A stretch of 64,000 nucleotides of DNA, taken from contig LJZR01000025.1 of the NCBI GenBank assembly GCA_001314865.1, forward strand, positions 1 to 64,000, in the 5' to 3' direction. This document shows, piece after piece, positions 1 through 64,000 of this stretch (position 1 is the first letter of the stretch; the number at the start of each line of letters is the position of its first letter). The notes beneath the pieces were generated by a model. That model was not told the origin of the DNA, did not search any database, and worked only from the letters and a program-made list of their open reading frames with translations. The position numbers were made by a program, and so were the translations under genes. Origin of the DNA: Phormidesmis priestleyi Ana (GTDB lineage: Bacteria; Cyanobacteriota; Cyanobacteriia; Phormidesmidales; Phormidesmidaceae).

Positions 1-1
1 T

Positions 2-424
2 GCGCTTCTCGCAGTTCCTTTTGGTGCTTTCGCTCAAACAGCCCCTAGCTACAACTATGTAGGCATTGGTGGCGGCGACGACGGCTTCGTTGTCAATGGT
101 AAAATCTCTATCGCTGATAACATCTCAATCCGGCCTGAAGTCGCAACCGACTTTGACTTCGATGATGGTGAAGATGTCTCCTACCTCGTTCCTCTCACCT
201 ACGACTTTAACAGCGTCGGGGCCGACAACTACATGTTCAACCCCTTCGTAGGTGCTGGTGTCTCGGGTTCTATTGGCGACGACAGTGACGTTGATTTGGC
301 ACTGGTCGCAGGGGCTGACTACCGCTTCGCACAACGGTACGTTGCTAACGGCTCAGTTAACTACACGCCTTTTGGCGATAACAACGAAGTTGGCTTTACC
401 GTTGGCGTTGGCTACCTCTTCTAA
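2..424 (+). CDS. outer-membrane beta-barrel protein, 5'-truncated by window edge
   Basis: The reading frame is open from the first bases and stops with TAA at 422-424, so the 5' end lies outside the window. The visible start is the tail of a signal peptide (hydrophobic run, then A-F-A before QTAPS), a typical signal peptidase I site. The mature part alternates short polar and aromatic strands, and the chain ends in a tyrosine-leucine-phenylalanine, the usual C-terminal signature of outer-membrane barrels. The sequence YVGIGGGDDGFVVNGKISI looks like a first beta strand. It is likely a small 8-stranded, OmpA/porin-like outer-membrane protein of roughly 140-160 residues. Function is unknown. A terminator follows. 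Confidence 0.75.
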   Translation, partial: ALLAVPFGAFAQTAPSYNYVGIGGGDDGFVVNGKISIADNISIRPEVATDFDFDDGEDVSYLVPLTYDFNSVGADNYMFNPFVGAGVSGSIGDDSDVDLALVAGADYRFAQRYVANGSVNYTPFGDNNEVGFTVGVGYLF

Positions 425-506
425 AACGATTGACTGTCGTTTTTCCCAAATCCGTTTTCCCCAGAGTAGGAATCTCCTGAGTCAGTGTGTGTAAGACTCT
501 TATTAT

Positions 507-547
507 GGCCCTTTGGTGTTCGTCTGAACCCCGAAGGGCTTTTTTTG
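507..547 (+). terminator. Rho-independent terminator
   Basis: GCCCTT and AAGGGC form the stem base, extended by GGTGTTC with GAACCCC, and seven or more T residues follow on the plus strand. It closes the outer-membrane protein transcript. Confidence 0.75.
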
Positions 548-576
548 GCACTGCACCAACAGAGCTTATTCGTAAT

Positions 577-631
577 GGGGCTAAATAGCAGCCAAATGGG
601 GACTATTTAGCGGCTAAATGGCGGCTAAATG
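577..631 (-). repeat. 11-bp tandem array containing the ABC ATPase stop codon
   Basis: Five consecutive 11-bp units, read on the minus strand as CATTTAGCCGC twice and then three degenerate copies. The first unit holds the TAG stop of the ATPase gene (625-627), so copies of the gene's last bases lie downstream of it. Confidence 0.85.
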
Positions 632-1731
632 ACCTGCTCACTTTCTTTGTCAAAAAGGTGAAAGCGGGTGAGGTCGAACTGGAGTTCTAGCTGTTCGCCG
701 GGGGTAATTTTGGCGCGGGGGTCTAGGCGGGCGAGGAACTCGGTACCGTCACCGAGGGTGAAGTAGACGATGACTTCGTGGCCCATGAGTTCGACGACTT
801 TGGCAGTAGCTGGGATGCCGACCGGATCGATGCCGGGAGGAACGTATTGCGGGTGGTAGATGCCTTCGGGGCGAATGCCAAAAACGACGGGGCGACCAGT
901 GAATTCGCGGTAGCGCTGCAAACGATTGGCCGGGATAGGGACGGGAATGCCGCCGTCTGTTTTGATGATGAGACTGCCGTTGTTTTGGATTAGCTGAGCG
1001 TCAAAAAAGTTCATAGAGGGGCTCCCAAGGAAGCCCGCTACGAAAATGTTGTTAGGATGCTCGTAAACATTTTGGGGCGTGTCAATTTGTTGCAAAATGC
1101 CCTGGTTCATTACAGCGATGCGGGTGCCCATCGTCATCGCTTCGGCCTGATCGTGAGTGACATAAACAAAGGTGGTGCCGACTTTTTTATGCAGGTCGCT
1201 GAGTTCGGCTCGGGCTTGAACACGCAGCTTGGCGTCAAGGTTAGAGAGGGGTTCGTCCATGAGGAACACAGCGGGCGATCGCACAATTGCTCGCCCTAAG
1301 GCAACCCGCTGCCGCTGACCACCCGAAAGCTGTGCAGGTTTACGGTCCAAGAGCTGTTCAATCCCCAGCTGCTGCGCTGCGGCTGCTACCCGCTGACGAA
1401 TCTCTTTTTTCTTAACGCCTTTAAGGTCTAAGCTAAAGCCCATATTATCGGCAACTGTCATATGCGGATACAGCGCGTATGACTGAAACACCATCGCGAT
1501 ATCTCGATCTTTGGGGGTGACATTGTTGACCCTTTGGCCACCGATGTAGATGCTGCCGTCAGAAATATCTTCAAGGCCCGCAAGCATTCTAAGCGAGGTG
1601 GTTTTACCACAACCCGACGGGCCAACGAGCACCAAAAATTCTTTGTCTTCTAGTTCAATATTAAGGTCTTTAACGGCAACATATCCGTTGTCGTACTTTT
1701 TGGTTACTTTTTCAAAAACGACGCTTGCCAT
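625..1731 (-). CDS. sugar ABC transporter ATPase, MalK/UgpC/GgtA-like
   Basis: Nucleotide-binding subunit of a CUT1-type carbohydrate importer, 368 aa, expected on the cytoplasmic face of the inner membrane. Walker A GPSGCGKTT is at residues 37-45, the Q-loop glutamine at 83, the signature LSGGQRQR at 135-142, Walker B VFLMDE at 155-160 and the switch histidine in VTHD near 194. After residue 240 comes the C-terminal regulatory (TOBE/MalK) region with FGIRPEG. Length and motifs are standard. It is the last gene of a minus-strand operon after the two permeases and the binding protein. In cyanobacteria the closest functional analogue is the glucosylglycerol/sucrose/trehalose importer GgtA; the substrate here is inferred from that. 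The stop codon lies in a tandem array. Confidence 0.93.
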   Translation of the reverse strand: MASVVFEKVTKKYDNGYVAVKDLNIELEDKEFLVLVGPSGCGKTTSLRMLAGLEDISDGSIYIGGQRVNNVTPKDRDIAMVFQSYALYPHMTVADNMGFSLDLKGVKKKEIRQRVAAAAQQLGIEQLLDRKPAQLSGGQRQRVALGRAIVRSPAVFLMDEPLSNLDAKLRVQARAELSDLHKKVGTTFVYVTHDQAEAMTMGTRIAVMNQGILQQIDTPQNVYEHPNNIFVAGFLGSPSMNFFDAQLIQNNGSLIIKTDGGIPVPIPANRLQRYREFTGRPVVFGIRPEGIYHPQYVPPGIDPVGIPATAKVVELMGHEVIVYFTLGDGTEFLARLDPRAKITPGEQLELQFDLTRFHLFDKESEQVI

Positions 1732-1780
1732 GATTTTAATGAGGTAAAGAAACGAGAGAAATTAAGAAATCGCAAACCGG

Positions 1781-2722
1781 CTATCCTTTGACCGAGCCTG
1801 CTAGGAGACCCCGGACAAAGTAGCGCTGTAAGGCGAAAAAGACGGCCATCGGCACGAGCATAGAGATAAAGGCGCCAGCAGTGAGCAGATACCAGTCTTG
1901 GCCTCGGTCGCCCACAATGTTGCGCAGCACTAGGGTGACGGGTGCAACATTTTGGTTGCCGCCTAAGTAAACTAGGGCCACCAGCAAATCATTCCAAACC
2001 CAGAGGAACTGGAAAACGGCAAAAGAGGCGATCGCAGGCATACTCAGCGGGACAATAATCCGCCTAAACACATTCAAATACGAGGCCCCATCGACCGCTG
2101 CTGCCTCAATTAAGTCTTTAGGTAAGGAGCCAATATAGTTGCGTAGCAGGTATACACCTAACGGCAATCCGTAGGCAGCGTGGGCGAGCCATACTGCCAA
2201 AAAGGTGCTAGAAATGCCCATCGCGCTGTAGGCCCGCAGAATAGGAATGAGGGTCATTTGCAAGGGCACCACTAGCAGGGCAACGGTGACAATGAAGATG
2301 ACCTGGCGACCGGGAAAGTCCATCCAGGCAAGCGCGTAGGCGGCAAAAGTAGCGATCGCAATCGGAATGACTGTCGCTGGAATAGAAATCACCAGGCTAT
2401 TTAGAAATGCCTGTCCCATGCCCGCGCTGAGCACATCTTGATAGTTGCTTAGCGTGAACTGAGTGAATTCTAGGGGATGGAGAAAGACCGTCCACCAACC
2501 GCTGCTGAGCAGAGCCTCAGGAGGCCGAAACGAGCTAATCAGCAGGCCCAGCGTGGGCAACGTCCAAAGTAGCGCAATGCCGACAACCGCAATATGAACG
2601 GGGGCTTTGGCCATAAGCTTCTCGAACTTTGACTGCTCGTGTCGCTTGGCAACATAGTTGGGCACCGGGTCGCGATTAGGGGGTTGTGACTGAGCGGGCG
2701 GTTGGGGGGTAGCAATACTCAT
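1781..2722 (-). CDS. sugar ABC transporter permease, MalG/GgtD/AglG-like
   Basis: Inner-membrane permease of the CUT1 importer, 313 aa. It has about six hydrophobic segments and the cytoplasmic EAA loop near residues 203-222 (EAAAVDGAS...[11 protein letters not shown]), which docks on the ATPase. The N-terminal 40 residues are Pro/Gln-rich and cytoplasmic. Its ATG overlaps the stop of the upstream permease by four bases (ATGA, 2719-2722), indicating translational coupling. The ATPase follows after 49 bp. Together with the neighbouring permease it forms the heterodimeric channel. Confidence 0.92.
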
Positions 2723-3702
2723 CGGTTTAGCTCCTGCTGACGGAATCGGCGAATGTTGGCAACCATCACGGGGATGACTAGGATAAGAAGAATAACGGCG
2801 ATCGCACTGCCCCTGCCATAGTTGCGAAAGTTAAACATTTCACGAATCATGCGACTGGCAATCACATCAGTGCCTAAGTTACCGCCCGTCATCACAAAGA
2901 CAATATCGAACACTTTGAGAACCAGCACAATCACCGTGGTAGAGACCACCAACACCGTTGGCATAATCATCGGCACAATAATTCGTCGAAAAATTTGAAT
3001 CTCGCTTGCGCCATCTACTCGGGCCGCTTCGAGCACATCATCTGGGACGCCCTTTACAGCGGAAGAAAGCAACACCATACAAAAGCCCGTTTGCAGCCAA
3101 ATCATAATGGCAATGAGTGCAAAGTTGTTAATCGCTGGGTTGACCAACCAGCCCACGGGCTCAAAGCCCAGCCCGGTAACAATAGCGTTGAGCAGTCCAA
3201 TTTGTTCGGCATCCGCCGGGCGGTAGGCGTAAATAAATCGCCAAATAACGCTGGCTCCAACAAAGGAAATGGCCATGGGCAAAAAGATCAGCGACTTGGC
3301 CACTTGCTCATATTTTACCCGGTCAATCAGTACAGCAATGATGAGCCCTAACGAGACGCTGATGCCAGTAACTAATACTAGCCACAATAAATTGTTGCGA
3401 AAGGTGATGAGGGTGTCAGGCGCGGTCAGAACAAAGAGGTAGTTTTTGAGGCCCACGAACCGGCTAGAGTCGTTACCAAAAAAGCTGAGATAAAAGGTTC
3501 GTAGGGCGGGCAGTACCAGGTAAACCGTGAGCAACAACACGGAGGGACCGACATATATCCAGGGCAAAAAGCCGAGGCGAAGCCGCTCAGGAAATGTTTT
3601 TTCAACCAGAATGTTAAGCCCGTAGAAAATGGCAATGACACCAAACGATCCTAAAAAGATCGCCAACAGTGCTTGTAAAATTAACGCTATGTTGCCGTCC
3701 AT
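2719..3702 (-). CDS. sugar ABC transporter permease, MalF/GgtC/AglF-like
   Basis: Partner permease, 327 aa. It begins with a transmembrane segment (residues 5-30), then a short loop and a second hydrophobic segment starting FLPWIYVGP, as in AglF/GgtC-type proteins. The EAA motif (EAARVDGAS...[11 protein letters not shown]) lies near residues 225-245. A minus-strand Shine-Dalgarno-like GGAGGTGAG precedes the ATG at 3702. The binding-protein gene lies 160 bp upstream, with a 14-bp tandem array between them. The role is transmembrane transport of an oligosaccharide or compatible solute; the exact substrate cannot be read from the sequence. Confidence 0.92.
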
Positions 3703-3749
3703 GATTTAGCTCACCTCCTGAAGTCTGTGTTTCATTATTTCCTCTTCTG

Positions 3750-3805
3750 CTTGATTGTTTTAACTTGATTGTTTGGACTTGATTGTTTTGACTTGATTGT
3801 TGTGA
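3750..3805. repeat. 14-bp tandem array, four copies
   Basis: Four units of the form CTTGATTGTTTTRA lie end to end between the sugar-binding protein and permease genes. Units differ by 1-3 bases. No coding or hairpin role is apparent. Confidence 0.85.
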
Positions 3806-3862
3806 GAGTTTTAGCACCTTGATCAATGTCATATGAGTCAGGAGAGGGGCCGTGAAAGGACT

Positions 3863-5236
3863 TTAGTTGGCGCTGCGCTCTGCTGCGCTCTCTTCAAATT
3901 CTTCGGGCCAGTAATATTCAATTTTGTCGGTGACATCCTCAGCCGAAGCGCCTGCAACAAAGTCCATCATCCCCGACCAAAATGTCCCTGTACCAACGGC
4001 CCCAGGCATTGCATCAGAGCCGTCAAATTGAACAATCTCAGCGGTTGTTAACAACCCAGCTTGCTTTCGACTAATTTCGTCGGGATAAACATTGAGATCG
4101 ACCTGCCTATTAGCAGAGAGAAACCCGCCCTGCTCGGCCCAAATTTCGTGCGGCGTAGGGGTGGCCAAATAAGCCATGAGCTGACGCGCTTCAGGAGTAT
4201 CGTTGAGCATAGAGAAAATGTCACCAGCCACTAATAGCGCACCGTCATAGTCTGGATTGATAGAAGGCGTGGTAAAGAAATCCACATCTTCGCCGAGGGC
4301 CACATTCTCAGGGAAAAAACCGGTAATAAAGTTGCCTTGCTTTTGCATGTAGCATTCGGGCTCTGGGGTGAATAGCCCCGCAATAGAATCTCCCCAGGGA
4401 ATGCTGAGCGCGCCAGTAGTGCCCCCATACACATACTCGGGTTGCTTCACAATCTCGCCAAAGTAGCGAAAGGCTTCTTGCACCTGCGGCGCATTGAAGG
4501 GAACTTCATGCTGAACCCATTTATCGTAGAAGTCGGGGCCAGCGGTTTGGAGTAAAATATCTTCTACCCAGTCGGTTCCGGGCCAGCCAGAAGCGTTACC
4601 ACTCTCCATTCCAATGCACCAAGGCGTGCCGCCGTCGGCGACAATTTGGTCGCTAAGGGCGGTGAGTTCATCCCAGGTGGTAGGAATTTCATATCCTTGC
4701 TTGGCAAAGTTTTCAGGGTTGTACCATACCAAGCTTTTAACCGCAGCACGATACCAAACGCCGTACACCTCGCCGTTTACGGTGGAAAGATCTATCCAGC
4801 TTTCAGGATAGTAGGCTTGCAAGTCTGCTCGACTAACCGCTTCGGTCGCAGGGACTAGGACACCTTCTTCGGCGAGCGATCGCATCAATCCCGGCTGTGG
4901 AAACATCGCAATATCGGGTGAGTCTCCAGAATCTACTCGCACAGGCAGCAGCGTTGTAAAAGCGTCTGTTCCTTCGTAAATAACATCAATGCCGGTCTCT
5001 TCTTCAAAAGGGATTAGCGCTTCTTCTAGCCTCGCCTGTTGGTCACCGACGATGACGCCTAAAATGGTAACGGTGTTAGAACCGGTCGGTTGGCTAATGG
5101 CTGTGTCAGCCTCTGGCGCTGACGGCTTGCTACAGCTAGTTAGCGGGAGAGCGATCGCGCCCAGCGCGGTTAAACTCAGCACTATTTTTTTACACCAGCT
5201 AGCCGCTGATAACGGGCGCTGAAAATAGGAAAACAT
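3863..5236 (-). CDS. sugar ABC transporter solute-binding lipoprotein, GgtB/AglE-like
   Basis: Extracytoplasmic ligand-binding protein of the adjacent importer, 457 aa. The N-terminus has basic residues, a hydrophobic core and the lipobox LTSC near residue 35, so it should be lipid-anchored. The mature part is a type 1 extracellular solute-binding fold, with the early motif FEEETGIDVIYEGTD and the late VGTGTFWSGMMDF block of the AglE/GgtB group. It is the first gene of the operon binding protein, permease, permease, ATPase (minus strand). It is clearly paralogous to the orphan gene at 9449-10798. The C-terminal coding end contains a short direct duplication of GCTGCGCTCT just before the stop. 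Confidence 0.92.
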   Translation of the reverse strand: MFSYFQRPLSAASWCKKIVLSLTALGAIALPLTSCSKPSAPEADTAISQPTGSNTVTILGVIVGDQQARLEEALIPFEEETGIDVIYEGTDAFTTLLPVRVDSGDSPDIAMFPQPGLMRSLAEEGVLVPATEAVSRADLQAYYPESWIDLSTVNGEVYGVWYRAAVKSLVWYNPENFAKQGYEIPTTWDELTALSDQIVADGGTPWCIGMESGNASGWPGTDWVEDILLQTAGPDFYDKWVQHEVPFNAPQVQEAFRYFGEIVKQPEYVYGGTTGALSIPWGDSIAGLFTPEPECYMQKQGNFITGFFPENVALGEDVDFFTTPSINPDYDGALLVAGDIFSMLNDTPEARQLMAYLATPTPHEIWAEQGGFLSANRQVDLNVYPDEISRKQAGLLTTAEIVQFDGSDAMPGAVGTGTFWSGMMDFVAGASAEDVTDKIEYYWPEEFEESAAERSAN

Positions 5237-5338
5237 AAGAATCTTACACCTGAACGAATACCCTAACTAAACAAGGGTTGATGCTGTCTACGCTTGTTGA
5301 CTAGGGCAAAAACTGACTCATGCTCATGATTGAGCAGG

Positions 5339-5383
5339 CTAGTTTTTAACACACTAGTTTTTGGCACGCTAGTTTTGGCACAA
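5339..5383. repeat. 15-bp tandem array, three copies
   Basis: Units CTAGTTTTTAACACA, CTAGTTTTTGGCACG and CTAGTTTTGGCACAA follow one another directly in the intergenic region. Confidence 0.8.
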
Positions 5384-5501
5384 TTGGAATACATCGCATC
5401 TAAATAACGGCTGTATATACCAATGTACTTTTTGGTCCTAGGGCCTAAGCCTATCTTAAGAGATAGTTATGAGAGACGCATACAAAACTTTACACGATAC
5501 C

Positions 5502-5561
5502 TCTAGAAACAACTCTTCTAGAAACACCTCTTCTAGAAACAGCTCTTCTAGAAACAGCTGT
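5502..5561. repeat. 15-bp tandem array, four copies
   Basis: Four consecutive units of TCTAGAAACARCTCT with one or two differences each, upstream of the glycosidase. It is unrelated in sequence to the array about 150 bp before it. Confidence 0.87.
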
Positions 5562-5675
5562 CGGAACTTGTTTTAGCCTGCGTTTTAGCTCGCGTTTTAG
5601 CTGCTAGCAAATAGGCTTAAGACCCGTTAGAATGGCATCCTCACTGATGATCACTGACTATCTCTTCAGCATTTC

Positions 5676-6908
5676 ATGACAATTCCCCCTAGCTCTGCGC
5701 TTCAGCCACCTCAATGGGATCCTTGGATCTTAAAAGATAAAGATTTTTATCGTTTGTTTTATCTTAGCGGTCGTACCGATCAGGAGCCTTGGTGGAAAAC
5801 TAGTTGGATCTGTGAGGCGCGATCTTCAGATGCCGTACATTGGGAGCATAGGGGGCCTGTGCTCCAGCCATTAGATGACCAAGGCTGGGAATCTGGCCGA
5901 TTATTTGCAGGCAGCCTCTCCAAAGAAAACAATACTTATTATTTGTTTTATTCGGCGGCAAGTGCAGCAGATATTTCAGGAGAAGCCATCGGCTTAGCGA
6001 CTTCGACAGACGGCGTGAGTTGGCAGCGGTTAGCTCAACCGTTGCTGGCAGAAAAAAAGCTCTTGTTGGATGCCTGCTTACCAGCTGAAACGCCCACTAG
6101 TATGCCAGCTAAAATAGTTGAAGGCTATGCAGGACGATGCAACTGGTCAAAACACCTACACTGGCGCGATCCTTATGTGATCAAGGCTACGGTTAAGGGA
6201 AGCGAAACTCAAAAATACTATTTGTTTTTTTGCGCTTCTTTGACCGGCAAATTTCTTTACCAGGGGGGGTTAGGCTTGGCGGTAGCTGAGAAAATTGATG
6301 GGCCTTACCAGTTATTGCCGCCTGCTGCTGGCCCCGGCATTTCTCCTAATTTCGCCTCTGGCACCTCTCCTGATATCTCTGAGAGGGCAACTTCTGAGGA
6401 CCTCTTACCGATGGCCTCATCCATCTCACCGAACTCACCGTCCCCACTGGCCTCATCAATAGAATCACCAATAGAAAAAGACGCTAGCGCTAGTTGGCCT
6501 TTTTATCATTTAGAGCGACCACAGATTATTTATTTTCAAGATAAATATCATCTTTTCTTTTCTTGCTTTAAAGAATTTGTCAATCCAACTTGGCTAAAAA
6601 CGATTGGGGCCGAGAAGGTTACTGACTCTACACTGTACTGGTTTGTGTCGGATAGTGTTACGGGGCCTTTTGAGCCGTCCAGCTCGCTGCCGGTTGTCCC
6701 AGGGAGTGAGGCGACCGGGCTATATGGCACGACCTTTTCGCCGCTACCAATGGTTGATGACTGGACAGAAATGAGCGCCTTGGGAAAGGCAAATGGTGAA
6801 GTGCATTTAACAGTTCTGGGCTGGTATCACCAGGATTATACGCTAGCGATCGCAGGTGAATTTCGCGCTATTTGGAACGCTTCGGGGCTCAAGATTATTG
6901 GATCGTAA
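5676..6908 (+). CDS. glycoside hydrolase, clan GH-J-like (GH68/GH32) five-bladed propeller
   Basis: Predicted carbohydrate-active enzyme of 410 aa. Three acidic motifs fit the GH68/GH32 catalytic triad: D15 in WDPW (nucleophile position), D165 in WRDP (transition-state stabiliser) and E280 in LERPQ (acid/base; levansucrases have ERPH or ERA here). Repeated YYLFY/YYLFF/YHLFF strands suit a beta-propeller. No signal peptide is visible, so it probably acts in the cytoplasm. Residues about 220-275 form a Ser/Pro-rich low-complexity insertion absent from a compact propeller. It is divergent from the sugar importer operon, which suggests it processes the imported sugar, possibly sucrose or a related fructoside. 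Motif order separates it from GH43 only weakly, so the family is tentative. Confidence 0.7.
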   Translation: MTIPPSSALQPPQWDPWILKDKDFYRLFYLSGRTDQEPWWKTSWICEARSSDAVHWEHRGPVLQPLDDQGWESGRLFAGSLSKENNTYYLFYSAASAADISGEAIGLATSTDGVSWQRLAQPLLAEKKLLLDACLPAETPTSMPAKIVEGYAGRCNWSKHLHWRDPYVIKATVKGSETQKYYLFFCASLTGKFLYQGGLGLAVAEKIDGPYQLLPPAAGPGISPNFASGTSPDISERATSEDLLPMASSISPNSPSPLASSIESPIEKDASASWPFYHLERPQIIYFQDKYHLFFSCFKEFVNPTWLKTIGAEKVTDSTLYWFVSDSVTGPFEPSSSLPVVPGSEATGLYGTTFSPLPMVDDWTEMSALGKANGEVHLTVLGWYHQDYTLAIAGEFRAIWNASGLKIIGS

Positions 6909-7037
6909 TAAAACTGAATATAAGAAACTACACATAAAAAACATACGCCTACAGGTTCGGCCAAAAGAAAGAGAAAGAAACAAAGTGACTACCGCTTTTG
7001 CCAGAAGAGGATATGGATTCGAGCGCATTAATGTAAA

Positions 7038-7070
7038 TGTATCAACCGATACATAGACGTTTGATACGTC
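7038..7070. promoter_or_regulatory. pair of inverted repeats upstream of a small exported-protein gene
   Basis: TGTATC-aacc-GATACA (7038-7053) is followed by GACGT-ttgat-ACGTC (7056-7070). Both lie just before the ATG at 7087. They could be an operator or 5'-leader hairpins; no regulator is identifiable. Confidence 0.35.
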
Positions 7071-7086
7071 TCAAGAAGAATTCACC

Positions 7087-7548
7087 ATGTTTTACAAGTT
7101 TGTTTTGGCTGGAGTATTAGCGTTCGGAAGCTCTGTTGTTTTTAGTTCTATTGCATTTGCGCAAACGGTGACTACCGCCATGTCGTCATCAGTACCGTTG
7201 GTGGCTGAGTTAAGTGAGCCGCTAAATGAGCCGCTAGTGGCTCAAAGAAATCAGCGTGATCCGGCGTTACGTAGAGATTCGTTAGAAGACGATGACTTAG
7301 AAGAATTGAATGATGGCGATTCGGAAGATCTGAACGCGGTAGGTGGCACACCCGTCACTTTTTCTGTGCGGCTGAATACAGAGCTGTTTGCCAATAGCGG
7401 TGACTTAGTCGAATTTTTGGTTCCTGTTCGCTACAACCCTTCCGAGCGCTTGGCGCTAGAGGCTGTGCCTGTAATCAAGTACTTTCCCGAAAGTACCTCT
7501 GACGAGTTTGACTATGGGATTAAGTTTGCAGTGGAGTATCGGCTGTAA
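7087..7548 (+). CDS. small exported protein of unknown function
   Basis: A protein of 153 aa with a clear signal peptide (residues 1-26, ending AFA before QTVTT). An acidic linker follows (DSLEDDDLEELNDGDSEDLN, about residues 60-80). The C-terminal half has alternating strands (FSVRLNTEL, LVEFLVPVRYN, ALEAVPVIKYF, YGIKFAVEYRL), and the mix of hydrophobic and charged residues resembles half of a small outer-membrane barrel. The ending YRL is less typical than a terminal phenylalanine. I do not recognise the family. It ends in a strong convergent hairpin. Confidence 0.7.
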   Translation: MFYKFVLAGVLAFGSSVVFSSIAFAQTVTTAMSSSVPLVAELSEPLNEPLVAQRNQRDPALRRDSLEDDDLEELNDGDSEDLNAVGGTPVTFSVRLNTELFANSGDLVEFLVPVRYNPSERLALEAVPVIKYFPESTSDEFDYGIKFAVEYRL

Positions 7549-7553
7549 ATGCA

Positions 7554-7619
7554 CATTTAACTAACAATGCGCCGAAGGCTGCGACATCGCTCAGCCTTCG
7601 GCGCATTGTTAGTTAAATG
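7554..7619. terminator. 28-bp perfect inverted repeat, probable bidirectional terminator
   Basis: Left arm 7554-7581 and right arm 7592-7619 are perfect reverse complements over 28 bp with a 10-nt loop. It sits between convergent genes. There is no strong T-run on either side, so termination is inferred from position. The right arm merges with the first unit of the 14-bp array that follows. Confidence 0.65.
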
Positions 7620-7698
7620 AACTTGGTCAAATGAACTTGGTTAAACGAATTTGGCTAAACGAATTTGGTTAAACAAACTCGGCATTAAACAAACTCGA
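7613..7698 (-). repeat. 14-bp tandem array containing the RTX gene stop codon
   Basis: Six units: TTAAATGAACTTGG, TCAAATGAACTTGG, TTAAACGAATTTGG, CTAAACGAATTTGG, TTAAACAAACTCGG and, after two extra bases, TTAAACAAACTCGA. The last contains the TAA stop (7685-7687, minus strand) and the final codons of the RTX gene. Confidence 0.88.
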
Positions 7699-8935
7699 AG
7701 CTGCGGCTGTGTAGCGTTAGGCTAGCCACATTCTCACCCTGGATGATGCCAATGCGATCGCCCCGGAAAGAAATCGCTAGAGTATCGCCATCAGTCGTTA
7801 AGCTGTAATCCTTGCCGATATTACGAGAGCCATGGAGAACAATTTTGTCCTGACCAATTTTGAAGTCTGTAATGCCTGCAAAGTCGTAGAAGCCGTTTGC
7901 GGTGTAGTAAGCCCGATGGCTGTCACCAAGGATAAAGCGATCCTTTCCATCTCCCCCAATTAGCAAGTCAAACTCATTGGCACCTGCATGAGCCGCATCT
8001 GTTCCATTGAGAATATCATCGCCTTGTAGCGCTGCAATGGTATCATTACCGCCGCCGCCTTCGATATAGTCTGAACCAACGCCGCCAACAATGGTGTCGT
8101 CACCCGCACCGCCAAACAAGCGATCATTACCGGCGCTGCCTCTAATAGAGTCGTTACCACCATTGCCAAAAATAGTCACACTCGCATGATTTTCATCCCC
8201 ACCGTTGAGAATGTCGTTTTGCTCACTGCCCTTTAGGGTCGTAAAGTTACGAACAGTAAAGCTCTGAGCACCGATGCCTGGAACATTTTTAACAACCAGA
8301 GATTCTGCACCGAGGTCAACTTCTAAATATGCTTTGTCGCTGTTGCTTCTACCATCAATCGTGTTGTGCTTACCGACCGCGCCAATAATCTCCTCTACGC
8401 TAGCGAGTGTATCGCGCCCGGCCCAGCCTTTATCAACCGTTCCGTATGCCTTGAGTGTAATACCCCGGCCTAAATGGCTGTAGTCTACAGTGTCAAAGCC
8501 TTCGTCACCCGCAATAACGTCGTTGCCCCATGAGCCAATTATCCGATCATTGCCTGCATTGCCGCTCAGAACGTTGTTTTTCCAGTTGCCCCTAATGACG
8601 TCGTTGCCTCGTGAGCCAATGACGTTTTCAATAGAGAAAAATCGCTCGCCGCCGCCTGCGTTGAAGTGAACACGCTGCGAAGCAAGATCAACCGATAGGC
8701 CGCTGCCTAGGTTATCCCACGAAATAGTGTCGTTACCTCTGCCACCATAAATGGTGTCTAAACCAAATCCACCAATGATAAAGTCGTCGCCATCGCCAGC
8801 GTAGATAATGTCGTTACCATTACCGCCGTAGATAATGTCGTTGCCGCTGCCAGCATAGATGACATCGTTGCCATGAGTACCATGGATAGTGTCATTACCA
8901 TGGGTACCGCAAATAACGTTGTAGCGAAAAGTCAT
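7685..8935 (-). CDS. RTX/hemolysin-type calcium-binding repeat protein
   Basis: Secreted protein of 416 aa, made largely of glycine-aspartate nonapeptide repeats (GNDxIxGGxG type), which bind calcium and form parallel beta-rolls. Repeat blocks lie at about residues 10-65, 125-150 and 260-320, separated by non-repeat segments. There is no signal peptide, as expected for type I secretion through a C-terminal signal. I chose the ATG at 8935 (MTFRYNV): it follows an AGAGG about 12 nt upstream, and an upstream in-frame extension to 9019 adds an unrelated Cys/Phe-rich leader. No type I secretion genes are nearby. No enzymatic domain is visible; a surface or S-layer-like role is possible. Confidence 0.85.
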   Translation of the reverse strand: MTFRYNVICGTHGNDTIHGTHGNDVIYAGSGNDIIYGGNGNDIIYAGDGDDFIIGGFGLDTIYGGRGNDTISWDNLGSGLSVDLASQRVHFNAGGGERFFSIENVIGSRGNDVIRGNWKNNVLSGNAGNDRIIGSWGNDVIAGDEGFDTVDYSHLGRGITLKAYGTVDKGWAGRDTLASVEEIIGAVGKHNTIDGRSNSDKAYLEVDLGAESLVVKNVPGIGAQSFTVRNFTTLKGSEQNDILNGGDENHASVTIFGNGGNDSIRGSAGNDRLFGGAGDDTIVGGVGSDYIEGGGGNDTIAALQGDDILNGTDAAHAGANEFDLLIGGDGKDRFILGDSHRAYYTANGFYDFAGITDFKIGQDKIVLHGSRNIGKDYSLTTDGDTLAISFRGDRIGIIQGENVASLTLHSRSFEFV

Positions 8936-9448
8936 GAATAAAAAGCCTCTTTCTTTGTAAAAGAGAGATAAATGAAGACAGCCAGGAACAGCACAAACCA
9001 CCCAAAAAATGCCGCCCAAAAAATGGATAGTTTAAAGTGATGCAGTGATGGTTTGGCCTGCTGACTATCAGTATAAAAACTGACTGCAGCGTATATATGC
9101 CTAGGCCGCTATATAGTCTGAAACTTCATTCAAGTAGTTTTATGGATAGTGATCAGATTAATCAAGGAACCTTGGATGAAACAATCTTGATGATTGATTA
9201 ATGTTGATTCTTAGGACTATTGTTTCTTTAGAATATTGTTTCTTGGGCTAGTAAAACCAGTGGCATCAGCTCATGAAACAAAAAACAAACAATAAATTAC
9301 ATTGGCTTTGTTCCTGATTCTGTCGCTTCGCTTCTAGCCCTATTTGCTTCTAGAGTTCTATGCGCTTCTAGTCTTACGCTTCTAGTCTTACGCTTGCAGA
9401 TCTGAGGTAAAATATGTTGAATCTTCTAACACCTACCTTTTTCTCGTT
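8936..9448. other. intergenic region without a recognisable gene
   Basis: About 510 bp upstream of the RTX gene and downstream of the second sugar-binding protein. It is AT-rich. Positions 9330-9398 hold degenerate copies of CTTCTAGTCTTACG. No ORF with coding character was seen. Confidence 0.55.
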
Positions 9449-10798
9449 TCAATCTGGCCAGCTCTGATCAATTTCTTTAGCAACCTCTTCTGCCGATTTT
9501 CCTTGGGCAAAGTCAACCATGCCCTGCCAAAAGGTGCCAGTACCGACGTATCCTGGCATCATGTCTGAAGCGTCAAACTCAATGGTGTCGGCATCTATTA
9601 ATATCTGGGCAATGTTTTGGGTGACTACATTGGGATAGGCTTCGAGCGGAATTTGCTTATGGGGCGAAATGAAACCGCCTAAGCCTGCTGCGATTTCATG
9701 CGGGGTGGGGCTCGCGATGTAGGCCATAAATGCCCGTGATTCTGGCGTGTCGTGAAACAGTGCGATCGCATCGCCTGCCACTAAAATTGGCATCCCAAAT
9801 CGGGTATCAATTCCTGGCAAGGGAAATACGTCATAGTCTACTCGGGCCGCTTTTTCTTCAGGAAAGAAAGAAGCTGCAAAGCTCCCTTGGCGGTGCATAT
9901 AGCATTCAGGCGGATCGGTTAAAATGCCCGTTGTGGCTTTCTCATAGGAGAGCGTGACTGATTGGGTCGCGCCGCCCTGAACATATTGGGGCGATCGCAA
10001 AAACCGCCCGAATTCGTCAAACGCTTGAAGAACAGGCGGCGAATCAAAAAGCAGCCGATGATCGATCCACTGACTATAGGCTTCGGGGCCAGCCGTTCGC
10101 AACAGAATGTCTTCAACCCAGTCGGTCGCGGGCCAACCCGTGGCCTCACCGCTTTCAAGACCAATGCACCAAGGAGTACCGCCCTCGGCGACGATGCGAT
10201 CGCTCAGCGCAATCATATCCGGCCATGTACTAGGAATGTCATAGCCCTTCGCCTCAAAAGCCGTCGGCCGATACCATACCAAACTTTTCACCGAAGCTCG
10301 ATACCACAAGGCATAGGGCACCTCATCTACGCTACCTAGGTCTATCCAATCGTCAGAATAAGCCGTTCTCAACGCCCGTATATCCAAAAAACGGGTCAGG
10401 GGCACCAGCAGTCCTGATTCGGCATAGTCAGCCATCAGTCCTGGCTGCGAAATCATCACCACATCCGGCAGTTTATCCGTTGCCATCCGTGATTCTATGA
10501 GGCTGACAAACGTATCCGTACTCTCATACACCACGTCAATGCCCGTCTCTTCTTCAAACGGCAGCATCGCCTGCTCAAAAATCGCTTGATCCTTACTAGC
10601 CAGCGACCCTAAAACCGTCACGATACTCCCCTTTTGCGCTGGCTGTTCTGCACCGGCCACATTCTTGCGAATGACACCTGTTTCACAGCTGGAAAGGCCG
10701 CTTAACATCAAAACAATTGCTGCGCCGAGCATTCGGCGAGAGTCCACTCTGCGAATTCTGGTTCTGTTAAAGGCAAAACTGCTCACAATAAGACACAA
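9449..10798 (-). CDS. orphan sugar-binding lipoprotein, paralogue of the importer's binding protein
   Basis: Extracellular solute-binding protein of 449 aa. A basic N-terminus and hydrophobic stretch lead to the lipobox LSSC near residue 38. It shares with the gene at 3863-5236 the FEEETGIDVVYESTD block, the TDWVEDILLRTAGPE block (TDWVEDILLQTAGPD there) and the VGTGTFWQGMVDF block. Overall similarity is strong enough to call them paralogues. No permease or ATPase genes adjoin it, so it probably feeds the importer at 625-3702 with a second substrate or affinity. An internal ATG (residue 23) is an alternative start that still leaves a lipoprotein signal. Confidence 0.88.
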   Translation of the reverse strand: MCLIVSSFAFNRTRIRRVDSRRMLGAAIVLMLSGLSSCETGVIRKNVAGAEQPAQKGSIVTVLGSLASKDQAIFEQAMLPFEEETGIDVVYESTDTFVSLIESRMATDKLPDVVMISQPGLMADYAESGLLVPLTRFLDIRALRTAYSDDWIDLGSVDEVPYALWYRASVKSLVWYRPTAFEAKGYDIPSTWPDMIALSDRIVAEGGTPWCIGLESGEATGWPATDWVEDILLRTAGPEAYSQWIDHRLLFDSPPVLQAFDEFGRFLRSPQYVQGGATQSVTLSYEKATTGILTDPPECYMHRQGSFAASFFPEEKAARVDYDVFPLPGIDTRFGMPILVAGDAIALFHDTPESRAFMAYIASPTPHEIAAGLGGFISPHKQIPLEAYPNVVTQNIAQILIDADTIEFDASDMMPGYVGTGTFWQGMVDFAQGKSAEEVAKEIDQSWPD

Positions 10799-10804
10799 AA
10801 GTTT

Positions 10805-10852
10805 GAGCGGCTAGTTAATTGAGCAGCTAGCTAATTGAGCGGCTAGCTAATT
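10805..10852. repeat. 16-bp tandem array, three copies
   Basis: Three direct units of GAGCRGCTAGYTAATT lie just upstream of the orphan binding-protein gene. Confidence 0.85.
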
Positions 10853-10989
10853 GAGCAAGCTGATATTTAAGCAGATGAATATAGCTTACCGAAGAACGTT
10901 CATCCACTACGCTTTCCGTTTATTCATCTGCGCTCAGCTATTTTGATCTATTGGCTGTTGTAATGGGTGGGGCAGTAACGCTAAAAAAT

Positions 10990-11057
10990 ACACCATGCGT
11001 CAAAGTACACCATGCGTCAAAGTACACCATGCGTCAAAGCACACTATGCGTCACAAT
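10990..11057. repeat. 17-bp tandem array, four copies
   Basis: Four units of ACACCATGCGTCAAAGT, the last degenerate. Each contains an ATG, which creates spurious upstream starts for the YgjP-like gene. Confidence 0.88.
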
Positions 11058-11108
11058 AGTAGACAAAAGTCGCTAGAAGACGATGGATTTAGCGTTAAAT
11101 TGAATTTA

Positions 11109-11984
11109 ATGTCTCAGCTAGAACTATTTCCCAATGCTGCTTCCGCCGCGAGTCCATCAGCGCTACTCACCTACCGAGTGCGCGAAAGCAAGCGGGCCAA
11201 ACATGTCTCTATCAAAGTTTCGGTAGAAGGCGAGGTAGAAGTGGTGATTCCCTCTGACTTTGACCGGGCCAAGCTGCCAGAGATTTTAGCAAAGCGCCAA
11301 ACCTGGATTGCCAACACTCGGGCCAAATTGCTCAGTACCGCCGAAGCAACACCCGCTGATTGGGATATTGAAAAACCTCAAACCATCCTATTGCGCTGGC
11401 GCTCTACCAATCTTGAAGCCGACCTTACAACAGCGCAACCAGCGACACCCAAAAATGCCGGTCATAGCAAGGGCTTTGCGACTCCAAAGCACAGCCCCAA
11501 GCCTGACAAAACGATTGAAACCTGGGCAGTGGTTTATCAGACGAGTGCCAGTCATCAAACGCGGTGCATCCCTTCTTTAGACGGTCGCCTGATAATTCGC
11601 GGGAACACCGAGCCCGTTTCTGTCTGCCAGTCGGTTTTAAAAAAATGGTTGGCGCATCGTGCGCATAAAGACCTGACGCCCTGGCTACGACAGCTAGGCT
11701 TTGAGTTAGATCTGCCCTGTCGCCGCATTTCAATCCGGGGGCAAAAAACGCGCTGGGCGAGCTGTTCTAGCCAAAAAGACATCAGCCTAAACTACAAGCT
11801 CTTGTTTCTCCCGCGTCCGCTGGTTCACTATGTGCTCGTGCATGAACTGTGCCACACCGTTCATATGAACCATTCTCATCAGTTTTGGGCGCTGGTGGCC
11901 GAAAAGCTGCCTGACTATAAGCGGTGGGACAGTATTTTAAAAACCGGCTGGCGCTACGTTCCTCGCTGGGTAGAAACAAAATGA
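11109..11984 (+). CDS. YgjP/DUF45-like zinc metalloprotease
   Basis: Predicted metal-dependent hydrolase of the YgjP (M48-like, DUF45) group, 291 aa from the ATG at 11109 (MSQLELF). The hallmark is HELCHTVHMNHSHQFW at about residues 245-260: an HExxH zinc site plus downstream histidines. The N-terminal part (YRVRESKRAKHVSIKVS) matches the start of YgjP proteins. An upstream ATG at 10995 would add 38 residues encoded mostly by a tandem repeat, so I reject it. About 50 residues near 120-165 form a low-complexity insertion (TTAQPATPKNAGHSKG). The stop overlaps the next gene's start (ATGA), so the two are probably co-translated. The physiological substrate is unknown. Confidence 0.85.
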   Translation: MSQLELFPNAASAASPSALLTYRVRESKRAKHVSIKVSVEGEVEVVIPSDFDRAKLPEILAKRQTWIANTRAKLLSTAEATPADWDIEKPQTILLRWRSTNLEADLTTAQPATPKNAGHSKGFATPKHSPKPDKTIETWAVVYQTSASHQTRCIPSLDGRLIIRGNTEPVSVCQSVLKKWLAHRAHKDLTPWLRQLGFELDLPCRRISIRGQKTRWASCSSQKDISLNYKLLFLPRPLVHYVLVHELCHTVHMNHSHQFWALVAEKLPDYKRWDSILKTGWRYVPRWVETK

Positions 11985-13132
11985 ATCCTCATAGCGGCTA
12001 CCACTGGCGCGGCAGTTCGGGCAGATTTTTTGAAGGGTGGTACTTTCGCCTTACCCTTCCCGACCCTGGCCAAACCTTTGCCTTTATGTACTCCATTGAT
12101 GATCCAGCGGGTAATACTCCAGCGGGAAAGACGAATCAAAGCGGCGGCGCTGTTCAAATTTTAGGCCCCGACGAAGCCTACTACTGCCGCACCTTTCCGA
12201 ATGTTCAGCAGTTTTGGGCGTGGCCGCACCGATTAGGGTTGGGGCACTGGCGAGCAGGTATGGGCGCAGCAAAATACCTGGCCCCTGAGCAGTTTGAGCG
12301 AGAGGTGAAAGAAGGCTATCAGGTGTGCGATCGCCCTGGTCGGCCAGTCGGCAGTCATCTCCATCAGGGCAAACTACTCACCCCAGTAGGCGCGACCAAG
12401 CCCCAAAGTAAAGCCCCTATTAAAGCCCAGTGGCATTACCAAGTCACCCCGATTGAAAGTTGGGGCACCCCGACTCCTCGCGCAACCGCTGGCTGGCTTT
12501 CCTATTTCCCCATTTTTGAGCCAGGCTGGCAGGTGCTGATGGCCCATGGCCTTGCCACTGGCTGGATTGACTGGTGGGCAGATGAGTTAAACCCCAATTC
12601 AGAGCCAGTGCGCTACAGCTTTGAGAATGTGCCTGCCTACGCCGAAAAAAACTGGGGCGGCGCATTTCCGGCAAAGTGGTTTTGGCTGCAATGCAACGCC
12701 TTTGCCGATGAGCCGACGCTGAGCGTTACCGCCGCTGGCGGCGTCCGCGAAGTCTTGATACTGACAGAAAATGTGGGCCTGATTGGCATTCATTACAAAG
12801 GCCAGTTCTATGAATTTTTATCGACCCAAACGGCCTTTGACTGGCAAGTAGAACCTTGGGGCTACTGGCACCTCACCGCGCAAAGCCATCGCTATAGGGT
12901 TGTTCTCACAGGCCGCGCGCATGACGAAGGCACATGGGTGCGAGTTCCTACCCGAGAGGGCTTACAGTTTTTGTGCCGAGACACCACCCACGGCGAGTTG
13001 CGCCTTCAGCTGTGGGAATGTGCGGGTAGTGCGAGTGCAGGTACAGATCGCCTGATTGTAGAGACCACTAGCCAGCTGGCTGGATTGGAAGTGGGGGGAG
13101 GCCCCTGGCGCGATCGCTGGAGCAATCGCTAA
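11981..13132 (+). CDS. tocopherol cyclase
   Basis: Enzyme of vitamin E synthesis that closes the chromanol ring of phytylquinol intermediates, 383 aa, likely membrane-associated. The opening PHSGYHWRG...RFFEGWYFRLTLP and the segments EGWYF, KNWGGAFPAKWFWLQCN and WGYWHLTAQSHRY are typical of the VTE1/Slr1737 family. The ATG at 11981 overlaps the upstream protease stop; a longer frame from 11924 lies inside that gene and is unlikely. Length fits the cyanobacterial family. The final codons and stop (AGCAATCGCTAA) are repeated directly downstream as AGCAATTGTTAA. Confidence 0.9.
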   Translation: MNPHSGYHWRGSSGRFFEGWYFRLTLPDPGQTFAFMYSIDDPAGNTPAGKTNQSGGAVQILGPDEAYYCRTFPNVQQFWAWPHRLGLGHWRAGMGAAKYLAPEQFEREVKEGYQVCDRPGRPVGSHLHQGKLLTPVGATKPQSKAPIKAQWHYQVTPIESWGTPTPRATAGWLSYFPIFEPGWQVLMAHGLATGWIDWWADELNPNSEPVRYSFENVPAYAEKNWGGAFPAKWFWLQCNAFADEPTLSVTAAGGVREVLILTENVGLIGIHYKGQFYEFLSTQTAFDWQVEPWGYWHLTAQSHRYRVVLTGRAHDEGTWVRVPTREGLQFLCRDTTHGELRLQLWECAGSASAGTDRLIVETTSQLAGLEVGGGPWRDRWSNR

Positions 13133-13144
13133 AGCAATTGTTAA
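13121..13144 (+). repeat. 12-bp direct duplication including the tocopherol cyclase stop
   Basis: AGCAATCGCTAA (coding end) is followed immediately by AGCAATTGTTAA, giving two in-frame stops. Confidence 0.7.
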
Positions 13145-13249
13145 CTTAAATTCAACGAATAAGCAAAAGCATATTTGCTATAGTGCTGTGAGTGATTAGC
13201 CGTTGAGTGGCCGTAACTTCGTGTTACTGCCTTGCTGTGCTAATAACTA

Positions 13250-13576
13250 GGACCTGTAGCTCAGATGGATAGAGCGACCGCCTCCTGAACTGTCGGGCAC
13301 CGTATGGGGAAACTCAACGAGTGAATGTAGTCAAATTCGGTGAAACCTAAAGAGTAATCTTGATTGCTTCATGGCAATACCGAGCCAAGCCCTTGCATAC
13401 TTTTCTCCTTAACAATTAGGAGAGTACACAAAAGGGAAGGTGTAGAGACTAGACGGCTACCGCCTAAATGCTTGTGTCACAAGACATGGGCGCATGGTGA
13501 AGGTATAGTCCAGAGAGTGAGGAAACTCACACAAATCTGAAGTGGTAGGCCGCGCGTTCGAATCGCGCCAGGTCCG
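13250..13576 (+). tRNA. tRNA-Arg(CCU) interrupted by a group I intron
   Basis: Exon 1 is 13250-13286 and exon 2 is 13540-13576. The acceptor stem GGACCTG pairs with CAGGTCC, with discriminator G. The D-stem is GCTC/GAGC, the anticodon stem ACCGC/GTGGT, and the T-stem GCGCG/CGCGC with loop TTCGAAT. The anticodon loop reads C-T-CCT-AA once the intron is removed, so the anticodon is CCU, decoding AGG. The intron sits directly 3' of the anticodon. CCA is not encoded. Confidence 0.93.
13287..13539 (+). ncRNA. group I self-splicing intron (IC3-like) in tRNA-Arg(CCU)
   Basis: 253 nt. The 5' exon ends in T and the intron ends in G, as group I splicing requires. The exon end TCCT can pair with GGGA at 13307-13310 to form P1 with a U-G wobble at the splice site. 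Conserved core segments are visible in order: P (near 13335-13347), Q (AATACCGAGCCAAGC, 13376-13390), R (GTGTAGAGACTAGACGG, from 13440) and S (AAGGTATAGTCC, 13500-13511). There is no endonuclease ORF. It is a minimal intron likely to self-splice. Confidence 0.92.
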
Positions 13577-13663
13577 TTTATTTTCCGTTTATTTCCTGAT
13601 ATAGCGCCAACATTACAGCGCTACGGATAGCGCTCATGGAAGCGCTCATGAGTATACCAAGAC

Positions 13664-14389
13664 TCACTCGCGAGTCTTCTGCTCTAGCGCGTTTATTTTG
13701 TTTTCAACAAATGCTCGGATACTTTGAAGTAAGTAAAGGTCTTCGTAGCCTAAGCGGGCCAGGGCCTTTTCAACGTAGCGCTGGTGCCTTTGGTGAACAC
13801 CAACTTTGTTTAGTAACTGGACTAAAGCCGTCTTTAGCTGAGCGTATTGCGCGGGCGGCATGGCTTCGCTGCTGATCCGCTGGTCTTTTATCTGGACTTG
13901 AGTGTGTTGTTGGGCCAGGGTAAAGCTGTAGACCATAACGGCCTGGGAGAGATTGAGTGAGGGCTGAGGGCGCACTTGCGGAATGTTGGTAATTAAATCG
14001 CACAGGTCAACATCTGAGTTGCTAAGGCCGGAGCGTTCGCTGCCAAACACAATCGCAACGCGCTGTAATAAATCGCCTTTTTGCTGCAGAGCATCGGGCA
14101 AATCGCGGACTGACGCATAGTGGTACTTTTGCAGGCGGTGTCGAGCAGTGGTGGCACAGGCTAGGTCGATGTCGGCGATCGCATCCTTTAAGTCTTCATA
14201 CACGGGCGCAGCTTCTAAAATATGCTCGGAGCCATGGGCAAAGGCTTTGGCAATGCCGCTGAGATGATCGGCCTGCGGGCGAACCAGTCGCAGGTCGGTG
14301 TAGCCCATGGTGTTCATTGCACGCGCCGCCGCGCCAATGTTGCCCGCTTCACCGGGCTCTACCAAAATGAACGAGAACTGAATCACAGA
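13664..14389 (-). CDS. trmJ: tRNA methyltransferase TrmJ-like (SpoU/TrmH family)
   Basis: SPOUT-class RNA 2'-O-methyltransferase, about 241 aa. TrmJ methylates the ribose at position 32 of certain tRNAs using S-adenosylmethionine. The three family motifs are present: EPGEAGNIGAAARAM near the start, IVFGSERSGLSN in the middle and PSLNLSQAVMVYSF later, which together form the trefoil-knot cofactor site. I favour the GTG at 14389 as start (VIQFSFILVEP), because the family begins at this point. An ATG at 14509 would add 40 residues, part of them encoded by a 15-bp tandem repeat. The gene lies just downstream of the split tRNA-Arg, on the opposite strand. Confidence 0.87.
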   Translation of the reverse strand, partial: SVIQFSFILVEPGEAGNIGAAARAMNTMGYTDLRLVRPQADHLSGIAKAFAHGSEHILEAAPVYEDLKDAIADIDLACATTARHRLQKYHYASVRDLPDALQQKGDLLQRVAIVFGSERSGLSNSDVDLCDLITNIPQVRPQPSLNLSQAVMVYSFTLAQQHTQVQIKDQRISSEAMPPAQYAQLKTALVQLLNKVGVHQRHQRYVEKALARLGYEDLYLLQSIRAFVENKINALEQKTRE

Positions 14390-14458
14390 ACTGAAATCCC
14401 AATGAAATTCAAATAAGTATGAACCTGTGTTGCGATTATCTTCGATACCCCAGCCGAA

Positions 14459-14503
14459 ATGCGTAGACTTTTGATGCGTAGACTTTTGGTGAGTAGGCTT
14501 TGG
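14459..14503 (-). repeat. 15-bp tandem array upstream of trmJ
   Basis: Two perfect copies of ATGCGTAGACTTTTG followed by a degenerate GTGAGTAGGCTTTGG, in the leader of the methyltransferase gene. It explains the odd repeated residues in the over-extended reading frame. Confidence 0.82.
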
Positions 14504-14563
14504 GTACATGCAAAGCCCAATACCTCAACCAGCTGCTCAATCTAGATTCCGGAGAAAAAGACA

Positions 14564-14914
14564 ATGCCTGAAATGCTCGCGCAGCAAACCTGTGTACCTT
14601 GCTCTGGATCACTACCGCCCGCCACCTCTGAAGAAATGGTGATACTGCATCGTCAGGTTCCAGACTGGTCGCGGATCGAAGTTGAAGGGGTGATGCAGCT
14701 TCAGCGGGAATATCGCTTTGCTGATTTTCGGCAGGCGCTGGCGTTTACCAATGAGGTCGGTGCGATCGCAGAAACCGCTGGGCATCATCCGGCACTGTTA
14801 ACCGAATGGGGCAAGGTAACCGTCACTTGGTGGACGCATGCGATCAAAGCGCTTCATCACAACGATTTTGTCATGGCGGCAAAAACAGACAAAATATTTC
14901 AAGCGAATATTTGA
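14564..14914 (+). CDS. phhB: pterin-4a-carbinolamine dehydratase
   Basis: Small cytoplasmic enzyme of 116 aa that dehydrates 4a-hydroxytetrahydropterin and recycles the pterin cofactor. The family core is visible: W-R-EVEGVMQLQREYRFADF, then AETAGHHPALLTEWGKVTVTWWTHAIKALHHNDFVMAAKTDKI. The HHP motif and the T-W-W-T-H segment carry the active-site histidines. The length is normal. It is divergent from trmJ. The stop TGA is in a degenerate tandem repeat of AATATTTCAAGCR units (about 14892-14946). Confidence 0.92.
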   Translation: MPEMLAQQTCVPCSGSLPPATSEEMVILHRQVPDWSRIEVEGVMQLQREYRFADFRQALAFTNEVGAIAETAGHHPALLTEWGKVTVTWWTHAIKALHHNDFVMAAKTDKIFQANI

Positions 14915-14966
14915 AAAGCAAATATTTCAAGCAAAATATTTAAAACAATAGGTTTAAAACAATAGG
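14892..14966 (+). repeat. degenerate 13-15-bp repeats spanning the phhB stop
   Basis: Variants of AATATTTCAAGCA run through the last codons and the TGA stop at 14912-14914, followed by two copies of TTAAAACAATAGG. Confidence 0.7.
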
Positions 14967-14981
14967 AGCGTAAGGTCTGCT

Positions 14982-15033
14982 GTAATGACCTGCCGTAATA
15001 ACCTGCCGTAATAACCTGCCGTAATGACCTGCC
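14982..15033. repeat. 13-bp tandem array, four copies
   Basis: Four exact-length units of GTAATRACCTGCC in the gap between phhB and the small minus-strand gene. Two units are identical and two differ at one base. Confidence 0.88.
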
Positions 15034-15057
15034 GCCCCTACCGCTCAGACCTACCAC

Positions 15058-15195
15058 TTAACCTTTGCTCTTTTTCACATGCTCCATTATCTTCATCTTT
15101 TTCGCTTCGTCGCCTTTGGTCGGCGTAGCAAAATTGTCAAATTTAATTGTGGCGCTTTGGGCCAGGTGCTTTCTAATTTGTTCTCTAGTGGCCAT
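15058..15195 (-). CDS. small hypothetical protein, 45 aa
   Basis: An ATG at 15195 opens 45 codons ending in TAA at 15058-15060. The product begins MATREQIRKHLAQSATIKFD and ends KIMEHVKKSKG. It is lysine-rich and amphipathic, with a short acidic patch, and the N-terminal TREQIRKHL looks helical. Composition and codon use look like a real gene rather than spacer. I do not recognise a family. Small basic proteins of this size sometimes bind nucleic acid or ribosomes, but nothing here proves it. Confidence 0.5.
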   Translation of the reverse strand: MATREQIRKHLAQSATIKFDNFATPTKGDEAKKMKIMEHVKKSKG

Positions 15196-15345
15196 GTCTT
15201 TGCTCGATTAGGAGTTGGGTTGGAGTGTTTGTTAACTTTCGTAATATAAATCCTATCGCATAACGCAGGTGGATTACAGCGTTTGATCTTTTGTCTGACG
15301 AATCATTTAGAGTGGTAGCGCAGTCAACGCAATCGAGCATTTTTG

Positions 15346-16602
15346 ATGGGTCAATCTGAAGGGGTATCTAAAGGAGTCAGGGTGGCAGTGGTTGGCGGCG
15401 GGGCAGCGGGTTTTTTTGGCGCGATCGCCGCTGCGGATGCAAACCCTCATAGCCAGGTCACCCTTTACGAAGCAGGCCCCCAGCCTTTAGCGAAGGTCCG
15501 GATTTCAGGTGGGGGTCGCTGCAACGTTACCCATCACTGCTTTGACCCGGCTGTGCTGGTGCAAAACTATCCGCGCGGTGGCAAAGCGCTACGGGGTGCC
15601 TTTAGCCGATTTCAGCCTAAGGATACGGTGGAATGGTTTGCTCAGCGCGGTGTTAAGCTCAAAACCGAAGCCGATGGCCGCATGTTCCCAACCACAGACG
15701 ACTCGGAAACCATTGTGGACTGCCTGATGGGCGCAGCACGGCAAGCCGGAGTGACGATTAAGACGCGATCGCCCATTACCGGCGTCGAAAAGCTAGACGA
15801 CACTTTTCAGCTACAGCTGAGGGGCCAAGCGGGCTATGCGCCGTGCGATCGCCTGCTCCTAGCAACCGGTAGCAGCCCCGCAGGCCAGCGCATCGCCAGG
15901 TCATTAGGCCATAGCCTAGAGCCTGCCGTTCCCTCATTATTTACCTTTAACGTTGCCGATCAACAGCTGCATCTGCTCAGCGGCGTCGCTGTCGATCCGG
16001 TGACCCTTCGGCTCAGCCTAGAAGGACTCAAAAAACCGCTTACCCAAACCGGGCCACTGCTAATTACGCACTGGGGTCTGAGCGGGCCAGCCATTCTCAA
16101 GCTATCGGCCTGGGGAGCCCGCGAACTTCACACGCAGCACTATTGCGGCGGATTGACCATTAACTGGCTACCCGCCGAAACGCAAGATCAAATACGCGCT
16201 CATTTACAGCAGGCCAAAGCCGAAACCCCCAAACGACTCATTGCGACCTATAGCCCGTATCCCTCTATTTCTAAACGATTGTGGCAGTATTTACTCAGCC
16301 GCATCGGCATTGAGGCCGAGCAAACTTGGGCGAACCTCTCTAAAAAGCAGATAAACCAGTTAGTGACCGAACTCAGCCAAGGACGCTACGAAGTGGGCGG
16401 TAAAGGCATGTTTAAAGATGAATTTGTTACCTGCGGTGGCGTCAAACTTAAAGAAGTGAACTTTAAAACAATGGAGAGCAGTCAATGTGAGGGTCTATAC
16501 CTAGCGGGCGAGCTGTTAGATATTGACGGGATCACAGGCGGTTTTAATTTTCAAAGCGCTTGGACGACCGGTTGGTTGGCAGGTCAGGCAATGGGTGGGT
16601 AA
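15346..16602 (+). CDS. BaiN/HI0933-family NAD(P)/FAD-dependent oxidoreductase
   Basis: Flavoprotein of 418 aa from the ATG at 15346 (an upstream TTG is in frame). The Rossmann FAD motif VAVVGGGAAGFFGA is at residues 14-27. The family hallmark ISGGGRCNVTH comes near residue 55, and the C-terminal DIDGITGGFNFQSAWTTGWLAGQ closes the FAD site. The family was first annotated as a putative aminoacetone oxidase, and some members act on bile acids; the true substrate in cyanobacteria is unknown. It stands alone with no operon partner. Length and motifs are complete. Confidence 0.9.
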   Translation: MGQSEGVSKGVRVAVVGGGAAGFFGAIAAADANPHSQVTLYEAGPQPLAKVRISGGGRCNVTHHCFDPAVLVQNYPRGGKALRGAFSRFQPKDTVEWFAQRGVKLKTEADGRMFPTTDDSETIVDCLMGAARQAGVTIKTRSPITGVEKLDDTFQLQLRGQAGYAPCDRLLLATGSSPAGQRIARSLGHSLEPAVPSLFTFNVADQQLHLLSGVAVDPVTLRLSLEGLKKPLTQTGPLLITHWGLSGPAILKLSAWGARELHTQHYCGGLTINWLPAETQDQIRAHLQQAKAETPKRLIATYSPYPSISKRLWQYLLSRIGIEAEQTWANLSKKQINQLVTELSQGRYEVGGKGMFKDEFVTCGGVKLKEVNFKTMESSQCEGLYLAGELLDIDGITGGFNFQSAWTTGWLAGQAMGG

Positions 16603-16680
16603 AGCCATGTTTGTTGAGGATCTTAAAGGCAAAAAAGAGATTTAAGAGAAGATCAACAAAGCGCTTTTAACCTTGCAAAC

Positions 16681-16733
16681 ACCAGACTCCAGCACCAGAG
16701 ACTCCAGCACCAGAGACTCCAGCACCAGACTCA
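16681..16733. repeat. 15-bp tandem array next to the zinc-ribbon gene stop
   Basis: Units of ACCAGAGACTCCAGC, two exact and two shortened by two bases, lie 10 bp downstream of the minus-strand gene that ends at 16744. Confidence 0.83.
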
Positions 16734-16743
16734 AAAGAATGCA

Positions 16744-17412
16744 TTAACCATTGCTTAATCGCTCTCCGCAGTACGCACAAAAGTTGTCACTTGGCTGTAT
16801 TGCAGAGCCACACTGCGAACAAAAGCGTTTGACCTTTGTAGAAGGATGAGGATCTTCTGAATGACTAGCGTTGTCAGTCGCTTTCGCAGCACTATCAGCA
16901 ACACTGCGAGTGAAATTAGTCGATGATGATGAGATCACGCTGCTGTCCATGTTCATTTCCATGTTCCCCATTTTCATTCGCATGGGCGGCATGGATGACA
17001 TGGGCGGCATAGATGACATGGACGGCATAGATGACATGGACGGCATAGATGACATCGCAGAAAAAGTCGCAGCGGGCATGCTCTCTACCGTTTGCAAAGG
17101 CAGCGGAGGCGACTGGTCGATATGCGCTGCTAGCTCGGCTGAAATCGGGCCTGAGCCCATTTGCATTTGCGTCCCCTGTACTTGCAAATAGTAGGTTTCG
17201 GTGAGGGTTGTGATAACGACCACAACACCCTCGCCCAAGGAATATAGTCGGGGCATTGCCGTCCATTGACCGGTAGAAAACTGATTGCTGCTTTGCTGCT
17301 GCTGCCCGACATGACCGCTTTGCAGGGTGATGGTGGTGGTGGTTCCATGACTGCCAACATACAGGGTTCGGTTAGCATTTAGGTCGTATTTATAGGCAGT
17401 GGCATTCAGCAT
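16744..17412 (-). CDS. zinc-ribbon protein with Met/Ser/Pro repeats, unknown function
   Basis: 222 aa in three parts. Residues 1-90 are a beta-rich domain (YKYDLNANRTLYVGSHGTTT...). Residues 115-155 are a low-complexity stretch of SSMPSM/SSMPPM repeats and methionine-rich MRMKMGNMEMNM. Residues 192-222 are a C-terminal zinc ribbon with two CxxC pairs (FCSQCGSAIQP...FCAYCGERL). The repeat is encoded by an 18-bp unit at about 16981-17056. There is no signal peptide or transmembrane segment. The zinc ribbon is of the general type appended to many bacterial proteins. The methionine-rich part could bind soft metals such as copper, which is speculation. Confidence 0.7.
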   Translation of the reverse strand: MLNATAYKYDLNANRTLYVGSHGTTTTITLQSGHVGQQQQSSNQFSTGQWTAMPRLYSLGEGVVVVITTLTETYYLQVQGTQMQMGSGPISAELAAHIDQSPPLPLQTVESMPAATFSAMSSMPSMSSMPSMSSMPPMSSMPPMRMKMGNMEMNMDSSVISSSSTNFTRSVADSAAKATDNASHSEDPHPSTKVKRFCSQCGSAIQPSDNFCAYCGERLSNG

Positions 17413-17577
17413 TTTTCGTTTAGTTTGAGGATTAGAGGTCAGTTTAGGTTTGAGGGTAAGCGATAGACTATCTCTATCTTACGAATCATGTGAAAATGAG
17501 GGTTATTTATTGGCCTCTTGTAGTCGCTTATTCTTATTAACACGCCAAAAAAATATCTACTAAAAGAAGTCCCTAAA

Positions 17578-18342
17578 ATGACATACTGCTTAGGAATTAT
17601 GGTTGATAAAGGGTTGGTAATGGCCGCCGACTCACGCACCAACGCAGGTGTAGATCATGTTTCGTCTTATCAAAAGCTATTTGACTTTTCGCTGCCGGGT
17701 GAGCGGGTGATTATCCTGTGTACAGCAGGCAGCCTTTCAACCTCGCAATCGGTACTGCATCAGCTAGAGCAAGATATTAAAACCAGTGCGGAGGTGAATT
17801 TGCATAGTTTACCTTCGCTGCATGATGTCGCAGGATATGTGGGCGAAACCCTACGCAAAATTCAAGATAAAGAACGCCCTTGGCTAGAAAAAGACGGCAT
17901 TGGCTATCAAAGTTCATTTTTAGTGGGTGGGCAGGTTGCTGGCGAGCCACCCAATTTGTATTTGGTCTATAGTCAGGGAAACTTTATTTCGGCTACGCCT
18001 GAAACGCCGTTTTTACAGATTGGAGAAACTAAGTACGGTAAGCCAATTTTAGATAGAACCATTCGCAGCGATTCTCCGCTGAAGGAGATTGCTAAAACAG
18101 CATTGCTCTCGATGGATTCTACGATGCGCTCTAATATTTCCGTGGGTCCGCCAATTGATATGGTGCTGTATGCGACCGATACCTTGGAGCTGCGCGATCG
18201 CGTCCAACTCAAAGCAGATGATCCTTACCTCGACAAAATTCGTGAGTATTGGGAAAACGCCCTCTCTACGGCCTCGCGCAATCTGCCTGCTGTAGAGTGG
18301 AACCGAATCGCCATTTCTGCTGAGCCCGACGTAGAGGTGTAG
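17578..18342 (+). CDS. anbu: Anbu, proteasome-like Ntn hydrolase
   Basis: Homologue of proteasome beta/HslV subunits, 254 aa. The chain starts M-TYCLGIMVDKGLVMAADSRTNAG; Thr2 is the expected nucleophile after Met removal. The ADSRTNAG segment and a basic residue near 33 belong to the Ntn active site. The C-terminal half includes LSMDSTMRSNISVGPPIDMVLYATD, as in the Anbu subgroup. Anbu genes often neighbour a transglutaminase-like protein, an alpha-E protein and an ATP-grasp protein; none is adjacent here. The stop lies in a 12-bp tandem array shared with the convergent pdeM. The natural substrate is not established. Confidence 0.85.
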   Translation: MTYCLGIMVDKGLVMAADSRTNAGVDHVSSYQKLFDFSLPGERVIILCTAGSLSTSQSVLHQLEQDIKTSAEVNLHSLPSLHDVAGYVGETLRKIQDKERPWLEKDGIGYQSSFLVGGQVAGEPPNLYLVYSQGNFISATPETPFLQIGETKYGKPILDRTIRSDSPLKEIAKTALLSMDSTMRSNISVGPPIDMVLYATDTLELRDRVQLKADDPYLDKIREYWENALSTASRNLPAVEWNRIAISAEPDVEV

Positions 18343-18381
18343 TTAGAGGTGTAGCTAGAGGTGTAGCTAGAGGTGTAGCTA
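18334..18381. repeat. 12-bp tandem array holding the stop codons of two convergent genes
   Basis: Four units: GAGGTGTAGTTA, then GAGGTGTAGCTA three times. The first contains the anbu TAG (18340-18342). The last contains the pdeM TAG on the other strand (18379-18381). Confidence 0.92.
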
Positions 18382-19059
18382 GATAACCATTTTCGCTTCA
18401 AAAGGAATGACTTCGCCGTCGCAAGCGACATAGGCGCAGCTATTGCCCACTAAATTCACTTCATGTCCGCCGGTAAACTCACCAAAGGAAGGAAGGGTTA
18501 GCCTTCGCTGATCGCGCTCTACAAAAAAACAGGGTAGGCGGAGGCTGTCGGTAGGCGATCGCAGCCTTACAACCGGATGAATATGCCCGCAAATATTCAG
18601 CACTGCCTTGTGCTGAGGCTCAGGCTCATGACTCAACAAAAACGGCCCTAGCGTCACGGCATTGAGCTGAGAAGCCATGGGTAAAGGGGGCAAGGCGGCA
18701 ATCAACCGCCGGTCATGATTGCCGACAATTAAACAAACTTCGGCGTCAATTTCTTTTAGAAAAGCCTCCCAGCCTCTGAGCACCTCAGGAACCAGAGATT
18801 TTTTAGAATGAAACAAGTCACCTAAAATAAACAGTTTTTGAGGATTGACTTGCGCATGAATCTGCCGCAGTCGGTCTAAATTTGCTTCGTTCATCTGACT
18901 GGCAATTGGAATGCCTAGCGACTGAAACGTTTCGGCCTTGCCCAAATGCACATCAGACACCAGCAAAGCTGATTCGTCTGGCAGATATAAAGCCTTATCG
19001 TCGAGCAGTCGCAGCCGCTGATTCAACAGGCAGATTTCATTGGCAAGTAAAGCAACCAT
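18379..19059 (-). CDS. pdeM: ligase-associated DNA damage response phosphoesterase PdeM
   Basis: Calcineurin-like metallophosphoesterase of 226 aa. The metal-binding motifs are in order: SDVHLGKAETF (residues about 34-44), GDLFHSKKS, GNHDRR and, near the C-terminus, GHIHPVVRL. The SDVHLGKAxxF start is characteristic of the PdeM subgroup. Members usually travel with an Lhr-type helicase, a DNA ligase and an exonuclease in a DNA-repair operon. Here the helicase is present on the same strand (20381-22816), but a lycopene cyclase gene lies between them and the ligase and exonuclease are absent. The start is 3 bp after the cyclase stop. Confidence 0.87.
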   Translation of the reverse strand: MVALLANEICLLNQRLRLLDDKALYLPDESALLVSDVHLGKAETFQSLGIPIASQMNEANLDRLRQIHAQVNPQKLFILGDLFHSKKSLVPEVLRGWEAFLKEIDAEVCLIVGNHDRRLIAALPPLPMASQLNAVTLGPFLLSHEPEPQHKAVLNICGHIHPVVRLRSPTDSLRLPCFFVERDQRRLTLPSFGEFTGGHEVNLVGNSCAYVACDGEVIPFEAKMVI

Positions 19060-19062
19060 CGC

Positions 19063-20295
19063 TTAAGCCGTCAGCGTCCGACGCAACAATTTGCCATGGC
19101 TAAACACCGAACTCATAAGCCCCCATCGCACTGGGTTAGAGGTTCTACCAAACAACACTAGCATTGCCTGCACAATCTCTGGCAGGGTAGCAGTATCGGC
19201 CAAAAAGCTCGCCCATTGAGACTGTTCTAGCTCAAAAAAGGTGGTAAAAAACTGTTGGAGTTCGTAGGTGTTAAAGGCCATTAGGTTCTCTAAGCCAAAG
19301 CTATAGAGATAGTACTTTCGTAGGCGATCGCTCGGCCATAGCGCTTGCCAGGCCTCCTGCGCAACTTGTGCCGGAGAAGTTTGGATGGTTTCTAACGACT
19401 GCGCGATCGCCCTGGCCAAATCCGACCCCCGACGCAGCAGCGATCCGACCATATACCCTGTCGCCGGATGCCCCATACTCGCCGCTCCGCCAAAGCCGAC
19501 TACCGACTGTGTAAAATCGGGCAGTGCCATATTCATTGGGAACAAACACCGCTCGATATGAAAGGTTTCTTGAAGGGTGGCACCGCGTTGCGCGAGTCGC
19601 CGCTCTAGCCGATGCTGTAGGGTATCGAACCGAATAGCGGGCGTGTGGGCTAGCGATGTTTCTTCTACAAAGTAGATATCGTCGCCTAAGTCCATCGCAT
19701 ATAAAAAAGTAGGCGGCAGCTTTCTCTCAGCCTCAGGCAAATGATCGTCGCGGTAGTCCATCAGCACCATGTGGTTAGGCTCAATTGGCGGTGAAGAAAA
19801 GCGACCGATAATGCCGTAAGCCGCTTGATAGGCGATGGGTTGTAACTGGGGCGATCGCACCACCACAGCCGGATGATGCCCGCTCGCATCCACCACTAGC
19901 CTTGCACTATAGGTTTTGCCATCATCGGCTGTCACCTCAGAGCGCTTCGAGCCATGGGTCACCTTTGCAGCCTTGCCCACATGCCACTCAATGCCATCCT
20001 GCTTACTCTGCGCTAGCCAATGCCCCTGAAGCATCTCCCGATTAATCAATCCATAGTCCCGGTTCAAAGGGATCATCCCTTTGCCCATATAGGCCACCGA
20101 TTTTTGCCAGCGGCACTTTAAAAACTTCTCCATCCCTAGCGCTTCTAGCTCATCGGCCCACAGGCCATAGGTATTGGGCCAAGGCTTAGCCGGATCAGTG
20201 CTGCTAAGGCCTGCGACAGTGAGTCCTCGCTGCGACAACGCCGTCGCTATACACAGCCCAGCGGGCCCTGATCCAATTACCAATACATCTGCCAT
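19063..20295 (-). CDS. crtL: lycopene cyclase (CrtL type)
   Basis: FAD-dependent carotenoid cyclase that converts the linear ends of lycopene to ionone rings, about 410 aa. The N-terminal dinucleotide motif VLVIGSGPAGLCIA is followed by PWPNTYGLWADELE, a lycopene cyclase signature. The mid-chain LVVDASGH and the later GFGGAASMGHPATGYM are also family motifs. I prefer the ATG at 20295 (MADVLVIG); 20313 is an alternative six codons upstream. Sequence alone does not separate beta from epsilon specificity. It lies between the Lhr helicase and pdeM, with very short gaps to pdeM. Confidence 0.9.
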   Translation of the reverse strand: MADVLVIGSGPAGLCIATALSQRGLTVAGLSSTDPAKPWPNTYGLWADELEALGMEKFLKCRWQKSVAYMGKGMIPLNRDYGLINREMLQGHWLAQSKQDGIEWHVGKAAKVTHGSKRSEVTADDGKTYSARLVVDASGHHPAVVVRSPQLQPIAYQAAYGIIGRFSSPPIEPNHMVLMDYRDDHLPEAERKLPPTFLYAMDLGDDIYFVEETSLAHTPAIRFDTLQHRLERRLAQRGATLQETFHIERCLFPMNMALPDFTQSVVGFGGAASMGHPATGYMVGSLLRRGSDLARAIAQSLETIQTSPAQVAQEAWQALWPSDRLRKYYLYSFGLENLMAFNTYELQQFFTTFFELEQSQWASFLADTATLPEIVQAMLVLFGRTSNPVRWGLMSSVFSHGKLLRRTLTA

Positions 20296-20380
20296 GTAGT
20301 CGCTGCTCAACAAGGTGTTTGATTATTTTAACGGGCCTTGCTGCCTCGCAGAAAATAGATATTACGAACCCATCGTTACT

Positions 20381-22816
20381 TCATTTATCCCACTGTTCCT
20401 TGAGTCGGGCAATGCGATCGCGCAAACTCTCACTGGTCAATCGTGAACTTAGCCGCTCTACCAATAGCGGAAAGCCCAACGGCGAAGGCCGCTGAATATC
20501 TTGCCATACCAGCTCCAAATCTTGCATTCGCGTTAGCGCCGCCGCTAGCCTCGGCATCTCCATTTGCAAATCAATCACCTCTCGTTCGGCCTGCTGTAGC
20601 AACAAATTGTCGGGTTCATACTTAGCAAACACCTCATAGATCAGCGAAGAACTGATCTGTACCTGATTTGCCGTCTTTTTTGCACCAGGATATCCCTTGA
20701 ACACCAAGCCCGCCACCTGAGCAATGCCCCTAAATCGGCGCTGTGTAAGCTCAGAAATATTCAAACTCTCTTTTATTTCTTCATACAAATTGCGCGTTGA
20801 GAAAAAGCGCTCGTCAAACAGCGTTGAAAACGGATAATCTTTGGGCGCTAAAATCTCGAATCCATAATCGTTCACCGATACGGCAAAGGTCGCCTTACCC
20901 AGCTGCGAAAAGCGATACGCCCATAAAAAGCCCAGCCCCTCATGCACATTTCGCCCCTCAAAGGGATACACATATAAATGCTGTCCCTCTCGCGTTTTGC
21001 AGCATTCAATCAAAAACTGATCGGCCCCCGGCAAGTGAGAAATGCGATCTTGCGCTGCCAAAATTGGCATAATGCAGGCGACTTCCTCACTCACCTGGCC
21101 TTCTTTCGCCTGGGTAATCTCGGCGCGAATGTATTGGCTCAACTGATCTGAAATCGCCAAATACCCACCGCTCCACACGGGAACTACGCTGGATTTTTTC
21201 TTGGCATTTTTTACATACAGCGTCATGTCTTTCATTTGAAAATATTCAAGCTGCCGTCCTGCAAAAAAGAACACATCGCCTTTTTTCAGGCGGGAAACAA
21301 AATTCTCTTCTACGGTGCCAATTCGACTGCCCTTGGCATAGGCAATTGTCACCGGCTGATTGCTCGTAATAGTGCCAATACTCAGCTTATGCATGCGCGC
21401 AATCTGCGGTGTAGAAACCCCATACCGTCCCTCTTGCAAGGTTAGCTTTTGATAGCGGGGATAGGCTTTTAAGCACTTACCGCCATGCGCTAAAAAATCT
21501 AATATCCACTCAAATTCTGTCTCTGTTAAATGCTGATAGGAGAAGGTTTGTTGGATCGTCTCAAAAGTCTCTTTAGGCTCAAAGCCATCGCCGCAGGCCA
21601 GCGTGACTAAATGCTGGATCAGCACATCATAAGGCTTGTGCAAAGGATGGCGAGACTCTATTTTTCCTTCTGCTAAACCTCGACGAAAGGCAGATATTTC
21701 CAGCAGTTCTAGGGCGTTCGTAGGCAAAAAGAACACTTCAGCCGTACCGCCAGGTAAGTGCGCTGAGCGGCCTGCTCTTTGCAATAGGCGAGCGAGATTT
21801 TTGGCACTGCCAATTTGCACCACGCGCTCTACTGGCTGAAAATCCACCCCGAGATCTAAAGATGAGGTGCAAACGACCCATTTGATATCGCCTACTTTTA
21901 AGCCTGCTTCAATGGCAAGGCGCGTTTCAAAGTCAATAGATCCATGGTGAAGCGCAATCTGTTGGGTATGCTCAGGCATCGCAAAGGCGATCGCCTGATA
22001 CCATCGCTCGGCCTGCGACCGAGTATTCACAAATATCAAAGTAGAGCGTTCAATATCCAACGCAGCCACCAGCGATGCAAACATCCGCAGTCCTAAGTGC
22101 CCGGCCCAAGGAAAGGTATCTACTGCCGCTGGCATCACGCTAGTGATAACCATTTTTCGCTCAATTTTAGACTGTACGATCACAGGCTGACAGGCCAGCC
22201 CCGTCGCCGCCTCAGCCGCTTCCTGCAAATTGCCCAGCGTTGCTGAAATCGCCCAGGTTTGCAGCGTTGGCTTCAGCTCACGCAGCCGCGACATACATAG
22301 CTCAGTTTGGGTGCCTCGCTTAGAGGCCATCAACTCGTGCCACTCGTCTAAAATCACACCGCGCAACTGCCCAAATCGCTTTGCCGAATGCTTGTAAGAC
22401 AGCAGCACCGCTAGCGACTCTGGTGTGGTGATCAAAATATTCGGCATTTTTTTGATCTGGTGAGTTTTCACCGCAGCTTTGGTATCGCCCGTGCGCGAGG
22501 CTACCGTTATTGGCCAGCCCATGTCCTCAATGGGTCTGCGAATGGAAGCTTCAATGTCGCGGGAGAGCGATCGCAACGGTGTAATGTACAGCAGTTGTAG
22601 GTCGCTTAGCGGCTTGCCCGTTTTTTCCACCTCGCTCAGCATTTGCGCGACTGGCCCCATGACTGCTGCGTAGGTTTTACCTGAGCCTGTCGGCACCTGA
22701 ATAATGCCGCTTTTCCCAGCGAGATAGGCACTCCAGGTTTCTTGTTGAAAGGCAAGGGGTTCCCAACCTTGCTGAGAAAACCAATGATAGATAGGGGTCA
22801 GAATGGATCTGGGCAC
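20381..22816 (-). CDS. Lhr-type DEXH helicase, ligase-associated
   Basis: Superfamily 2 ATP-dependent helicase of 811 aa. Motif I is VPTGSGKTYAAV (about residues 40-51) and motif Ia TPLRSLSRD. Motif II is LDEWHELM, and the motif III region is AISATLGNL. Motifs IV-VI include FVNTRSQAE, CTSSLDLGVDF and LQRAGRSAH. The C-terminal 400 residues form the Lhr-core extension (winged-helix and beta-barrel). The DEWH box and length match ligase-associated DNA-damage-response helicases, which partner PdeM. First gene of the minus-strand set helicase, crtL, pdeM. It likely acts on DNA or RNA-DNA hybrids during repair. Confidence 0.88.
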   Translation of the reverse strand: MPRSILTPIYHWFSQQGWEPLAFQQETWSAYLAGKSGIIQVPTGSGKTYAAVMGPVAQMLSEVEKTGKPLSDLQLLYITPLRSLSRDIEASIRRPIEDMGWPITVASRTGDTKAAVKTHQIKKMPNILITTPESLAVLLSYKHSAKRFGQLRGVILDEWHELMASKRGTQTELCMSRLRELKPTLQTWAISATLGNLQEAAEAATGLACQPVIVQSKIERKMVITSVMPAAVDTFPWAGHLGLRMFASLVAALDIERSTLIFVNTRSQAERWYQAIAFAMPEHTQQIALHHGSIDFETRLAIEAGLKVGDIKWVVCTSSLDLGVDFQPVERVVQIGSAKNLARLLQRAGRSAHLPGGTAEVFFLPTNALELLEISAFRRGLAEGKIESRHPLHKPYDVLIQHLVTLACGDGFEPKETFETIQQTFSYQHLTETEFEWILDFLAHGGKCLKAYPRYQKLTLQEGRYGVSTPQIARMHKLSIGTITSNQPVTIAYAKGSRIGTVEENFVSRLKKGDVFFFAGRQLEYFQMKDMTLYVKNAKKKSSVVPVWSGGYLAISDQLSQYIRAEITQAKEGQVSEEVACIMPILAAQDRISHLPGADQFLIECCKTREGQHLYVYPFEGRNVHEGLGFLWAYRFSQLGKATFAVSVNDYGFEILAPKDYPFSTLFDERFFSTRNLYEEIKESLNISELTQRRFRGIAQVAGLVFKGYPGAKKTANQVQISSSLIYEVFAKYEPDNLLLQQAEREVIDLQMEMPRLAAALTRMQDLELVWQDIQRPSPLGFPLLVERLSSRLTSESLRDRIARLKEQWDK

Positions 22817-23257
22817 TTACTAAACAGTCTCAAAAATTGTACCGTTTAACTCCTTGGTCAGGTCAGAGCAGTAGGCTGGGGGCGCATCCCGCATCAGCTC
22901 TGGTAGCAGTGGGATTTGAACAGTGCAAACCCCTGTTGACAATTCAGACTTGCCCAATCCCATCTCAGTAGATGATAATTAATATCAACAATATCTACAG
23001 ATCCACCCCCTGATCCCATCAAATGACTCGCTGACGATGATGAGGCACCTAAGCCAAAATTCCTTATAGCAAAGCGAATTATAGCTTTATAGCTTCTACC
23101 AAGTCAGAGAGCCTATCACCATCATCAAATAACTTTAAAGATATTGATTATCAATAGATGGTGATATATACTCACAGTCTATTGACTTTATTCTCAATAG
23201 AAAACAGGTCATTCCCTCCATTTATTCAAGTAAAAGACTCAAACAAAAAGGATAGTC
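22817..23257. promoter_or_regulatory. flavodoxin upstream region with Fur-like boxes
   Basis: About 440 bp between the divergent helicase and flavodoxin genes. The 3' third is AT-rich and holds TATTGAT-T-ATCAATA (23142-23156), a 7-1-7 near-palindrome of Fur-box form. It also holds CTATTGA-8 nt-TCAATAG (23179-23200). A further candidate, GATGATAATTAATATCAAC, lies near 22972-22990. Iron-responsive repression of flavodoxin is well established in cyanobacteria, so Fur control is the likely meaning. Confidence 0.6.
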
Positions 23258-23773
23258 ATGGCTAAAGTAGGTTTGTTTTACGGTTCAACGACAGGAAAAA
23301 CGGCTGATGCCGCTGAGCAGGTTCAGGCAGCGTTAGGCGGAGAGTCTGCGGTAGATTTGCTAGATATTGCAGATACTGAAGCCAGCAGCTTGGCAGACTA
23401 TGATTACTTGATTATTGGCTGTCCCACTTGGAATATTGGCGATTTACAAGACGATTGGGAAGCCGTATTTGACGATTTAGACAGCATTGATTTTAGCGGT
23501 AAAACCGTAGCCTACTTTGGTACGGGCGATCAGATTGGCTATGCGGATAACTTCATGGACGCCATGGGTCAGCTAGAAGAAAAAATTTCAGGACTCGGCG
23601 GCAAAACGGTCGGCTATTGGCCCGCCGATGCCTATGAGCACAATGAATCTAGGGCGATTCGAGACGGCGGCAAGTTTTGCGGACTCGCCTTAGATGATGA
23701 CAACGAGGCCGACCAGTCAGAAGCTCGCATTCAAGCCTGGAGCGCTCAAATTAAGCAAGAAATGGGTCTGTAG
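23258..23773 (+). CDS. isiB: long-chain flavodoxin
   Basis: FMN-binding electron carrier of 171 aa that replaces ferredoxin at photosystem I when iron is short. The phosphate-binding loop GSTTGKTAD is at residues 9-17. The FMN-stacking segments are CPTWNIGDLQDDW (about 69-81, Trp) and FGTGDQIGYADNF (about 99-111, Tyr). The 20-residue loop of long-chain flavodoxins is present (SIDFSG...GYWPADAYEHNESRAIRDGG). AAGGA sits 7 nt before the ATG. The upstream Fur-like sites support iron regulation. The stop TAG begins a tandem array leading into the next gene. Confidence 0.95.
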   Translation: MAKVGLFYGSTTGKTADAAEQVQAALGGESAVDLLDIADTEASSLADYDYLIIGCPTWNIGDLQDDWEAVFDDLDSIDFSGKTVAYFGTGDQIGYADNFMDAMGQLEEKISGLGGKTVGYWPADAYEHNESRAIRDGGKFCGLALDDDNEADQSEARIQAWSAQIKQEMGL

Positions 23774-23831
23774 AAACAAGCAATGCATAGAAACCAGCGC
23801 ATAGAAACCAGCGCATAGAAAAAGCGTATAG
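23771..23831 (+). repeat. 14-bp tandem array starting at the flavodoxin stop codon
   Basis: Units TAGAAACAAGCAATGCA, TAGAAACCAGCGCA twice, TAGAAAAAGCGTA and a last TAG. Each begins with a TAG, the first being the flavodoxin stop. The array fills the whole gap to the next ATG at 23835. Confidence 0.88.
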
Positions 23832-23834
23832 ATT

Positions 23835-24695
23835 ATGACTGTTCAATTACTATCAGGCGCTTCAATGAGTGATTTGGAAGGAGTTTCAGCACTCCCGTCT
23901 GAATCTAACCGCGCAAAAAAAAGATGGTATCAACCCACCTTTTCACCTGAGCATGGTGTTTTGCTGGTGCTGCTCGGAGCCGTGCTGACCGGTGCTTCGC
24001 TCGCTCAAGCTTGGACTAGCGATACCTCTTGGGCTTGCTTGGCGGCCTTTTTGGCGCTTCAGGCAGAGCATCCCCTGGTAGTGCAAATTAAGCAAAGGCG
24101 ACGGTGGCGGCCTCGCTATCTCTTTTGGGCGGGGCTGTATGGATTGTTGACATCCGCGATTACCCTTTGGCTATGCGTTCGCCATCCCGTTTTATTGTGG
24201 ATAGGGGGCGGCGGTATTGTGGCGTTGGCCGTCGATATTTGGGCTGTTTTGCAGCACAAGCAAAAGGCGATCGCGAATGAGATTGTTATGTTCAGCGCCC
24301 TCTGCTTATCAACCTTGTTCGTCTATGGGGCAACTGCCGACACCATTACCGTACAGGCGATTGGGCTATGGATATTGAACAGTCTATTTTTCTCGGGTGC
24401 CGTGTTTAGCGTCAAGCTACGAAAGGTCAAAACCAGTTCTCTTAAAGCTGCATTTGTTTATCATGCTGGGGCGATCGCGCTGGTTGTTTTGCTCTATCAG
24501 CTGGGCTGGCTTTCCTTGTTCACGGCTTTGGCAAGTGCGATCGCGCTGCTCAAGCTAGCTATCATCACCCAATGGCAGCATTGGTATCGCAGCTGTCGAT
24601 TTGAATATATCGCCCGATTTGAAACCTACTTTGCACTCAGTTACACTGTTTTAGTTGCGTTGACGCTGTTACCGCCTAAATTACCTCATGGTTAG
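23835..24695 (+). CDS. YwiC-like integral membrane protein
   Basis: 286 aa with about eight hydrophobic helices. After a 35-residue cytoplasmic leader comes PEHGVLLVLLGAVLTGAS, then FLALQAEHPLV and the basic RRRWRPRYLFWAGLYG loop. This pattern belongs to YwiC-like proteins (resembling the Gram-positive YwiC family), whose function is unknown. The HG pair near residue 38 is a family feature. It follows the flavodoxin gene by 61 bp on the same strand, but that gap is a tandem array, so co-transcription is uncertain. Confidence 0.75.
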   Translation: MTVQLLSGASMSDLEGVSALPSESNRAKKRWYQPTFSPEHGVLLVLLGAVLTGASLAQAWTSDTSWACLAAFLALQAEHPLVVQIKQRRRWRPRYLFWAGLYGLLTSAITLWLCVRHPVLLWIGGGGIVALAVDIWAVLQHKQKAIANEIVMFSALCLSTLFVYGATADTITVQAIGLWILNSLFFSGAVFSVKLRKVKTSSLKAAFVYHAGAIALVVLLYQLGWLSLFTALASAIALLKLAIITQWQHWYRSCRFEYIARFETYFALSYTVLVALTLLPPKLPHG

Positions 24696-24755
24696 GCTGC
24701 TTTTAGTTAGGCGTCAGATTAAGCCTCAGATTATTAGGCGTCAGATTAAGCCTCA
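24692..24755 (+). repeat. repeat array starting at the YwiC-like gene stop
   Basis: TTAGGC-type units carry the TAG stop (24693-24695) and continue as a 27-bp unit repeated about 1.8 times, itself built of TCAGATTA sub-repeats. Confidence 0.75.
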
Positions 24756-24850
24756 AACGAGATGCCAAATGGGGAGCACATGGGTAGCTTGTTAGGCCAA
24801 CAGCTTGCCAAAATAAGATCAACAATAGGGTCAAAATAGGACTGGGTGCG

Positions 24851-25951
24851 ATGAACTTTAGGTTTGGCATAGAACATGAGGTTGCTTTTCTCCGGCCAGA
24901 GGGCGAGTTTGCTGACTTTACTAACACCTCTTTTTTAGAGTTTGAGGCAATTGTGTCAGCGCTGCCCTACTACGAACAAGATTATCCTCAGCTTCGAGTA
25001 GGCGACGCAGGCATTAAGCTAAAGCGGTGGTATGTAGAAGGGTTTGAGCGCTTTGCCGCAAGCGGCGAAGTGACCAACTGTCCACCAAAAGGCATTGAGA
25101 TTCGGACAACGGTGCAAGAGAGTATTGAGGCAACCCTAGCGCAGCTCAAAGAGAGCTTTGAACAGTTGCGAACCGAGGCAATGAAAGCAGGATTTATTCC
25201 TGCGCTCACCAGCTTTCATCCATACCGATGTGAGTTTGTTCCCGATCCGCCGTTGAATGCATTTGAACAACAGCGACGCCAGGAATCGCCAGAAATGCAA
25301 ACGGCGCATATTCCCATGCTCACACAAGGCCCAGATCTCAACCTATCTGTAGAGGGGCTAACACCCACACAGCTGATTGATATAGGCCAAAAGTTAACGC
25401 ACTACAGCCCGTTTATCATTCCTTTCAGCTTTAGTTCTCCTTTTTATCGAGGAGAAGCTTGGCTAGGTCTTTCTGTGCGTACTTTTTACCGTACTGGCCT
25501 TCGACCTGCTGCCATGGTTTTTGTAGAAAACGAAACAGAGTTAATTGAGTCTAAGCCTTCTTTGACGCAACTGGCGAGAATCCCCGCTGAGATAGGCCGC
25601 ATAGAGTTCAAGGCGTTCGATAGCTGTGGTGACTTTGATCTATACGGTAGCCTGCTCGCTTTACTCAAAGGACTCATATTAGATGAGACACTACTCAAGC
25701 GAGCGACAGTGCCTGATGCCAGACTACACCAGAAGTCAGCGCAGTTGGGCTTTGCAGATGAACAGATTTATGCCGGAGCTTGGGAAGTGTTGGAAGCAGT
25801 GTGGACGGTCACAAAGAGCGAGTCAGATCGAAAAGGCTTAAGAAAGCTAAAATCTATGCTCAACAATCGATACAGCCCCGCTCAAGATATGTTGAATGCT
25901 TACAAGCAGGGCCAGTCTATCACCCAAGTTTTGCAGCAGGGCTATGTATAG
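24851..25951 (+). CDS. glutamate-cysteine ligase-like (GCS2 family) protein
   Basis: Predicted carboxylate-amine ligase of 366 aa. The opening FGIEHEVAFL is the metal/ATP-binding start of GCS2-type ligases. Further matching segments are KGIEIRTTVQESIEATL, a conserved GPDLNLSVEG strand and IEFKAFDSCGDFDLYGSLLALLKGL near the C-terminal third. Family members form gamma-glutamyl or related amide bonds with ATP. The exact substrate is unclear; it may be the first step of glutathione synthesis or a related reaction. A stand-alone gene with a convergent small gene downstream. Confidence 0.75.
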   Translation: MNFRFGIEHEVAFLRPEGEFADFTNTSFLEFEAIVSALPYYEQDYPQLRVGDAGIKLKRWYVEGFERFAASGEVTNCPPKGIEIRTTVQESIEATLAQLKESFEQLRTEAMKAGFIPALTSFHPYRCEFVPDPPLNAFEQQRRQESPEMQTAHIPMLTQGPDLNLSVEGLTPTQLIDIGQKLTHYSPFIIPFSFSSPFYRGEAWLGLSVRTFYRTGLRPAAMVFVENETELIESKPSLTQLARIPAEIGRIEFKAFDSCGDFDLYGSLLALLKGLILDETLLKRATVPDARLHQKSAQLGFADEQIYAGAWEVLEAVWTVTKSESDRKGLRKLKSMLNNRYSPAQDMLNAYKQGQSITQVLQQGYV

Positions 25952-25975
25952 CCTAATTATTCCGAATTGTTTATC

Positions 25976-26233
25976 TTAATTATTTAGATGATGATCCGGA
26001 AGTTTCCAGCTTCGAGTTAGCCTTGAGATAAGTTCCTGTCGAGATTTGGAGATGCGGTGAACGATGCTCCACAGCTGAATAACATCCGTAGCTGTTTTTA
26101 CATCAACCATCAAAGAGCTCAATCCGCCATATTGGCAGTTCATGCCTAACTCTTGCAAGCGATGATAAACTTGCCAACGATTCTCACAGTAAACCTTAAA
26201 ATAAACTGGCGCAGCACTTTCATTTACTCGCAT
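25976..26233 (-). CDS. conserved small hypothetical protein, 85 aa
   Basis: From the ATG at 26233 the product is MRVNESAAPVYFKVYCENR and onward, with a compact alpha/beta pattern (VYFKVYCENRWQVYHRLQELG, LMVDVKTATDVIQLWSIVHRI, RQELISRLTRSW). Similar small proteins are, I believe, common in cyanobacteria, with no function I know. The frame is open upstream to an ATG at 26431. That extension has a hydrophobic leader followed by LRNCQLRNSQLRNCQ repeats encoded by a 15-bp tandem array, so I treat it as non-coding. If the longer form is real, the protein would be membrane-anchored. Confidence 0.6.
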   Translation of the reverse strand: MRVNESAAPVYFKVYCENRWQVYHRLQELGMNCQYGGLSSLMVDVKTATDVIQLWSIVHRISKSRQELISRLTRSWKLPDHHLNN

Positions 26234-26276
26234 ACGGCGATCTCTCTGGCAAGAACTGCATTTGCTGTAGGAATGC

Positions 26277-26336
26277 CTTAACTGACAATTTCTTAACTGA
26301 GAATTTCTTAACTGACAATTCCTTAACTGACAACTT
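26277..26336. repeat. 15-bp tandem array, four copies
   Basis: CTTAACTGACAATTT and three near copies, followed by a fragment. Its minus-strand translation gives the LRNCQ repeats of the rejected N-terminal extension. Confidence 0.88.
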
Positions 26337-26492
26337 CTTAAAAAGATATTCCCGGAAGACCGGACTGAGCACAGGGTGCCTAGGAGATAAAGAAACAAAA
26401 GCAAAAGTAAGAACACCAAGACAATATTCATTCCATAGACGAGTCAGCAGATCAAGGAATAAAAGAGCAGTCAAAAGCATCGGCAATAAAAA

Positions 26493-26520
26493 GTTTGCCT
26501 TCACGGGTGTGAAGGCAAAC
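26493..26520 (-). terminator. Rho-independent terminator on the minus strand, source transcript unknown
   Basis: GTTTGCCTTCAC pairs perfectly with GTGAAGGCAAAC around a 4-nt loop, and TTTTTATT follows on the minus strand. No protein gene ends just upstream of it, so it may close a small RNA. Confidence 0.65.
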
Positions 26521-27008
26521 CTGTCAGCCAAGAGAAAAAACTTCACAGCCCCGACAGCGAAAGACGCCCAAACCATAAGTAAATAACAGCATCTGAGAAA
26601 GGAGAGACAAATCTTAGCGCGTTAACGCTCTGGGCTGATGGCGATGCCATAGGAAATCTCTAAATAGAGAATCGATAAATACAAGAGCAAGTTTGAGAAA
26701 GTCATTGCCAATCGGTAGTAAAGAGAAGATTAGGAAACACATCTGCAGCTATGTGAAGGGGCTATGGGTACAAAACCTTCTCAGAGTATGGCCGCAGATG
26801 CGTGGTGAGAGGAGAAATAAATGAGCAGAGATGCTGTTATCGAGAAAAAAACTCAATAAGCATTAAACACTAGATTAGATTCATTCTCAATAAATAGCAA
26901 TTAAGTTTTGTTACGACTAGGGCTGCTCAGAAGGTGCCCTCAGATGTGCGGAAAGCCTAATGCAGTAATATTTCAGGCATTAAACCTTAAGACAGGGTAT
27001 TCAAGTTA

Positions 27009-27054
27009 CCGCAGCGACAGGGCTGCGCTTTAAAGGGCAGCCCTGTCGCTGCGG
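27009..27054. other. 18-bp perfect GC-rich hairpin
   Basis: CCGCAGCGACAGGGCTGC and its exact reverse complement, with a 10-nt loop holding CTTTAAAG. It sits about 360 bp before the P-type ATPase. No T-run follows on either strand. It may be a repeat element or an RNA structure. Confidence 0.6.
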
Positions 27055-27415
27055 AGGCCTCCGATCCGCCTTAATCCGCCAATAATCAAAACTAATAAAT
27101 GAGAAATAGTACTATTAAATAACCAGCGATCGCTCGCACCAAAACGCCTTTACTTGAGATTAATTCTCATCTAATCTAACATCAAGAGCTAACGTCATAA
27201 GCTAACGATATTGGCTAACCCTAGTCATCATCAGCATTCGTAAAAAGACTGCCCAATCCCCTTCACCGCCTACTGAGCCTCGTGCTGATAAAGCAGCAGA
27301 ATTGACCTTCTTTTATCATCACGATACAAATGCCGCGTTTATGACGAGCGTGAGGCTGCGCTAGCATGGCCCTATTAGTAACTCAAGAAGTTACTGCGCT
27401 GTTGGAGAGAAAAAA

Positions 27416-30223
27416 ATGCTAGATCCAGGAAACGCACGTGCCTACCATGAGCTGTCTGACCATGAAGCGATGCAGCATTGCAATAGCGATGTCGCGCAGG
27501 GACTCACAGCCGAAGAGGTCGCCCGTCGCTACGAAGCTCATGGCTACAACGAGCTACCGGTTCAGCCTGGAAAACCCGCCTGGTTAAGATTTCTCTTACA
27601 GCTTCACGATCCGCTGCTTTATATTCTGTTGATTGCGGGTGCGGTTAAGGCACTGTTGGGATCTTGGGCAGATGCAGCGGTAATTTGGGGCGTAACGCTG
27701 ATTAATGCTGTGATTGGCTATGTGCAAGAGGCAAAGGCAGAAGGGGCGATCGCATCCTTAGCCCAAGCCGTAACGACCGAAACAACCGTCTTCAGAGAAG
27801 GCCAAACGCTACAGGTTCCCTCACAAGAGTTAGTGCCTGGTGATATTGTCCTGCTCACTTCGGGCGATAAAGTCCCTGCCGATTTAAGACTGTTAAAAGC
27901 CCGTAGCCTTCAAGTTGATGAGTCGGCACTAACAGGCGAGTCGGTGCCGGTCGATAAAACAGTGGCGCCTTTGCCTGCCGAAACGCCCCTAGCTGAGCGC
28001 ACCAATATGGCCTATGCCGGGAGCTTTGTCACCTTTGGGCAGGGGACGGGAATGGTGATGGCCACCGCAGCGGACACAGAAGTGGGGAAAATTTCTGAAT
28101 CGATGCAGCAAGGCGTGAATTTGACCACACCCCTGACTCGGAAATTTGCTAAGTTTAGCCGCCTTTTGCTCTATTGCGTTTTAACCCTGGCAACGCTGAC
28201 TTTTGTCGTCGGGCTTGGCCAAGGAGAATCGTGGATCGATATGTTTGAAGCGGCAGTTGCTTTGGCGGTGAGTGCGATTCCAGAAGGATTGCCTGCGGTT
28301 GTCACAATTACGCTCGCGATTGGGGTTGACCGCATGGCTCGGCGGCACACCATTATTCGTAAGCTGCCTGCGGTCGAAACGCTGGGCAGTGCCACCGTCA
28401 TTTGCTCAGATAAAACTGGCACGCTCACCGAAAATCAAATGACTGTGCAGGCGATTTATGCCGGGGGGCAATACTATCAGGTCAGTGGGGGCGGCTATAG
28501 CCCTAAAGGAGAGATTCGGTTGGGGGGCGATCGCACTCAAAAAACAAATGGAGACACACCCGAAAAGAGTCTTCCAGAACAGGCCCAAGAAAGTCTGTCG
28601 GAATTGCCGGTAGCGCTCCAGGAATGCTTAACCTCGGGCGTACTGTGCAATGATGCCAGACTCAAGCAAACAGGAGAGCATTGGTCAGTAGAAGGTGACC
28701 CCACCGAAGGCGCGCTGATTGCCGCTGCCGCCAAGGCCGATCTGAGTCAGACTGGGCTAGCGGCGGCGAAACCTCGTTTAGATGCCATTCCGTTTGAATC
28801 CCAGTATCAATACATGGCGACTTTGCACGAGGCAGACCCCCAAACGATTTATGTAAAAGGCTCACTAGAAGCCATATTAAGTCGTTGCACACAAATGCTA
28901 AATCAACAGGGACAGCCCGTTTCGATAGATCAAGAGAAAATTGAACAGGCCGTTGAAGCAATGACGGCTAAAGCCTTACGGGTACTCGCTTTTGCAAAAA
29001 AACCTGTCGCGGCCCATCAGCATTCGATTGATCATGATGATCTCAATACAGAACTGGTGTTTTTGGGCGTGCAGGGGATGATTGACCCGCCCAGACCCGA
29101 GGCGATCGCAGCGATTCATGCCTGCCAAACAGCGGGCATTCAGGTCAAAATGATTACCGGCGACCATATTGCCACTGCCAAGGCGATCGCGCAGCGGATG
29201 GGCATTCAAAAAACAGCAAGCGTCCAGGCATTTGAGGGGCGATCGCTCGCCCAAATGGACGATGCTCAGCTCGCCCAAACGGTAGAAGATGGCGATGTCT
29301 TTGCCAGAGTCGCACCCGCCCAAAAGCTCAGACTCGTAAAAGCACTGCAAGCCAAAGGTGAAATTGTGGCCATGACGGGCGATGGCGTCAACGACGCGCC
29401 CGCGCTCAAGCAAGCAGATATCGGCATTGCCATGGGCAAAGGCGGCACCGAAGTGGCCAGAGAGGCCGCCGACATGCTGCTCACCGACGACAACTTTGCC
29501 TCCATTGTCTCGGCAGTCGAAGAAGGCCGCACCGTCTATCAAAATTTACGTAAGGCGATCGCCTTTTTGCTCCCCGTCAACGGGGGTGAATCCATGACCA
29601 TTTTACTCAGTGCGCTCCTCGCGCGCGACCTGCCGATTCTCTCAATTCAGGTGCTATGGCTTAACATGATCAACTCTTTGACCATGACCGTCCCCCTCGC
29701 CTTTGAGCCCAAATCAGAAGGCACCATGCAACAGCCACCGCGCAATCCTACAGAACCCTTAGTCACGGGCACCTTACTGCGCCGCATCTTGGTCGTTTCC
29801 CTGTTTAACTGGATTTTGATATTCGGCATGTTTGAATGGGCCAAGTTTGCCACTGGGGAGGTGGCCGTAGCACGAACCATGGCGATTCAGGCCCTGGTTT
29901 TTGCTCGCATTGTTTATCTTTTGAGCATTAGCCAGCTCGGTATTAGCCTATTTGCTTACCTTCGTCGCAAATCTTCGACGGTCACCAATGCGCCTATTTT
30001 AATAGTGGGTATTGTCGTCGCTATTGCGCTCCAAATTGTGTTCAGCCAGTGGTCGGTCATGAATGCCCTCTTTGCTACCGCACCGCTCAACTGGAATCAA
30101 TGGCTCATCTGCTTGTTACCGGCTATCCCTATGATTCCTTGGGCAATACTGAGCAACTATATTGATCCACCTGCTACGAGCCCGGCTGCGAGAAAAGTGA
30201 CCACGGTCGCCCAGCAAAAGTAG
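27416..30223 (+). CDS. P-type cation-transporting ATPase (P2 type, PMA1/PacL-like)
   Basis: Integral membrane ion pump of 935 aa. An N-terminal cation-ATPase segment (YNELPVQPGKPAWLRFLLQ) precedes paired helices. The actuator motif LTGES is near residue 172 and PEGLP in the fourth helix near 287. The phosphorylated aspartate lies in CSDKTGTLT near 332, the hinge GDGVNDAPAL near 655, and a six-helix C-terminal bundle follows. The order and length suit P2A/P2D pumps moving Ca, Na or K. The helix motifs seen by eye do not fix the ion. It is monocistronic, closed by a hairpin at 30236-30267. The last codons GCAAAAGTA are duplicated just after the stop. Confidence 0.93.
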   Translation: MLDPGNARAYHELSDHEAMQHCNSDVAQGLTAEEVARRYEAHGYNELPVQPGKPAWLRFLLQLHDPLLYILLIAGAVKALLGSWADAAVIWGVTLINAVIGYVQEAKAEGAIASLAQAVTTETTVFREGQTLQVPSQELVPGDIVLLTSGDKVPADLRLLKARSLQVDESALTGESVPVDKTVAPLPAETPLAERTNMAYAGSFVTFGQGTGMVMATAADTEVGKISESMQQGVNLTTPLTRKFAKFSRLLLYCVLTLATLTFVVGLGQGESWIDMFEAAVALAVSAIPEGLPAVVTITLAIGVDRMARRHTIIRKLPAVETLGSATVICSDKTGTLTENQMTVQAIYAGGQYYQVSGGGYSPKGEIRLGGDRTQKTNGDTPEKSLPEQAQESLSELPVALQECLTSGVLCNDARLKQTGEHWSVEGDPTEGALIAAAAKADLSQTGLAAAKPRLDAIPFESQYQYMATLHEADPQTIYVKGSLEAILSRCTQMLNQQGQPVSIDQEKIEQAVEAMTAKALRVLAFAKKPVAAHQHSIDHDDLNTELVFLGVQGMIDPPRPEAIAAIHACQTAGIQVKMITGDHIATAKAIAQRMGIQKTASVQAFEGRSLAQMDDAQLAQTVEDGDVFARVAPAQKLRLVKALQAKGEIVAMTGDGVNDAPALKQADIGIAMGKGGTEVAREAADMLLTDDNFASIVSAVEEGRTVYQNLRKAIAFLLPVNGGESMTILLSALLARDLPILSIQVLWLNMINSLTMTVPLAFEPKSEGTMQQPPRNPTEPLVTGTLLRRILVVSLFNWILIFGMFEWAKFATGEVAVARTMAIQALVFARIVYLLSISQLGISLFAYLRRKSSTVTNAPILIVGIVVAIALQIVFSQWSVMNALFATAPLNWNQWLICLLPAIPMIPWAILSNYIDPPATSPAARKVTTVAQQK

Positions 30224-30235
30224 CTCTGCAAAAGT

Positions 30236-30267
30236 AACAGACGACTCATCTTTATGACTCGTCTGTT
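30236..30267 (+). terminator. terminator hairpin after the P-type ATPase
   Basis: AACAGACGA pairs with TCGTCTGTT across a 14-nt loop, followed by AAAAGAG rather than a T-run. It is termination-like by position between convergent genes. Confidence 0.5.
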
Positions 30268-30284
30268 AAAAGAGATTTGCAGTC

Positions 30285-30335
30285 TCTACCGAGAAGATTT
30301 GTCTACCGAGAAGATTTGTCTACCGAGAAGATTTG
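30285..30335 (-). repeat. 17-bp tandem array containing the RND pump stop codon
   Basis: Three perfect copies of TCTACCGAGAAGATTTG. The third, read on the minus strand, encodes the last residues and the TAG stop (30320-30322) of the efflux pump. Confidence 0.92.
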
Positions 30336-33300
30336 TAATGTAGCCGATGACTGCCACCATGAAGCAGGGTGTAAAAGCAGGGGATAATGAATAATGTCAG
30401 AACGGTTGCCAGTGAGAGCCCCGAAAACACGACAACCCCGAGCGGCTGCAAAAATTCTGAGCCCTGACCAATCCCCAAGGCCAAAGGCAACATACCTAGC
30501 ACGGTGGTGATGGTTGTCATTAGAATGGGCCGCAGCCGTTGAGGGGCGGCCTTGAGAATGGCAGTGAGCCGGTCGCAGTCTTCCTGCGCATAAATCTGGT
30601 TGGCCAGTTCTACCAAAATAATGGCGTTGTTTACCACAATCCCAACTAGCAGCACAGCGCCGACAATCACCGTTGCGCCAATAGCCGTTTGGGTGATGAA
30701 CAACCCCAAAATGCCACCTGCTACAGCCAGCGGCACCGTGAGCATTATCACCAGCGGATCGATCAAAGAATTGTACTGAACAGCCATCACCGTGAAGACT
30801 AAAAAGGCCGCCAGACCGCCTAAAATGCCAAGGCTATCGGTAATGTCGGCGTTGCTTTGAGCGCTATAGCTGGGTAGGCGAGTGACCCCCGTCGGCAAAG
30901 TCACCGCTGCTAGCACTTGATCAACTTCTGTTAAGGCGTCTCCTAAGCTAGCACCCTCATTGAGCCGCCCCTCAATAATAAACACTTGCCGCTGACTGAT
31001 GCGCTGAATTTCGCCAGGGGCCTGCCCTCCTTCAATCCGAGCAACATCGCCGAGCCGTATCAGCAGACCATTTCTGTTGTTGTTACCTTCGCTATCATCG
31101 CCGCTATTTTCGCCGCTATTTCCACCACTGCTTCCACCGCTACTATTTCCACTCAGCAAAGGTAACTGGGCTAGCTCAGCGGAATTTTGAACCAGGGTTT
31201 CGGGTATTTGAATACGGACATCCACTAAGCGATCGCCTCGCTGAAGTTGGGTCGGCACTGATCCAGACAGCACCGTTTGCACCGTCCGGCCAATCTCCTG
31301 AGCCGAAAGGCCCAGGTCGGCGGCGCGCTCCCAATCAGGCCGAATTTGGATTTCTGGCTGAGTTGGATCGGCATTGGGTGAATATCTGGCCAGTGTCGTC
31401 TGCGCCTCTAGGGCTTCTAACACTTGGGCGCCCGCTTGCTCTAGGGCTTTGGTATCGCTGCCCTGCAAAATCACATCTACATCGCCGCGCACAGGCGAGT
31501 TGTTCAAAATAAGGCCCCGAACATCTCCGGGCGACACCCGCAGCCGGGTTTTGACCAGATTTAACTGATTGAGTGTGCCGGTCATGCGATCGCTAAACGC
31601 CGCCACATCTGTTCCCGGCAGCAGCGTCAGCGTGCTAGATCCACGCAGCGCATTTTGACTCGTGTTACCGCCAAACAAAAAACCGCCCGACGTACTAAAC
31701 GCATATTCCACCTCGGGCTGCGCCAACAGCAGTTCATCCACTGCGCTCATCACCTTTTGGTTTTCAGCGACGGTTGTTCCAGGCGGAAACTGAACCCTCA
31801 CATTGGCCTGGCCAGTGGCAATACTGGGCAGAATTTCCTGGGGAATATTGCCCACCATAAACAGGCTGCCGCCCCCAAACAAAAGAAAGGTCAGCGCGAT
31901 CGCAATCACCCGCCGCCGAAGCACCCAGCCCAACAGACGCTGGTACTGCCGAGTTAGCCCCTGCAAGCGCCTGTCAAACTGGCGAATCAGCCAAAAATTT
32001 TCGATGCCGCTAGAGGCTCGCACAGCCAGCAGTCGAGAAGTGAGCGCCGGAACAACCGTGAGCGCCACAATGAGTGAGGCCCCAACGGCAAAGCTCACCG
32101 TGAGTACCAGCTCATTAAACAACAGGGCGATAAATCCACCAATCAATAAAAAAGGCAGAACGGCAACTAAATTTGTGGTGGTTGAAGCCAATAAAGCCGA
32201 TTCTAGCTCTCGACTGCTCACCTCAGCCTGCCGAACCACCGGTTGGTTGCTTTGCTGCACACCATTCACGATATTTTCTAGCATGACAATGGCATTGTCC
32301 ACCACAATTCCCACCCCCAGCGCCAGCCCGCCCAAGCTAAACACATTGAGCGAAAGGCCAAACATGCCCATCAGCAAAATCGCCACCAGCGAGGCGAGAG
32401 GAATCGCCACCACAATAATAAACGTTTGCCTCAGCGACCCCAGAAACAACAGAACCGAGAGCCCCGCTAAACCCGCACCGATAAGGCCAGAAACAGCAAC
32501 ATTGCGAATAGAGTTTTGAATAAAAACAGATTCGTCAAGGGTGACGTTAAGCACAATATCATCTGGCAGCAAGCCCGATGCGCCCAGCTCTGCTAGCCGT
32601 TGCTTAACCCCATCAACCACGGCAATCGTGTTAGCAGTAGGCTGCTTTTGCACGCTCACCTTCACCGCTGGCTCGCCATTAAGATTCACAAACACCCGCT
32701 GGTCTTCAGTGCCATCTACCACCTCTGCAAAGTCGCGCAAATAAACCTGTTGTTCTACGCCTGTGCTGCCGATCTCAAAAATTAAATTGCGAATTTCATC
32801 TGCTGATTGAAAACGCCCCGACACCCGCGTCAGCGGCTCACTGTCGGGGCCTTGAATGCGGCCTCCAGAGGTGTCTTGATTGCGTTCAGAAAGCGCGTCT
32901 AACACATCTGTAACGCCCAGACCCAACGCCTGCAACCTTATTGGGTCAAGGTTAATCCGAATCTCTTCTTGAACGCCGCCAGATATATCAACACTCGCAA
33001 CACCGGGAACAATGCTCAGTTCGCGGGCCAGCTCTTGATCGGCAAATACTCTTAACGCGACGCCCTGCAATGAGGCCGAGGTCAGCGCCGTCTCATACAC
33101 GGGCAGTTGAGACGGGTCAAACTTAAATAAGCGCGGCTGATCAACAATATCGGGCAGGCTGTCGAGGGAACGGTTGAGCGCGGCGGTTGCATCGTTGAGC
33201 GCTTGGTCAATATTGCCCCCCGGCTGAAAATATAGATCCAGGCTGATTTGGCCTTCTCGGGTTTGAGAAAATATTTGAACCACGCCTTCGGTCGCCGCGA

Positions 33301-33625
33301 GGGCTTCTTCTAGGGGGCGCGTGACTTCATCAACCGCGACCTCTGGGGAGACGCCTGGTGCGTTGGCTCTGACCCCAATGCGCGGATAGGTAATGGATGG
33401 CAGGAGGTCAACCGGGAGCTGCCGTACAAAAAATAGGCCCAGCACAATCACTGCAACAGTCAGCACCAATGTGGCAATATGCCGCCGAATAGCTAATGTA
33501 CTGAGGCTAAATGAGGTTGCTTTTGCGGTTGTTGCATTTTCTGTTGTTGAATCTTTGGAGACTGAGTTTGAATACGGCTCGAAAGGCTCTAAATTGGAAC
33601 TGGATGAAGCAGTGGGGCGTACCAT
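30320..33625 (-). CDS. RND efflux pump inner-membrane subunit (AcrB/HAE1-like)
   Basis: Proton-driven exporter of 1101 aa. A 45-residue Ser/Thr-rich cytoplasmic leader precedes the first helix (ATLVLTVAVIVLGLFFV). The QLPVDLLPSITYPRI and GVSPEVAVDEVTRPLEEAL segments are typical RND openings. Two sets of periplasmic porter domains and a twelve-helix transmembrane core follow, including LGGLALGVGIVVDNAIVMLENI (helix 4, with acidic D407-type residues) and the matching C-terminal helices. A Gly/Ser/Asn-rich insertion (GNSSGGSSGGNSGENSGDD) sits near residue 835. It lies downstream of its adaptor gene (74-bp gap). No TolC partner is present in the window. Confidence 0.93.
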   Translation of the reverse strand: MVRPTASSSSNLEPFEPYSNSVSKDSTTENATTAKATSFSLSTLAIRRHIATLVLTVAVIVLGLFFVRQLPVDLLPSITYPRIGVRANAPGVSPEVAVDEVTRPLEEALAATEGVVQIFSQTREGQISLDLYFQPGGNIDQALNDATAALNRSLDSLPDIVDQPRLFKFDPSQLPVYETALTSASLQGVALRVFADQELARELSIVPGVASVDISGGVQEEIRINLDPIRLQALGLGVTDVLDALSERNQDTSGGRIQGPDSEPLTRVSGRFQSADEIRNLIFEIGSTGVEQQVYLRDFAEVVDGTEDQRVFVNLNGEPAVKVSVQKQPTANTIAVVDGVKQRLAELGASGLLPDDIVLNVTLDESVFIQNSIRNVAVSGLIGAGLAGLSVLLFLGSLRQTFIIVVAIPLASLVAILLMGMFGLSLNVFSLGGLALGVGIVVDNAIVMLENIVNGVQQSNQPVVRQAEVSSRELESALLASTTTNLVAVLPFLLIGGFIALLFNELVLTVSFAVGASLIVALTVVPALTSRLLAVRASSGIENFWLIRQFDRRLQGLTRQYQRLLGWVLRRRVIAIALTFLLFGGGSLFMVGNIPQEILPSIATGQANVRVQFPPGTTVAENQKVMSAVDELLLAQPEVEYAFSTSGGFLFGGNTSQNALRGSSTLTLLPGTDVAAFSDRMTGTLNQLNLVKTRLRVSPGDVRGLILNNSPVRGDVDVILQGSDTKALEQAGAQVLEALEAQTTLARYSPNADPTQPEIQIRPDWERAADLGLSAQEIGRTVQTVLSGSVPTQLQRGDRLVDVRIQIPETLVQNSAELAQLPLLSGNSSGGSSGGNSGENSGDDSEGNNNRNGLLIRLGDVARIEGGQAPGEIQRISQRQVFIIEGRLNEGASLGDALTEVDQVLAAVTLPTGVTRLPSYSAQSNADITDSLGILGGLAAFLVFTVMAVQYNSLIDPLVIMLTVPLAVAGGILGLFITQTAIGATVIVGAVLLVGIVVNNAIILVELANQIYAQEDCDRLTAILKAAPQRLRPILMTTITTVLGMLPLALGIGQGSEFLQPLGVVVFSGLSLATVLTLFIIPCFYTLLHGGSHRLHYKSSR

Positions 33626-33699
33626 ATTTATTTTGAGTATCCTGTTGTTTAAGTGTCCTGCTGAAGACAGCCTGGATATAGCCTGAAAATTTCACTCTT

Positions 33700-34983
33700 T
33701 CACTCGGATAAGATGCTAAATCGTACGGCCTGCCCCGATGTTAGCGGGCGATCGCTCTGCACTACAAAAGGCTCATTGGCCTCTAGTCCCGACAAAATTT
33801 CGATTCGATCTTGACCTTGCTCGCCTGTTTTGACCGAGCGGGCGATCGCCTTTGCCTGCTCGCCTTCGCCTTCAATCACAAATACTGTATTCTCTGTTTC
33901 ACCCACACTGAGCGCACTCGTTGGCACCACCACTCGACCGCCTTGGCCCGCCGAAAACTGTACCCTAGCCAGTAGACCGCTGCCGATTTGACCGCCAACA
34001 TTGGGAATGCGAACCTGCACGGGAATCAATCGTGAGGTTGAGTCAGCAACTGGCGCGATCCGTTCAATTTGGCCTGAAATCACACCTGCGTCGGGGAACG
34101 CATCTAACCTTACCTGAGCGGGCTGACCCAGCCTAAGCCGTCCAATATCTAACTCCGACACTTGAACAGTCACCTCTAAAGCGCTCAGATCGCCCAATTC
34201 TAAAAGCGCCGCACCCGACTCAACAAAATCACCAATGTCCACCTGCCGAGATAGAATGACGCCCGTGAGCGGCGATCGCACATCTGTATAAGAAAGCTGT
34301 CGTTGAGACTGCGCGACCACGGCTCGCTGTGCGTCAATTTGGTTAGCGGCTGCCGCGACGGCCTGCCGCTGCGCAGCGACCTGAGCTTGAGCTGAACGCA
34401 CTGCCTGCTGCGCATTGGTGACCGCTAGCTCGGCGGCTTCAGCGGACTGCTGCGAAATGGCGCCCTGATTAGCCAACTGCCGCAGCCGGTTCGCATCAAT
34501 TCGCGCTTGGTCTAGGGTTGCTTGAGCCTGCACCACCGTTGATTGGGCATCGGTGATAGACACTTCCGCCTGCGCCGTAGCCGCTCGCCGGGCCGAAAGT
34601 TCGGCCTGGGCTTGGTTAAGACTGGTGGTTTGAAAATCTCCATCCAGCTGGGCAATGAGATTATTTTGACTGACTGGATCGCCCACATCGCCCAGTAGGT
34701 CAATCACTGTGCCGGATACTTGCGATCGCAACGTCACCTGCCGATCTGGGCGAGTCGTACCGGTGTAAGATGACGCCCCGCCTAAAGAGCCCGCTTCGGC
34801 TCTGGCTGTTTCTACGGCAACTGGCCCGTTCTCCTCTGGCCGTCCGCCCTGCCCGCCTGGGCCTGGTTGAGCTTCGCTTGCTGGAAAAAAGCTACAGCCT
34901 GAGGCCACCATTAATGGCAGCCATAGTCCCATTTGAATAGCGCTCTGCCTAAAGTTTCGTCTCAGATAGCGGTTAACGATCAT
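33700..34983 (-). CDS. RND/MFP periplasmic adaptor (membrane fusion) lipoprotein
   Basis: HlyD/AcrA-type adaptor linking the RND pump to an outer-membrane channel, about 427 aa from the ATG at 34983 (MIVNRYLRR). A hydrophobic stretch ends in the lipobox VASGC, so it should be lipid-anchored. The first beta-barrel/lipoyl strand is VTLRSQVSGTVIDLLGDVGDPV. A long coiled coil follows (about residues 110-215, AQAEL...AQRQAV). The second lipoyl half is VRSPLTGVILSRQVDIGDFV, with barrel domains after it. An upstream ATG at 35037 is possible but less likely. It forms an operon with the pump. The stop TGA lies in a short duplication of TTTCACTC. Confidence 0.9.
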   Translation of the reverse strand: MIVNRYLRRNFRQSAIQMGLWLPLMVASGCSFFPASEAQPGPGGQGGRPEENGPVAVETARAEAGSLGGASSYTGTTRPDRQVTLRSQVSGTVIDLLGDVGDPVSQNNLIAQLDGDFQTTSLNQAQAELSARRAATAQAEVSITDAQSTVVQAQATLDQARIDANRLRQLANQGAISQQSAEAAELAVTNAQQAVRSAQAQVAAQRQAVAAAANQIDAQRAVVAQSQRQLSYTDVRSPLTGVILSRQVDIGDFVESGAALLELGDLSALEVTVQVSELDIGRLRLGQPAQVRLDAFPDAGVISGQIERIAPVADSTSRLIPVQVRIPNVGGQIGSGLLARVQFSAGQGGRVVVPTSALSVGETENTVFVIEGEGEQAKAIARSVKTGEQGQDRIEILSGLEANEPFVVQSDRPLTSGQAVRFSILSE

Positions 34984-35736
34984 ACTGTGAGCCAATCTCG
35001 GAATCATAAGCCGAGTAGAAAAATAACTAGGCAGCAATAGAAATAAGGCAGATAGGTAAGCACTTTAAATAAAAAAAATTTTGACCTCCTAGTATCCAGC
35101 CAAGAGTTATCCAGCCAAGAGACAAAATTCAATTTAATGCTTTCAAAACAGATATTTAATACCTGACAGGATATTCTAAAAGCTTAAAAAGTGCCAGGTA
35201 CAAGCGCTACTTGAGGCGTCTTCAAAAGCGTCCTTTCATCGCTTACGGTGTAGTTTTACGGTGCAGTTTTACGGTGTAGTTTCTGGCATTTTGCTATTGC
35301 TTTTGGCCAAAGTCGTCTCTTTTAGAGCAGGCAATCGTCTCTTTCAGAGCAGGCATTGACCTCTAAAAAAGCTCAATGAAATATGCTTGCAATACGCTGC
35401 GAAAGCTTTGTTTATTAACTGTGTCCACCAGAAATCTGCAAGACAACCTGCCAAACAATCTGCAAGACAATTTGCCAGAAAATCTACCCAAAGGCATAAT
35501 CTGAAAATTTATCTGCAAATTTTAAAAACGATTTGCAGCGGCTAGCGATCGCCTCGCTGTACCAGCCGCTGCCTATGCCAGGGATCTTCAAAAGGCTGCA
35601 CTAGCTACAAGAGGCTGCATTAGCTACGTGGCAAAGAAGGGGTTTGGCGATCGCACATAGGCTAGGCGCTTACGGCTAGTAGAAAGGTAAATGAGTCTCT
35701 TCCATGCCTTACTGGGCCTGTCTTACTGGGCCTGTC
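34984..35736. other. intergenic region upstream of the RND operon
   Basis: Roughly 700 bp with no convincing ORF. It holds a 13-bp array (35243-35281), a two-copy duplication of GTCTCTTTYAGAGCAGGCA (about 35315-35355) and the 14-bp array at the desaturase stop. The RND operon promoter should be in the first 150 bp. Confidence 0.55.
35243..35281. repeat. 13-bp tandem array, three copies
   Basis: TTACGGTGTAGTT, TTACGGTGCAGTT and TTACGGTGTAGTT, end to end. Confidence 0.85.
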
Positions 35737-35749
35737 TTATTTGGCTCTT
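35708..35749 (-). repeat. 14-bp tandem array containing the desaturase stop codon
   Basis: Two exact copies of CTTACTGGGCCTGT and a third diverged copy, CTTATTTGGCTCTT, that contains the TAA stop (35737-35739) and final codons of the desaturase. Confidence 0.8.
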
Positions 35750-36609
35750 TTCACTTGTGTTGCCAAACCCAAAGACTCTAAACCGCGAATGGTCAGCCAG
35801 ACCACATCCAGTTCCCACCAGCGCAAACCAAAGCGAGCGGAAAACTGAGACGCATGATGATTATTGTGCCAGCCTTCCCCAAAGGTTAATAGCGATACCC
35901 ACCAGCAGTTTGTAGAAGTATCTTTTGTATCGTAGTTGCGATAGCCCAGCATATGACACACGCTGTTAACACAAAATGTGCTGTGAAAGCCAACAATAAT
36001 ACGAACAAAAATGCCCCAAACAACAAACGGCATTCCGCCTAAGCCATACAGCAAAACACCCAGCGCCACTTGTAAAAGCGTGTGATATTTATGGCAAAAG
36101 GTATAAAAAGGATCATCGGCAATATCTTTAGTCAGACGAAGCCGCTCGGATTCATTTGGGATTTCGTGCATCACCCAGGTTAGATGGCTCCACCAAAACC
36201 CTTTTTGCGAATCATGGGGATCTTTCGTGTGGTCGGTATATAAGTGGTGCATGCGGTGATAGCCAACCCAGCCTTTGACCGAACCTTGCGCGGCTAGCGT
36301 GCCACATAAAATAAAAAAGTACTCCAAGGTTCTGGGGACTTTGAAGCTGCGATGGCTAGCAAGGCGGTGAAACCCCAACGAAATCCCTAACCCTATGGTC
36401 AGGCAGTGCAAAAACACAGCAACACCAACGGCTTGCCAACTAAAATATCGGGGGAAAAAGGCCAATAAAGCCGCTATATGCAGCATTAAGGTCACCCACA
36501 TCACCTCCTGACGAAACGGAGGTGGTTTTACCTCAGGATCTAATCTACTCGCCAGATTTATTGCCGTAGGATTGATATCGTTTTTCGTTTGAATTTTAGG
36601 CTGGGCCAT
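35737..36609 (-). CDS. desC: acyl-lipid/acyl-CoA delta-9 desaturase (DesC-like)
   Basis: Membrane di-iron desaturase of 290 aa that introduces the first double bond into fatty acyl chains of membrane lipids. The three histidine boxes are present: HRLASH (about residue 81), HRMHH (about 118) and HNNHH (about 251). Two hydrophobic hairpins separate them (LMLHIAALLAFF..., VALGVLLYGLG...). The WWSHLTWVMH segment and length fit the cyanobacterial DesC/DesC-like family. A 900-bp region lies upstream. Expression of such genes often responds to cold or light, but nothing in the sequence proves it here. Confidence 0.93.
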   Translation of the reverse strand: MAQPKIQTKNDINPTAINLASRLDPEVKPPPFRQEVMWVTLMLHIAALLAFFPRYFSWQAVGVAVFLHCLTIGLGISLGFHRLASHRSFKVPRTLEYFFILCGTLAAQGSVKGWVGYHRMHHLYTDHTKDPHDSQKGFWWSHLTWVMHEIPNESERLRLTKDIADDPFYTFCHKYHTLLQVALGVLLYGLGGMPFVVWGIFVRIIVGFHSTFCVNSVCHMLGYRNYDTKDTSTNCWWVSLLTFGEGWHNNHHASQFSARFGLRWWELDVVWLTIRGLESLGLATQVKRAK

Positions 36610-36734
36610 CAGTGTTTATCTTTTCTGTTTTTAAGGGGAGGGGATAAATTTTGGTTTAAGATTTCTCAATTGCTGGCAGTTGGTAGCGTTTAGCGATTGA
36701 TTTAACTATTGAATTTCACCTGATTTGTTCCATT

Positions 36735-36805
36735 GTTTTCGCCATTGTTCGCTATTGGCTATTGTTCGCTATTGATTGTTTGCTATTGATTGTTTGCTAT
36801 TGATA
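36735..36805. repeat. degenerate 14-bp tandem array
   Basis: Copies of TGTTTGCTATTGAT, the last two nearly identical, lie upstream of the desaturase gene. Confidence 0.75.
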
Positions 36806-37421
36806 GATTCAGCTGATGCGCCAGCCAATGCGGCTGAAACAGTGGGGCTGAATAAGTAAGCTTTGCCAGCTGACAACCATACCACGACAAACGCTATCTT
36901 GAGCTTGCCCCAAATCAATGATATTTGAAGGCGCAAACATGCCAATTTTTTAAGCTGCCGTTTTACTTGACAAACATTATTCATTGGGTAAATTGCTTAA
37001 TCCCTGCCAAATAAAGAGGTTATCCATAGCCCACAAAAAGCCATAAAAAAGACCATCTAACTCAAAAATTAGTTAGACAGCAAGTAATCGGTACTAGCGC
37101 ATCTGTGCCGCAGGTTCTATGCCACAGGTTCAGTGACACAAGCTCTGTGACCCAAATTTTATGCGACAGGTTTATATTAACTATCCCCTATATTCTATTG
37201 CATATAGCCGATGACTGCCGATGGCGTCGGTTGACGCGACTGCGGATCTTTTGATCAACCTTTTGCAAGCAAGGCCCTTAAAGAACAAGACGTAGTTATT
37301 TTTTAAAAATAATATTTTCTAAAAAAGAAATATCATGATTTATTGAATAAATCAAGCTTTTATGCCGCTTATTCTACGAATTCTATGGCTTTTTAACTGA
37401 ACGCACCTGAGCGCGCAACAA

Positions 37422-37469
37422 ATTGCCCTTATCTATCTTCCCCGGACTTGGGGGATAAACAAGGGCAAT
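37422..37469 (-). terminator. terminator-like hairpin after the large RTX gene
   Basis: ATTGCCCTT pairs with AAGGGCAAT. An inner TATC-CCCC/GGGG-ATA stem adds to it. A weak TTTGTTG follows on the minus strand. Confidence 0.6.
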
Positions 37470-37515
37470 AATATCAACGTCTTTGCCCGCTGATTCAGCG
37501 GACCTTAATTAATAA

Positions 37516-40500
37516 TTAAATGGAGAGAAACGTACTTTCAACAAACTGATTGGCATCAGCGTTGAGCACCACAGAGAGCACTTCGCCCTCAAAGGTGCCA
37601 ATCACAGTGTTTGCCCCTGACTGGACGATGTACATCTGGCCCAAGCTAAGACCGCCCGATAGGCCAATGAGATCTTGACCTGACTCAAAATCGAGGATGA
37701 CGTTGGTGCCTTCTCCAGGTGCGATCGCAAAAATATCTGTCCCTGCGCCACCAAAGAGCAAATCATCGCCAGTGCCGCCGACTAGCAAGTCATTGCCCGC
37801 ACCACCAAAGAGCACATCGTTGCCTGCTTCGCCAAAGAGTAAGTCGTCACCGCCGCCGCCAAAGAGTAAATCGTCACCCGTACCGCCAAAGAGTGAGTCG
37901 TTGCCACTAGGCTCTGACAGGTCTCCGATGAGCGTGTCGTTACCGCCGCCGCCAAAGAGCAGGTTGTCATCACCGCCCTGACCGGCGATAAAGTCATCTG
38001 CATCGCTGCCGAAGAATTCACCCGTCTCACCGGGGGCTGCGATCAAGAAGCTGGTGTCATCGCCACCGCTGTCGCCGCCATCACCGACAATCCCATCAAT
38101 AACGGTATCTTCGCGGAAAGCGAGGTTTTGTAGGCGGGTATCTTCCGCGCGTGTGGTGTCTTCTTGATTAAAGGGGTTGTCTGCACCAAAGTTGAGGGCT
38201 AAAAACTCAGCTAGGGCGTCTTGCTCAGAGCCGTCAGGCGCAAAGGTCGCTGTGCCGGTGCGAGGGGCGTCATCTGGCTGGGTGAGGTCAACCACGTCGC
38301 GATCGGGGAATGGGTAGCCGTCGCCGCCTGCTGCTAAGAAACCCAGGGTCACCAAGCGGAAGGTGCGGTCTGCATCACCTACAAGCTCGCCGTCCTGAAC
38401 GACGACATCTAAGTCTTTGCCGTCTTCGCCGACGATGGCCAAAGATTGAATGCGATCGCCCGCATCAGCGGTTAAATCAAAGCTAAACTCAATGCCCGCA
38501 ACCTGAGGAAAACGGCCTGGGGTAGTGCTATCGTCTGAAGCACTCTCTGCAATGCCATGTTCCAAAATCTCCAACAGCTCTGCTGCGGTCACCGTCAGTA
38601 GCGTTAGACCATTGTTGAACCTGAGGGCATTGGCAATGTCAGTTTCTGAAATACCGCCATCGGGTTTAACGCCTGGAATGCCTTCGTTAGGCAACAGCTC
38701 AGGTTCGCCTGTCCCCCCTGCCGGTACAATCGTCCGACCGATGCTATCGCGAATACCACCACCGTTTTTGATGGAGATAACCGTGGTTGGGTCAGTTTCT
38801 TTGGCGATCGCTAAATTCGCATCTGCCGTTAGGTTCCCTAAGTTGGTTTCCTCAGCGCGAACGCTGCCCCGCGAACCGTTCAGGAACACCTCACTGACCC
38901 CAAAGACATTGCTCTCCTTAGCCGAAATGACCGCTTCGAGCGTATCGACAATCGCCTGAATTTCAGGATCAACCAATCCCTGCGCATTCAGGTCAGCAAC
39001 GCCTTGGTCGTCAGTGGCATAGGCCCCACTCACCGCCGCGTCATAGCTCTCAGGAACAATCTCACCATTTTCGTCAAAGTCAATCACTAGGCGACCGATG
39101 TACTTGTAGTTGCCATCGGTGTTGACAATCGCCACTGGCTTACCAGCTGCGTCGGTCTTAAAAATGGGGTAAGGGCCTTGGGCAGTGTCGCCCGCTCTGG
39201 CACGGTCGTTTTCATCAAACAAACGAGTGTTAGAGCCACCGGCAACAATAATGTCTACATCGGTTAGGCGCTCTGCCAATGCCTGCTCAATCGAGAGCTG
39301 CTGCATGTGGGCTAGCAGCACCACTTTGTTTAAGTCGGGATTGGCTGCAAGTAGCGCATCTACATCCGCCTGAATTTCAGCGGCGAGGGCATCTAGCTGC
39401 TCAGCTGTTGGATTACCGTCAAAGTCTGCGGGCGCAATGGTGATATCGCCAGGGCTAGAGATAAAGCGAAGGGTGGGCGTGGTTGCGCCAACCACGCCAA
39501 TTTTTTCACCGTTAACCTCAATCACGGTGGTGGCTGCAATGCTGTTAGGCAAAGCGGCTTGACCATCGGGGACGACAAGATCAGCCAGATTTTCATCTGT
39601 GCTGAAGTCGAGGTTGCTGCTGAGGTAAGGGAACTGAGCACCTGCAAAAGATTCGTCAATGTCGGGCGTTGCTGGATCATCTTCGCCACCGCGCACCAAG
39701 TCACGCACTAGCGCGGTGCCCAGGTCAAACTCGTGGTTGCCAAAGGCGATCGCCTGAATTCCCAACTCGTTTTGAATCGCAATATCTGCCCGGCCCGCAC
39801 CGCCAAAAGCTTCAGCACTCGCCGAAAAGAACAAACCCGGAATAATCGCATCGCCTGACGAGAGTAAAAGGGTGTTCTCGTAGTCAGCTTTAAGGGCATT
39901 GATCACCGCAGAGGCCCGAGGCGCATCTGCGAGTGCCGGAATCCCGGCTTCTTGGTCAGCTAGGTGGAGTAGCTGTAGGGTAAATAAATCATCTACCTCA
40001 TCTATAGGCGGTTCTGGAGGATTAGGGCCAGATCCCTCTGTGTTAATGGCATAAATCGCCACGGTGTTAGAAACTTCATTGGCAACCACTAGCAACGGTT
40101 GTCCATTCCCGGTGGGGCTATCTTCAGCTGAAATAAAGGCCAGTCCTTCGGGGGCAATGTCTGCATCGTTGCGCACATACTGGACAAACTCTGGCGATCG
40201 CGGATTAGACAAGTCATATACCAAAACACCGCCGCCAGCACGCTCTAACCCAACAAAGGCATAGGGCTTACCGTTCACAATGCCAGTGGTAATCGCCTCA
40301 GGCTCTGGGCCTTTATTGTCCGAGCGGGTGTCAAACGCTTCTGGGTCACCATTGTTAGCGTTAAAAAAGTCGGGCGCAAGCGCTGCGGTAATTTGCTCAA
40401 ACTGGTCGCCGCTGTCAAACACAATGTTGCCATTGCTATCTAACACCGAGAAAGAGCGTCCGCCGTAAGCAACAATTTTATCAAGGTCACCGTCACCGTC

Positions 40501-41562
40501 CGTGTCGCCATCGATCGAAGAAATGGTCAGTCGGCCCAGGGCCTCATCTTCTAGCAGCGCCGGATCAAAGCTAGGGTCTAACGCTAGCCCATTGCGACCG
40601 AGCGACACCACATCAGCAATATCCTTTAGGCGAATGGCATCGCCGCGACCTTCAGCATCGGCATCGCCTCTGTCGTCGCCTTCATTGGCAATCACATAAA
40701 AGGTTTCACCCTCGACCTCAAAAGCAGCGATGGAATCAGGCATGTACAGACCAAAAACCGGCTGCGGCTGAATGTTAATTACGCCATCTCTGTCGCTGGC
40801 ATCTAGGCCGTTGCCTTCTAGGCTGTGGTCTTTTAGGCCCAGGGGCGCGATGCTTTCGACCTGATTGGTCTGAAGGTTGACGATTGCGATCGCATTGTTT
40901 TCTTGCAGGGTCACAAACGCCCGAGTGCCATCCGGCGAAACCGCAATATACTCAGGCTCTAGATCTTGGGCGACCGTCGCATCTGGGAAAAGTCTGACGC
41001 CGGCTGCTCGCAGCGCCGCTTCTTGCCCATTGAACTGGGTAAAGCCAGCGATCGTTACATTCGCTTGGCTCAAGCTGCTGAACTCACCAGAAATATCAAT
41101 AATGCCAACCGACCCTTCGGGGTCAATATCTCCACGAGGCTCACCTTCGTTGGCAACGAGCACCTTGCTGCCATCAGGCGAAAAAGTCACCATGTCGGGC
41201 AGTGCGCCCACTGTGAATATTTTAGTGGCTCTTTCTATATCTGCTAGCGACTGAATATCATTTAAATTAACGAGTGCAACGGCCCCTGGATCGGTCACTA
41301 CCTCGGCTGATAGCGCGACGGCAAGCAAGTCATTGTTATAGGCAATGCTGTTAGCGCCGCCCACTGGCACACCCAAATCAGCAATATCGATTGCAATGAG
41401 TTGGGTAGGCGCAGTAGGGTCGCTCAGGTCAACGACCTCAACCACCGTACCGCCCGACACGATGTAAAGTAACGATCTTGCATTATCGTAAGCAACAATC
41501 TCAGCGCCAGTTTCGCTCGTAAAGCTGCCAATTCTTGTCAGAGAAAGGTTCTCCATGTCCAT
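37516..41562 (-). CDS. large secreted protein: choice-of-anchor I propeller, 5'-nucleotidase, RTX repeats
   Basis: Extracellular protein of 1348 aa in three parts. Residues about 1-505 are a beta-propeller of the choice-of-anchor I type, with repeated segments such as [18 protein letters not shown] and [18 protein letters not shown]. Residues about 525-1135 are a metallophosphatase/5'-nucleotidase of the UshA type, with [10 protein letters not shown] as a metal ligand motif, the VGATTPT strand and the C-terminal substrate domain ([21 protein letters not shown]). Residues about 1165-1290 are GGxGxDxLxGG calcium-binding RTX repeats. No signal peptide is present, consistent with type I secretion. 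It likely scavenges phosphate from nucleotides or phosphoesters outside the cell. An in-frame ATG two codons in is an equal start. Confidence 0.9.
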
Positions 41563-42077
41563 CCTAATTTTGCTGCGTGGTTAGTTTGCGTTTTGCGTTA
41601 AGTCTTTTTTCTGGATAAGTCCTGCTGTCAGCTTTTTTGTTTTCTATTTTTGTTTTTTGTTTTGTCGATTTGTTAGGAAATAGTCCTATCGACAGCAGAA
41701 CAGATACACCACTTGCAACACCCGTTTTTTGTTCCCAACTTTGCCTCAATGGCAGGGATGAACTGTACGTTTTTATATGCGCTGTTGTATGCGCTGTTGT
41801 ATGCGCTTTTAGCTGTGTGCTTTTATTTACCAGCTGTTCGGTCGTTCTTGCAGCCGTGCTAAGCACCTTTAATTTCTATCAGAGTTTTTCACTGCGCAAG
41901 TAAAGAACAGGTTATGAGGGGGTTATCAACAGATTGTCTGCCATTACCAAAAACCTGTATTGCATGGAACCTTAGCGTTCTCTTAATCTTGGGAAATTTG
42001 AATTTTGCACCGAGAAATGTGAGTAGGAATCATATTTATTTCCACTCATTTATTCCCGTTCATTTATTCCCGCTCAT
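41563..42077. other. intergenic region, no gene seen
   Basis: About 515 bp upstream of the large RTX gene, very T-rich at 41620-41680. It carries a TATGCGCTGTTG triplicate at 41775-41812. The promoter of the RTX gene should be near its left end. Confidence 0.5.
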
Positions 42078-42090
42078 TTATTCCCACTCG
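42035..42090 (-). repeat. 14-bp tandem array containing the receiver-DUF3685 stop codon
   Basis: Four units: TTTATTTCCACTCA, TTTATTCCCGTTCA, TTTATTCCCGCTCA and TTTATTCCCACTCG. The last encodes the final residues and TAA stop (42078-42080, minus strand). Confidence 0.92.
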
Positions 42091-44276
42091 TTAAAATCCT
42101 GGTTGTACGGATTCTCTACAGAGGTATTGGGATTGTAAGCGCTGTTTTTAGGAGGCTGAGGATATACCGGGCGCTGTTTGGAGGGCCGCTTGCTTTTAGT
42201 ATCTTGCCAAGCACTGCCGACGCCTTTGAGGATGCCGCGACCGACTAGGCCAATGCCGCGACCCACAACTTCAGTGAGGACATAAACAACGCTAGTACCC
42301 ACGAGCGAAAAAGCCGTTCGCAAGCGAGGGGCGATCGCATCTCGGGTTTCCATGGCCAACGTCACAACCAATGGAATGCCGCCTAAGCGATCGAGTTCCG
42401 ATCGGCGCGGCGCGTAAACAGAGGTTTGTTTAATACCCACAGGCGTGAGCACATAAAGGTTGTAGCGACTCTCAAAAATCGCTTTGGGTTCATTAACCAA
42501 CCGATCTAAGCGGTAGCGCCAGGAGAGATCATTGCGAAATCGTTCAATCTCTCGTGAAGACATCAACCGACCTGCGTAGAGCCCCTTTTTAATAGATTCC
42601 ACATCTGCCAAGCGGTTTAGCAAGGGCTGCATGACGGCATTGGCGACTTGAATAATCAAATTTTCGAGCAGAGATTCGCTGTAGGCGATCGCCTGAGGCG
42701 TGGTGGCCGAGTAAGGTACATTCTCAATCACCATTGGGTCTTGAAACAGCCAATGGCCAAACAGCGCTGGCACCATTGGAATGCGGTCTAGTACTTGATC
42801 CTGTATAACCGGCTTTTCTCTTTTTAGCAGCGTCACCACTTCTTCTTCTACATTGCCAATTCTGACCGTGTAGTATTTGCCAAAAAACTCAGTATTGGCC
42901 TCATCCCAAAGGTCTTGAACCACCTGCAAAGCCCGCATCGGCAGCTGCCCTGGCTGCACCTGAGATGCCCGCAAATCAGAGATCAAATCTTCTAGCTGGC
43001 GCAACACTAAGTAAAGTAGCTCTAGCTTTTTGTCAGGCCGTAAAATGTCGATTTCTAAGGGAGAAGTGCTAATGTTTTTCAGCGGATACTGAAGCTTGGC
43101 AAAAACGCCTTCAAAAACAACAGTTTGCACATCTGTCGGTCGCCTTTGCAGTCTCGCTTCGGTATTGGCGCGATTCAGGGCGTTTTGGCTAGCGGCGATC
43201 GCAGCGGCAGCGTTAGGAATGAGTGAATCGCGATCTAAATAGCGAGCGGCAGTCATATCGGCATAGTTTTGACCATACCCAGCCTGCTGCGTAGCCAAAA
43301 ACCACTCTAAGCTAGGAGAAGCACTATCCGACCGGTTCGCAGCGCGGCCCCGTCGCGGTGAGTCAGCAAACTGCGGCGTCCGCCAAACAGAAGACACCAG
43401 CCAACGAGCAGCGGTGAGTTCACGTTTTTTACCCTCTGCAATCATGCGGCCCAGCCAAGAGGTTGTCCGCTGCCGGTCGAGATCTGCCAGGGCTTGATCG
43501 ATCTGTTGTAGTCCTGAGAGCCTCATGCTCAGGCGCATGGCGGTCAGCGGCCCTGGAATATTAGCAGGGGAGAGCGCGGATCTGTTGTTGTTTGGGCTCG
43601 GACGGTTTGTAGGTGGCTCTACATTCGAATTAGATAGCGCCTGCTGGGATTTTGTTGCTTCTGGTCTATCTGTCGGTCTACCGATTGAGCCATCTTCTGA
43701 GCCAGTCGTTTGTTGCGGGGGCGGAGTGGGCGATCGCACAGCAGTATCTGTCTCAGTCTCTGCCGCAGTCTCTGAGAGCACTGCCGCTGGCTGACCCACC
43801 GCCACCTGCCGAATGAGCTGAGCCAATCGGCGTACAGGCATACTGCGAGTGCCGTAGCCATCAGCGCCCACACGGGCAGCAGCGGCTTGCAATGCAGGCT
43901 CGGCTTGCTTGCTCAGCACCAGCACTGGAAGCTTAGGAAAGCTGGTTTTTAGCTGCTGGCATAGCTGGAGCCCAGGCGTGACATCGGGCTCTGCGGCCCC
44001 TAATCCTAAATCTAGAATGATCAGGTCAAGGGGCGGAGGGACGGGTTGAATCGGCTGCTTTTTTTTACGAGTAGCCGCATCTGTGAGAGATGGCTGATAG
44101 GTTTGAAAGCGTTTGCGAACTTTGTCGAGCGCTTCGGCAGCCGTTTCGGCTTCGATAGCAACGGTAAAATCACCCTGCTGCTCTAGCCACACCTTTAGGC
44201 CAAGCCGAAAAACAGGATCGTGATCCACCAGCATCAGCTGGAGGGGCGGTAAAGAAGGGGGCGTCACATCGCTCAT
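42078..44276 (-). CDS. response-regulator receiver protein with DUF3685 (Ycf55-like) C-terminus
   Basis: 732 aa from the ATG at 44276 (MSDVTPPS). The N-terminal 170 residues form a CheY-like receiver: acidic pocket VDHD, phosphoacceptor aspartate in LIILDLGLG and the conserved lysine in VLSKQ. Instead of a DNA-binding domain, a Pro/Ser/Thr-rich linker (about 185-240) leads to a long helical C-terminal region typical of cyanobacterial DUF3685, related to plastid Ycf55. The output is unknown. It follows the repeat-protein gene by about 60 bp on the same strand, so the two are likely co-expressed. The stop codon lies in a tandem array. Confidence 0.83.
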   Translation of the reverse strand: MSDVTPPSLPPLQLMLVDHDPVFRLGLKVWLEQQGDFTVAIEAETAAEALDKVRKRFQTYQPSLTDAATRKKKQPIQPVPPPLDLIILDLGLGAAEPDVTPGLQLCQQLKTSFPKLPVLVLSKQAEPALQAAAARVGADGYGTRSMPVRRLAQLIRQVAVGQPAAVLSETAAETETDTAVRSPTPPPQQTTGSEDGSIGRPTDRPEATKSQQALSNSNVEPPTNRPSPNNNRSALSPANIPGPLTAMRLSMRLSGLQQIDQALADLDRQRTTSWLGRMIAEGKKRELTAARWLVSSVWRTPQFADSPRRGRAANRSDSASPSLEWFLATQQAGYGQNYADMTAARYLDRDSLIPNAAAAIAASQNALNRANTEARLQRRPTDVQTVVFEGVFAKLQYPLKNISTSPLEIDILRPDKKLELLYLVLRQLEDLISDLRASQVQPGQLPMRALQVVQDLWDEANTEFFGKYYTVRIGNVEEEVVTLLKREKPVIQDQVLDRIPMVPALFGHWLFQDPMVIENVPYSATTPQAIAYSESLLENLIIQVANAVMQPLLNRLADVESIKKGLYAGRLMSSREIERFRNDLSWRYRLDRLVNEPKAIFESRYNLYVLTPVGIKQTSVYAPRRSELDRLGGIPLVVTLAMETRDAIAPRLRTAFSLVGTSVVYVLTEVVGRGIGLVGRGILKGVGSAWQDTKSKRPSKQRPVYPQPPKNSAYNPNTSVENPYNQDFNEWE

Positions 44277-44336
44277 ATTGGTGAATATACCACTGCTCGG
44301 AGATGAGTCACCCACTGACTTGTTCTACTTTCAATC

Positions 44337-46187
44337 CTAGAAATCTTCGTAACTGCCCGGTTCAATAAAGCCGTCGGTGTAGAGGTCACCAATTGGAGCG
44401 CTTATACGGCTGCCTTCATTGCTGTCGCTAGCGCTGCCAATCGGGGGTGCCTGCAACGACCAAATATACTCCCGCTCTTGGGCCCAAATGGCAATACTGG
44501 TTCTGGCTTCAGCATACAAGGCTCGGTCAGGGCCAATTTGGGCGGCAATATCAATAGCGGCGCTCAGGCTGCCTTGAGCGGCCAGGTTTTCGGCGCGAAT
44601 CAGAAGGGGGCGATCTTCCATAATTTGAATTTCTGCAATCCAGCCTTTAACCGCGCTTTGCGCGTCGTCGTATAGAGCGCGGCCTTTTTTGACCTTGCTG
44701 GCCTCGGCGATGGCTGCTTTCAAATTCCCCTTTTCTGCCAGCTGCTGAGCCTGATTCATAATGGGCTGGTCTTCAATCGTTTCAATGCGGTCTACCCATT
44801 CGGCGATGTAGGTTTGGCCCTGAATTCTAAGGGCTCGGCCCTGCTCTACTTGTTTGGCTTCGGCAATCCCTAGCCTTAGGTTAGCAATGCCGCCTGCGCT
44901 CGCTAGCCGCACGGCCCGGTTTAAAATAGGTCGGTCTTCGAGTCTTTCAATTTCTTTTTCCCAATGGGAAACTAGGGTTTGGGCCTGCAAGCGCTGAGGG
45001 CGCTCTTGAGTAATTTGCTCGGCCTTGGCGATCGCCATGCGGTAGGTTGAGCGCTGGCCAATTTGGGCGAGCGAGTTGGCATACTGTAGCTGCACCGTAT
45101 CTTCCAGCTTTTGCTGCCATTTGATGAGGCTGTCTTGGGCTTCGGTGTAAAACGGGCTGTCGGGCGAAATTCGCTTGACGGCCTCAATCGCTTCGAGCAA
45201 GTTCACCACTTGGCCGTACGAGGGCGTCCACTGGTCTTCTCCGGCTAACCTTTTGGCATGGCCAAAGCTCAGCAAATCTTTGGCTTCAGCGGTGAGTGCT
45301 AAGTCGGGCGGAACCAGCTGCACCACTTGAATGGCCGCATCGAGATCTTCTTGCTCCCATTTTTGAAAGCTGTAGATCATCACTCGCTCAGCCCAGCGGT
45401 TGAGGTCGGGCTTGGCGTCTCTCCAGGCGTCGGTTTTAAGATCAATGGATTGCGCGATCGCCAGGGCTTCTCCCAACTTTTTCAAATCGCCCGTCTTTGC
45501 CAAGGCGCGGGCTTTGCCTAACTCGCGGCGGGCATGTTCTTCGCGGTCAATCTTCAGCTCCAGCTGGTCGTGCCGGGTGGTCACCCAGTAGGTCGTATTG
45601 AGAATTTTGAGCTTTTGCAAATTCTGGCGAGCGCCTGTCCAATTTTGGGCTGCGATCGCGTCCAACACATCGGCTTCAAACTCTTGGCCCACGCTCCATT
45701 CCTTATCCCAGGTCGCCAGCGCACTCTTCACCTGGGGATAAATCGCGACCCGCTCTGGAATTCGCTTCGCCAAACGCGTTGCCTGCTGAATATCCCCCTG
45801 CTGGGCCATCCGGCTCAGCTCGCTTAACAGCGCCTTCGACCAGCTATCCATCAGCTGATTGGCCTCTTCGTACAGCGGATTACTTGGCGTCCAAGGTGCG
45901 ACCAGCTCAATGGCTTCTATCAACGCCTGCGCAGAGCCCGAACGGACGCTGGCAGTGGCACATAGTAGCTTTTCGGTATCGGTACTGAGGCTGCGGGTTA
46001 GGGTGCAGTCAGGCAGCGGCGGATTTTGGGTCATCACCCAAACAGCCCGCAGGCCAACGCCACCTGCCGTCGCTAAAATCGCCATCCAAACCAACGGCCA
46101 GAGGAGATTTGAGAGACTACTGCGAATGCCGCTGCGGAGCTTTTTGCGAAAGGTGGGCGATGGAGCAATGGGAGGAATTGGGGTCAT
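44337..46187 (-). CDS. membrane-anchored helical repeat protein, unknown function
   Basis: 616 aa. One transmembrane helix (about residues 28-50, LLWPLVWMAILATAGGVGL) follows a basic cytoplasmic leader. The outer or periplasmic part is a series of related 60-70-residue helical units: AQQGDIQQATRLAKRIP, AKTGDLKKLGEALAIAQSI, AEKGNLKAAIAEASKVKKG and AAQGSLSAAIDIAAQIGPD, each ending in a W-x-x-x-I/W turn. The units resemble TPR or Sel1-like solenoids without matching them closely. Such proteins are widespread in cyanobacteria under vague names. Its position directly upstream of the receiver-DUF3685 gene hints at a shared pathway. Confidence 0.72.
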   Translation of the reverse strand: MTPIPPIAPSPTFRKKLRSGIRSSLSNLLWPLVWMAILATAGGVGLRAVWVMTQNPPLPDCTLTRSLSTDTEKLLCATASVRSGSAQALIEAIELVAPWTPSNPLYEEANQLMDSWSKALLSELSRMAQQGDIQQATRLAKRIPERVAIYPQVKSALATWDKEWSVGQEFEADVLDAIAAQNWTGARQNLQKLKILNTTYWVTTRHDQLELKIDREEHARRELGKARALAKTGDLKKLGEALAIAQSIDLKTDAWRDAKPDLNRWAERVMIYSFQKWEQEDLDAAIQVVQLVPPDLALTAEAKDLLSFGHAKRLAGEDQWTPSYGQVVNLLEAIEAVKRISPDSPFYTEAQDSLIKWQQKLEDTVQLQYANSLAQIGQRSTYRMAIAKAEQITQERPQRLQAQTLVSHWEKEIERLEDRPILNRAVRLASAGGIANLRLGIAEAKQVEQGRALRIQGQTYIAEWVDRIETIEDQPIMNQAQQLAEKGNLKAAIAEASKVKKGRALYDDAQSAVKGWIAEIQIMEDRPLLIRAENLAAQGSLSAAIDIAAQIGPDRALYAEARTSIAIWAQEREYIWSLQAPPIGSASDSNEGSRISAPIGDLYTDGFIEPGSYEDF

Positions 46188-46484
46188 GAATGCAGGCCCG
46201 GTCAGCGGTGATGAAATTAAACAAAATTACTTGATAGGACAAGCCACCCTACAGTGCCCACGAAGCGATTTATCTTCGCCTCCGTATCAAATAAATTTTG
46301 TGTAAATTTTGCTGACATTGTAGAGGGAATCGGTCGCAGCCTCACTCATTTCATCAGATTATTTTTGGATTGTGAGTCGGCCCTCAAAAGCAGTGCCAAA
46401 GCAGCCTTCAAGCGACCTTAATGCAGCCTCTAGATTGTCCAGATTTGAGGCATATTTACCCTCATGTCTGGATTGAATTTTGCA

Positions 46485-47840
46485 CTAGCGAGCAAACCGG
46501 GCTTGCAGCATCGCGAAGAGCGCTCGCATCCCCATTGCATCTCCGCCTTCGGGTCGTCCGGGTAGGCGGCGGGTGTTATACGCCATAAAGTCAATATGAA
46601 TCCAAGGCCTTTGCCGCCCTACAAACTCGCGTAAAAACAGCGCGGCGGTAATCGCGCCCCCATAGGAGGTGTTGGGAATGTTGTTAAGGTCGGCAATATT
46701 GCTATCGAGCATTGATCGGTAGGGCTGGTGTAGAGGCAGCTGCCAGAGCGGATCGTCTTGCTGCTTACCGGCCTGCAACAGCGCCTGAGCAGTGGCGTCG
46801 TCGTTGCAAAACAGCGCTGCAATTTCAGTCCCAACGGCGATGCGAGCTGCACCTGTTAAGGTGGCACAGTCAATCAACAGCTCAGGCGACTCGCTGCTGG
46901 CCTCGGTGAGGGCATCGGCTAGCACGAGGCGTCCTTCGGCGTCGGTGTTCCCAATTTCTACCGTGGTGCCCTGACGCGAGGTCAGCACATCTAAGGGGCG
47001 CAGGGCATTGCCGCTAATGCTATTTTCTACTGCCGACACCAGCACTCGCAGCCGCACGGGCAGGCTCATTTGCATAATCATTTTGGCTAGGCCCAGCACC
47101 TGCGCTGCGCCGCCCATGTCTTTTTTCATCAGCTTCATCCCGGCTGACGACTTCATATTGAGCCCGCCTGTGTCAAAGCACACGCCTTTGCCAACCAGCG
47201 TGACCTGAGCCGCATCGGCCTCACCCCAGCGAATGTCAATCAGCCTGGGCGCTTGCGATGGGCTCTGAGCACTGGCCCGACCCACCGCATATATCATCGG
47301 ATAATTTTCTGCGAGCAGCGCCTCGCCTAATGTCACACGACAGCTGGCACCATGCTCTTCGGCTAGTTTTTGGGCTGCTTCTGCGAGCTGCTCAGGCCCC
47401 ATGTCGAGGGCGGGCGTGTTAATAAGGTCGCGCACTAGGTAGGTTGATTCGGCAGCGATGGTGATGTATCGCTGGTCGGCGCAGTCGGGAAAGGCGAGTT
47501 CGGGCAGGGCGTCGGCGTCGGTTTGCTTGTAGCGGGTAAACCGATACTGACCCAGCACCCAGCCCAGGCAAAGCTTGGTGGCAATTTCGGCTGAAAATTC
47601 ATCTGCTAGTTCGTACTTTTGGGCGGGGAGCGATCGCGCCAGCTCTGCGAGCGTCCAGGTGTCAAACTTAGCGGGCTTGCCAACCAGTACCCGCGCCAAC
47701 TCTCCATCTGCCGAAGGTATCAGGCAATGCGTTCCAGGCTGTCCCACAAACCCAGACATTTCTAGCCAAACCGACTGGTTGACATACTCCTGTTTGATTT
47801 GAGTTTCATCGACAAAATGCAGAGGGATGTTAGCAGGCAA
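46485..47840 (-). CDS. leucyl aminopeptidase family protein (M17)
   Basis: Zinc-dependent cytosolic aminopeptidase, about 451 aa from the proposed TTG start. The C-terminal catalytic domain has VGKGVCFDTGGLNMKSS (Lys and Asp metal and catalytic site), MKKDMGGAA and NTDAEGRLVLAD, which is the family signature. The closest resemblance is to the bacterial branch with a short N-terminal domain. The frame is open to an ATG at 47951, but that leader is Phe/Cys-rich and unlike the family. A TTG at 47840 has GGAG nine bases upstream and gives MPANIPLHFVDE, which matches where such proteins normally begin. I prefer it. Confidence 0.85.
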   Translation of the reverse strand: MPANIPLHFVDETQIKQEYVNQSVWLEMSGFVGQPGTHCLIPSADGELARVLVGKPAKFDTWTLAELARSLPAQKYELADEFSAEIATKLCLGWVLGQYRFTRYKQTDADALPELAFPDCADQRYITIAAESTYLVRDLINTPALDMGPEQLAEAAQKLAEEHGASCRVTLGEALLAENYPMIYAVGRASAQSPSQAPRLIDIRWGEADAAQVTLVGKGVCFDTGGLNMKSSAGMKLMKKDMGGAAQVLGLAKMIMQMSLPVRLRVLVSAVENSISGNALRPLDVLTSRQGTTVEIGNTDAEGRLVLADALTEASSESPELLIDCATLTGAARIAVGTEIAALFCNDDATAQALLQAGKQQDDPLWQLPLHQPYRSMLDSNIADLNNIPNTSYGGAITAALFLREFVGRQRPWIHIDFMAYNTRRLPGRPEGGDAMGMRALFAMLQARFAR

Positions 47841-47933
47841 GAGAGGTAGCTCCTGTAAAGGCTGGAAAAAAGCTTGATAGAAAGAGCAAACAGATATCCT
47901 AAACCTTACCAGAGGAAGGGTCGGGAATAGAAG

Positions 47934-47970
47934 ACAAAAAGCGACCTCCACCCCATGGGGAAGGTCGCTT
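47934..47970 (-). terminator. Rho-independent terminator of the doxX gene
   Basis: AGCGACCT/AGGTCGCT with an inner CCCC/GGGG stem, followed by TTTTT on the minus strand. It sits about 90 bp downstream of the doxX stop. Confidence 0.8.
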
Positions 47971-48058
47971 AGCAGAGGGTGTTTTAAACCTGTCCGTTGT
48001 ACAAGTTTTGTCAGGTTTTGGACAAAACTTATGCGCGGTTTTTGGCATGTTTCTTAGC

Positions 48059-48601
48059 TTACTTAACGCTGACCTCAGACTTTTCGATTACGCCACTGCC
48101 TTTAGATGTTTTGTCTAAACGCATGACTTTTTTAGCCTTAGCAGAGAGGGCACTGGTATCAATGCCATTGGCAATGAGCGCATCAAACGAAAAGAGCCCT
48201 GGTCCGTTGATTGCAAAGTATAGAAAGGAGGCCGCATAAATAGCCGATAGCTCAAGGTAAGGCAAGCTGAGGCCAGCGACCTTAATGTGGTGATACATCG
48301 CCACGCACATTGTGCTGAACAAACCCAAAGCCGCAGGGCGAGTGAACAAACCCACCATGACCAAAGGCGCACCAATAAGCTCGGTAAAAGCGGCAACGTA
48401 ACTCAAGAAAATGGGGAACGGCAGGCCCAGATAAGCCACATAGGCTTGCGCAAAACCTTCAATATCAGCCAGCTTGTCCATACCATTGTGAATCATCATG
48501 ATTCCAAGCACGGCGCGAACAATGGCTAGAGTGGTTTGGGAAGCGATGTTAGTAGAGACGTTGGGCTTGAAAAACTTGCTCAGAAGCTGGGTGGTGTTCA
48601 T
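48059..48601 (-). CDS. DoxX family membrane protein
   Basis: 180 aa with four transmembrane helices. The DoxX pattern is RAVLGIMMIHNGMDKLADIEGF, where the helix 1 end carries the conserved H/N-G-x-x-K. AYLGLPFPIFLSYVAAFTELIGAPLVMVGLFTRPAAL and the last helix complete it. DoxX/DoxD-like proteins relate to quinone or redox membrane enzymes, and many are uncharacterised. Monocistronic: a strong terminator follows, and a 255-bp gap precedes the next gene. Confidence 0.85.
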   Translation of the reverse strand: MNTTQLLSKFFKPNVSTNIASQTTLAIVRAVLGIMMIHNGMDKLADIEGFAQAYVAYLGLPFPIFLSYVAAFTELIGAPLVMVGLFTRPAALGLFSTMCVAMYHHIKVAGLSLPYLELSAIYAASFLYFAINGPGLFSFDALIANGIDTSALSAKAKKVMRLDKTSKGSGVIEKSEVSVK

Positions 48602-48750
48602 AGTTATTAGAGAAGGGTGTGAGAGGAATGTTGAGCAATATGAATAATTATGGCCGCTTTGTAAATAAGTATAACAATATTGTCAGATGCTTGCAGCGAT
48701 AAAAATGCTTTTACAGCAGGCTTTGATGACATTTATCTCGCAAGTTAGAA

Positions 48751-48780
48751 ATCAGCCCCTCTCATAAAAAAAGGGCTGAT
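48751..48780. terminator. weak hairpin downstream of the ABC-type binding protein gene
   Basis: ATCAGCCC and GGGCTGAT flank an A-rich loop (T-rich on the minus strand). It lies 80-100 bp downstream of the binding protein gene, so it may terminate it. Confidence 0.4.
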
Positions 48781-48813
48781 CTGTTGACCTAGTTCATTTT
48801 TCTTAATGCACCC

Positions 48814-48869
48814 ATTAATCGAGCGTCATTAATTAGGCGCTATTAATTAAGCGCTATTAATCGAGCGTG
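48814..48869 (-). repeat. 14-bp tandem array containing the binding-protein stop codon
   Basis: Four units: ATTAATCGAGCGTC, ATTAATTAGGCGCT, ATTAATTAAGCGCT and ATTAATCGAGCGTG. The last encodes the final residues (TLD) and the TAA stop at 48857-48859. Confidence 0.93.
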
Positions 48870-50278
48870 AAAGGTACAAAGTCATAGCCTGTGCCCGAAC
48901 GGGTGCCGCGCTCTACGAGGACGAGCCGGTCTACCTGACGGCGATCGCCCGAAGGCAAAAAGTTGATGGGGCCAGTGGCGCTGTTTACACTAAAGTTGCT
49001 GTTGTCTAACGCTGTTTTGAGGCCAGCCCGACTGAGATCGTCTTGAAGTCCGGCAGCGATCGCAATCATGGCGTCATAGGTGGTGGCCGTTCGCCAGCTC
49101 ACATCGCCTTCCCACAGCGCGCGCGAACTCTCCACAAAGTCGGTCACCGAGTCTCGCGAGAGCAAATGCCACGGCACCGCGACCGTTAGCGCCTGAGAGT
49201 CTGGCCCGGTTTCAGCCAAAATGGTGCGGTTGTAAAGCTCATCGCTGCCGAGAATGGGCAGACGGCGCTTGTTAAACTCAATCACAGCGGCGGCGGCTGG
49301 CAGGGTTTCAATGCTAGGTGCCAGCATGAGGGTGTCGGCGCCCTGCGTTTGAGCGGCCTCTTGAACGTTGGGATCAAAGCTGGTTTGCGAGAGGTCGTAT
49401 TCAGCCACAATATCGCCGCCCCAGGCCGTGACAAAGCTTTTGAATTCTTCTTTTAAAGAGCTGCTGAGTTCGTTAGACGAATCGTAATAAACTGCGGCCT
49501 GACGATTGTCGCGGTAGTACAGCATATAGGCGGCAAGTGCAGCCGCTGCAAAGCTGTCGCTGGGCACCGTGCGGTACAAATACGGGCTCACCCCCGATAG
49601 CTCAACGGCACTACTCACGGGCGTGATGGTCACCAGCTCGCCTGCTTCGTAAATAGGCACCGTAGCAAGGGTGACATCGCTGCCGTAATGGCCCACCACC
49701 CCTAAAACGCTCGGATCTTCTACCAAGGTTTGGGCGATTTCAGTGGCGACTTCTGGATTATTTTCATCGTTTACAAGCACCAGGCGGACGGGCGTACCGT
49801 CAATGCCGCCACTGCGGTTAATGTCGTACTGGGCTTGGGCAGCGCCGCGTAAAATTTCTAGGCCAATATTGCTGTATTCGCCAACCGGGGCGACCACAGC
49901 AACCGTGACGGCAGTTTCACCGGCAATCCGGGCATTGCTGCGGTAAATAAACGCTTCTGGATCGTTGGGATTATCTTCTAGGGCGGCGTTAAGGGTGGTA
50001 ATGGCGCTGGCATAATCACCTTGGGCGATCGCCTCAATGGCGGTTTGTTTTTGGTCAGAAGCGTCAGGAAACAAAATTTCTTCGCCTGCGCTCACCCGCG
50101 AGGTTACGCTTTCGGGGAGGCGATCGCTAGAGGCCACATTGTTGTTTTGAGACGGCAGCTCTACGGCTCTGTCCAACCGGTTGGTAATCGCCCATAAAAT
50201 TAAAGAGATGCCACCGACTAAAGCGATCGCCAGCAAGGTGGCAAACAGAGCGAATCGATTGTTATTTTCCTGCGACAT
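48857..50278 (-). CDS. ABC-type branched-chain amino-acid-like substrate-binding protein with TPR leader
   Basis: 473 aa. An N-terminal anchor helix (residues 9-31, FALFATLLAIALVGGISLILWAI) is followed by a single TPR-like unit (AIAQGDYASAITTLNAALEDNPNDPEAFIYR) and a type I periplasmic-binding fold (LivJ-like; TVAVVAPVGEYSNIGLEILRGA, VVGHYGSDVTLATVPIY, AVYYDSSNELSS, LPILGSDELYN). Ligand-binding of an amino acid or related compound is expected. No permease or ATPase genes adjoin it, so a sensory rather than transport role is possible. It is anchored in the inner membrane facing the periplasm. Confidence 0.83.
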   Translation of the reverse strand: MSQENNNRFALFATLLAIALVGGISLILWAITNRLDRAVELPSQNNNVASSDRLPESVTSRVSAGEEILFPDASDQKQTAIEAIAQGDYASAITTLNAALEDNPNDPEAFIYRSNARIAGETAVTVAVVAPVGEYSNIGLEILRGAAQAQYDINRSGGIDGTPVRLVLVNDENNPEVATEIAQTLVEDPSVLGVVGHYGSDVTLATVPIYEAGELVTITPVSSAVELSGVSPYLYRTVPSDSFAAAALAAYMLYYRDNRQAAVYYDSSNELSSSLKEEFKSFVTAWGGDIVAEYDLSQTSFDPNVQEAAQTQGADTLMLAPSIETLPAAAAVIEFNKRRLPILGSDELYNRTILAETGPDSQALTVAVPWHLLSRDSVTDFVESSRALWEGDVSWRTATTYDAMIAIAAGLQDDLSRAGLKTALDNSNFSVNSATGPINFLPSGDRRQVDRLVLVERGTRSGTGYDFVPFTLD

Positions 50279-50396
50279 ACACTTTACGGCTCGTCAACCT
50301 GCGGACATCATACGCTTGTTATGTTTGTCACAAGCAGTATCAATATACGGCGTTTTAGGTACGTATCTTGTCCTTTTCAGTTCACACCTCAGAAAT

Positions 50397-51995
50397 TCAA
50401 AGACTCAGTGACCGGAGCATCTGCTGATGGGTCTGTACGGGTACTAGGCTATGGGCGGCAATCATACCGCTGGCGGCAACCGCAGGCAGGCCAATGCCCG
50501 GAAAGGTAGAATCGCCACAGCACAGCAGCCCCTTGATGGGTGTTTTAGGCCCGGCAAAAAGGGCCTTCCCGGCTTCAATCGCAGGCCCGTAGGTACCTCG
50601 GTAGCGGCGCAGATATCGCTCGTGGGTGAGCGGCGTACCCACCAAAGCCAGGGTCGTGCGGGTTTGAATATCTGGAATGACACGCGCTAGGGCCTGCCAC
50701 ATCACTTGTGAGCGAGCCTGCTTTTGCCTTGCATAGAAGGCGCTGTTGCGGCTCATGTTTTGCCAGGGTTCGTAGGGCTCATTGCCGGGCGTGTACACAT
50801 GCAGGGTGTGTTTGCCAGCGGGCGCTAATGATGGATCAAGCACCGAAGGAATAGAGATAAGCACCAGGTTTTGCGGTGCGGTAATGCCGCCGCCTGCTGC
50901 GGGTGCCCAGTCATTCACCACAATATAATGACAGGCCAAATCTGCGGGCAGTCCGGCGGCGTCTATCCCCAGATGTAAGTGCATAAAGCTATCGCACAGC
51001 GGCGTGGCCTGTTTGCGCTGGGTAAATTTTGCCGGTAGCTCGCCTGCGGGCACGAGCTTTAGCGTGTCCCACACCGAAGCGTTAGAAACCACTGCGCTGC
51101 GGGCCTTAATGACTTCACCGCTGCGCAACTGCACGCCCGTTGCCTGTCCCGCTTCGATCATAATTTGGCTCACATGCGCGCCTGTTTTAATTTGGCCGCC
51201 ATGCTTGGTAATGCCGCGCACGAGGGCTGCGACCAGCGCTGCCGAGCCGCCCATCGGGTAGTCGAGCTGTACGCCAGGGCGATACCAGTCGGCAAACATA
51301 AAGGCGACTTCGGCGGTACTTGTGCCACTGGCAGGAAGGCCAGAGAGCAAAAAGCACAGCATGTTTAGCCAGTTGCGAATGAACGGGTCAGTAATCACCG
51401 AGTCCATAATGCGGCTAAAGGGGCCTGCGAGCTGGGGGGTGCTAGCTGCGTGCTTAAGTAAGCCAGGGGCAAATGGCCCAGCGGTGCGCAATGCGCCCCA
51501 GTCGAACCGGACGGCAGCGGTGGGCAGGGCAACCGCCGCACTGGCCAGCGGCTTCATCACTGTTTGCAGGTTGCGCCATTCGGCAATGGCCTTGTCATTG
51601 CGCAGCTTTTTTAAAACATCGCAAAACTGATCGGCCCCAACGGCGGTATCAAAGTCGCCTTCGGGCAGGCGGCAGCCCCAGGTGTCGTAGTTGGCCCAAG
51701 GAAGGTCTTCATTGATAATATCGAGGACTTGTCGCAGCGGGTTGGGCGAAGGGCTATAAGAGAGGCCCGAATAGAGTGAAGGGCCAGAGTCGAAGCGGTG
51801 CCCGTCGCGCTCGAAGCCGTGGGCCGCGCCGCCTAGCAAGGTATGGCTTTCGCAAACGGTTACTTGTTTCCCGTAGTGGGCCAGCAAGGCCGCGCAGCAC
51901 AATCCGCCAATGCCGCTGCCAATCACGATAATGTCTGTTGTTTGGGGTGAGTCTGTTGTTGGAGGTGCTAGGGGTTGGGATAGGGGTGATGACAT
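50397..51995 (-). CDS. CrtISO/phytoene-desaturase-like FAD oxidoreductase
   Basis: Amine-oxidase-fold flavoprotein of 532 aa. The FAD motif IIVIGSGIGGLCCAALLAHYGKQVTVCESHTLLGGAAHGF opens at about residue 22. FDSGPSLYSGLS follows, as in carotenoid isomerases and desaturases. The C-terminal FAD-closing segment is GLLCCGDSTFPGIGLPAVAASGMIAA. The architecture suits the CrtISO/all-trans-retinol saturase branch. It may isomerise or desaturate a carotenoid or related polyene; whether this is the housekeeping CrtISO is uncertain. Start at the ATG 51995 after a short Pro/Ser leader. It is 71 bp upstream of, and on the same strand as, the ArsC/Spx gene. Confidence 0.83.
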   Translation of the reverse strand: MSSPLSQPLAPPTTDSPQTTDIIVIGSGIGGLCCAALLAHYGKQVTVCESHTLLGGAAHGFERDGHRFDSGPSLYSGLSYSPSPNPLRQVLDIINEDLPWANYDTWGCRLPEGDFDTAVGADQFCDVLKKLRNDKAIAEWRNLQTVMKPLASAAVALPTAAVRFDWGALRTAGPFAPGLLKHAASTPQLAGPFSRIMDSVITDPFIRNWLNMLCFLLSGLPASGTSTAEVAFMFADWYRPGVQLDYPMGGSAALVAALVRGITKHGGQIKTGAHVSQIMIEAGQATGVQLRSGEVIKARSAVVSNASVWDTLKLVPAGELPAKFTQRKQATPLCDSFMHLHLGIDAAGLPADLACHYIVVNDWAPAAGGGITAPQNLVLISIPSVLDPSLAPAGKHTLHVYTPGNEPYEPWQNMSRNSAFYARQKQARSQVMWQALARVIPDIQTRTTLALVGTPLTHERYLRRYRGTYGPAIEAGKALFAGPKTPIKGLLCCGDSTFPGIGLPAVAASGMIAAHSLVPVQTHQQMLRSLSL

Positions 51996-52047
51996 GGGTG
52001 GATTTTAAAGAGGCCGAGGCCGGATAGCGGGGCGTCTTCCTGGCTGG

Positions 52048-52081
52048 CTTAGCTTCCTAGCTGGCTTAGCTTCCTAGCTTA
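52048..52081 (-). repeat. 17-bp duplication containing the ArsC/Spx stop codon
   Basis: CTTAGCTTCCTAGCTGG is followed by CTTAGCTTCCTAGCTTA. The second, read on the minus strand, encodes the last residues (KLGS) and TAA at 52066-52068. Confidence 0.85.
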
Positions 52082-52422
52082 GCGAGCTTTTCGTCTTCTT
52101 TGGCTCGAAAGCCCACCATCACCGCTGTGCCGTCTTTTTCAAACAGGGGGCGTTTAATCAGCATGGCGTCTCGGGCAAATGCTGCTATCCACTGCTCGTC
52201 GCTCCATTCTTTTTTTTCTTCGCCGAGGGCTCGGTAGGAGAGGCCGGAGGTGTTGCGCATTGCTTTGCTGGTGAGTGCGTTTACCCAGGCGCTCACGGCT
52301 TGTTGGGTGGGTGGCTGTTCTTTGGTGTCAATAAATTCGTAGGGAATGTTTTTTTCTGTTAGCCATGCGATCGCCTTTTTGCAGGTGCCGCAGTTAGGAA
52401 TTCCGTAAACTTTCAAACCCAT
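52066..52422 (-). CDS. ArsC/Spx family (YffB-like) thioredoxin-fold protein
   Basis: 118 aa with a thioredoxin-like fold. It opens LKVYGIPNCGTCKKAIAWL; the CxxC (Cys11 and Cys14) is intact. DTKEQPPTQ and LSYRALGEEKKEWSDEQW follow, then the C-terminal MLIKRPLFEKDG, which is the conserved Arg-Pro segment. It is close to YffB/MgsR/Spx proteins. It might reduce arsenate or act as a redox-sensitive regulator; family membership alone does not decide. No arsenic-resistance genes are near. Confidence 0.87.
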   Translation of the reverse strand: MGLKVYGIPNCGTCKKAIAWLTEKNIPYEFIDTKEQPPTQQAVSAWVNALTSKAMRNTSGLSYRALGEEKKEWSDEQWIAAFARDAMLIKRPLFEKDGTAVMVGFRAKEDEKLAKLGS

Positions 52423-52642
52423 TGTTCGAATGACCTTTTAGTTTGGTATGTGTTTTGTATGTGTTTGGTTTGGGGTGCTGGGTAGCTAGGCGAAATTCAG
52501 TATAAAACGGTCGCTGTCATATCTGACGCGAACACGGCGGATGATGAGGTTCTGCTTTAGGCGAAAGTGGGTAACGACGCATAAGATAAACTTAGGATAA
52601 AAGTTAGGACAAAAGGCTTTTGGTCGTTGCGCTTGATGGGTT

Positions 52643-53062
52643 ATGGAACTAACAATTAACTTACCGGACGCTGTATTTCAGCAGTTGAGAACGATTGCCG
52701 AGCTAACCGAGCAACCACTGAGCGACCTAGTGCTACAGAGCATTGCTGGTAATTTACCTCCTAGCATCGCCAGCGCCCCTACAGAAGTACGCGCCGAGCT
52801 GCTGCAAATGCAAACCCTCAGCACAGAAAACCTTCGCCAGATTGCACAAGCTCAAGTACCTGCCGACCAGCAAAGTGAGCATTTTGAGTTGCTGGATAAA
52901 AATAAAAGCGGCTCGCTCACTGAAGCTGAGCAGAGACGCCTGCACGAACTCAGAAACTTAGCTGACCAGCTGATGTTAAAAAAAGCTCATGCTTGCGCCA
53001 TCCTGCGATGGCGTGGAAAGCCGATTCGCAGGATAGCGCAACTGTTGAAGATTTGCAGTTGA
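52643..53062 (+). CDS. conserved hypothetical protein with ribbon-helix-helix-like N-terminus
   Basis: 139 aa. The N-terminal 35 residues (MELTINLPDAVFQQL...EQPLSDLVLQSI) resemble antitoxin-type ribbon-helix-helix DNA-binding strands. A helical middle contains FELLDKNKSGSLTEAEQRRLHELRNLADQLM, and a basic end carries KAHACAILRWRGKPI. This pattern is familiar from small cyanobacterial proteins, often beside toxin or nuclease genes. No toxin adjoins it here. It is the only plus-strand gene bordering the TIR island. Confidence 0.65.
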   Translation: MELTINLPDAVFQQLRTIAELTEQPLSDLVLQSIAGNLPPSIASAPTEVRAELLQMQTLSTENLRQIAQAQVPADQQSEHFELLDKNKSGSLTEAEQRRLHELRNLADQLMLKKAHACAILRWRGKPIRRIAQLLKICS

Positions 53063-53184
53063 ACAACTCATATGTAACAGAATCCAGAAAGATTTGGATT
53101 TCAGAAGATTGGCATCCGCCCTTTTGACCGAATTGAAAGCGCCCAACAGACATTCTCTAAGCAAGAACAACACAATACTAAACT

Positions 53185-53340
53185 GTTTTAATCCTGACAT
53201 TGCCAGTGCCCAGTTCACCGATACAACATAATAAACGGTGCCAGGTATCGGATCTCGCAAAGCCCCTTGGCTGCGTTAAAACAGAGGTCAAAATAAATAT
53301 TTACAGAGGGCTGAACCGCTTATAGGTTACAGTTCACAAG
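53185..53340. repeat. flanking repeat copy A, downstream of TIR-NACHT-GUN4
   Basis: It shares with 55965-56135 the order GTGCCAGGnATCGGATC, AAAGCCC-TTGGCT, GTnAAAAC, GGnnGAnTnAACCGCTTA and TnACAGTTnACAA. It covers the 3' end and trailer of the gene ending at 53327. It is evidence for duplication of the locus. Confidence 0.75.
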
Positions 53341-55834
53341 TCTGGATGCGAGAGACGAGACCACAACTCCACACAAATGCCCGTAAAATCCCTCCCCCCA
53401 ACGGGGATGCGCCCGTAGGAAGGTGTCCCCGCAAAATCGTATCGTATCGTATCTTCCTATTCCACCCGTTAATTTCACAAAGTTTATTCCATGCCTTAAT
53501 ATCATACCGACCATTTGGAACGCCGCCGCATTCTTCCACATACATTTTTTTCTGAACGCTGAAGCCAAACTTTCCGCCGCTATGCTTCACCCATAGCCCA
53601 TCAATCGCCCTCAGCGGCTCGCAAGGAAAGTTCAGCAGGTCTTCACGCTCAAACCACTGCCCCTCTTCCTTGCCAACTTCCGTAATCATCAGCCGGTAAG
53701 TTTCATTATCGGCTTCTTTCCACTGCCCATTCTTTAGGTAGCGCTCCAGGTCAGCGTAGCGAGCATCGTTCACTTGCTCAGCGACCTCTGAAAACGTGAT
53801 GTGTGAGCCTTTAGACCCAGCGTTCGTGATCTGGCGAAACTCAGCTTTCACCTCATCTATTTGCTTCCGCGTCTCTTGTATGCAGTTATAAGCAAGCGTG
53901 AATTCCTTTTGGCTCATCGCCTCACGAATCAGTTTTGTCGGATTCACCAGCCCTGCATACAGCAAAATCGTCGGCTTCCACCAGTCCTCTTGCAAATGCT
54001 CATACAGCAATGCTTCTCGCTCCGGCTTAGCCGCCACATACGCTGCTGCCAAATACTCCTGAAAACTCAAATGCGCAAACTCATACTCATCTTCTTGCTG
54101 CACAATTAGCTCACTCACCTCCACCACAGGCTCTAAAAAATCTCTCGCTCCCAGCGTTTCTTCCTGCTCTGCCAACGCCTCGCCAACATATTGCAACAGC
54201 GTATGTTGCTCTACTCTCTCCAGCTTTTGTAGCATCATTTCAAACGCTACTCGCTGTAATACCGTTTGCGCCTCGCACTGCGTTAGCAAAGTCTCTAACC
54301 GACGCGCCCTGGGACGATCTCTAAGCTGTAACTGACAAATCTCTCGATACAGCTCCACCCGACGCTTGGGCAAATCCGCCCCTTCATACCGCCGATGAAA
54401 CGTCACAATCATATTCAATAGCAGCGGATTTTTTGCCAGGGCTCTTAGCGCTTGCTGCGCTTCAATTTGCGCTAGCAAATCTTGTGAAAATTCAGCTGCC
54501 CGCTTCTTCACATCTGGCGTATCTCGCCCCGCGTTTGCATATCGCTCTTGGCACCCATACCACCGGGTCACAAAGTCTTGGCGCTGTTCGCGATCAAAGT
54601 CTTTTACCCATAGCGAAGAAGCCAGCACCAGCCGGTTAGCCGCGTCTTGGTCTTGGTAAGCCTTGGGCCGAGAGGTCACCACAAACACCGACTCGCCATA
54701 CTGTTGCATTTGTTCATTGAGCCATTTTGCAATGGCGGGCCGCTGTGCCTTTGCCACTTCATCAAAGCCGTCGAACATCACTAAGGCTCTGCCGCTTCTG
54801 AGCACATCTTTTGCCCAGTCAGCCGGAACCGCCAAATCGCTGGCACCGGCTAACTTTGGCACATGGTACTCACCTATTAGCGCTGGCAAACTCGGCGGAT
54901 TTTCCTGCGCCAACAGTTCCCGATGCTTGCGCAACACCAGCAAAAAAGGCACCATTTGGGGCACATTTTTTTCCGGTTGCTTCGTGCCCATGCGATAGGC
55001 AATATGCTTCAGCAGCGTTGTTTTGCCATAGCCACCCCAAGCCAAAACCGCCAACTGCCGAAACGTAGTTTCACGCTCCGCCTTCGCCAAAAAATCCCAA
55101 ATGCTATAACTGTGCGGCATTTCTGCCATATCCTCAGCCGACAGCCGCTTGTCCGATAGCCGCTTGGCAATCCGTCCAAATCCAGGCGAGCTAGCACTCA
55201 AATCTAGCGCCAACGGCACAAACACATCCCTCAGCAAAGGCACAAAAATGCCTACATGCTGCACCGATCCCTCTGGTCGCAACGCCTGACAATCCGCCGC
55301 CTGACAAGCCAAGTACTGATCTTCAAAGCTAGTCGCCGTTTCTACCGCTCTACTGGTAACGATGGGCTCTAATGACTTTTCTTTACTGGCAGCCGCCCTA
55401 GCCGCATCTGACTCACCATTGGGCCTAATTCCTGTAATGCCCCACACTAGCCTGCCAAAGGGATCGGGCATTTGCCGCCGAAAATCAACCCAGGTTTTAC
55501 CCTTCAGAAAAGTCGGCAGCGCTGGTTCTTGGGGTGCGTTGCCTAGCAATACTGGAATCACCGGGCAGCCGCGCTCTACAAACTCCCGCAAAAACGCTTT
55601 GATTTCCTGCTGTTGCCAGGGGCCAAGTCCTGCATTGCCTACAAAAACAGCAGCTGTCTGAATCTGTTCTATTTGTCCGTCTAAAGCATCCTGCCAGTCT
55701 AACCCAGGCCGTAATTCCCATTCATCTAGCCAAGGCTTAATGCCCTGCGCTTGCAGTTGCTCAGCAATTTTAATGACAGCCGACTTATCTTCACTGTTAT
55801 GACACAAGAAAACGTCAAATCTCTGGTCGGCCAT
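53327..55834 (-). CDS. TIR-NACHT-GUN4 protein, putative NLR-like immune sensor
   Basis: 835 aa. Residues 5-140 are a TIR domain starting FDVFLCHNSEDKSAV, with Glu77 in the GPWQQQE motif at the catalytic position of NAD-cleaving TIRs. Residues 255-600 are a NACHT-type STAND NTPase: Walker A GGYGKTT (267-273), Walker B LVMFDGFDE (351-359), VVTSRPKAY (395-403) and the terminal FAHLSFQEYLAA (586-597). Residues 690-806 are a GUN4 domain (RYADLERYLKNGQWKEAD...GKFGFSVQ...), a tetrapyrrole-binding fold known from Mg-chelatase control. The last 30 residues look like out-of-frame tail. The likely scheme is sensor, oligomerising switch and NADase effector; this role is inferred. It shares its TIR type with the gene at 58536 and its GUN4 with the gene at 56103. 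Confidence 0.88.
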   Translation of the reverse strand: MADQRFDVFLCHNSEDKSAVIKIAEQLQAQGIKPWLDEWELRPGLDWQDALDGQIEQIQTAAVFVGNAGLGPWQQQEIKAFLREFVERGCPVIPVLLGNAPQEPALPTFLKGKTWVDFRRQMPDPFGRLVWGITGIRPNGESDAARAAASKEKSLEPIVTSRAVETATSFEDQYLACQAADCQALRPEGSVQHVGIFVPLLRDVFVPLALDLSASSPGFGRIAKRLSDKRLSAEDMAEMPHSYSIWDFLAKAERETTFRQLAVLAWGGYGKTTLLKHIAYRMGTKQPEKNVPQMVPFLLVLRKHRELLAQENPPSLPALIGEYHVPKLAGASDLAVPADWAKDVLRSGRALVMFDGFDEVAKAQRPAIAKWLNEQMQQYGESVFVVTSRPKAYQDQDAANRLVLASSLWVKDFDREQRQDFVTRWYGCQERYANAGRDTPDVKKRAAEFSQDLLAQIEAQQALRALAKNPLLLNMIVTFHRRYEGADLPKRRVELYREICQLQLRDRPRARRLETLLTQCEAQTVLQRVAFEMMLQKLERVEQHTLLQYVGEALAEQEETLGARDFLEPVVEVSELIVQQEDEYEFAHLSFQEYLAAAYVAAKPEREALLYEHLQEDWWKPTILLYAGLVNPTKLIREAMSQKEFTLAYNCIQETRKQIDEVKAEFRQITNAGSKGSHITFSEVAEQVNDARYADLERYLKNGQWKEADNETYRLMITEVGKEEGQWFEREDLLNFPCEPLRAIDGLWVKHSGGKFGFSVQKKMYVEECGGVPNGRYDIKAWNKLCEINGWNRKIRYDTILRGHLPTGASPLGGGILRAFVWSCGLVSRIQTCEL

Positions 55835-55964
55835 CTATCGCTCCGTCACGTCAGCCATTTCTGCGAATGCATTGCTGCATTGTACTCAATTCCTTTGCAG
55901 CCCTTCTAACTTATTCCGCACAGTTAGCTTACAGATTCAACCTAACTATAGAAATGCACCAGCC

Positions 55965-56135
55965 AACTGTCTTGCCCCCGATATTGCCGCCGCGCAGTTC
56001 TCAGATGCGACTTACGATCAGTGCCAGGGATCGGATCGTCAAAAGCCCTTTGGCTTCGTCAAAACGGCGATCGCAATAAAAGCTCAAGGAAGACTAAACC
56101 GCTTACAGATCACAGTTTACAACTCTACATACGAG
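55965..56135. repeat. flanking repeat copy B, downstream of TIR-GUN4
   Basis: Matches copy A at 53185-53340 through the trailer and stop region of the gene ending at 56103. Copy B contains a HIP1-like GCGATCGC where copy A does not. Confidence 0.75.
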
Positions 56136-57194
56136 AGAAGAGAAAGCAGAGTAAAAGGTCGTTTGAGTCGGTTTTTCCACAAACATGATAATTGGGAATT
56201 GATTTTGAAAAATCTTTGAAAGATCACAATGAGGCAAGTGTCCTATAGGCGATGACACATCAAACCTAACTGATGATACATACGTTCCTTTCACCTGCCA
56301 ACCGTTAGCCTCGCAGAACTTGTCCCAAGCCTCTTCATGGTAACTACCATCGGCCACACCACCGCAGTCCAAATACAGCTTTGTCTGCACACTAAACCCA
56401 AACTTACCATTGCTATATCTCACCCATAGCTCATCTATCACCCGCAGCGGCTTACAAGGAAAGTTCAGCAAGGCTTTTGGGTCACACCACTGCCCCTCAT
56501 CCTTATCCACTTCCGTAACCATCAGCCGGTAAGTTTCATCGTCTGCTTCCTTCCACTGCCCATTCTTTAGGTAGCGATCTAGGTCAGCGTAGCGAGCATC
56601 AATCGGTTTGGTGGGAATGGCTCCATTAATCGGTTTAGACGGGGGTTGTTTAACCCGTTGTGCTTGTAGCGCTGCAAGCTCTTGCCGCAAAGCATTCAGC
56701 TCGTCTTCTGTTTCGAGTGATTCCCAGGTTACTTTTTCTTGCAGAGGAACGGTACTAGCTACATTCAAGGGGTCAGAAGCTGTAACAGTATCTGGCAATA
56801 CCGACCCACTTACGATAGATGCGCTTAATGCCCTAAAGAATCGATCAGGGGGGAGCATACCCCCTTTTACATCAACCACTTGAAGTCGAGAAACGCTGAA
56901 CCACCGTTCACCTTCCAACAATAACGGAAATATCGGCTTCTTTATTTCCAAAGCGAAACTGAGTTCACACTGAACCCAGTGAGAGTCGTAAGAGCGCGGC
57001 GTCATCACCAGCACAAAAACCTGACACGCCCTTAAGTGCTTTTCGATCTCCCGCTGCCACGCTGCACCATAATCAATCCGGTCATCTAGCCATACAGACA
57101 ACCCTCGCGCTTCAAAAGCACTGATCAAGCTCTTAACATAGCCCTGATCCTCACGGCTATAGCTCATAAAAATAGGATGTGACGCATCAGGCAT
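56103..57194 (-). CDS. TIR-GUN4 protein
   Basis: 363 aa. Residues 6-130 are a TIR domain of a different subtype from its neighbours (PIFMSYSREDQGYVKSL), with Glu77 in SHWVQCE at the catalytic position. A short coiled coil follows (about 163-181, EDELNALRQELAALQAQR), then a Pro/Lys linker. The GUN4 domain (198-321) is nearly identical over its first 35 residues to that of the adjacent TIR-NACHT-GUN4 gene. The tail to 363 is poorly conserved. Without a NTPase domain, signal transfer would have to go through the coiled coil. It is same-strand with the neighbours: 95 bp after the HigA-like gene and 268 bp before the next TIR gene. Confidence 0.87.
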   Translation of the reverse strand: MPDASHPIFMSYSREDQGYVKSLISAFEARGLSVWLDDRIDYGAAWQREIEKHLRACQVFVLVMTPRSYDSHWVQCELSFALEIKKPIFPLLLEGERWFSVSRLQVVDVKGGMLPPDRFFRALSASIVSGSVLPDTVTASDPLNVASTVPLQEKVTWESLETEDELNALRQELAALQAQRVKQPPSKPINGAIPTKPIDARYADLDRYLKNGQWKEADDETYRLMVTEVDKDEGQWCDPKALLNFPCKPLRVIDELWVRYSNGKFGFSVQTKLYLDCGGVADGSYHEEAWDKFCEANGWQVKGTYVSSVRFDVSSPIGHLPHCDLSKIFQNQFPIIMFVEKPTQTTFYSAFSSLVCRVVNCDL

Positions 57195-57289
57195 TATTAA
57201 TCAAGTCCCTTATTCCTCCGTCACTCTCGCAATCTTCGCCAATGCACTGAAAGGCGACTCCAAATTAGCTATCCTTTTTTCCCAGACAA

Positions 57290-57655
57290 CTAGGACTCTT
57301 GCTGAGGGGTTGCAATTACAGTGGCGCAGCCTTTCGACGGACTCGCAACCGTTTCCACATTCAACTTCAAACCGAGCGCACTTATCACCTTAAAAATAGT
57401 ATCAAACGTAAGACTGCGTTCTCCCGACAGAGCCTTATACAAACTTTCACGCGATAACCCCGAATCTCGTGCCACCTGAGCCATTCCCTTCGACCGAGCA
57501 ATATCGCCCAAAGCCTTAGCAATCAAAGCAGCATCCCCCGCCGCCTCTTCAATACTGGCTTCCAAATAAGCCGCCATTTCCTCCGGTGTCCGCAGGTGTT
57601 CTGCTACGTCGTATGGCGTTGTAATTGTCTTTGTCACAAGGCAAGGCGTCATCAT
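57290..57655 (-). CDS. HigA/HI1420-type antitoxin-like DNA-binding protein
   Basis: About 121 aa from the ATG at 57655. It contains TTPYDVAEHLRTPEEMAAYLEASIEEA and then a helix-turn-helix (MAQVARDSGLSRESLYKALSGERSLTFDTIFKVISALGLKLNVE). This is the 'probable addiction module antidote' pattern, normally paired with a RelE/HigB toxin. No such toxin gene lies next to it. It starts 7 bp after the HicB-like gene stop, so the pair is co-translated. It may serve as repressor for the TIR cluster. The longer frame to 57703 overlaps the upstream gene and is unlikely. Confidence 0.85.
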   Translation of the reverse strand: MMTPCLVTKTITTPYDVAEHLRTPEEMAAYLEASIEEAAGDAALIAKALGDIARSKGMAQVARDSGLSRESLYKALSGERSLTFDTIFKVISALGLKLNVETVASPSKGCATVIATPQQES

Positions 57656-57662
57656 GTTGTAA

Positions 57663-57911
57663 CTAAGCCACGTTGCTATCCACTGACAAACTATCCATTG
57701 CAAACACTTTTGGCTCAGGAAGGGGTATACCGTCTTCTTGAAGCCAAGAAATCATAGACTCAATTACATCTCTACCTTGGCTAGCCGCTGCCTCATAGGT
57801 CTCGCCATCGGTGCAGGGCTGCATAAAATAACGCTCAAAGTCGGGCACATAAACGACATAGCACTCATCTTCGGCAGACCACTGGATGACCATGCTGTAC
57901 TGCGGTTTCAT
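57663..57911 (-). CDS. HicB-like antitoxin
   Basis: 82 aa. SMVIQWSAEDECYVVYVPDFERYFMQPCTDGETYEAAASQGRDVIESMISWLQEDG is the partial RNase H-like HicB fold. AAGGAGG sits just before the ATG at 57911, a strong ribosome-binding site. HicB normally neutralises the HicA mRNA nuclease, but no HicA-sized frame is adjacent. A lone HicB-like protein in an operon with a HigA-like one suggests a regulatory pair or the relic of a toxin-antitoxin locus. Confidence 0.87.
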   Translation of the reverse strand: MKPQYSMVIQWSAEDECYVVYVPDFERYFMQPCTDGETYEAAASQGRDVIESMISWLQEDGIPLPEPKVFAMDSLSVDSNVA

Positions 57912-57932
57912 CGTTATTCCTCCTTGTTGCCT

Positions 57933-58430
57933 TTAGTCATTTACGCCCGCGATCGCACCCAAAGCATCCGCATACTGCGCCAAATCCTTTCTAAGCGCGT
58001 CCAACTCTCCCCGGACAATCATCTCCTTATCCCAAGCCTTTTCATGCGCTTGCGGACTCATTCCCGTTGGCTTTTGCCCCTCCCACTCCTGCAACAGCGG
58101 ATGCCATTTAGCCAAAAACGGGCGTAGGCCATTGTTGAGCACTGCGATCGCAATTCCCCCCACCGAATCATGCGACGCACCCACATCCGGCCCCGCCTTC
58201 CGCAAAATCTCCCGCGTAGAGCCAAACAAGCTATACAGCGAATTCATCGCCTCTCGCACCAACCCCTCCTGCGGATTCAAACTCTGCACCGCCACCCGCG
58301 TCACCAGCTCCACATATAGCTCCCAAGCCGCATTCCGCTCAGTCGGGTCAACCTCCCAAGACGCAGAACCAATGCCAAAAGGCAGGCTGACAGTAACCTT
58401 TTTCAGTACAGCAGGATTATGTTTTGGCAT
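57933..58430 (-). CDS. conserved hypothetical protein in the TIR island
   Basis: 165 aa from the ATG at 58430 (MPKHNPAVL); an in-frame TTG at 58454 is an alternative. It is mostly helical: WEVDPTERNAAWELYVELVTRVAVQ, LVREAMNSLYSLFGSTREILRKAGPDVG, SVGGIAIAVLNNGLRPFLAKWHPLLQEWE and ELDALRKDLAQYADALGAIAGV. Conserved-looking Trp and Gly residues suggest a real family. I recall similar sequences as unnamed bacterial proteins but know no function. It is 21 bp upstream of the HicB-like gene and same-strand with all TIR genes, so it is probably part of the same transcription unit. Confidence 0.75.
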   Translation of the reverse strand: MPKHNPAVLKKVTVSLPFGIGSASWEVDPTERNAAWELYVELVTRVAVQSLNPQEGLVREAMNSLYSLFGSTREILRKAGPDVGASHDSVGGIAIAVLNNGLRPFLAKWHPLLQEWEGQKPTGMSPQAHEKAWDKEMIVRGELDALRKDLAQYADALGAIAGVND

Positions 58431-58535
58431 GAGTTTGAACAAAAATGCGGTCAATTTGCCTTAATTATAGGGTGATTGTCCCATAAATTGGAAAGCGCCT
58501 AATTCGCCGCAAACTTAGTGACAAGCACAGCCGTC

Positions 58536-59954
58536 TCACTCGCCAAATTTTCTATGCAAGAAATCCAAAGTTTTCCTCTCTCTCAATTTACAGACTGCAC
58601 TACGATGAGCAAATGCACCAGAAAACCAGTGAGCCTGTTCTCTCGGGAAAGTTTTAATCCATTTTATACGGACAACCCATTCCGATAGCTCTACGCTATC
58701 ACTATTTTTATGCAGCCCATCCGACTTAAGATCCATTTCAAGCAACGGTACGTTTTGTGGCCCTACGCTGAACTCCTGAATTAGAACCGCTTTCTCTATA
58801 ACAGAGCCAAAGCCAACGTAGCCCGAACCACCTATATAAGCGTAAACCGTGCTGCCAACCTCCAGCTTTTTTATGGCATTTGCAAATCGGGCACCTTGCC
58901 CCGCACTCATGAATTCATACCGCACGCAATCCTCCCATGCCCGCTGCCCGTTGCCCTCTCCTACGTTAACAAACCAATCTCCCGCCCATCCAAATTCTTC
59001 GCGCAAGAACTCTAATGTCGCTTTATTTGTGAGTTTACAGGCAATGTTTTGATTCGCAAATGCACCAACAAACCGACGCGCTTGCTCTTTGGGAAAAGTT
59101 TTAAGCCACTTAACCCCAACAACCCATTCTGAAAGAGCTAAATTATCACTGTTTGCTCCAGGGTATTTGGCTTGTAGCTCTACTTCAAGTAGCGGTGTTT
59201 TCTCTGACCCTACAGTAAAATCCTTAATAGGAATCGCCTTTTGGATGACTTTGCCTAAGCCAACATAGCCCAACCCAGCCATGTATGCATATATAGTGCT
59301 ACCAATTTCTAGTTTCTTTAATGAACCTGAATATCTCACCCCTTGTCCAGCACTTATAAAACCGTACTTTACGCAATCCGCCCATGTTCTGGTTTCTCCC
59401 TCACCTACATGAACAAACCAATCTCCGACCCACTCTAATTTTTTAGTCTCTGTAGTTATTGAATCGGGTTTGATAGTTATTGGATTGGCTTTTATAGTTG
59501 TTGGGTCAGGTATAGTAATTATTGGGTCATCAATAATTGCTTTCCGCTCCCCGGTTATACCCCAAATTAACTGACTGAAGGGATTTGGACTTTGAGAGCG
59601 AAAATCCACCCAAGTTTTTCCTTTGAGAAATAGGGGTAATTTGGGTATTTTTGGTGCAGAGTTCAAAAGCACAGGAATTATGGGGCAGTTTTGATCATTA
59701 AACTCCCTCAAAAATGCTTTTAATTCTTGCTTTTGCCACGGGCCTAAGCCATTGTTACCGATAAAGATAGCAGCTGAATTGATTTGCCCGATTTGATCTT
59801 CTAGGATGTCTTGCCATTCAAAACCGGGACGCAATTCCCATTCATCAAGCCAAGGTTTTATATTTTGAGCTTTTAACTGAGCTGCAATTTCTTTGATAGC
59901 TGGTTTATCCTCACTGTTGTGACATAAAAACACATCAAACTGTTGATTCGCCAT
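58536..59954 (-). CDS. TIR protein with two PUA/EVE-like domains
   Basis: 472 aa from the ATG at 59954 (MANQQFDVF). The TIR domain (5-140) is very close to that of TIR-NACHT-GUN4, with Glu77 in GPWQKQE. A threonine/isoleucine/proline linker (140-172) consists of imperfect repeats. Two homologous domains follow at 174-321 and 322-472. Each begins W-GDWFV-VGEG, then W-DC-Y-F-SAGQG-R, LKKLE-GSTIYAY, GYVG-G-VI and EWVV--KW-KTF. The pattern resembles the EVE/PUA-like folds that read modified nucleic acid bases, so nucleic-acid sensing is a plausible trigger. That assignment is by pattern only. It is first in the island's gene order. Confidence 0.8.
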   Translation of the reverse strand: MANQQFDVFLCHNSEDKPAIKEIAAQLKAQNIKPWLDEWELRPGFEWQDILEDQIGQINSAAIFIGNNGLGPWQKQELKAFLREFNDQNCPIIPVLLNSAPKIPKLPLFLKGKTWVDFRSQSPNPFSQLIWGITGERKAIIDDPIITIPDPTTIKANPITIKPDSITTETKKLEWVGDWFVHVGEGETRTWADCVKYGFISAGQGVRYSGSLKKLEIGSTIYAYMAGLGYVGLGKVIQKAIPIKDFTVGSEKTPLLEVELQAKYPGANSDNLALSEWVVGVKWLKTFPKEQARRFVGAFANQNIACKLTNKATLEFLREEFGWAGDWFVNVGEGNGQRAWEDCVRYEFMSAGQGARFANAIKKLEVGSTVYAYIGGSGYVGFGSVIEKAVLIQEFSVGPQNVPLLEMDLKSDGLHKNSDSVELSEWVVRIKWIKTFPREQAHWFSGAFAHRSAVCKLRERKTLDFLHRKFGE

Positions 59955-60067
59955 AAACACCCTTTATTATTTCTTGACGCCAAAAAAAATTTAACTAAGC
60001 AAAGCGACGCTACGAGATCTTTCGGAGCAGTGTTAGCTCAGTCCGGAAAGCAAAAACCACCTGCTTA

Positions 60068-60240
60068 GGGAAGTGCGCCTTAATAATGTCCCTGCTTCAT
60101 GATGACTAAAAGCCCTCATCCCCAACCTATTCGGACACCGTTGAGTAATCCCTCGGCTGCATGAATGCGTTTTCCCTGAGGGAGAAGGGAGTCAGAGTCA
60201 AAGTCCTTCTCGCCAGGGAGAGGGATTTAGGGTGAGGGGA
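60068..60240. repeat. dispersed repeat element, copy 1
   Basis: It begins GGGAAGTGCG, continues through GATGACT and GCCCTCATCCCCA, and has TCCCTGAGGGAGAAGGG and AGGGATTTAGGGTGAGGGG later. The first part matches 63549-63640 base for base at most positions. The palindromic TCCCTGAGGGA core suggests a foldable element of the small dispersed (MITE- or REP-like) kind; no transposase is present. Confidence 0.75.
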
Positions 60241-60267
60241 AAGCGGCACCTTATTTATTTGCCTATT

Positions 60268-60585
60268 CCTTACCAGTTAGCTGCTAACCAGTAAGCAAAA
60301 GCTGTAAACGCCTACTAGTTAGCTCTTAACCAGTAAGCAAAAGCTCTTAACCAGTAAGCAAAAGCTACTAACGCTTACTAGTTAGCTCTTAACCTGTAAG
60401 CAAAAGCTCTTAACCTGTAAGCAAAAGCTCTTAACCAGTAAGCAAAAGCTCTTAACCAGTAAGCAAAAGCTCTTAACCAGTAAGCAAAAGCTCTTAACCA
60501 GTAAGCGAAAGCTCTTAACTAGTAAGCAAAAGCTCTTAACGCTTATAGGTTAGTTGCTAACTAGTAAACGTAGCTTATGAATGCT
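60268..60585. repeat. 21-bp tandem array, about ten copies
   Basis: The unit contains GCTCTTAACCAGTAAGCAAA with a period of 21 bp, counted from GCT positions 60427, 60448 and 60469. Ten occurrences of GCTCTTAAC lie between 60322 and 60540, with inverted fragments (GCTTACTAGTTAGC) interspersed. There are no unique spacers, so this is not CRISPR. Confidence 0.93.
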
Positions 60586-60665
60586 CGCCGAGCAGGATAG
60601 CCCACTTAAATCGTAAATCCGGCATCACCCCTTTACCCGTTAGAAGTGGCATGGCCAGACTCAGC

Positions 60666-62462
60666 CTAATTCGCAGAACGCTCAGTCTCCGCTGGTAAAT
60701 TTTCGGGCTCTTCTATCGGCAGAGGGACTGGCTCTTCAACGGCTTCGGGCAATGGCTGTAGCATTGCTTCCGTTAAAGTATTGATCACATACAGCGGTAG
60801 CGCCTGCTGCCCAACCCTCACAATCGAGCTACCCGTCAAAGCATCTCGATAGGCGTCGTTTTGGGCGATAGTGGTTTGCATAAAGCCCAAACTCAATGCC
60901 CTAAGATAACTGTTCGTGAGCGGGATATCGGGGCTCGCAAAGCTATTGGCAAACGAAATATCGGCATTTTCTAGCTCAGGCAGTTCGTATAGGTGAGAGC
61001 CGCCTTCAATGAGGGCCAAATAATGCTCAGATCCTGCCAGGTCAGATGCCGTCGGCTTGGCTTCGTTTAGCCAAACAAATGGGCGAATTTGTTCTAATAG
61101 GGCCGGAGCAATCGGGTCAGCACTACCAGCAACCGAAAGGCTAGGCACCTCAATTTGAGCAAAGCCTTCGGGGCCAAAGAGGCTGCTAGCAATAGGGTTC
61201 ATTGCCATCACCGCCTGAACCCGCTCGTCGCGCAAGTCGGCAGAGAACTGTTCGGGCGCTGCGAGGGCGGTGCATTGCAGCAGCATAGAGGTGTTGGCAG
61301 CGTTGAAAATAAATGCAGTAGAGTCGCAGTTGGCTGCAAGGGTGTCAAAGTTGAGCTGTGCGCCCGCAACGGCAAGGGCCGTATAGCCGCCAAAAGAATG
61401 GCCGATGACGCCAATTCTATCGGTATCTAGTCGGTTCGCGAAGGGTTGCCCCGGCATGTTTAGCCGCGTTAGCTCATCTATGAGATATGAGATATCGCGG
61501 GGGCGCTCGGTAAATTCGGTGGGTTCGGCAATTTCGTTAGCGCGGCCTGCGAGCAAGGCAGTAAACTGGGCGCGATCGCTCTCAGGATGATCCAACGCAG
61601 CCACTGCAAAACCATGGCTAGCCAAATGCTCACCGATCACATCAAACCCTTCGCGATCGCCCGCGAGCCCATGCGAGGCAATCACCAACGGCGCAGGCGA
61701 CAGCGCAGGGGCCTCAGGCGATGACTGCGGCGATGACTGTGGCAAATAAAGATCAAGCTCCAAAGTGCGATTTCGCAATTCATCAACAACTGTGAAAGTT
61801 TGAACATTCGTAGGATAGGGGCCTGCCGCAGCCAAGTCAGGCAGATTCGCTGAAGTCTCTCCTAGCTCAATCGTACTCGCCTGCTGTTCTATCGCGGCGA
61901 TCGCCTGCCGAGTCTCGCCAATGAGTCCGCTAAATCCATTAATGGCCTGAAACACACGCTGAGAGTCAATGCGAACGTTATCGGTGGGGAACTGTTCGAG
62001 TACGCCAATAATCGAGAGTCCGCCGGGTTCAGCAGCGGCTAAAACCAGCGCCCCGCGTAAGCCCTTGGCCCCATTGCGACGGCTTTGGGTACGCACAATA
62101 TCGCCCAGCGATCTTAAAATGTTGTCGCCGATAGAAGAATATAAAAACTGAGAGATTTCGACTGGGCTCACATCTTGGCGAACCTGAAGCGCTGCGCGAA
62201 ACTGCGATCGCTGCGCTTCGTTCAAAAACCTCAGATAAGGAGCAAGTTCCTCATTCACCTCACCACTTTCAGCATAGTCTTTCAACGCTGCTACCGAGGT
62301 TGAAATTTCCGCCAACCCATAGGTTAGCGTCACGCGCTCTGCCGCTGGGGCGGGCGCAGCAAAAGCAAGCGGCAATAACCCCGCTAAGCACACACTGCCG
62401 CATACACTGCCGAACAGACTGCCGAACAGGCGAAAACGCAAACCAGCCGTTATAAACACCAT
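60666..62462 (-). CDS. DUF1400-alpha/beta hydrolase, secreted
   Basis: 598 aa. A signal peptide (about 1-41) ends near FAAPAPAAE and includes a duplicated GSVCGSVC stretch. Residues about 42-180 are the cyanobacterial DUF1400 domain (LTYGLAEISTSVAALKDYAESGE...). The hydrolase core follows: VIASHGLAGDREGFD is the oxyanion region and IGVIGHSFGGYTALA holds the nucleophile Ser. SLSVAGSADPIAPALL carries the acidic residue, and GGSHLYE is the catalytic His region. The core resembles PAF-acetylhydrolase/dienelactone hydrolases. The target ester is unknown. The start codon is in a 14-bp direct duplication, so the exact start is ambiguous. Confidence 0.85.
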   Translation of the reverse strand: MVFITAGLRFRLFGSLFGSVCGSVCLAGLLPLAFAAPAPAAERVTLTYGLAEISTSVAALKDYAESGEVNEELAPYLRFLNEAQRSQFRAALQVRQDVSPVEISQFLYSSIGDNILRSLGDIVRTQSRRNGAKGLRGALVLAAAEPGGLSIIGVLEQFPTDNVRIDSQRVFQAINGFSGLIGETRQAIAAIEQQASTIELGETSANLPDLAAAGPYPTNVQTFTVVDELRNRTLELDLYLPQSSPQSSPEAPALSPAPLVIASHGLAGDREGFDVIGEHLASHGFAVAALDHPESDRAQFTALLAGRANEIAEPTEFTERPRDISYLIDELTRLNMPGQPFANRLDTDRIGVIGHSFGGYTALAVAGAQLNFDTLAANCDSTAFIFNAANTSMLLQCTALAAPEQFSADLRDERVQAVMAMNPIASSLFGPEGFAQIEVPSLSVAGSADPIAPALLEQIRPFVWLNEAKPTASDLAGSEHYLALIEGGSHLYELPELENADISFANSFASPDIPLTNSYLRALSLGFMQTTIAQNDAYRDALTGSSIVRVGQQALPLYVINTLTEAMLQPLPEAVEEPVPLPIEEPENLPAETERSAN

Positions 62463-62476
62463 GTTATAAACACCAT
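62449..62476 (-). repeat. 14-bp direct duplication containing the hydrolase start codon
   Basis: GTTATAAACACCAT occurs twice in a row. The first, read on the minus strand, supplies the ATG at 62462; the second supplies another ATG 14 bp upstream, out of frame. Confidence 0.85.
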
Positions 62477-62541
62477 ACAGTCTTAAAATTATGAATATTG
62501 CAATAGCTTGATAGTTTATCTCACAGGCGCGTTTTAGCCGA

Positions 62542-63897
62542 CTATCTCACGTTCTGTAGCCGAACCGGCAACACACCCTCACGCAGCCCCTTTTGCTCAT
62601 GCAACCAAATATTTTGCACAAACCCAAACCGACCCAAGAGAGAAATCACTGCCTTGAATCCCCAATAGGGTAACCCAGGCTGCGAAATAAACGCCACCTT
62701 GCGCCACTCGCTGAGCTGCATGGCTTGCACCGCCTCAATCTCGGGCTGACGCGCAGCCTGAATGTCCTGAAACAGTTTGTGAAAAACTGCATGAGAATCT
62801 GCGCCTGATTCCGGCGCTAAGGCGGCAAAATGATTGGCAACTACAATGGCATCTCGCAGCGCCATGTTGATGCCTTGCGCCCGGTTGGGTGCCATCGGAT
62901 GGGCCGCATCTCCAATCAACAACAATCCTGGAATGCTCCACTGCTCACAGCAGCCCACCTGCACATCTAAATAAATTGGCCCTTCTAACTCACCTCGGCG
63001 ATCGCGAAAATGCTGCGCCAACTCTGGCGGCAGCGCTTGCGAAAATTCTTCGATCCAGTCTTTTTGTTTCAGTGCAGCCAATCCGCCTGCCTGATGCGCT
63101 GATTTTTCAACAATCCAACCAATTTGTAAGCGACCATCCCAGGAAGGATACAAGGCAAACTGGCGGTCGGCCTGTAGGCAGGCAATAAAGGGAGTGGGAG
63201 AAGAGGGAGTTTGAGAGACAGCTTGTTGATTGAATGATGGCGGCGCGGGCAGCTTAAACCACAGCACGTCAAACTGAGCAGGCGATTGGTTAATTTGTAA
63301 GCCAGCGAGTTTCCGCAAGCGAGAATAACGACCATCGCAGGCGATCGCACCATCCGCCCAAAAGTCTCTTTGCTCACCCTCACAAGCGGCCCGCACGCCC
63401 ACCACTGCGCCTGATTCATCGCGCAGCAAGTCGCTCACCTGCCAGCCCGCATAAAACTCAAAATTGGGCAGCTGCTGAGCCTTTTCTACCATCGCCCTCA
63501 GCAGCGCCCCTTGATCAATAATTTGCGTTGCCAAGCTATTGGGCTTGAGGGAAGTGCGAGTTGATGATGTATCTGCTGTTGGGATGACTGAGGCCCTCAT
63601 CCCCAGCCCTTCTCCCTGAGGGAGAAGGGGGCCAGGCTCTTGCACGCGCATCCGCCTTTGCCCGCCTACATAAAAGTCCCAAGAGGTCAGCGGTCGTGAC
63701 GGAATCGACTCAAAAGTCTCTTTTAGCCCCATCTGATACAGCGCATCTAGCCCAGCGGGCATCAAGCCTTCGCCTCGAAACACCCGCTCAAAGGCCGTTT
63801 CTTTTTCTAACAAAGTCACTCGGATGCCGCGCTGAGCCAACAGCAAAGCAGTCGCAGCGCCTGCGGGGCCGCTGCCAACTATCACAATAGAATTCAT
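62542..63897 (-). CDS. FAD-dependent aromatic-type monooxygenase
   Basis: 451 aa flavoprotein of the PHBH/UbiH class. The N-terminal Rossmann motif is VIVGSGPAGAATALLLAQRG (residues 4-23), the RGEGL segment follows near 42, the mid-chain ACDGRYSRLRKLAG is the DG motif, and GDAAHPMAPNRAQGINMALRDA is the second FAD site (about 320-341). It probably hydroxylates an unknown quinone or aromatic substrate using NAD(P)H. Residues about 86-116 (GPLLPQGEGLGMRAS...) are encoded by a dispersed repeat element inserted without breaking the frame. The start ATG is at 63897. Confidence 0.88.
   Translation of the reverse strand: MNSIVIVGSGPAGAATALLLAQRGIRVTLLEKETAFERVFRGEGLMPAGLDALYQMGLKETFESIPSRPLTSWDFYVGGQRRMRVQEPGPLLPQGEGLGMRASVIPTADTSSTRTSLKPNSLATQIIDQGALLRAMVEKAQQLPNFEFYAGWQVSDLLRDESGAVVGVRAACEGEQRDFWADGAIACDGRYSRLRKLAGLQINQSPAQFDVLWFKLPAPPSFNQQAVSQTPSSPTPFIACLQADRQFALYPSWDGRLQIGWIVEKSAHQAGGLAALKQKDWIEEFSQALPPELAQHFRDRRGELEGPIYLDVQVGCCEQWSIPGLLLIGDAAHPMAPNRAQGINMALRDAIVVANHFAALAPESGADSHAVFHKLFQDIQAARQPEIEAVQAMQLSEWRKVAFISQPGLPYWGFKAVISLLGRFGFVQNIWLHEQKGLREGVLPVRLQNVR
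63549..63640. repeat. dispersed repeat element, copy 2, inside the monooxygenase gene
   Basis: Shares GGGAAGTGCG, GATGACT, GCCCTCATCCCCA and the near-perfect palindrome CCTTCTCCCTGAGGGAGAAGG with copy 1 at 60068. It is in frame within the coding sequence. Confidence 0.8.
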
Positions 63898-63918
63898 GCT
63901 TTACTCCAACTGAGATAC

Positions 63919-63986
63919 CAAGCGCAACCCCAGGCGCAACATCAGGTCAACATCAGGCGCAACCCTCGGCACAACCCTCGGCCTCA
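63919..63986. repeat. degenerate short repeats upstream of the monooxygenase gene
   Basis: Variants of AGGCGCAACATC and CTCGGCACAACC recur up to the window edge. Confidence 0.6.
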
Positions 63987-64000
63987 GTCTAAAACATAAC

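Follow-up and report, generated by a model that had tools for sequence, protein, structure and literature searches.

A hypervariable GUN4 tail beside a transposase-linked element hints at a new route of diversifying immune-like proteins in bacteria

Three TIR proteins and their neighbors

The window, i.e., the whole 64,000-nt stretch of Phormidesmis priestleyi Ana DNA that was analyzed, encodes three TIR proteins on one strand, designated P1, P2, and P3, together with the following neighbors and domains.

53327–55834, minus strand: P1, TIR + NACHT + GUN4, 835 aa (Pfam)
56103–57194, minus strand: P2, TIR + GUN4, 363 aa (Pfam)
57290–57703, minus strand: HI1420-type addiction-module antidote
57663–57911, minus strand: HicB-like antitoxin (weak Pfam match, below the cut-off)
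57933–58454, minus strand: orf4, 173 aa, with homologues near TIR genes in other genomes
58536–59954, minus strand: P3, TIR + two EVE/YTH-like (PDC-S11) domains (Pfam, PADLOC, structure)
58986–59453, minus strand: EVE-like domain 1 of P3
58539–58997, minus strand: EVE-like domain 2 of P3, 56% identical to domain 1

The architectures TIR-NACHT-GUN4, TIR-GUN4, and TIR-EVE-EVE, which the initial annotation had read from the sequence, were confirmed by Pfam, PADLOC, and structure. The profile search that it had proposed recovered TIR_2, NACHT, and GUN4 in P1 (93.3, 51.1, and 87.5 bits, respectively), TIR_2 and GUN4 in P2 (80.2 and 103.2 bits), and TIR_2 in P3 (86.1 bits), in which all Pfam matches were to TIR families. 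Structure prediction, also proposed there, recovered both folds of P2 by Foldseek, with GUN4 matching 7e2r, 1z3y, and 4xkb and TIR matching the SARM1 TIR. Only P1 has a STAND/NLR-like layout, in which the NACHT NTPase (cut-off 26.7 bits) lies between effector and sensor. All three proteins retain W73-xxx-E77, and the Glu77 expected for NAD cleavage was thus correctly recognized as a putative NADase residue. The order of the three genes is indeed operon-like; P3 and P2 are separated by orf4 and the HicB-like/HI1420 antitoxin pair, and remnants of transposases follow P2 and P1. No family in Pfam, PADLOC, or NCBIfam matched orf4, and no phage record matched P2.

The ORF of P3 (58536–59960, minus strand; 474 aa, ATG at 59954) carries in its C-terminal half two copies of the PADLOC PDC-S11 domain (338 bits). 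The best of five models of a single copy (pLDDT 71.7, pTM 0.72; the other four, 34–66) resembled PH1033 (Z 10.6), VcaM4I (9.8), and YTHDF2 (9.7), to which Foldseek added THYN1; PH1033, THYN1, and 2eve carry the label EVE. The label "PUA/EVE-like" given in the initial annotation is therefore supported, through a predicted model. The domain had no match in viral contigs and no sequence match in the PDB. P3 thus combines a TIR like that of P1 and P2 with what would be a fixed EVE/YTH-like reader, probably of modified nucleic acid. The repeated domain is the C-terminal domain of PADLOC PDC-S11, whose relatives have a NucS-like nuclease (locus L240) or GmrSD (locus L038) where P3 has TIR. PADLOC PD-T4-6 PDLC04062 combines a kinase with GUN4; the GUN4 portion of this model matches P1 and P2, neither of which has a kinase.

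Fused GUN4 domains lack known pigment-binding residues

The suspicion that GUN4 fused to signaling domains might already be known proved correct: excerpts of Kaur et al. 2020 (PMC7159879) describe fusions of GUN4 with kinase, caspase, trypsin, and TIR domains and propose tetrapyrrole sensing, and so the tetrapyrrole trigger, put forward in the initial annotation as new, was in print. According to excerpts of PMC10156173, N211 of the LxNxLR motif is a bilin residue, tested as N219G in Chlamydomonas; F196 and R214 are porphyrin affinity residues, tested as F191 and R211 in Arabidopsis (PMC8967248). F196 (Syn numbering) was present in all 31 canonical GUN4 domains but in only 2 of the 88 others, and position 214 was Arg in 1 of these 88. 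The LxNxLR motif followed GHLP in 30 of the 31 canonical domains and in 0 of the 88 others (domains without the G[HE][LF]P motif were not searchable); it is absent from P2 (GHLPHCDLSK) and P1 (GHLPTGASPL). Excerpts of PMC10156173 likewise state that Asn211 is absent from the whole GUN4 paralog clade.

These losses bear on the switch in which fused GUN4 would sense porphyrin, bilin, or the photosynthetic state and turn on TIR or NACHT. The GUN4 fold that it requires is clear from Pfam and Foldseek, and the mutations lowered porphyrin affinity 2- to 12-fold (excerpts of PMC10156173; PMC8967248), with N219G still binding porphyrin (excerpts of PMC10156173), so that weak porphyrin binding by fused GUN4 is possible. 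Against this, the known pigment-binding residues appear to be lost from nearly all non-canonical domains, which weakens the idea, and we regard such a switch as quite unlikely. The hypervariable tract described below starts at the loop that bears N211 and R214. The proteins studied here share the domain, the LxNxLR loss, and the partner domains with the cyanobacterial GUN4 paralogs and fusions in excerpts of PMC10156173 and PMC7159879; those excerpts do not describe a hypervariable tail, a frame-free element, or a transposase link.

A constant element caps GUN4 genes in any frame

Downstream of the GUN4 domain end (GHLP) lies a mostly G/T-rich tract of random length, followed by a constant element of approximately 125 bp.

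53157–53228, plus strand: convergent RAYT remnant by P1, 24 C-terminal codons (E 1.7e-6)
53237–53360, minus strand: P1 constant element, overlapping the ORF 3′ end (R1 match, E 2.1e-24; core 53358–53328)
53320–53568, minus strand: overlapping frame over the P1 constant DNA, reading ...SSLASRLVNCNL, where the P1 frame reads ...LVSRIQTCEL
53359–53416, minus strand: P1 variable tract, 58 nt, G/T-rich
55962–56012, plus strand: convergent RAYT remnant by P2, 17 C-terminal codons (E 4.0e-4)
56020–56143, minus strand: P2 constant element (R1 match, E 4.4e-19; core 56141–56111)
56142–56231, minus strand: P2 variable tract, 90 nt, A/T-rich (atypical, the usual kind being G/T-rich)

The element closes the ORF in any of the three frames, and the C-terminal tails SLASRLVNC, LFSRIETC, and LLSHPDL correspond to a single DNA motif read in three frames. 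Its two copies in the window's genome are both at GUN4 genes. When the exact core was searched for in the genomes of 84,980 species, 35 stretches were found, all in records titled cyanobacteria, and GUN4 lay just upstream of 30 of them (tblastn, two queries). With 88 queries, GUN4 was upstream of 111 of 113 distinct cores, most of which came via GUN4 searches, the unbiased set being the 35 exact-core stretches. The element was thus seen only in cyanobacteria and nearly always after GUN4 genes. The exact core was not found in viral contigs, and the core was absent from two Stanieria plasmid loci and from L241, the one of the near-identical Tolypothrix/Microchaete plasmids (H11–H13) that was searched.

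Among the 65 complete genes of 105, the partners were NACHT (28), TIR_2 (16), kinase (8), and caspase (8), and 3 of the 65 had an FGE-sulfatase match. The 5′ part of GUN4 is common to P1 and P2 despite their unlike effectors, indicating that module exchange occurs. Conservation is weak in the middle of the element. A structured RNA was considered and rejected: none of the nine loci supplied matched Rfam, and the element showed no consensus pairing.

The tail of fused GUN4 is hypervariable and appears to be selected for translation

The hypervariable tail comprises the last ~15–40 residues of the protein, modeled by AlphaFold with pLDDT <50. With one genome per species at hand, no variation within a strain was observed. 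Base composition switches abruptly at GHLP: the 105 tracts had a G+T fraction of 0.756, whereas the GUN4 part of these genes had 0.517 (p = 2e-18). Tract lengths ranged from 11 to 90 nt among 67 tracts, and the 105 lengths fell evenly into the three remainders of division by 3 (35/36/34). In tandem paralogs, tract windows were 0–71% identical with many gaps, versus about 79–100% for the flanking windows; in 58 pairs with an effector identity of 70–95%, mean tract identity was 0.47–0.51, compared with 0.44 for random tract pairs.

An in-frame stop occurred in 1 of 111 loci, versus 64.5 ± 4.7 after shuffling. In other words, 110 of 111 loci could be read in the GUN4 frame without interruption as far as the element (about 46 expected), and the hypervariable tail therefore appears to be under selection for translation. 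The other two frames had stops in 57 and 61 of the 111 loci; the idea that all three frames are selected to stay open was not supported by these counts or by 68 of 134 off-frame stops versus 74.8 ± 4.7. The idea that the start of the core is copied into tracts was rejected, since a copy of at least 7 bases was found in 3 of 105 (shuffled mean 0.5, maximum 3). The tract of locus L257, outside the 105, does contain a partial duplication of the beginning of the core.

A RAYT transposase is associated with the element

An ORF or fragment of RAYT, an HUH transposase, lay beside 22 of 62 element genes versus 1 of 49 others (p = 8e-6), and RAYT was found in 18 of 41 element genomes versus 2 of 75 others (p = 4e-8). 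It belongs to Pfam Y1_Tnp, with HuH and Y---NP motifs in which both His, the Tyr, and NP are invariant among nine intact copies aligned. These features are shared with RAYT/TnpA_REP, including the class-2 signature Y---NP (excerpts of PMC6006769); the RAYT studied here differs in its location next to a 125-bp element where GUN4 fusion genes end. One example is locus L237 of the culture-collection strain Nodosilinea nodulosa PCC 7104, which has both the element and a RAYT aligned over 255 aa. As for REP hairpins, this element, on one strand and one flank, showed no consensus pairing. RAYT is convergent to the GUN4 genes and often degraded, and the window keeps remnants only. No RAYT ORF occurred within 1.5 kb of 40 of the 62 element genes, and none, intact or at 1e-20, in the 136 contigs of the window's genome, suggesting that RAYT is possibly a passenger, trans-acting, or intermittent. 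With an intact RAYT alongside, tract G+T was 0.803 (n = 18), against 0.742 (n = 52) for the comparison tracts, which is no clear increase (p = 0.10). At loci L104 and L105, which have decayed cores and no RAYT, the tails diverge too.

Possible origins of the hypervariable tail

On balance, we lean toward the view that P1 and P2 are members of a large cyanobacterial set in which an effector or switch (TIR, NACHT, kinase, or caspase) is joined to a C-terminal GUN4 with a hypervariable tail serving in recognition, the tail being renewed in a RAYT-linked manner. From these sequence patterns, we propose that the GUN4 module may be the diversified recognition part, perhaps renewed by RAYT. Lying next to the former pigment cleft, the tail would bind variable targets, probably derived from phages or other intruders; binding would allow the TIR, NACHT, or kinase part to act, and TIR action would cleave NAD and lead to growth arrest. 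New tails would arise when RAYT, in cis or in trans, cuts at the tract/core junction, followed by G/T-rich, apparently donor-less synthesis and resealing. Renewal has probably ceased for the copies in the window, because no intact RAYT was found in its genome. A bolder version, which we consider doubtful, is junctional diversification of an adaptive style: a domesticated RAYT would cut the GUN4/core junction and be held covalently on the core 5′ end, the 3′-OH would gain untemplated G/T-rich nucleotides, and the ends would be rejoined, giving TIR, NACHT, kinase, or caspase proteins tails of random length and frame, with the element capping the ORF. Neither reverse transcriptase nor cassettes would be needed, in parallel to RAG with N-addition by TdT.

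The often degraded RAYT, including the remnants in the window, and the weakly conserved middle of the element would also suit a transposable-element scar, in which a RAYT-type element landed 3′ of an ancestral GUN4 and left tract and element as a passive linker or UTR. Such a scar is unlikely given the in-frame stops in only 1 of 111 loci (64.5 expected), the replacement of tracts between flanks still about 80–100% identical, and the abrupt composition change at GHLP. Phase variation, i.e., slippage of G-rich repeats that switches among three C-termini, could draw on the G runs, the three alternative ends, a GATAC ×3 repeat in P1 (53453–53436), and a longest repeated substring above that of shuffled tracts (6.8 versus 6.1 ± 0.12). 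However, no tandem repeat explaining the length change was found, TRF reported no array in the P1 or P2 tract, and the tracts of near-identical paralogs, unlike slippage products, are not alignable beyond chance; the stops in the other two frames mean that a frame shift would often truncate the protein. We therefore judge phase variation very improbable.

Pilin antigenic variation proceeds by gene conversion from stored cassettes. An equivalent process here, perhaps triggered by a G-quadruplex, would agree with the G-rich tracts and with the module exchange between P1 and P2, but the excess of canonical G4 motifs (15 of 105 tracts versus 9.8 ± 2.4 shuffled) was just mild, and a G-quadruplex trigger was rejected. 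Moreover, one tract each from the genomes G002 (a single-contig assembly) and G060 matched only itself in its own genome, that of G002 had no copy in two sister genomes, and the ten shared 16-mers printed came from just two tract pairs, one of low complexity and the other L104/L119. Stored cassettes are accordingly a highly unlikely source. Cyanobacterial diversity-generating retroelement (DGR) proteins, in excerpts of PMC7517822 and PMC7159879, share a C-terminal hypervariable segment by constant DNA, the combination with kinase, caspase, or TIR domains, and the phylum; they differ in having adenine substitutions at constant length, whereas the tracts here are free in length and frame, and a C-type lectin domain in place of GUN4. 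RVT_1 was absent from 5 of 16 element assemblies and present in 11, including six matches in the window's genome; a reverse transcriptase thus seems dispensable in general, but one may act at the window's loci. The window's genome contained no element copy away from the two GUN4 genes that could be a template repeat, and two tested tracts of other genomes had no second copy, although a heavily mutated template could escape. DGRs are thus disfavored as the general mechanism.

V(D)J recombination combines the RAG transposase with untemplated N-addition. By analogy, RAYT-linked renewal would likewise place a transposase-like enzyme by a junction that is random in sequence and free in length, within a gene of immune-like type; it would differ in its one junction and one strand bias, and segment recombination was not seen.

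Significance

To our knowledge, bacterial proteins are diversified by reverse transcriptase, stored cassettes, site-specific inversion, or repeat slippage. The GUN4-fusion set has a putative role in defense, and its sequences hint that a hypervariable GUN4 tail beside a transposase-linked element may be a new route of diversifying immune-like proteins in bacteria. If this is true, this group of RAYTs would have a possible job, the role of fused GUN4 would be recognition rather than pigment sensing, and receptor diversification could be studied in a tractable bacterial system.

TIR proteins of the window and their neighbors

The three TIR proteins reported in the initial annotation were borne out, with the domain orders TIR-NACHT-GUN4 (P1), TIR-GUN4 (P2), and TIR followed by a repeated domain (P3). 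W73 and E77 are present in all three TIR domains, in agreement with the Glu77 in a W-x-x-x-E context that had been pointed out. P1 and P3 share 70% identity in TIR but have unrelated C-terminal parts, so the shuffling of parts is plain within this locus.

Features of the TIR cluster (window positions)
53157–53228: C-terminal remnant of a RAYT (HUH transposase) after P1
53327–55834, minus: P1, TIR-NACHT-GUN4
55962–56012: RAYT C-terminal remnant after P2
56103–57194, minus: P2, TIR-GUN4
57933–58454, minus: orf4, between P3 and P2, 173 aa, no known family
58536–59954, minus: P3, TIR, then a duplicated domain for which Pfam has no family

PADLOC assigns the repeated domain of P3 to PDC-S11; related domains occur in fusions with a NucS-like nuclease on a Klebsiella plasmid and with GmrSD in a cyanobacterium. 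For one copy, the best of five predicted models (pLDDT 71.7) is similar to the EVE and YTH modified-base readers, consistent with the PUA/EVE-like partner proposed earlier. Between P3 and P2 there are also genes for a weak HicB-like antitoxin and an HI1420-type antidote (57290–57911, minus); an adjoining toxin was not recognized. In eight further loci (L036, L039, L044, L053, L060, L082, L090, and L217), a homologue of orf4 with 66–85% identity accompanies a TIR gene; judged by coordinates, it lies upstream of the TIR gene and shares its strand in all but one of them. orf4 is a candidate TIR partner. Upstream of P3 lies a tandem array of a 21-bp unit (60285–60540, 10.5 copies), which can also be read with a 63-bp unit. 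A small ORF convergent with P1 is found at 52643–53062 (plus), and an ORF resembling it by eye lies near the TIR-GUN4 gene of L090 (5583–5996). Two tandem GUN4 domains occur in one TIR protein (L060/L085).

Pigment-binding residues of fused GUN4 domains

Fusions of GUN4 to kinases, caspases, trypsin, and TIR appear in Kaur et al. 2020 (PMC7159879), who suggested tetrapyrrole sensing; the fusions are thus already known, as had been suspected, and tetrapyrrole sensing, put forward as a new kind of trigger, was already in print. Rockwell and Lagarias 2023 (PMC10156173) show that binding of bilin, not of porphyrin, depends on the residue equivalent to Asn211 in LxNxLR, and that their paralog clade lacks this residue; PMC8967248 names F196 and R214 as the porphyrin affinity residues. 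We aligned 119 GUN4 domains: 31 canonical domains and 88 others, the majority of which, but not every one, belong to fusions. F196, N211, and R214 were all kept in 31/31 canonical domains. Because this set was chosen with the pattern N-x-[LIVM]-R-[GA]-V, which already requires N211 and R214, F196 is the independent test. Among the 88 others, F was kept in two, N in three, and R in one; 82 had none of the three residues and no domain had them all, which speaks against the proposed pigment sensing by fused GUN4. A normal Gun4 (L001) is kept in the genome of the window.

A constant element at 3′ ends of fused GUN4 genes

The fused genes have three recurring 3′ endings (SLASRLVNC-, LFSRIETC-, and LLSHPDL), which turn out to be a single DNA sequence read in its three frames. 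P1 shows two of them, its own end LVSRIQTCEL and the overlapping frame SSLASRLVNCNL. The conserved DNA is an element of ~125 bp with a strong core of ~37 bp. It also has a second block, ...CCGTTACCTGGCACC, which in 29/61 initially extracted cores keeps a constant spacing of 106–107 bp. No consensus RNA pairing was found in the element, nor any Rfam match among the loci given.

A scan for the exact core in one genome per species (84,980 species) yielded 35 stretches, all in records titled as cyanobacteria, with genera including Nodosilinea, Leptolyngbya, Halomicronema, Stenomitos, Crocosphaera, Microcystis, and Dolichospermum; the exact core was not found in viral contigs. With two GUN4 queries, a match lay just upstream in 30/35 stretches; with 88 queries, every distinct core had a match except L136 at 1458 and L148, which did not come from the scan. 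An element model search of 15 genomes gave 39 places, and seven of eight inspected loci had a GUN4 ORF (L148 had none). The element was present in 41/116 cyanobacterial genomes, with filters that lose weak matches.

The tract before the element is variable and open

Between GHLP, the motif ending the GUN4 domain, and the core lies a variable tract. We collected 105 distinct tracts (ORF to or near the core, GHLP-like motif, 10–150 nt, duplicates dropped); of the 65 complete element genes among them, 28 matched NACHT, 16 TIR_2, 8 protein kinase, 8 caspase, and 3 FGE-sulfatase. Tract G+T was 0.756, compared with 0.517 for the GUN4 portion of each gene (paired Wilcoxon p 2e-18). Composition switched abruptly at GHLP, the preceding 60 nt having G.19, T.28, A.27, and C.26. 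Tract lengths modulo 3 were 35/36/34, and same-base dinucleotides were over-represented (1.14–1.27). The P2 tract, which is A/T-rich, is an exception.

The tract turns over while its flanks stay conserved. In 50-bp windows, the paralogs L250 and L257 of one genome were 79–98% identical before the tract and 95–100% after it, with two windows at the tract falling to 50% and then 0%. In the G002 array, tract windows were 31–71% identical with gaps, versus mostly 81–96% before and 79–100% just after. P1 and P2 likewise show, by eye, ~90% identity in the initial ~90 nt of GUN4, diverge within the tract, and match once more in the element. Across 58 non-independent pairs with effector identity of 70–95%, the identity bins had mean tract identities of 0.47–0.51, compared with 0.444 ± 0.097 between tracts paired at random, 0.77–0.85 for the GUN4 5′ part, and 0.64–0.82 for core plus UTR; the pair L104/L119, with decayed cores, keeps 0.92. 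Identity was uniform along the gene in this pair and in L101/L113, which lack the element.

A GUN4 match lay ≤200 nt upstream of 111/113 distinct cores (up to 7 mismatches, >150 nt of sequence available upstream), most from GUN4-based fetches, of which the exact-core scan is independent. The GUN4 frame was open to the core in 110/111, the sole exception being a frameshifted array member (L197 at 12452), versus in-frame stops in 64.5 ± 4.7 of 111 after shuffling the same stretches (minimum 51, 300 shuffles). The other two frames had stops in 57 and 61 of 111, suggesting that selection keeps the actual frame open, not the other two. The tail thus appears, from these sequence comparisons, to be selected for translation. 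The array itself (L197, G002:C1:2034000-2049500) has four GUN4 genes, two checked as kinase-GUN4 and one member with two GUN4 domains, and a RAYT gene at its end.

A RAYT transposase is associated with the element

A RAYT-type Y1/HUH transposase (Pfam Y1_Tnp) is frequently encoded downstream of the GUN4 gene and faces it; nine aligned intact copies all share the two His, the Tyr, and NP. Among genes with ≥900 bp downstream, a RAYT ORF or fragment (some weak matches) lay within 1.5 kb of 22/62 element genes, 21 convergent, versus 0/30 canonical gun4 genes and 1/19 GUN4 genes without the element (Fisher p 8e-6); the other 40/62 had no RAYT ORF nearby. Of the 116 genomes, 20 had RAYT at 1e-20 and 18 of these had the element (p 4e-8), and by hand count 22/25 RAYT places outside the divergent G141 were within about 1.4 kb of an element. 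RAYT is therefore associated with the element; its causal role is putative. The genome of the window had no RAYT copy at 1e-20, only the C-terminal remnants after P1 and P2. L104/L105, with decayed cores and no RAYT, still fall to 65–56% tail identity, which argues against a strict link.

In G141 (single-GUN4 family f20), which lacks the element, a more distant type of RAYT occurs at 14 places, possibly a separate expansion. On a Cylindrospermopsis curvispora plasmid (L247), an annotated Y1_Tnp transposase is convergent with a GUN4 gene 90 bp off, and the record has six places matching P2.

Possible mechanism of tail renewal

Of 16 element assemblies, five lack RVT_1, and two of these five (G324 and G318) carry an intact RAYT; a DGR reverse transcriptase is therefore not a general requirement. 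The genome of the window has six RVT_1 matches. One G002 tract, from a single-contig assembly, had no second copy there and no match in two sister genomes, and one G060 tract had no second copy in its own genome. Slippage, conversion driven by G-quadruplexes, and passive decay are rival explanations for the tract.

Among the open PMC papers and passages covered by searches on GUN4, RAYT, and hypervariability, none described the tail, the element, or the RAYT link. In a table of phage-resistant substrains of a cyanobacterium (PMC10811720), one substrain lists a GUN4/kinase gene among others, which bears circumstantially on the mechanism of GUN4 fusions. The architecture consists of an effector or switch domain, a GUN4 without the known pigment residues, an open variable tail, and a constant cap. 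In the most speculative step, RAYT would cut at the core border and donor-less, G/T-rich synthesis would renew the tail. The tail, beside the former pigment cleft, would form a recognition surface, and ligand binding would release the effector, which for the TIR proteins may mean NAD cleavage.

Follow-up and report, generated by a model that had tools for sequence, protein, structure and literature searches.

A TIR protein with a duplicated EVE-like domain in Phormidesmis priestleyi, a candidate sensor of modified nucleic acid

Phages evade restriction by modifying their DNA, and EVE domains are known to read bases by a pocket/base-flip mode. The EVE domain of the nuclease VcaM4I flips 5mC and 5hmC (PMC7897488). 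A survey of EVE domains names fusions with nucleases, GmrSD and McrB, and no fusion with TIR (PMC7641849). A search of the open-access literature for TIR-EVE, TIR-PUA or modified-DNA-sensing TIR proteins gave none, and absence from that literature is not proof. The gene described here joins a known kind of reader to a known kind of effector in an apparently undescribed combination, which is rare so far and present in two species.

The gene is found in Phormidesmis priestleyi Ana, a cyanobacterium (GCA_001314865.1, contig LJZR01000025.1, positions 1–64,000; this whole stretch of 64,000 nucleotides is termed the window). It encodes a predicted TIR-EVE-EVE protein, and its features and neighbors are given in Table 1. 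An alternative GTG start at position 59960 gives an open reading frame of 474 aa (58536–59960, minus strand). The ATG, which is codon 3 of the GTG frame, is the likely start because an AAAGGG motif sits just upstream of it. Amino acid positions of the protein are given in GTG numbering. Promoter and terminator scans showed no signals above those of shuffled sequences.

Table 1. Features of the TIR-EVE-EVE gene and of the adjoining cluster in the window
Feature	Position	Strand	Remarks
TIR-EVE-EVE gene	58536..59954	(-)	472 aa from ATG at 59954
TIR_2 domain	59568..59933	(-)	aa 10-131, Pfam E 3.3e-24; W75 and putative catalytic E79
EVE-like domain 1	58998..59441	(-)	aa 174-321, FANQN loop kept
EVE-like domain 2	58539..58997	(-)	aa 322-474, FAHRS in place of FANQN
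Conserved protein X	57933..58430	(-)	about 165 aa, about 105 bp past the TIR-EVE-EVE stop
HicB-like antitoxin gene	57663-57911	(-)	
HI1420-like antitoxin gene	57290-57703	(-)	
TIR-GUN4 protein	56103..57194	(-)	TIR class is that of the second TIR-EVE-EVE protein (L015)
TIR-NACHT-GUN4 protein	53327..55834	(-)	TIR 71% identical to that of TIR-EVE-EVE

TIR-EVE-EVE may be a single-protein defence sensor-effector, in which the tandem binds modified bases and activates the NADase activity of the TIR domain, a reading in which we place about half our confidence. The first-pass annotation had described a TIR protein, and the assignment is confirmed by a TIR_2 match of 86.1 bits (curated cut-off 28, E = 3.3e-24). 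Residues W75 and E79, i.e. the catalytic-type Glu and the Trp preceding it, are invariant in all four TIR sequences compared. A TIR with this conserved Trp and Glu fits the NAD-cleaving TIR class, and NAD cleavage is the predicted activity of TIR-EVE-EVE. No nuclease family matches the protein, so that it is not classed as a type IV restriction nuclease. The C-terminal half is covered by no Pfam family at E-values up to 1.

That half consists of two copies of one domain. An alignment of copy 1 with copy 2 shows 82 of 145 residues identical (57%) and 77% similar (E = 2e-64), and the duplication is also seen at the DNA level as repeats of 46 nt (80%) spaced 444 nt apart. Paired signatures are present, GDWFVHVGEG and GYVGLGKV in copy 1, and GDWFVNVGEG and GYVGFGSV in copy 2. 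The internal duplication, the signatures GDWFV-VGEG and GYVG-G-V and the domain coordinates had all been proposed from the sequence beforehand; the duplication is borne out by the alignment, the coordinates are correct and the signatures match exactly in both copies.

The AlphaFold2 model of copy 1, built on 87 sequences with plasmid-record rows left out, has a pLDDT of 94.1 and a pTM of 0.87. In a Foldseek comparison of this model with the PDB, the top match is the EVE protein MJECL36 (2p5d, 2.5e-5), followed by VcaM4I EVE-HNH (2.6e-4) and THYN1 with 5mC DNA (3.6e-4). YTH structures are below these, and an ASCH protein is further down. The TM-scores are only about 0.5, which argues for a relative of EVE instead of a close copy. 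Searches of the PDB at the sequence level with the tandem, a NucS-EVE relative and the family profile gave no real match.

A profile comparison (hhalign) of the family with 28 canonical EVE domains gave a score of 34.5 (P = 5e-5), where the best of 100 column shuffles reached 26.1; the identity to canonical EVE is 16%. The family motif W-D-x-x-R/K-x-Y lines up with the EVE motif WDGVRNYQ, with the family-invariant W193 at the position of its tryptophan, and the GYVGxGxV strand pairs with the EVE PGIxGL strand. Pfam EVE (PF01878) has no match in the window protein, either above the curated cut-off or at E-values up to 1, and it is matched only weakly by five of 93 relatives (best E = 0.0026). 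Because of this the domain is best named EVE-like and is not considered a Pfam EVE member. The assignment to the EVE/PUA superfamily is well supported by the AlphaFold2 and Foldseek results, by the profile comparison and by the restriction-type nuclease partners of the domain. A PUA/EVE-like fold was the proposal of the first-pass annotation, and it holds: EVE, YTH and ASCH structures are the best matches of the copy 1 model, and hhalign agrees.

The repeated domain is the C-terminal module of the PADLOC candidate PDC-S11. The PDC-S11 profile matches the window protein in two stretches (E = 1.4e-101, profile positions 196–355 of 358), and the N-terminal NucS-type nuclease of PDC-S11 is absent, with the TIR in its place. 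Homologues encoded on plasmids display up to 55% identity, and the annotation of most of them is hypothetical, DUF91 or NucS-domain protein. In a scan of 84,980 species 161 relatives were found, and the 80 best of these were retained. In the 93 proteins collected, the domain is fused to a NucS-type nuclease (78 proteins), GIY-YIG (5), GmrSD (4, including proteins of Cyanobacterium sp. HL-69 and Rhodococcus), PLD (2), a KAP NTPase (2) or TIR (2). Among these 93 proteins, the TIR form is found only in the window genome and in a second species of its genus. No relatives are present among 50,697 phage records. Viral contigs have six, all with a NucS-type N-terminus; a PHROGs search gave weak or short matches alone, and BFVD (viral predicted structures) gave a single weak match, an uncharacterised phage protein.

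Two further architectures in this family may be mentioned. In L016 and L020, both from Thiotrichaceae, the EVE-like domain follows a KAP P-loop NTPase, and we know of no description of such a fusion. L028 (5329–6714, plus strand), from a member of the Chloroflexota, combines a NucS-type nuclease with the EVE-like domain, and RAMA is matched weakly at its C-terminus. The counts of partners show the PDC-S11 domain to be a portable EVE-like reader that is used with six or more types of effector, and this helps to name a large unnamed family.

The fold and the partners bear on the ligand. Relatives of the EVE and YTH kind bind RNA too. The tandem could read RNA, e.g. modified or cleaved tRNA or rRNA from infection, and the TIR would then answer to RNA and not to phage DNA modification. 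The Foldseek matches to YTH RNA readers and ASCH are consistent with this, as are the RNA roles proposed for EVE domains (PMC7641849). However most partners of the domain are DNA-restriction-type nucleases (NucS-type, GmrSD, GIY-YIG, PLD), and RNA is considered an unlikely ligand. The same EVE survey lists partners among the modification-dependent restriction nucleases that match those found here (PMC7641849). We infer that DNA is favored over RNA as the ligand of the sensor-effector proposed above.

Two copies of the domain in one protein are present only in the window protein and its homologue (L015, in genome G441), among the 93 domain-bearing proteins. Copy 1 retains all residues tabulated as at least 90% conserved in the family, except at one position that lies past its aligned end. 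The family motif FANQN is present in copy 1; it is replaced by FAHRS in copy 2 and by FVHRG in the second copy of L015. The wedge residue Q128 and the pocket residue Y130 of VcaM4I belong to the C-terminal part of a domain of 147 residues (PMC7897488), and the FANQN loop may correspond to this wedge/pocket loop. If so, copy 1 would be the main reader, and copy 2 would have an altered ligand or a structural role.

In G443, which represents a third species of the genus, an open reading frame (L134, 10471–11121, minus strand) has a single copy-2-like domain behind an N-terminal stretch that may be a membrane helix (maximum Kyte-Doolittle 1.35). A TIR-GUN4 gene is about 4 kb away, X and several toxin-antitoxin-like genes are nearby, and FANQN is absent from this domain as well.

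The loss of the FANQN loop in copy 2 and in this single-copy relative would be expected if the domain has unmodified nucleic acid or a different ligand as its target, or is mainly an oligomerisation scaffold, with the TIR activated by a different infection cue. Such a role is improbable, since copy 1 retains the highly conserved residues noted above and the recurrent fusion to nucleases is consistent with a specificity module. Reading of modified bases remains the interpretation that we prefer.

In the domain tree the four tandem copies form a single clade (98/98), near the Klebsiella NucS-type and Thiotrichaceae KAP proteins, and the second copies of the window protein and L015 pair with each other (100/98). 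This points to a duplication that is older than the divergence of the two TIR-EVE-EVE genes known so far. The TIR domains have a different history. The TIR of the window protein shares 71% identity with the TIR of the neighboring TIR-NACHT-GUN4, and the TIR of L015 is 57% identical to that of the window TIR-GUN4 and about 20% to that of the window TIR-EVE-EVE. As the tandem is homologous and the TIR class differs, the TIR has been swapped in front of a conserved reader pair. That a TIR is kept in both proteins argues that the coupling is selected. A further protein, L111, has a TIR of the window class and a small C-terminal domain that contains GDLMILNQHARVTHIVEML and is PUA-like by eye; it is not claimed as a TIR-PUA protein because neither Pfam nor EVE nor family profiles match.

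From TIR-EVE-EVE through TIR-NACHT-GUN4 all the genes share the minus strand and are spaced about 20 to 270 bp apart. Besides TIR-EVE-EVE, the cluster contains X, the HicB-like and HI1420-like antitoxin genes, which have no obvious cognate toxin adjoining, and the TIR-GUN4 and TIR-NACHT-GUN4 genes. GUN4 is a tetrapyrrole-binding domain that is known to be fused to TIR (PMC7159879).

Protein X has no Pfam, NCBIfam or PADLOC match, and its AlphaFold2 fold is a helical bundle with no significant PDB match. It is a neighbor of TIR genes in many cyanobacteria, and on plasmids of Streptomyces and Mesorhizobium. Of about 24 near-complete loci in the order, 9 have X within about 3 kb of a TIR that matches the one of TIR-EVE-EVE (tables compared by eye). 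In a Calothrix plasmid it is directly 5′ of a GUN4-domain gene, in Streptomyces it overlaps a TIR gene, and in a Mesorhizobium plasmid part of X matches within a patatin-like protein that adjoins TIR genes. X may be a general TIR partner, i.e. an unnamed TIR-associated module, and a possible accessory of TIR-EVE-EVE. It has no match at all in G441, and neither X nor neighbors of the TIR-GUN4 and TIR-NACHT-GUN4 types are present within 6 kb of the L015 gene. The presence of two further TIR proteins and X in the cluster could suggest that the TIR half is an interaction or signalling adaptor for them and not itself an NADase, but this is very improbable, as the catalytic-type Glu and preceding Trp are kept in all four TIRs and the L015 gene is without such neighbors.

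In the sensor-effector reading, the tandem EVE-like domains would bind modified bases in the pocket/base-flip manner, and DNA of an invading phage is the most likely carrier of these bases. Two-site binding, or a cluster of proteins on densely modified nucleic acid, would bring the N-terminal TIR domains together. The assembled TIRs would then cleave NAD+, either to deplete it or to produce a signal, and the infected cell would be stopped. As the reader elsewhere directs nucleases of the modification-dependent restriction type, including GmrSD relatives, the simplest reading is that the output has changed from cutting to NAD cleavage. The location amid other TIR proteins supports this explanation; against it, just two TIR-EVE proteins were found, in one genus.

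The host genome has two cytosine-5 methylases, plus N6/N4 methylases. Bulk 5mC is an unlikely trigger because the host's own cytosine-5 methylases would set off a simple 5mC reader in the host itself, except where context or density counts. The trigger could be a different modification, a particular sequence context or the combination of two marks. More broadly, and tentatively, duplication of the reader of a widespread modification-dependent restriction family and its coupling to a TIR NADase may let the cell meet base-modified phages by abortive infection and not by restriction; the two diverged readers may need two marks, which would spare host methylation. The architecture of the gene is suggestive of a defence in which modified phage nucleic acid is sensed and NAD is attacked, in place of DNA cutting.

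Among known systems, PDC-S11 has the same C-terminal domain family (the profile match given above, and 55% identity with Klebsiella plasmid proteins). PDC-S11 has one copy after a PD-(D/E)XK-type (NucS/DUF91-type) nuclease, whereas the window protein has a TIR and two copies. The GmrSD-type (DUF262/DUF1524) proteins of Cyanobacterium sp. HL-69 and Rhodococcus have the reader family in common with the window protein, but differ in having the GmrSD restriction effector and a single reader copy. VcaM4I is likewise a PUA-superfamily reader of similar fold fused to an effector. It is a remote relative (10% identity in the Foldseek alignment) and its effector is a nuclease, whereas the window protein has a TIR and its reader is C-terminal and duplicated. 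The TIR_2 domain with its conserved Glu is a likeness to bacterial TIR defence proteins, and Thoeris, CBASS TIR, short-Argonaute TIR and the cyanobacterial TIR-GUN4 proteins similarly couple a TIR effector to a sensor, which is either fused to it or a separate partner. The sensors of the known TIR defence proteins detect nucleotide signals, guide RNA/target DNA or tetrapyrroles and are not EVE-like readers, whereas that of the window protein is EVE-like. If the proposal is true, a sensor that turns DNA modification into a suicide signal of NAD loss would join two defence logics so far seen apart.
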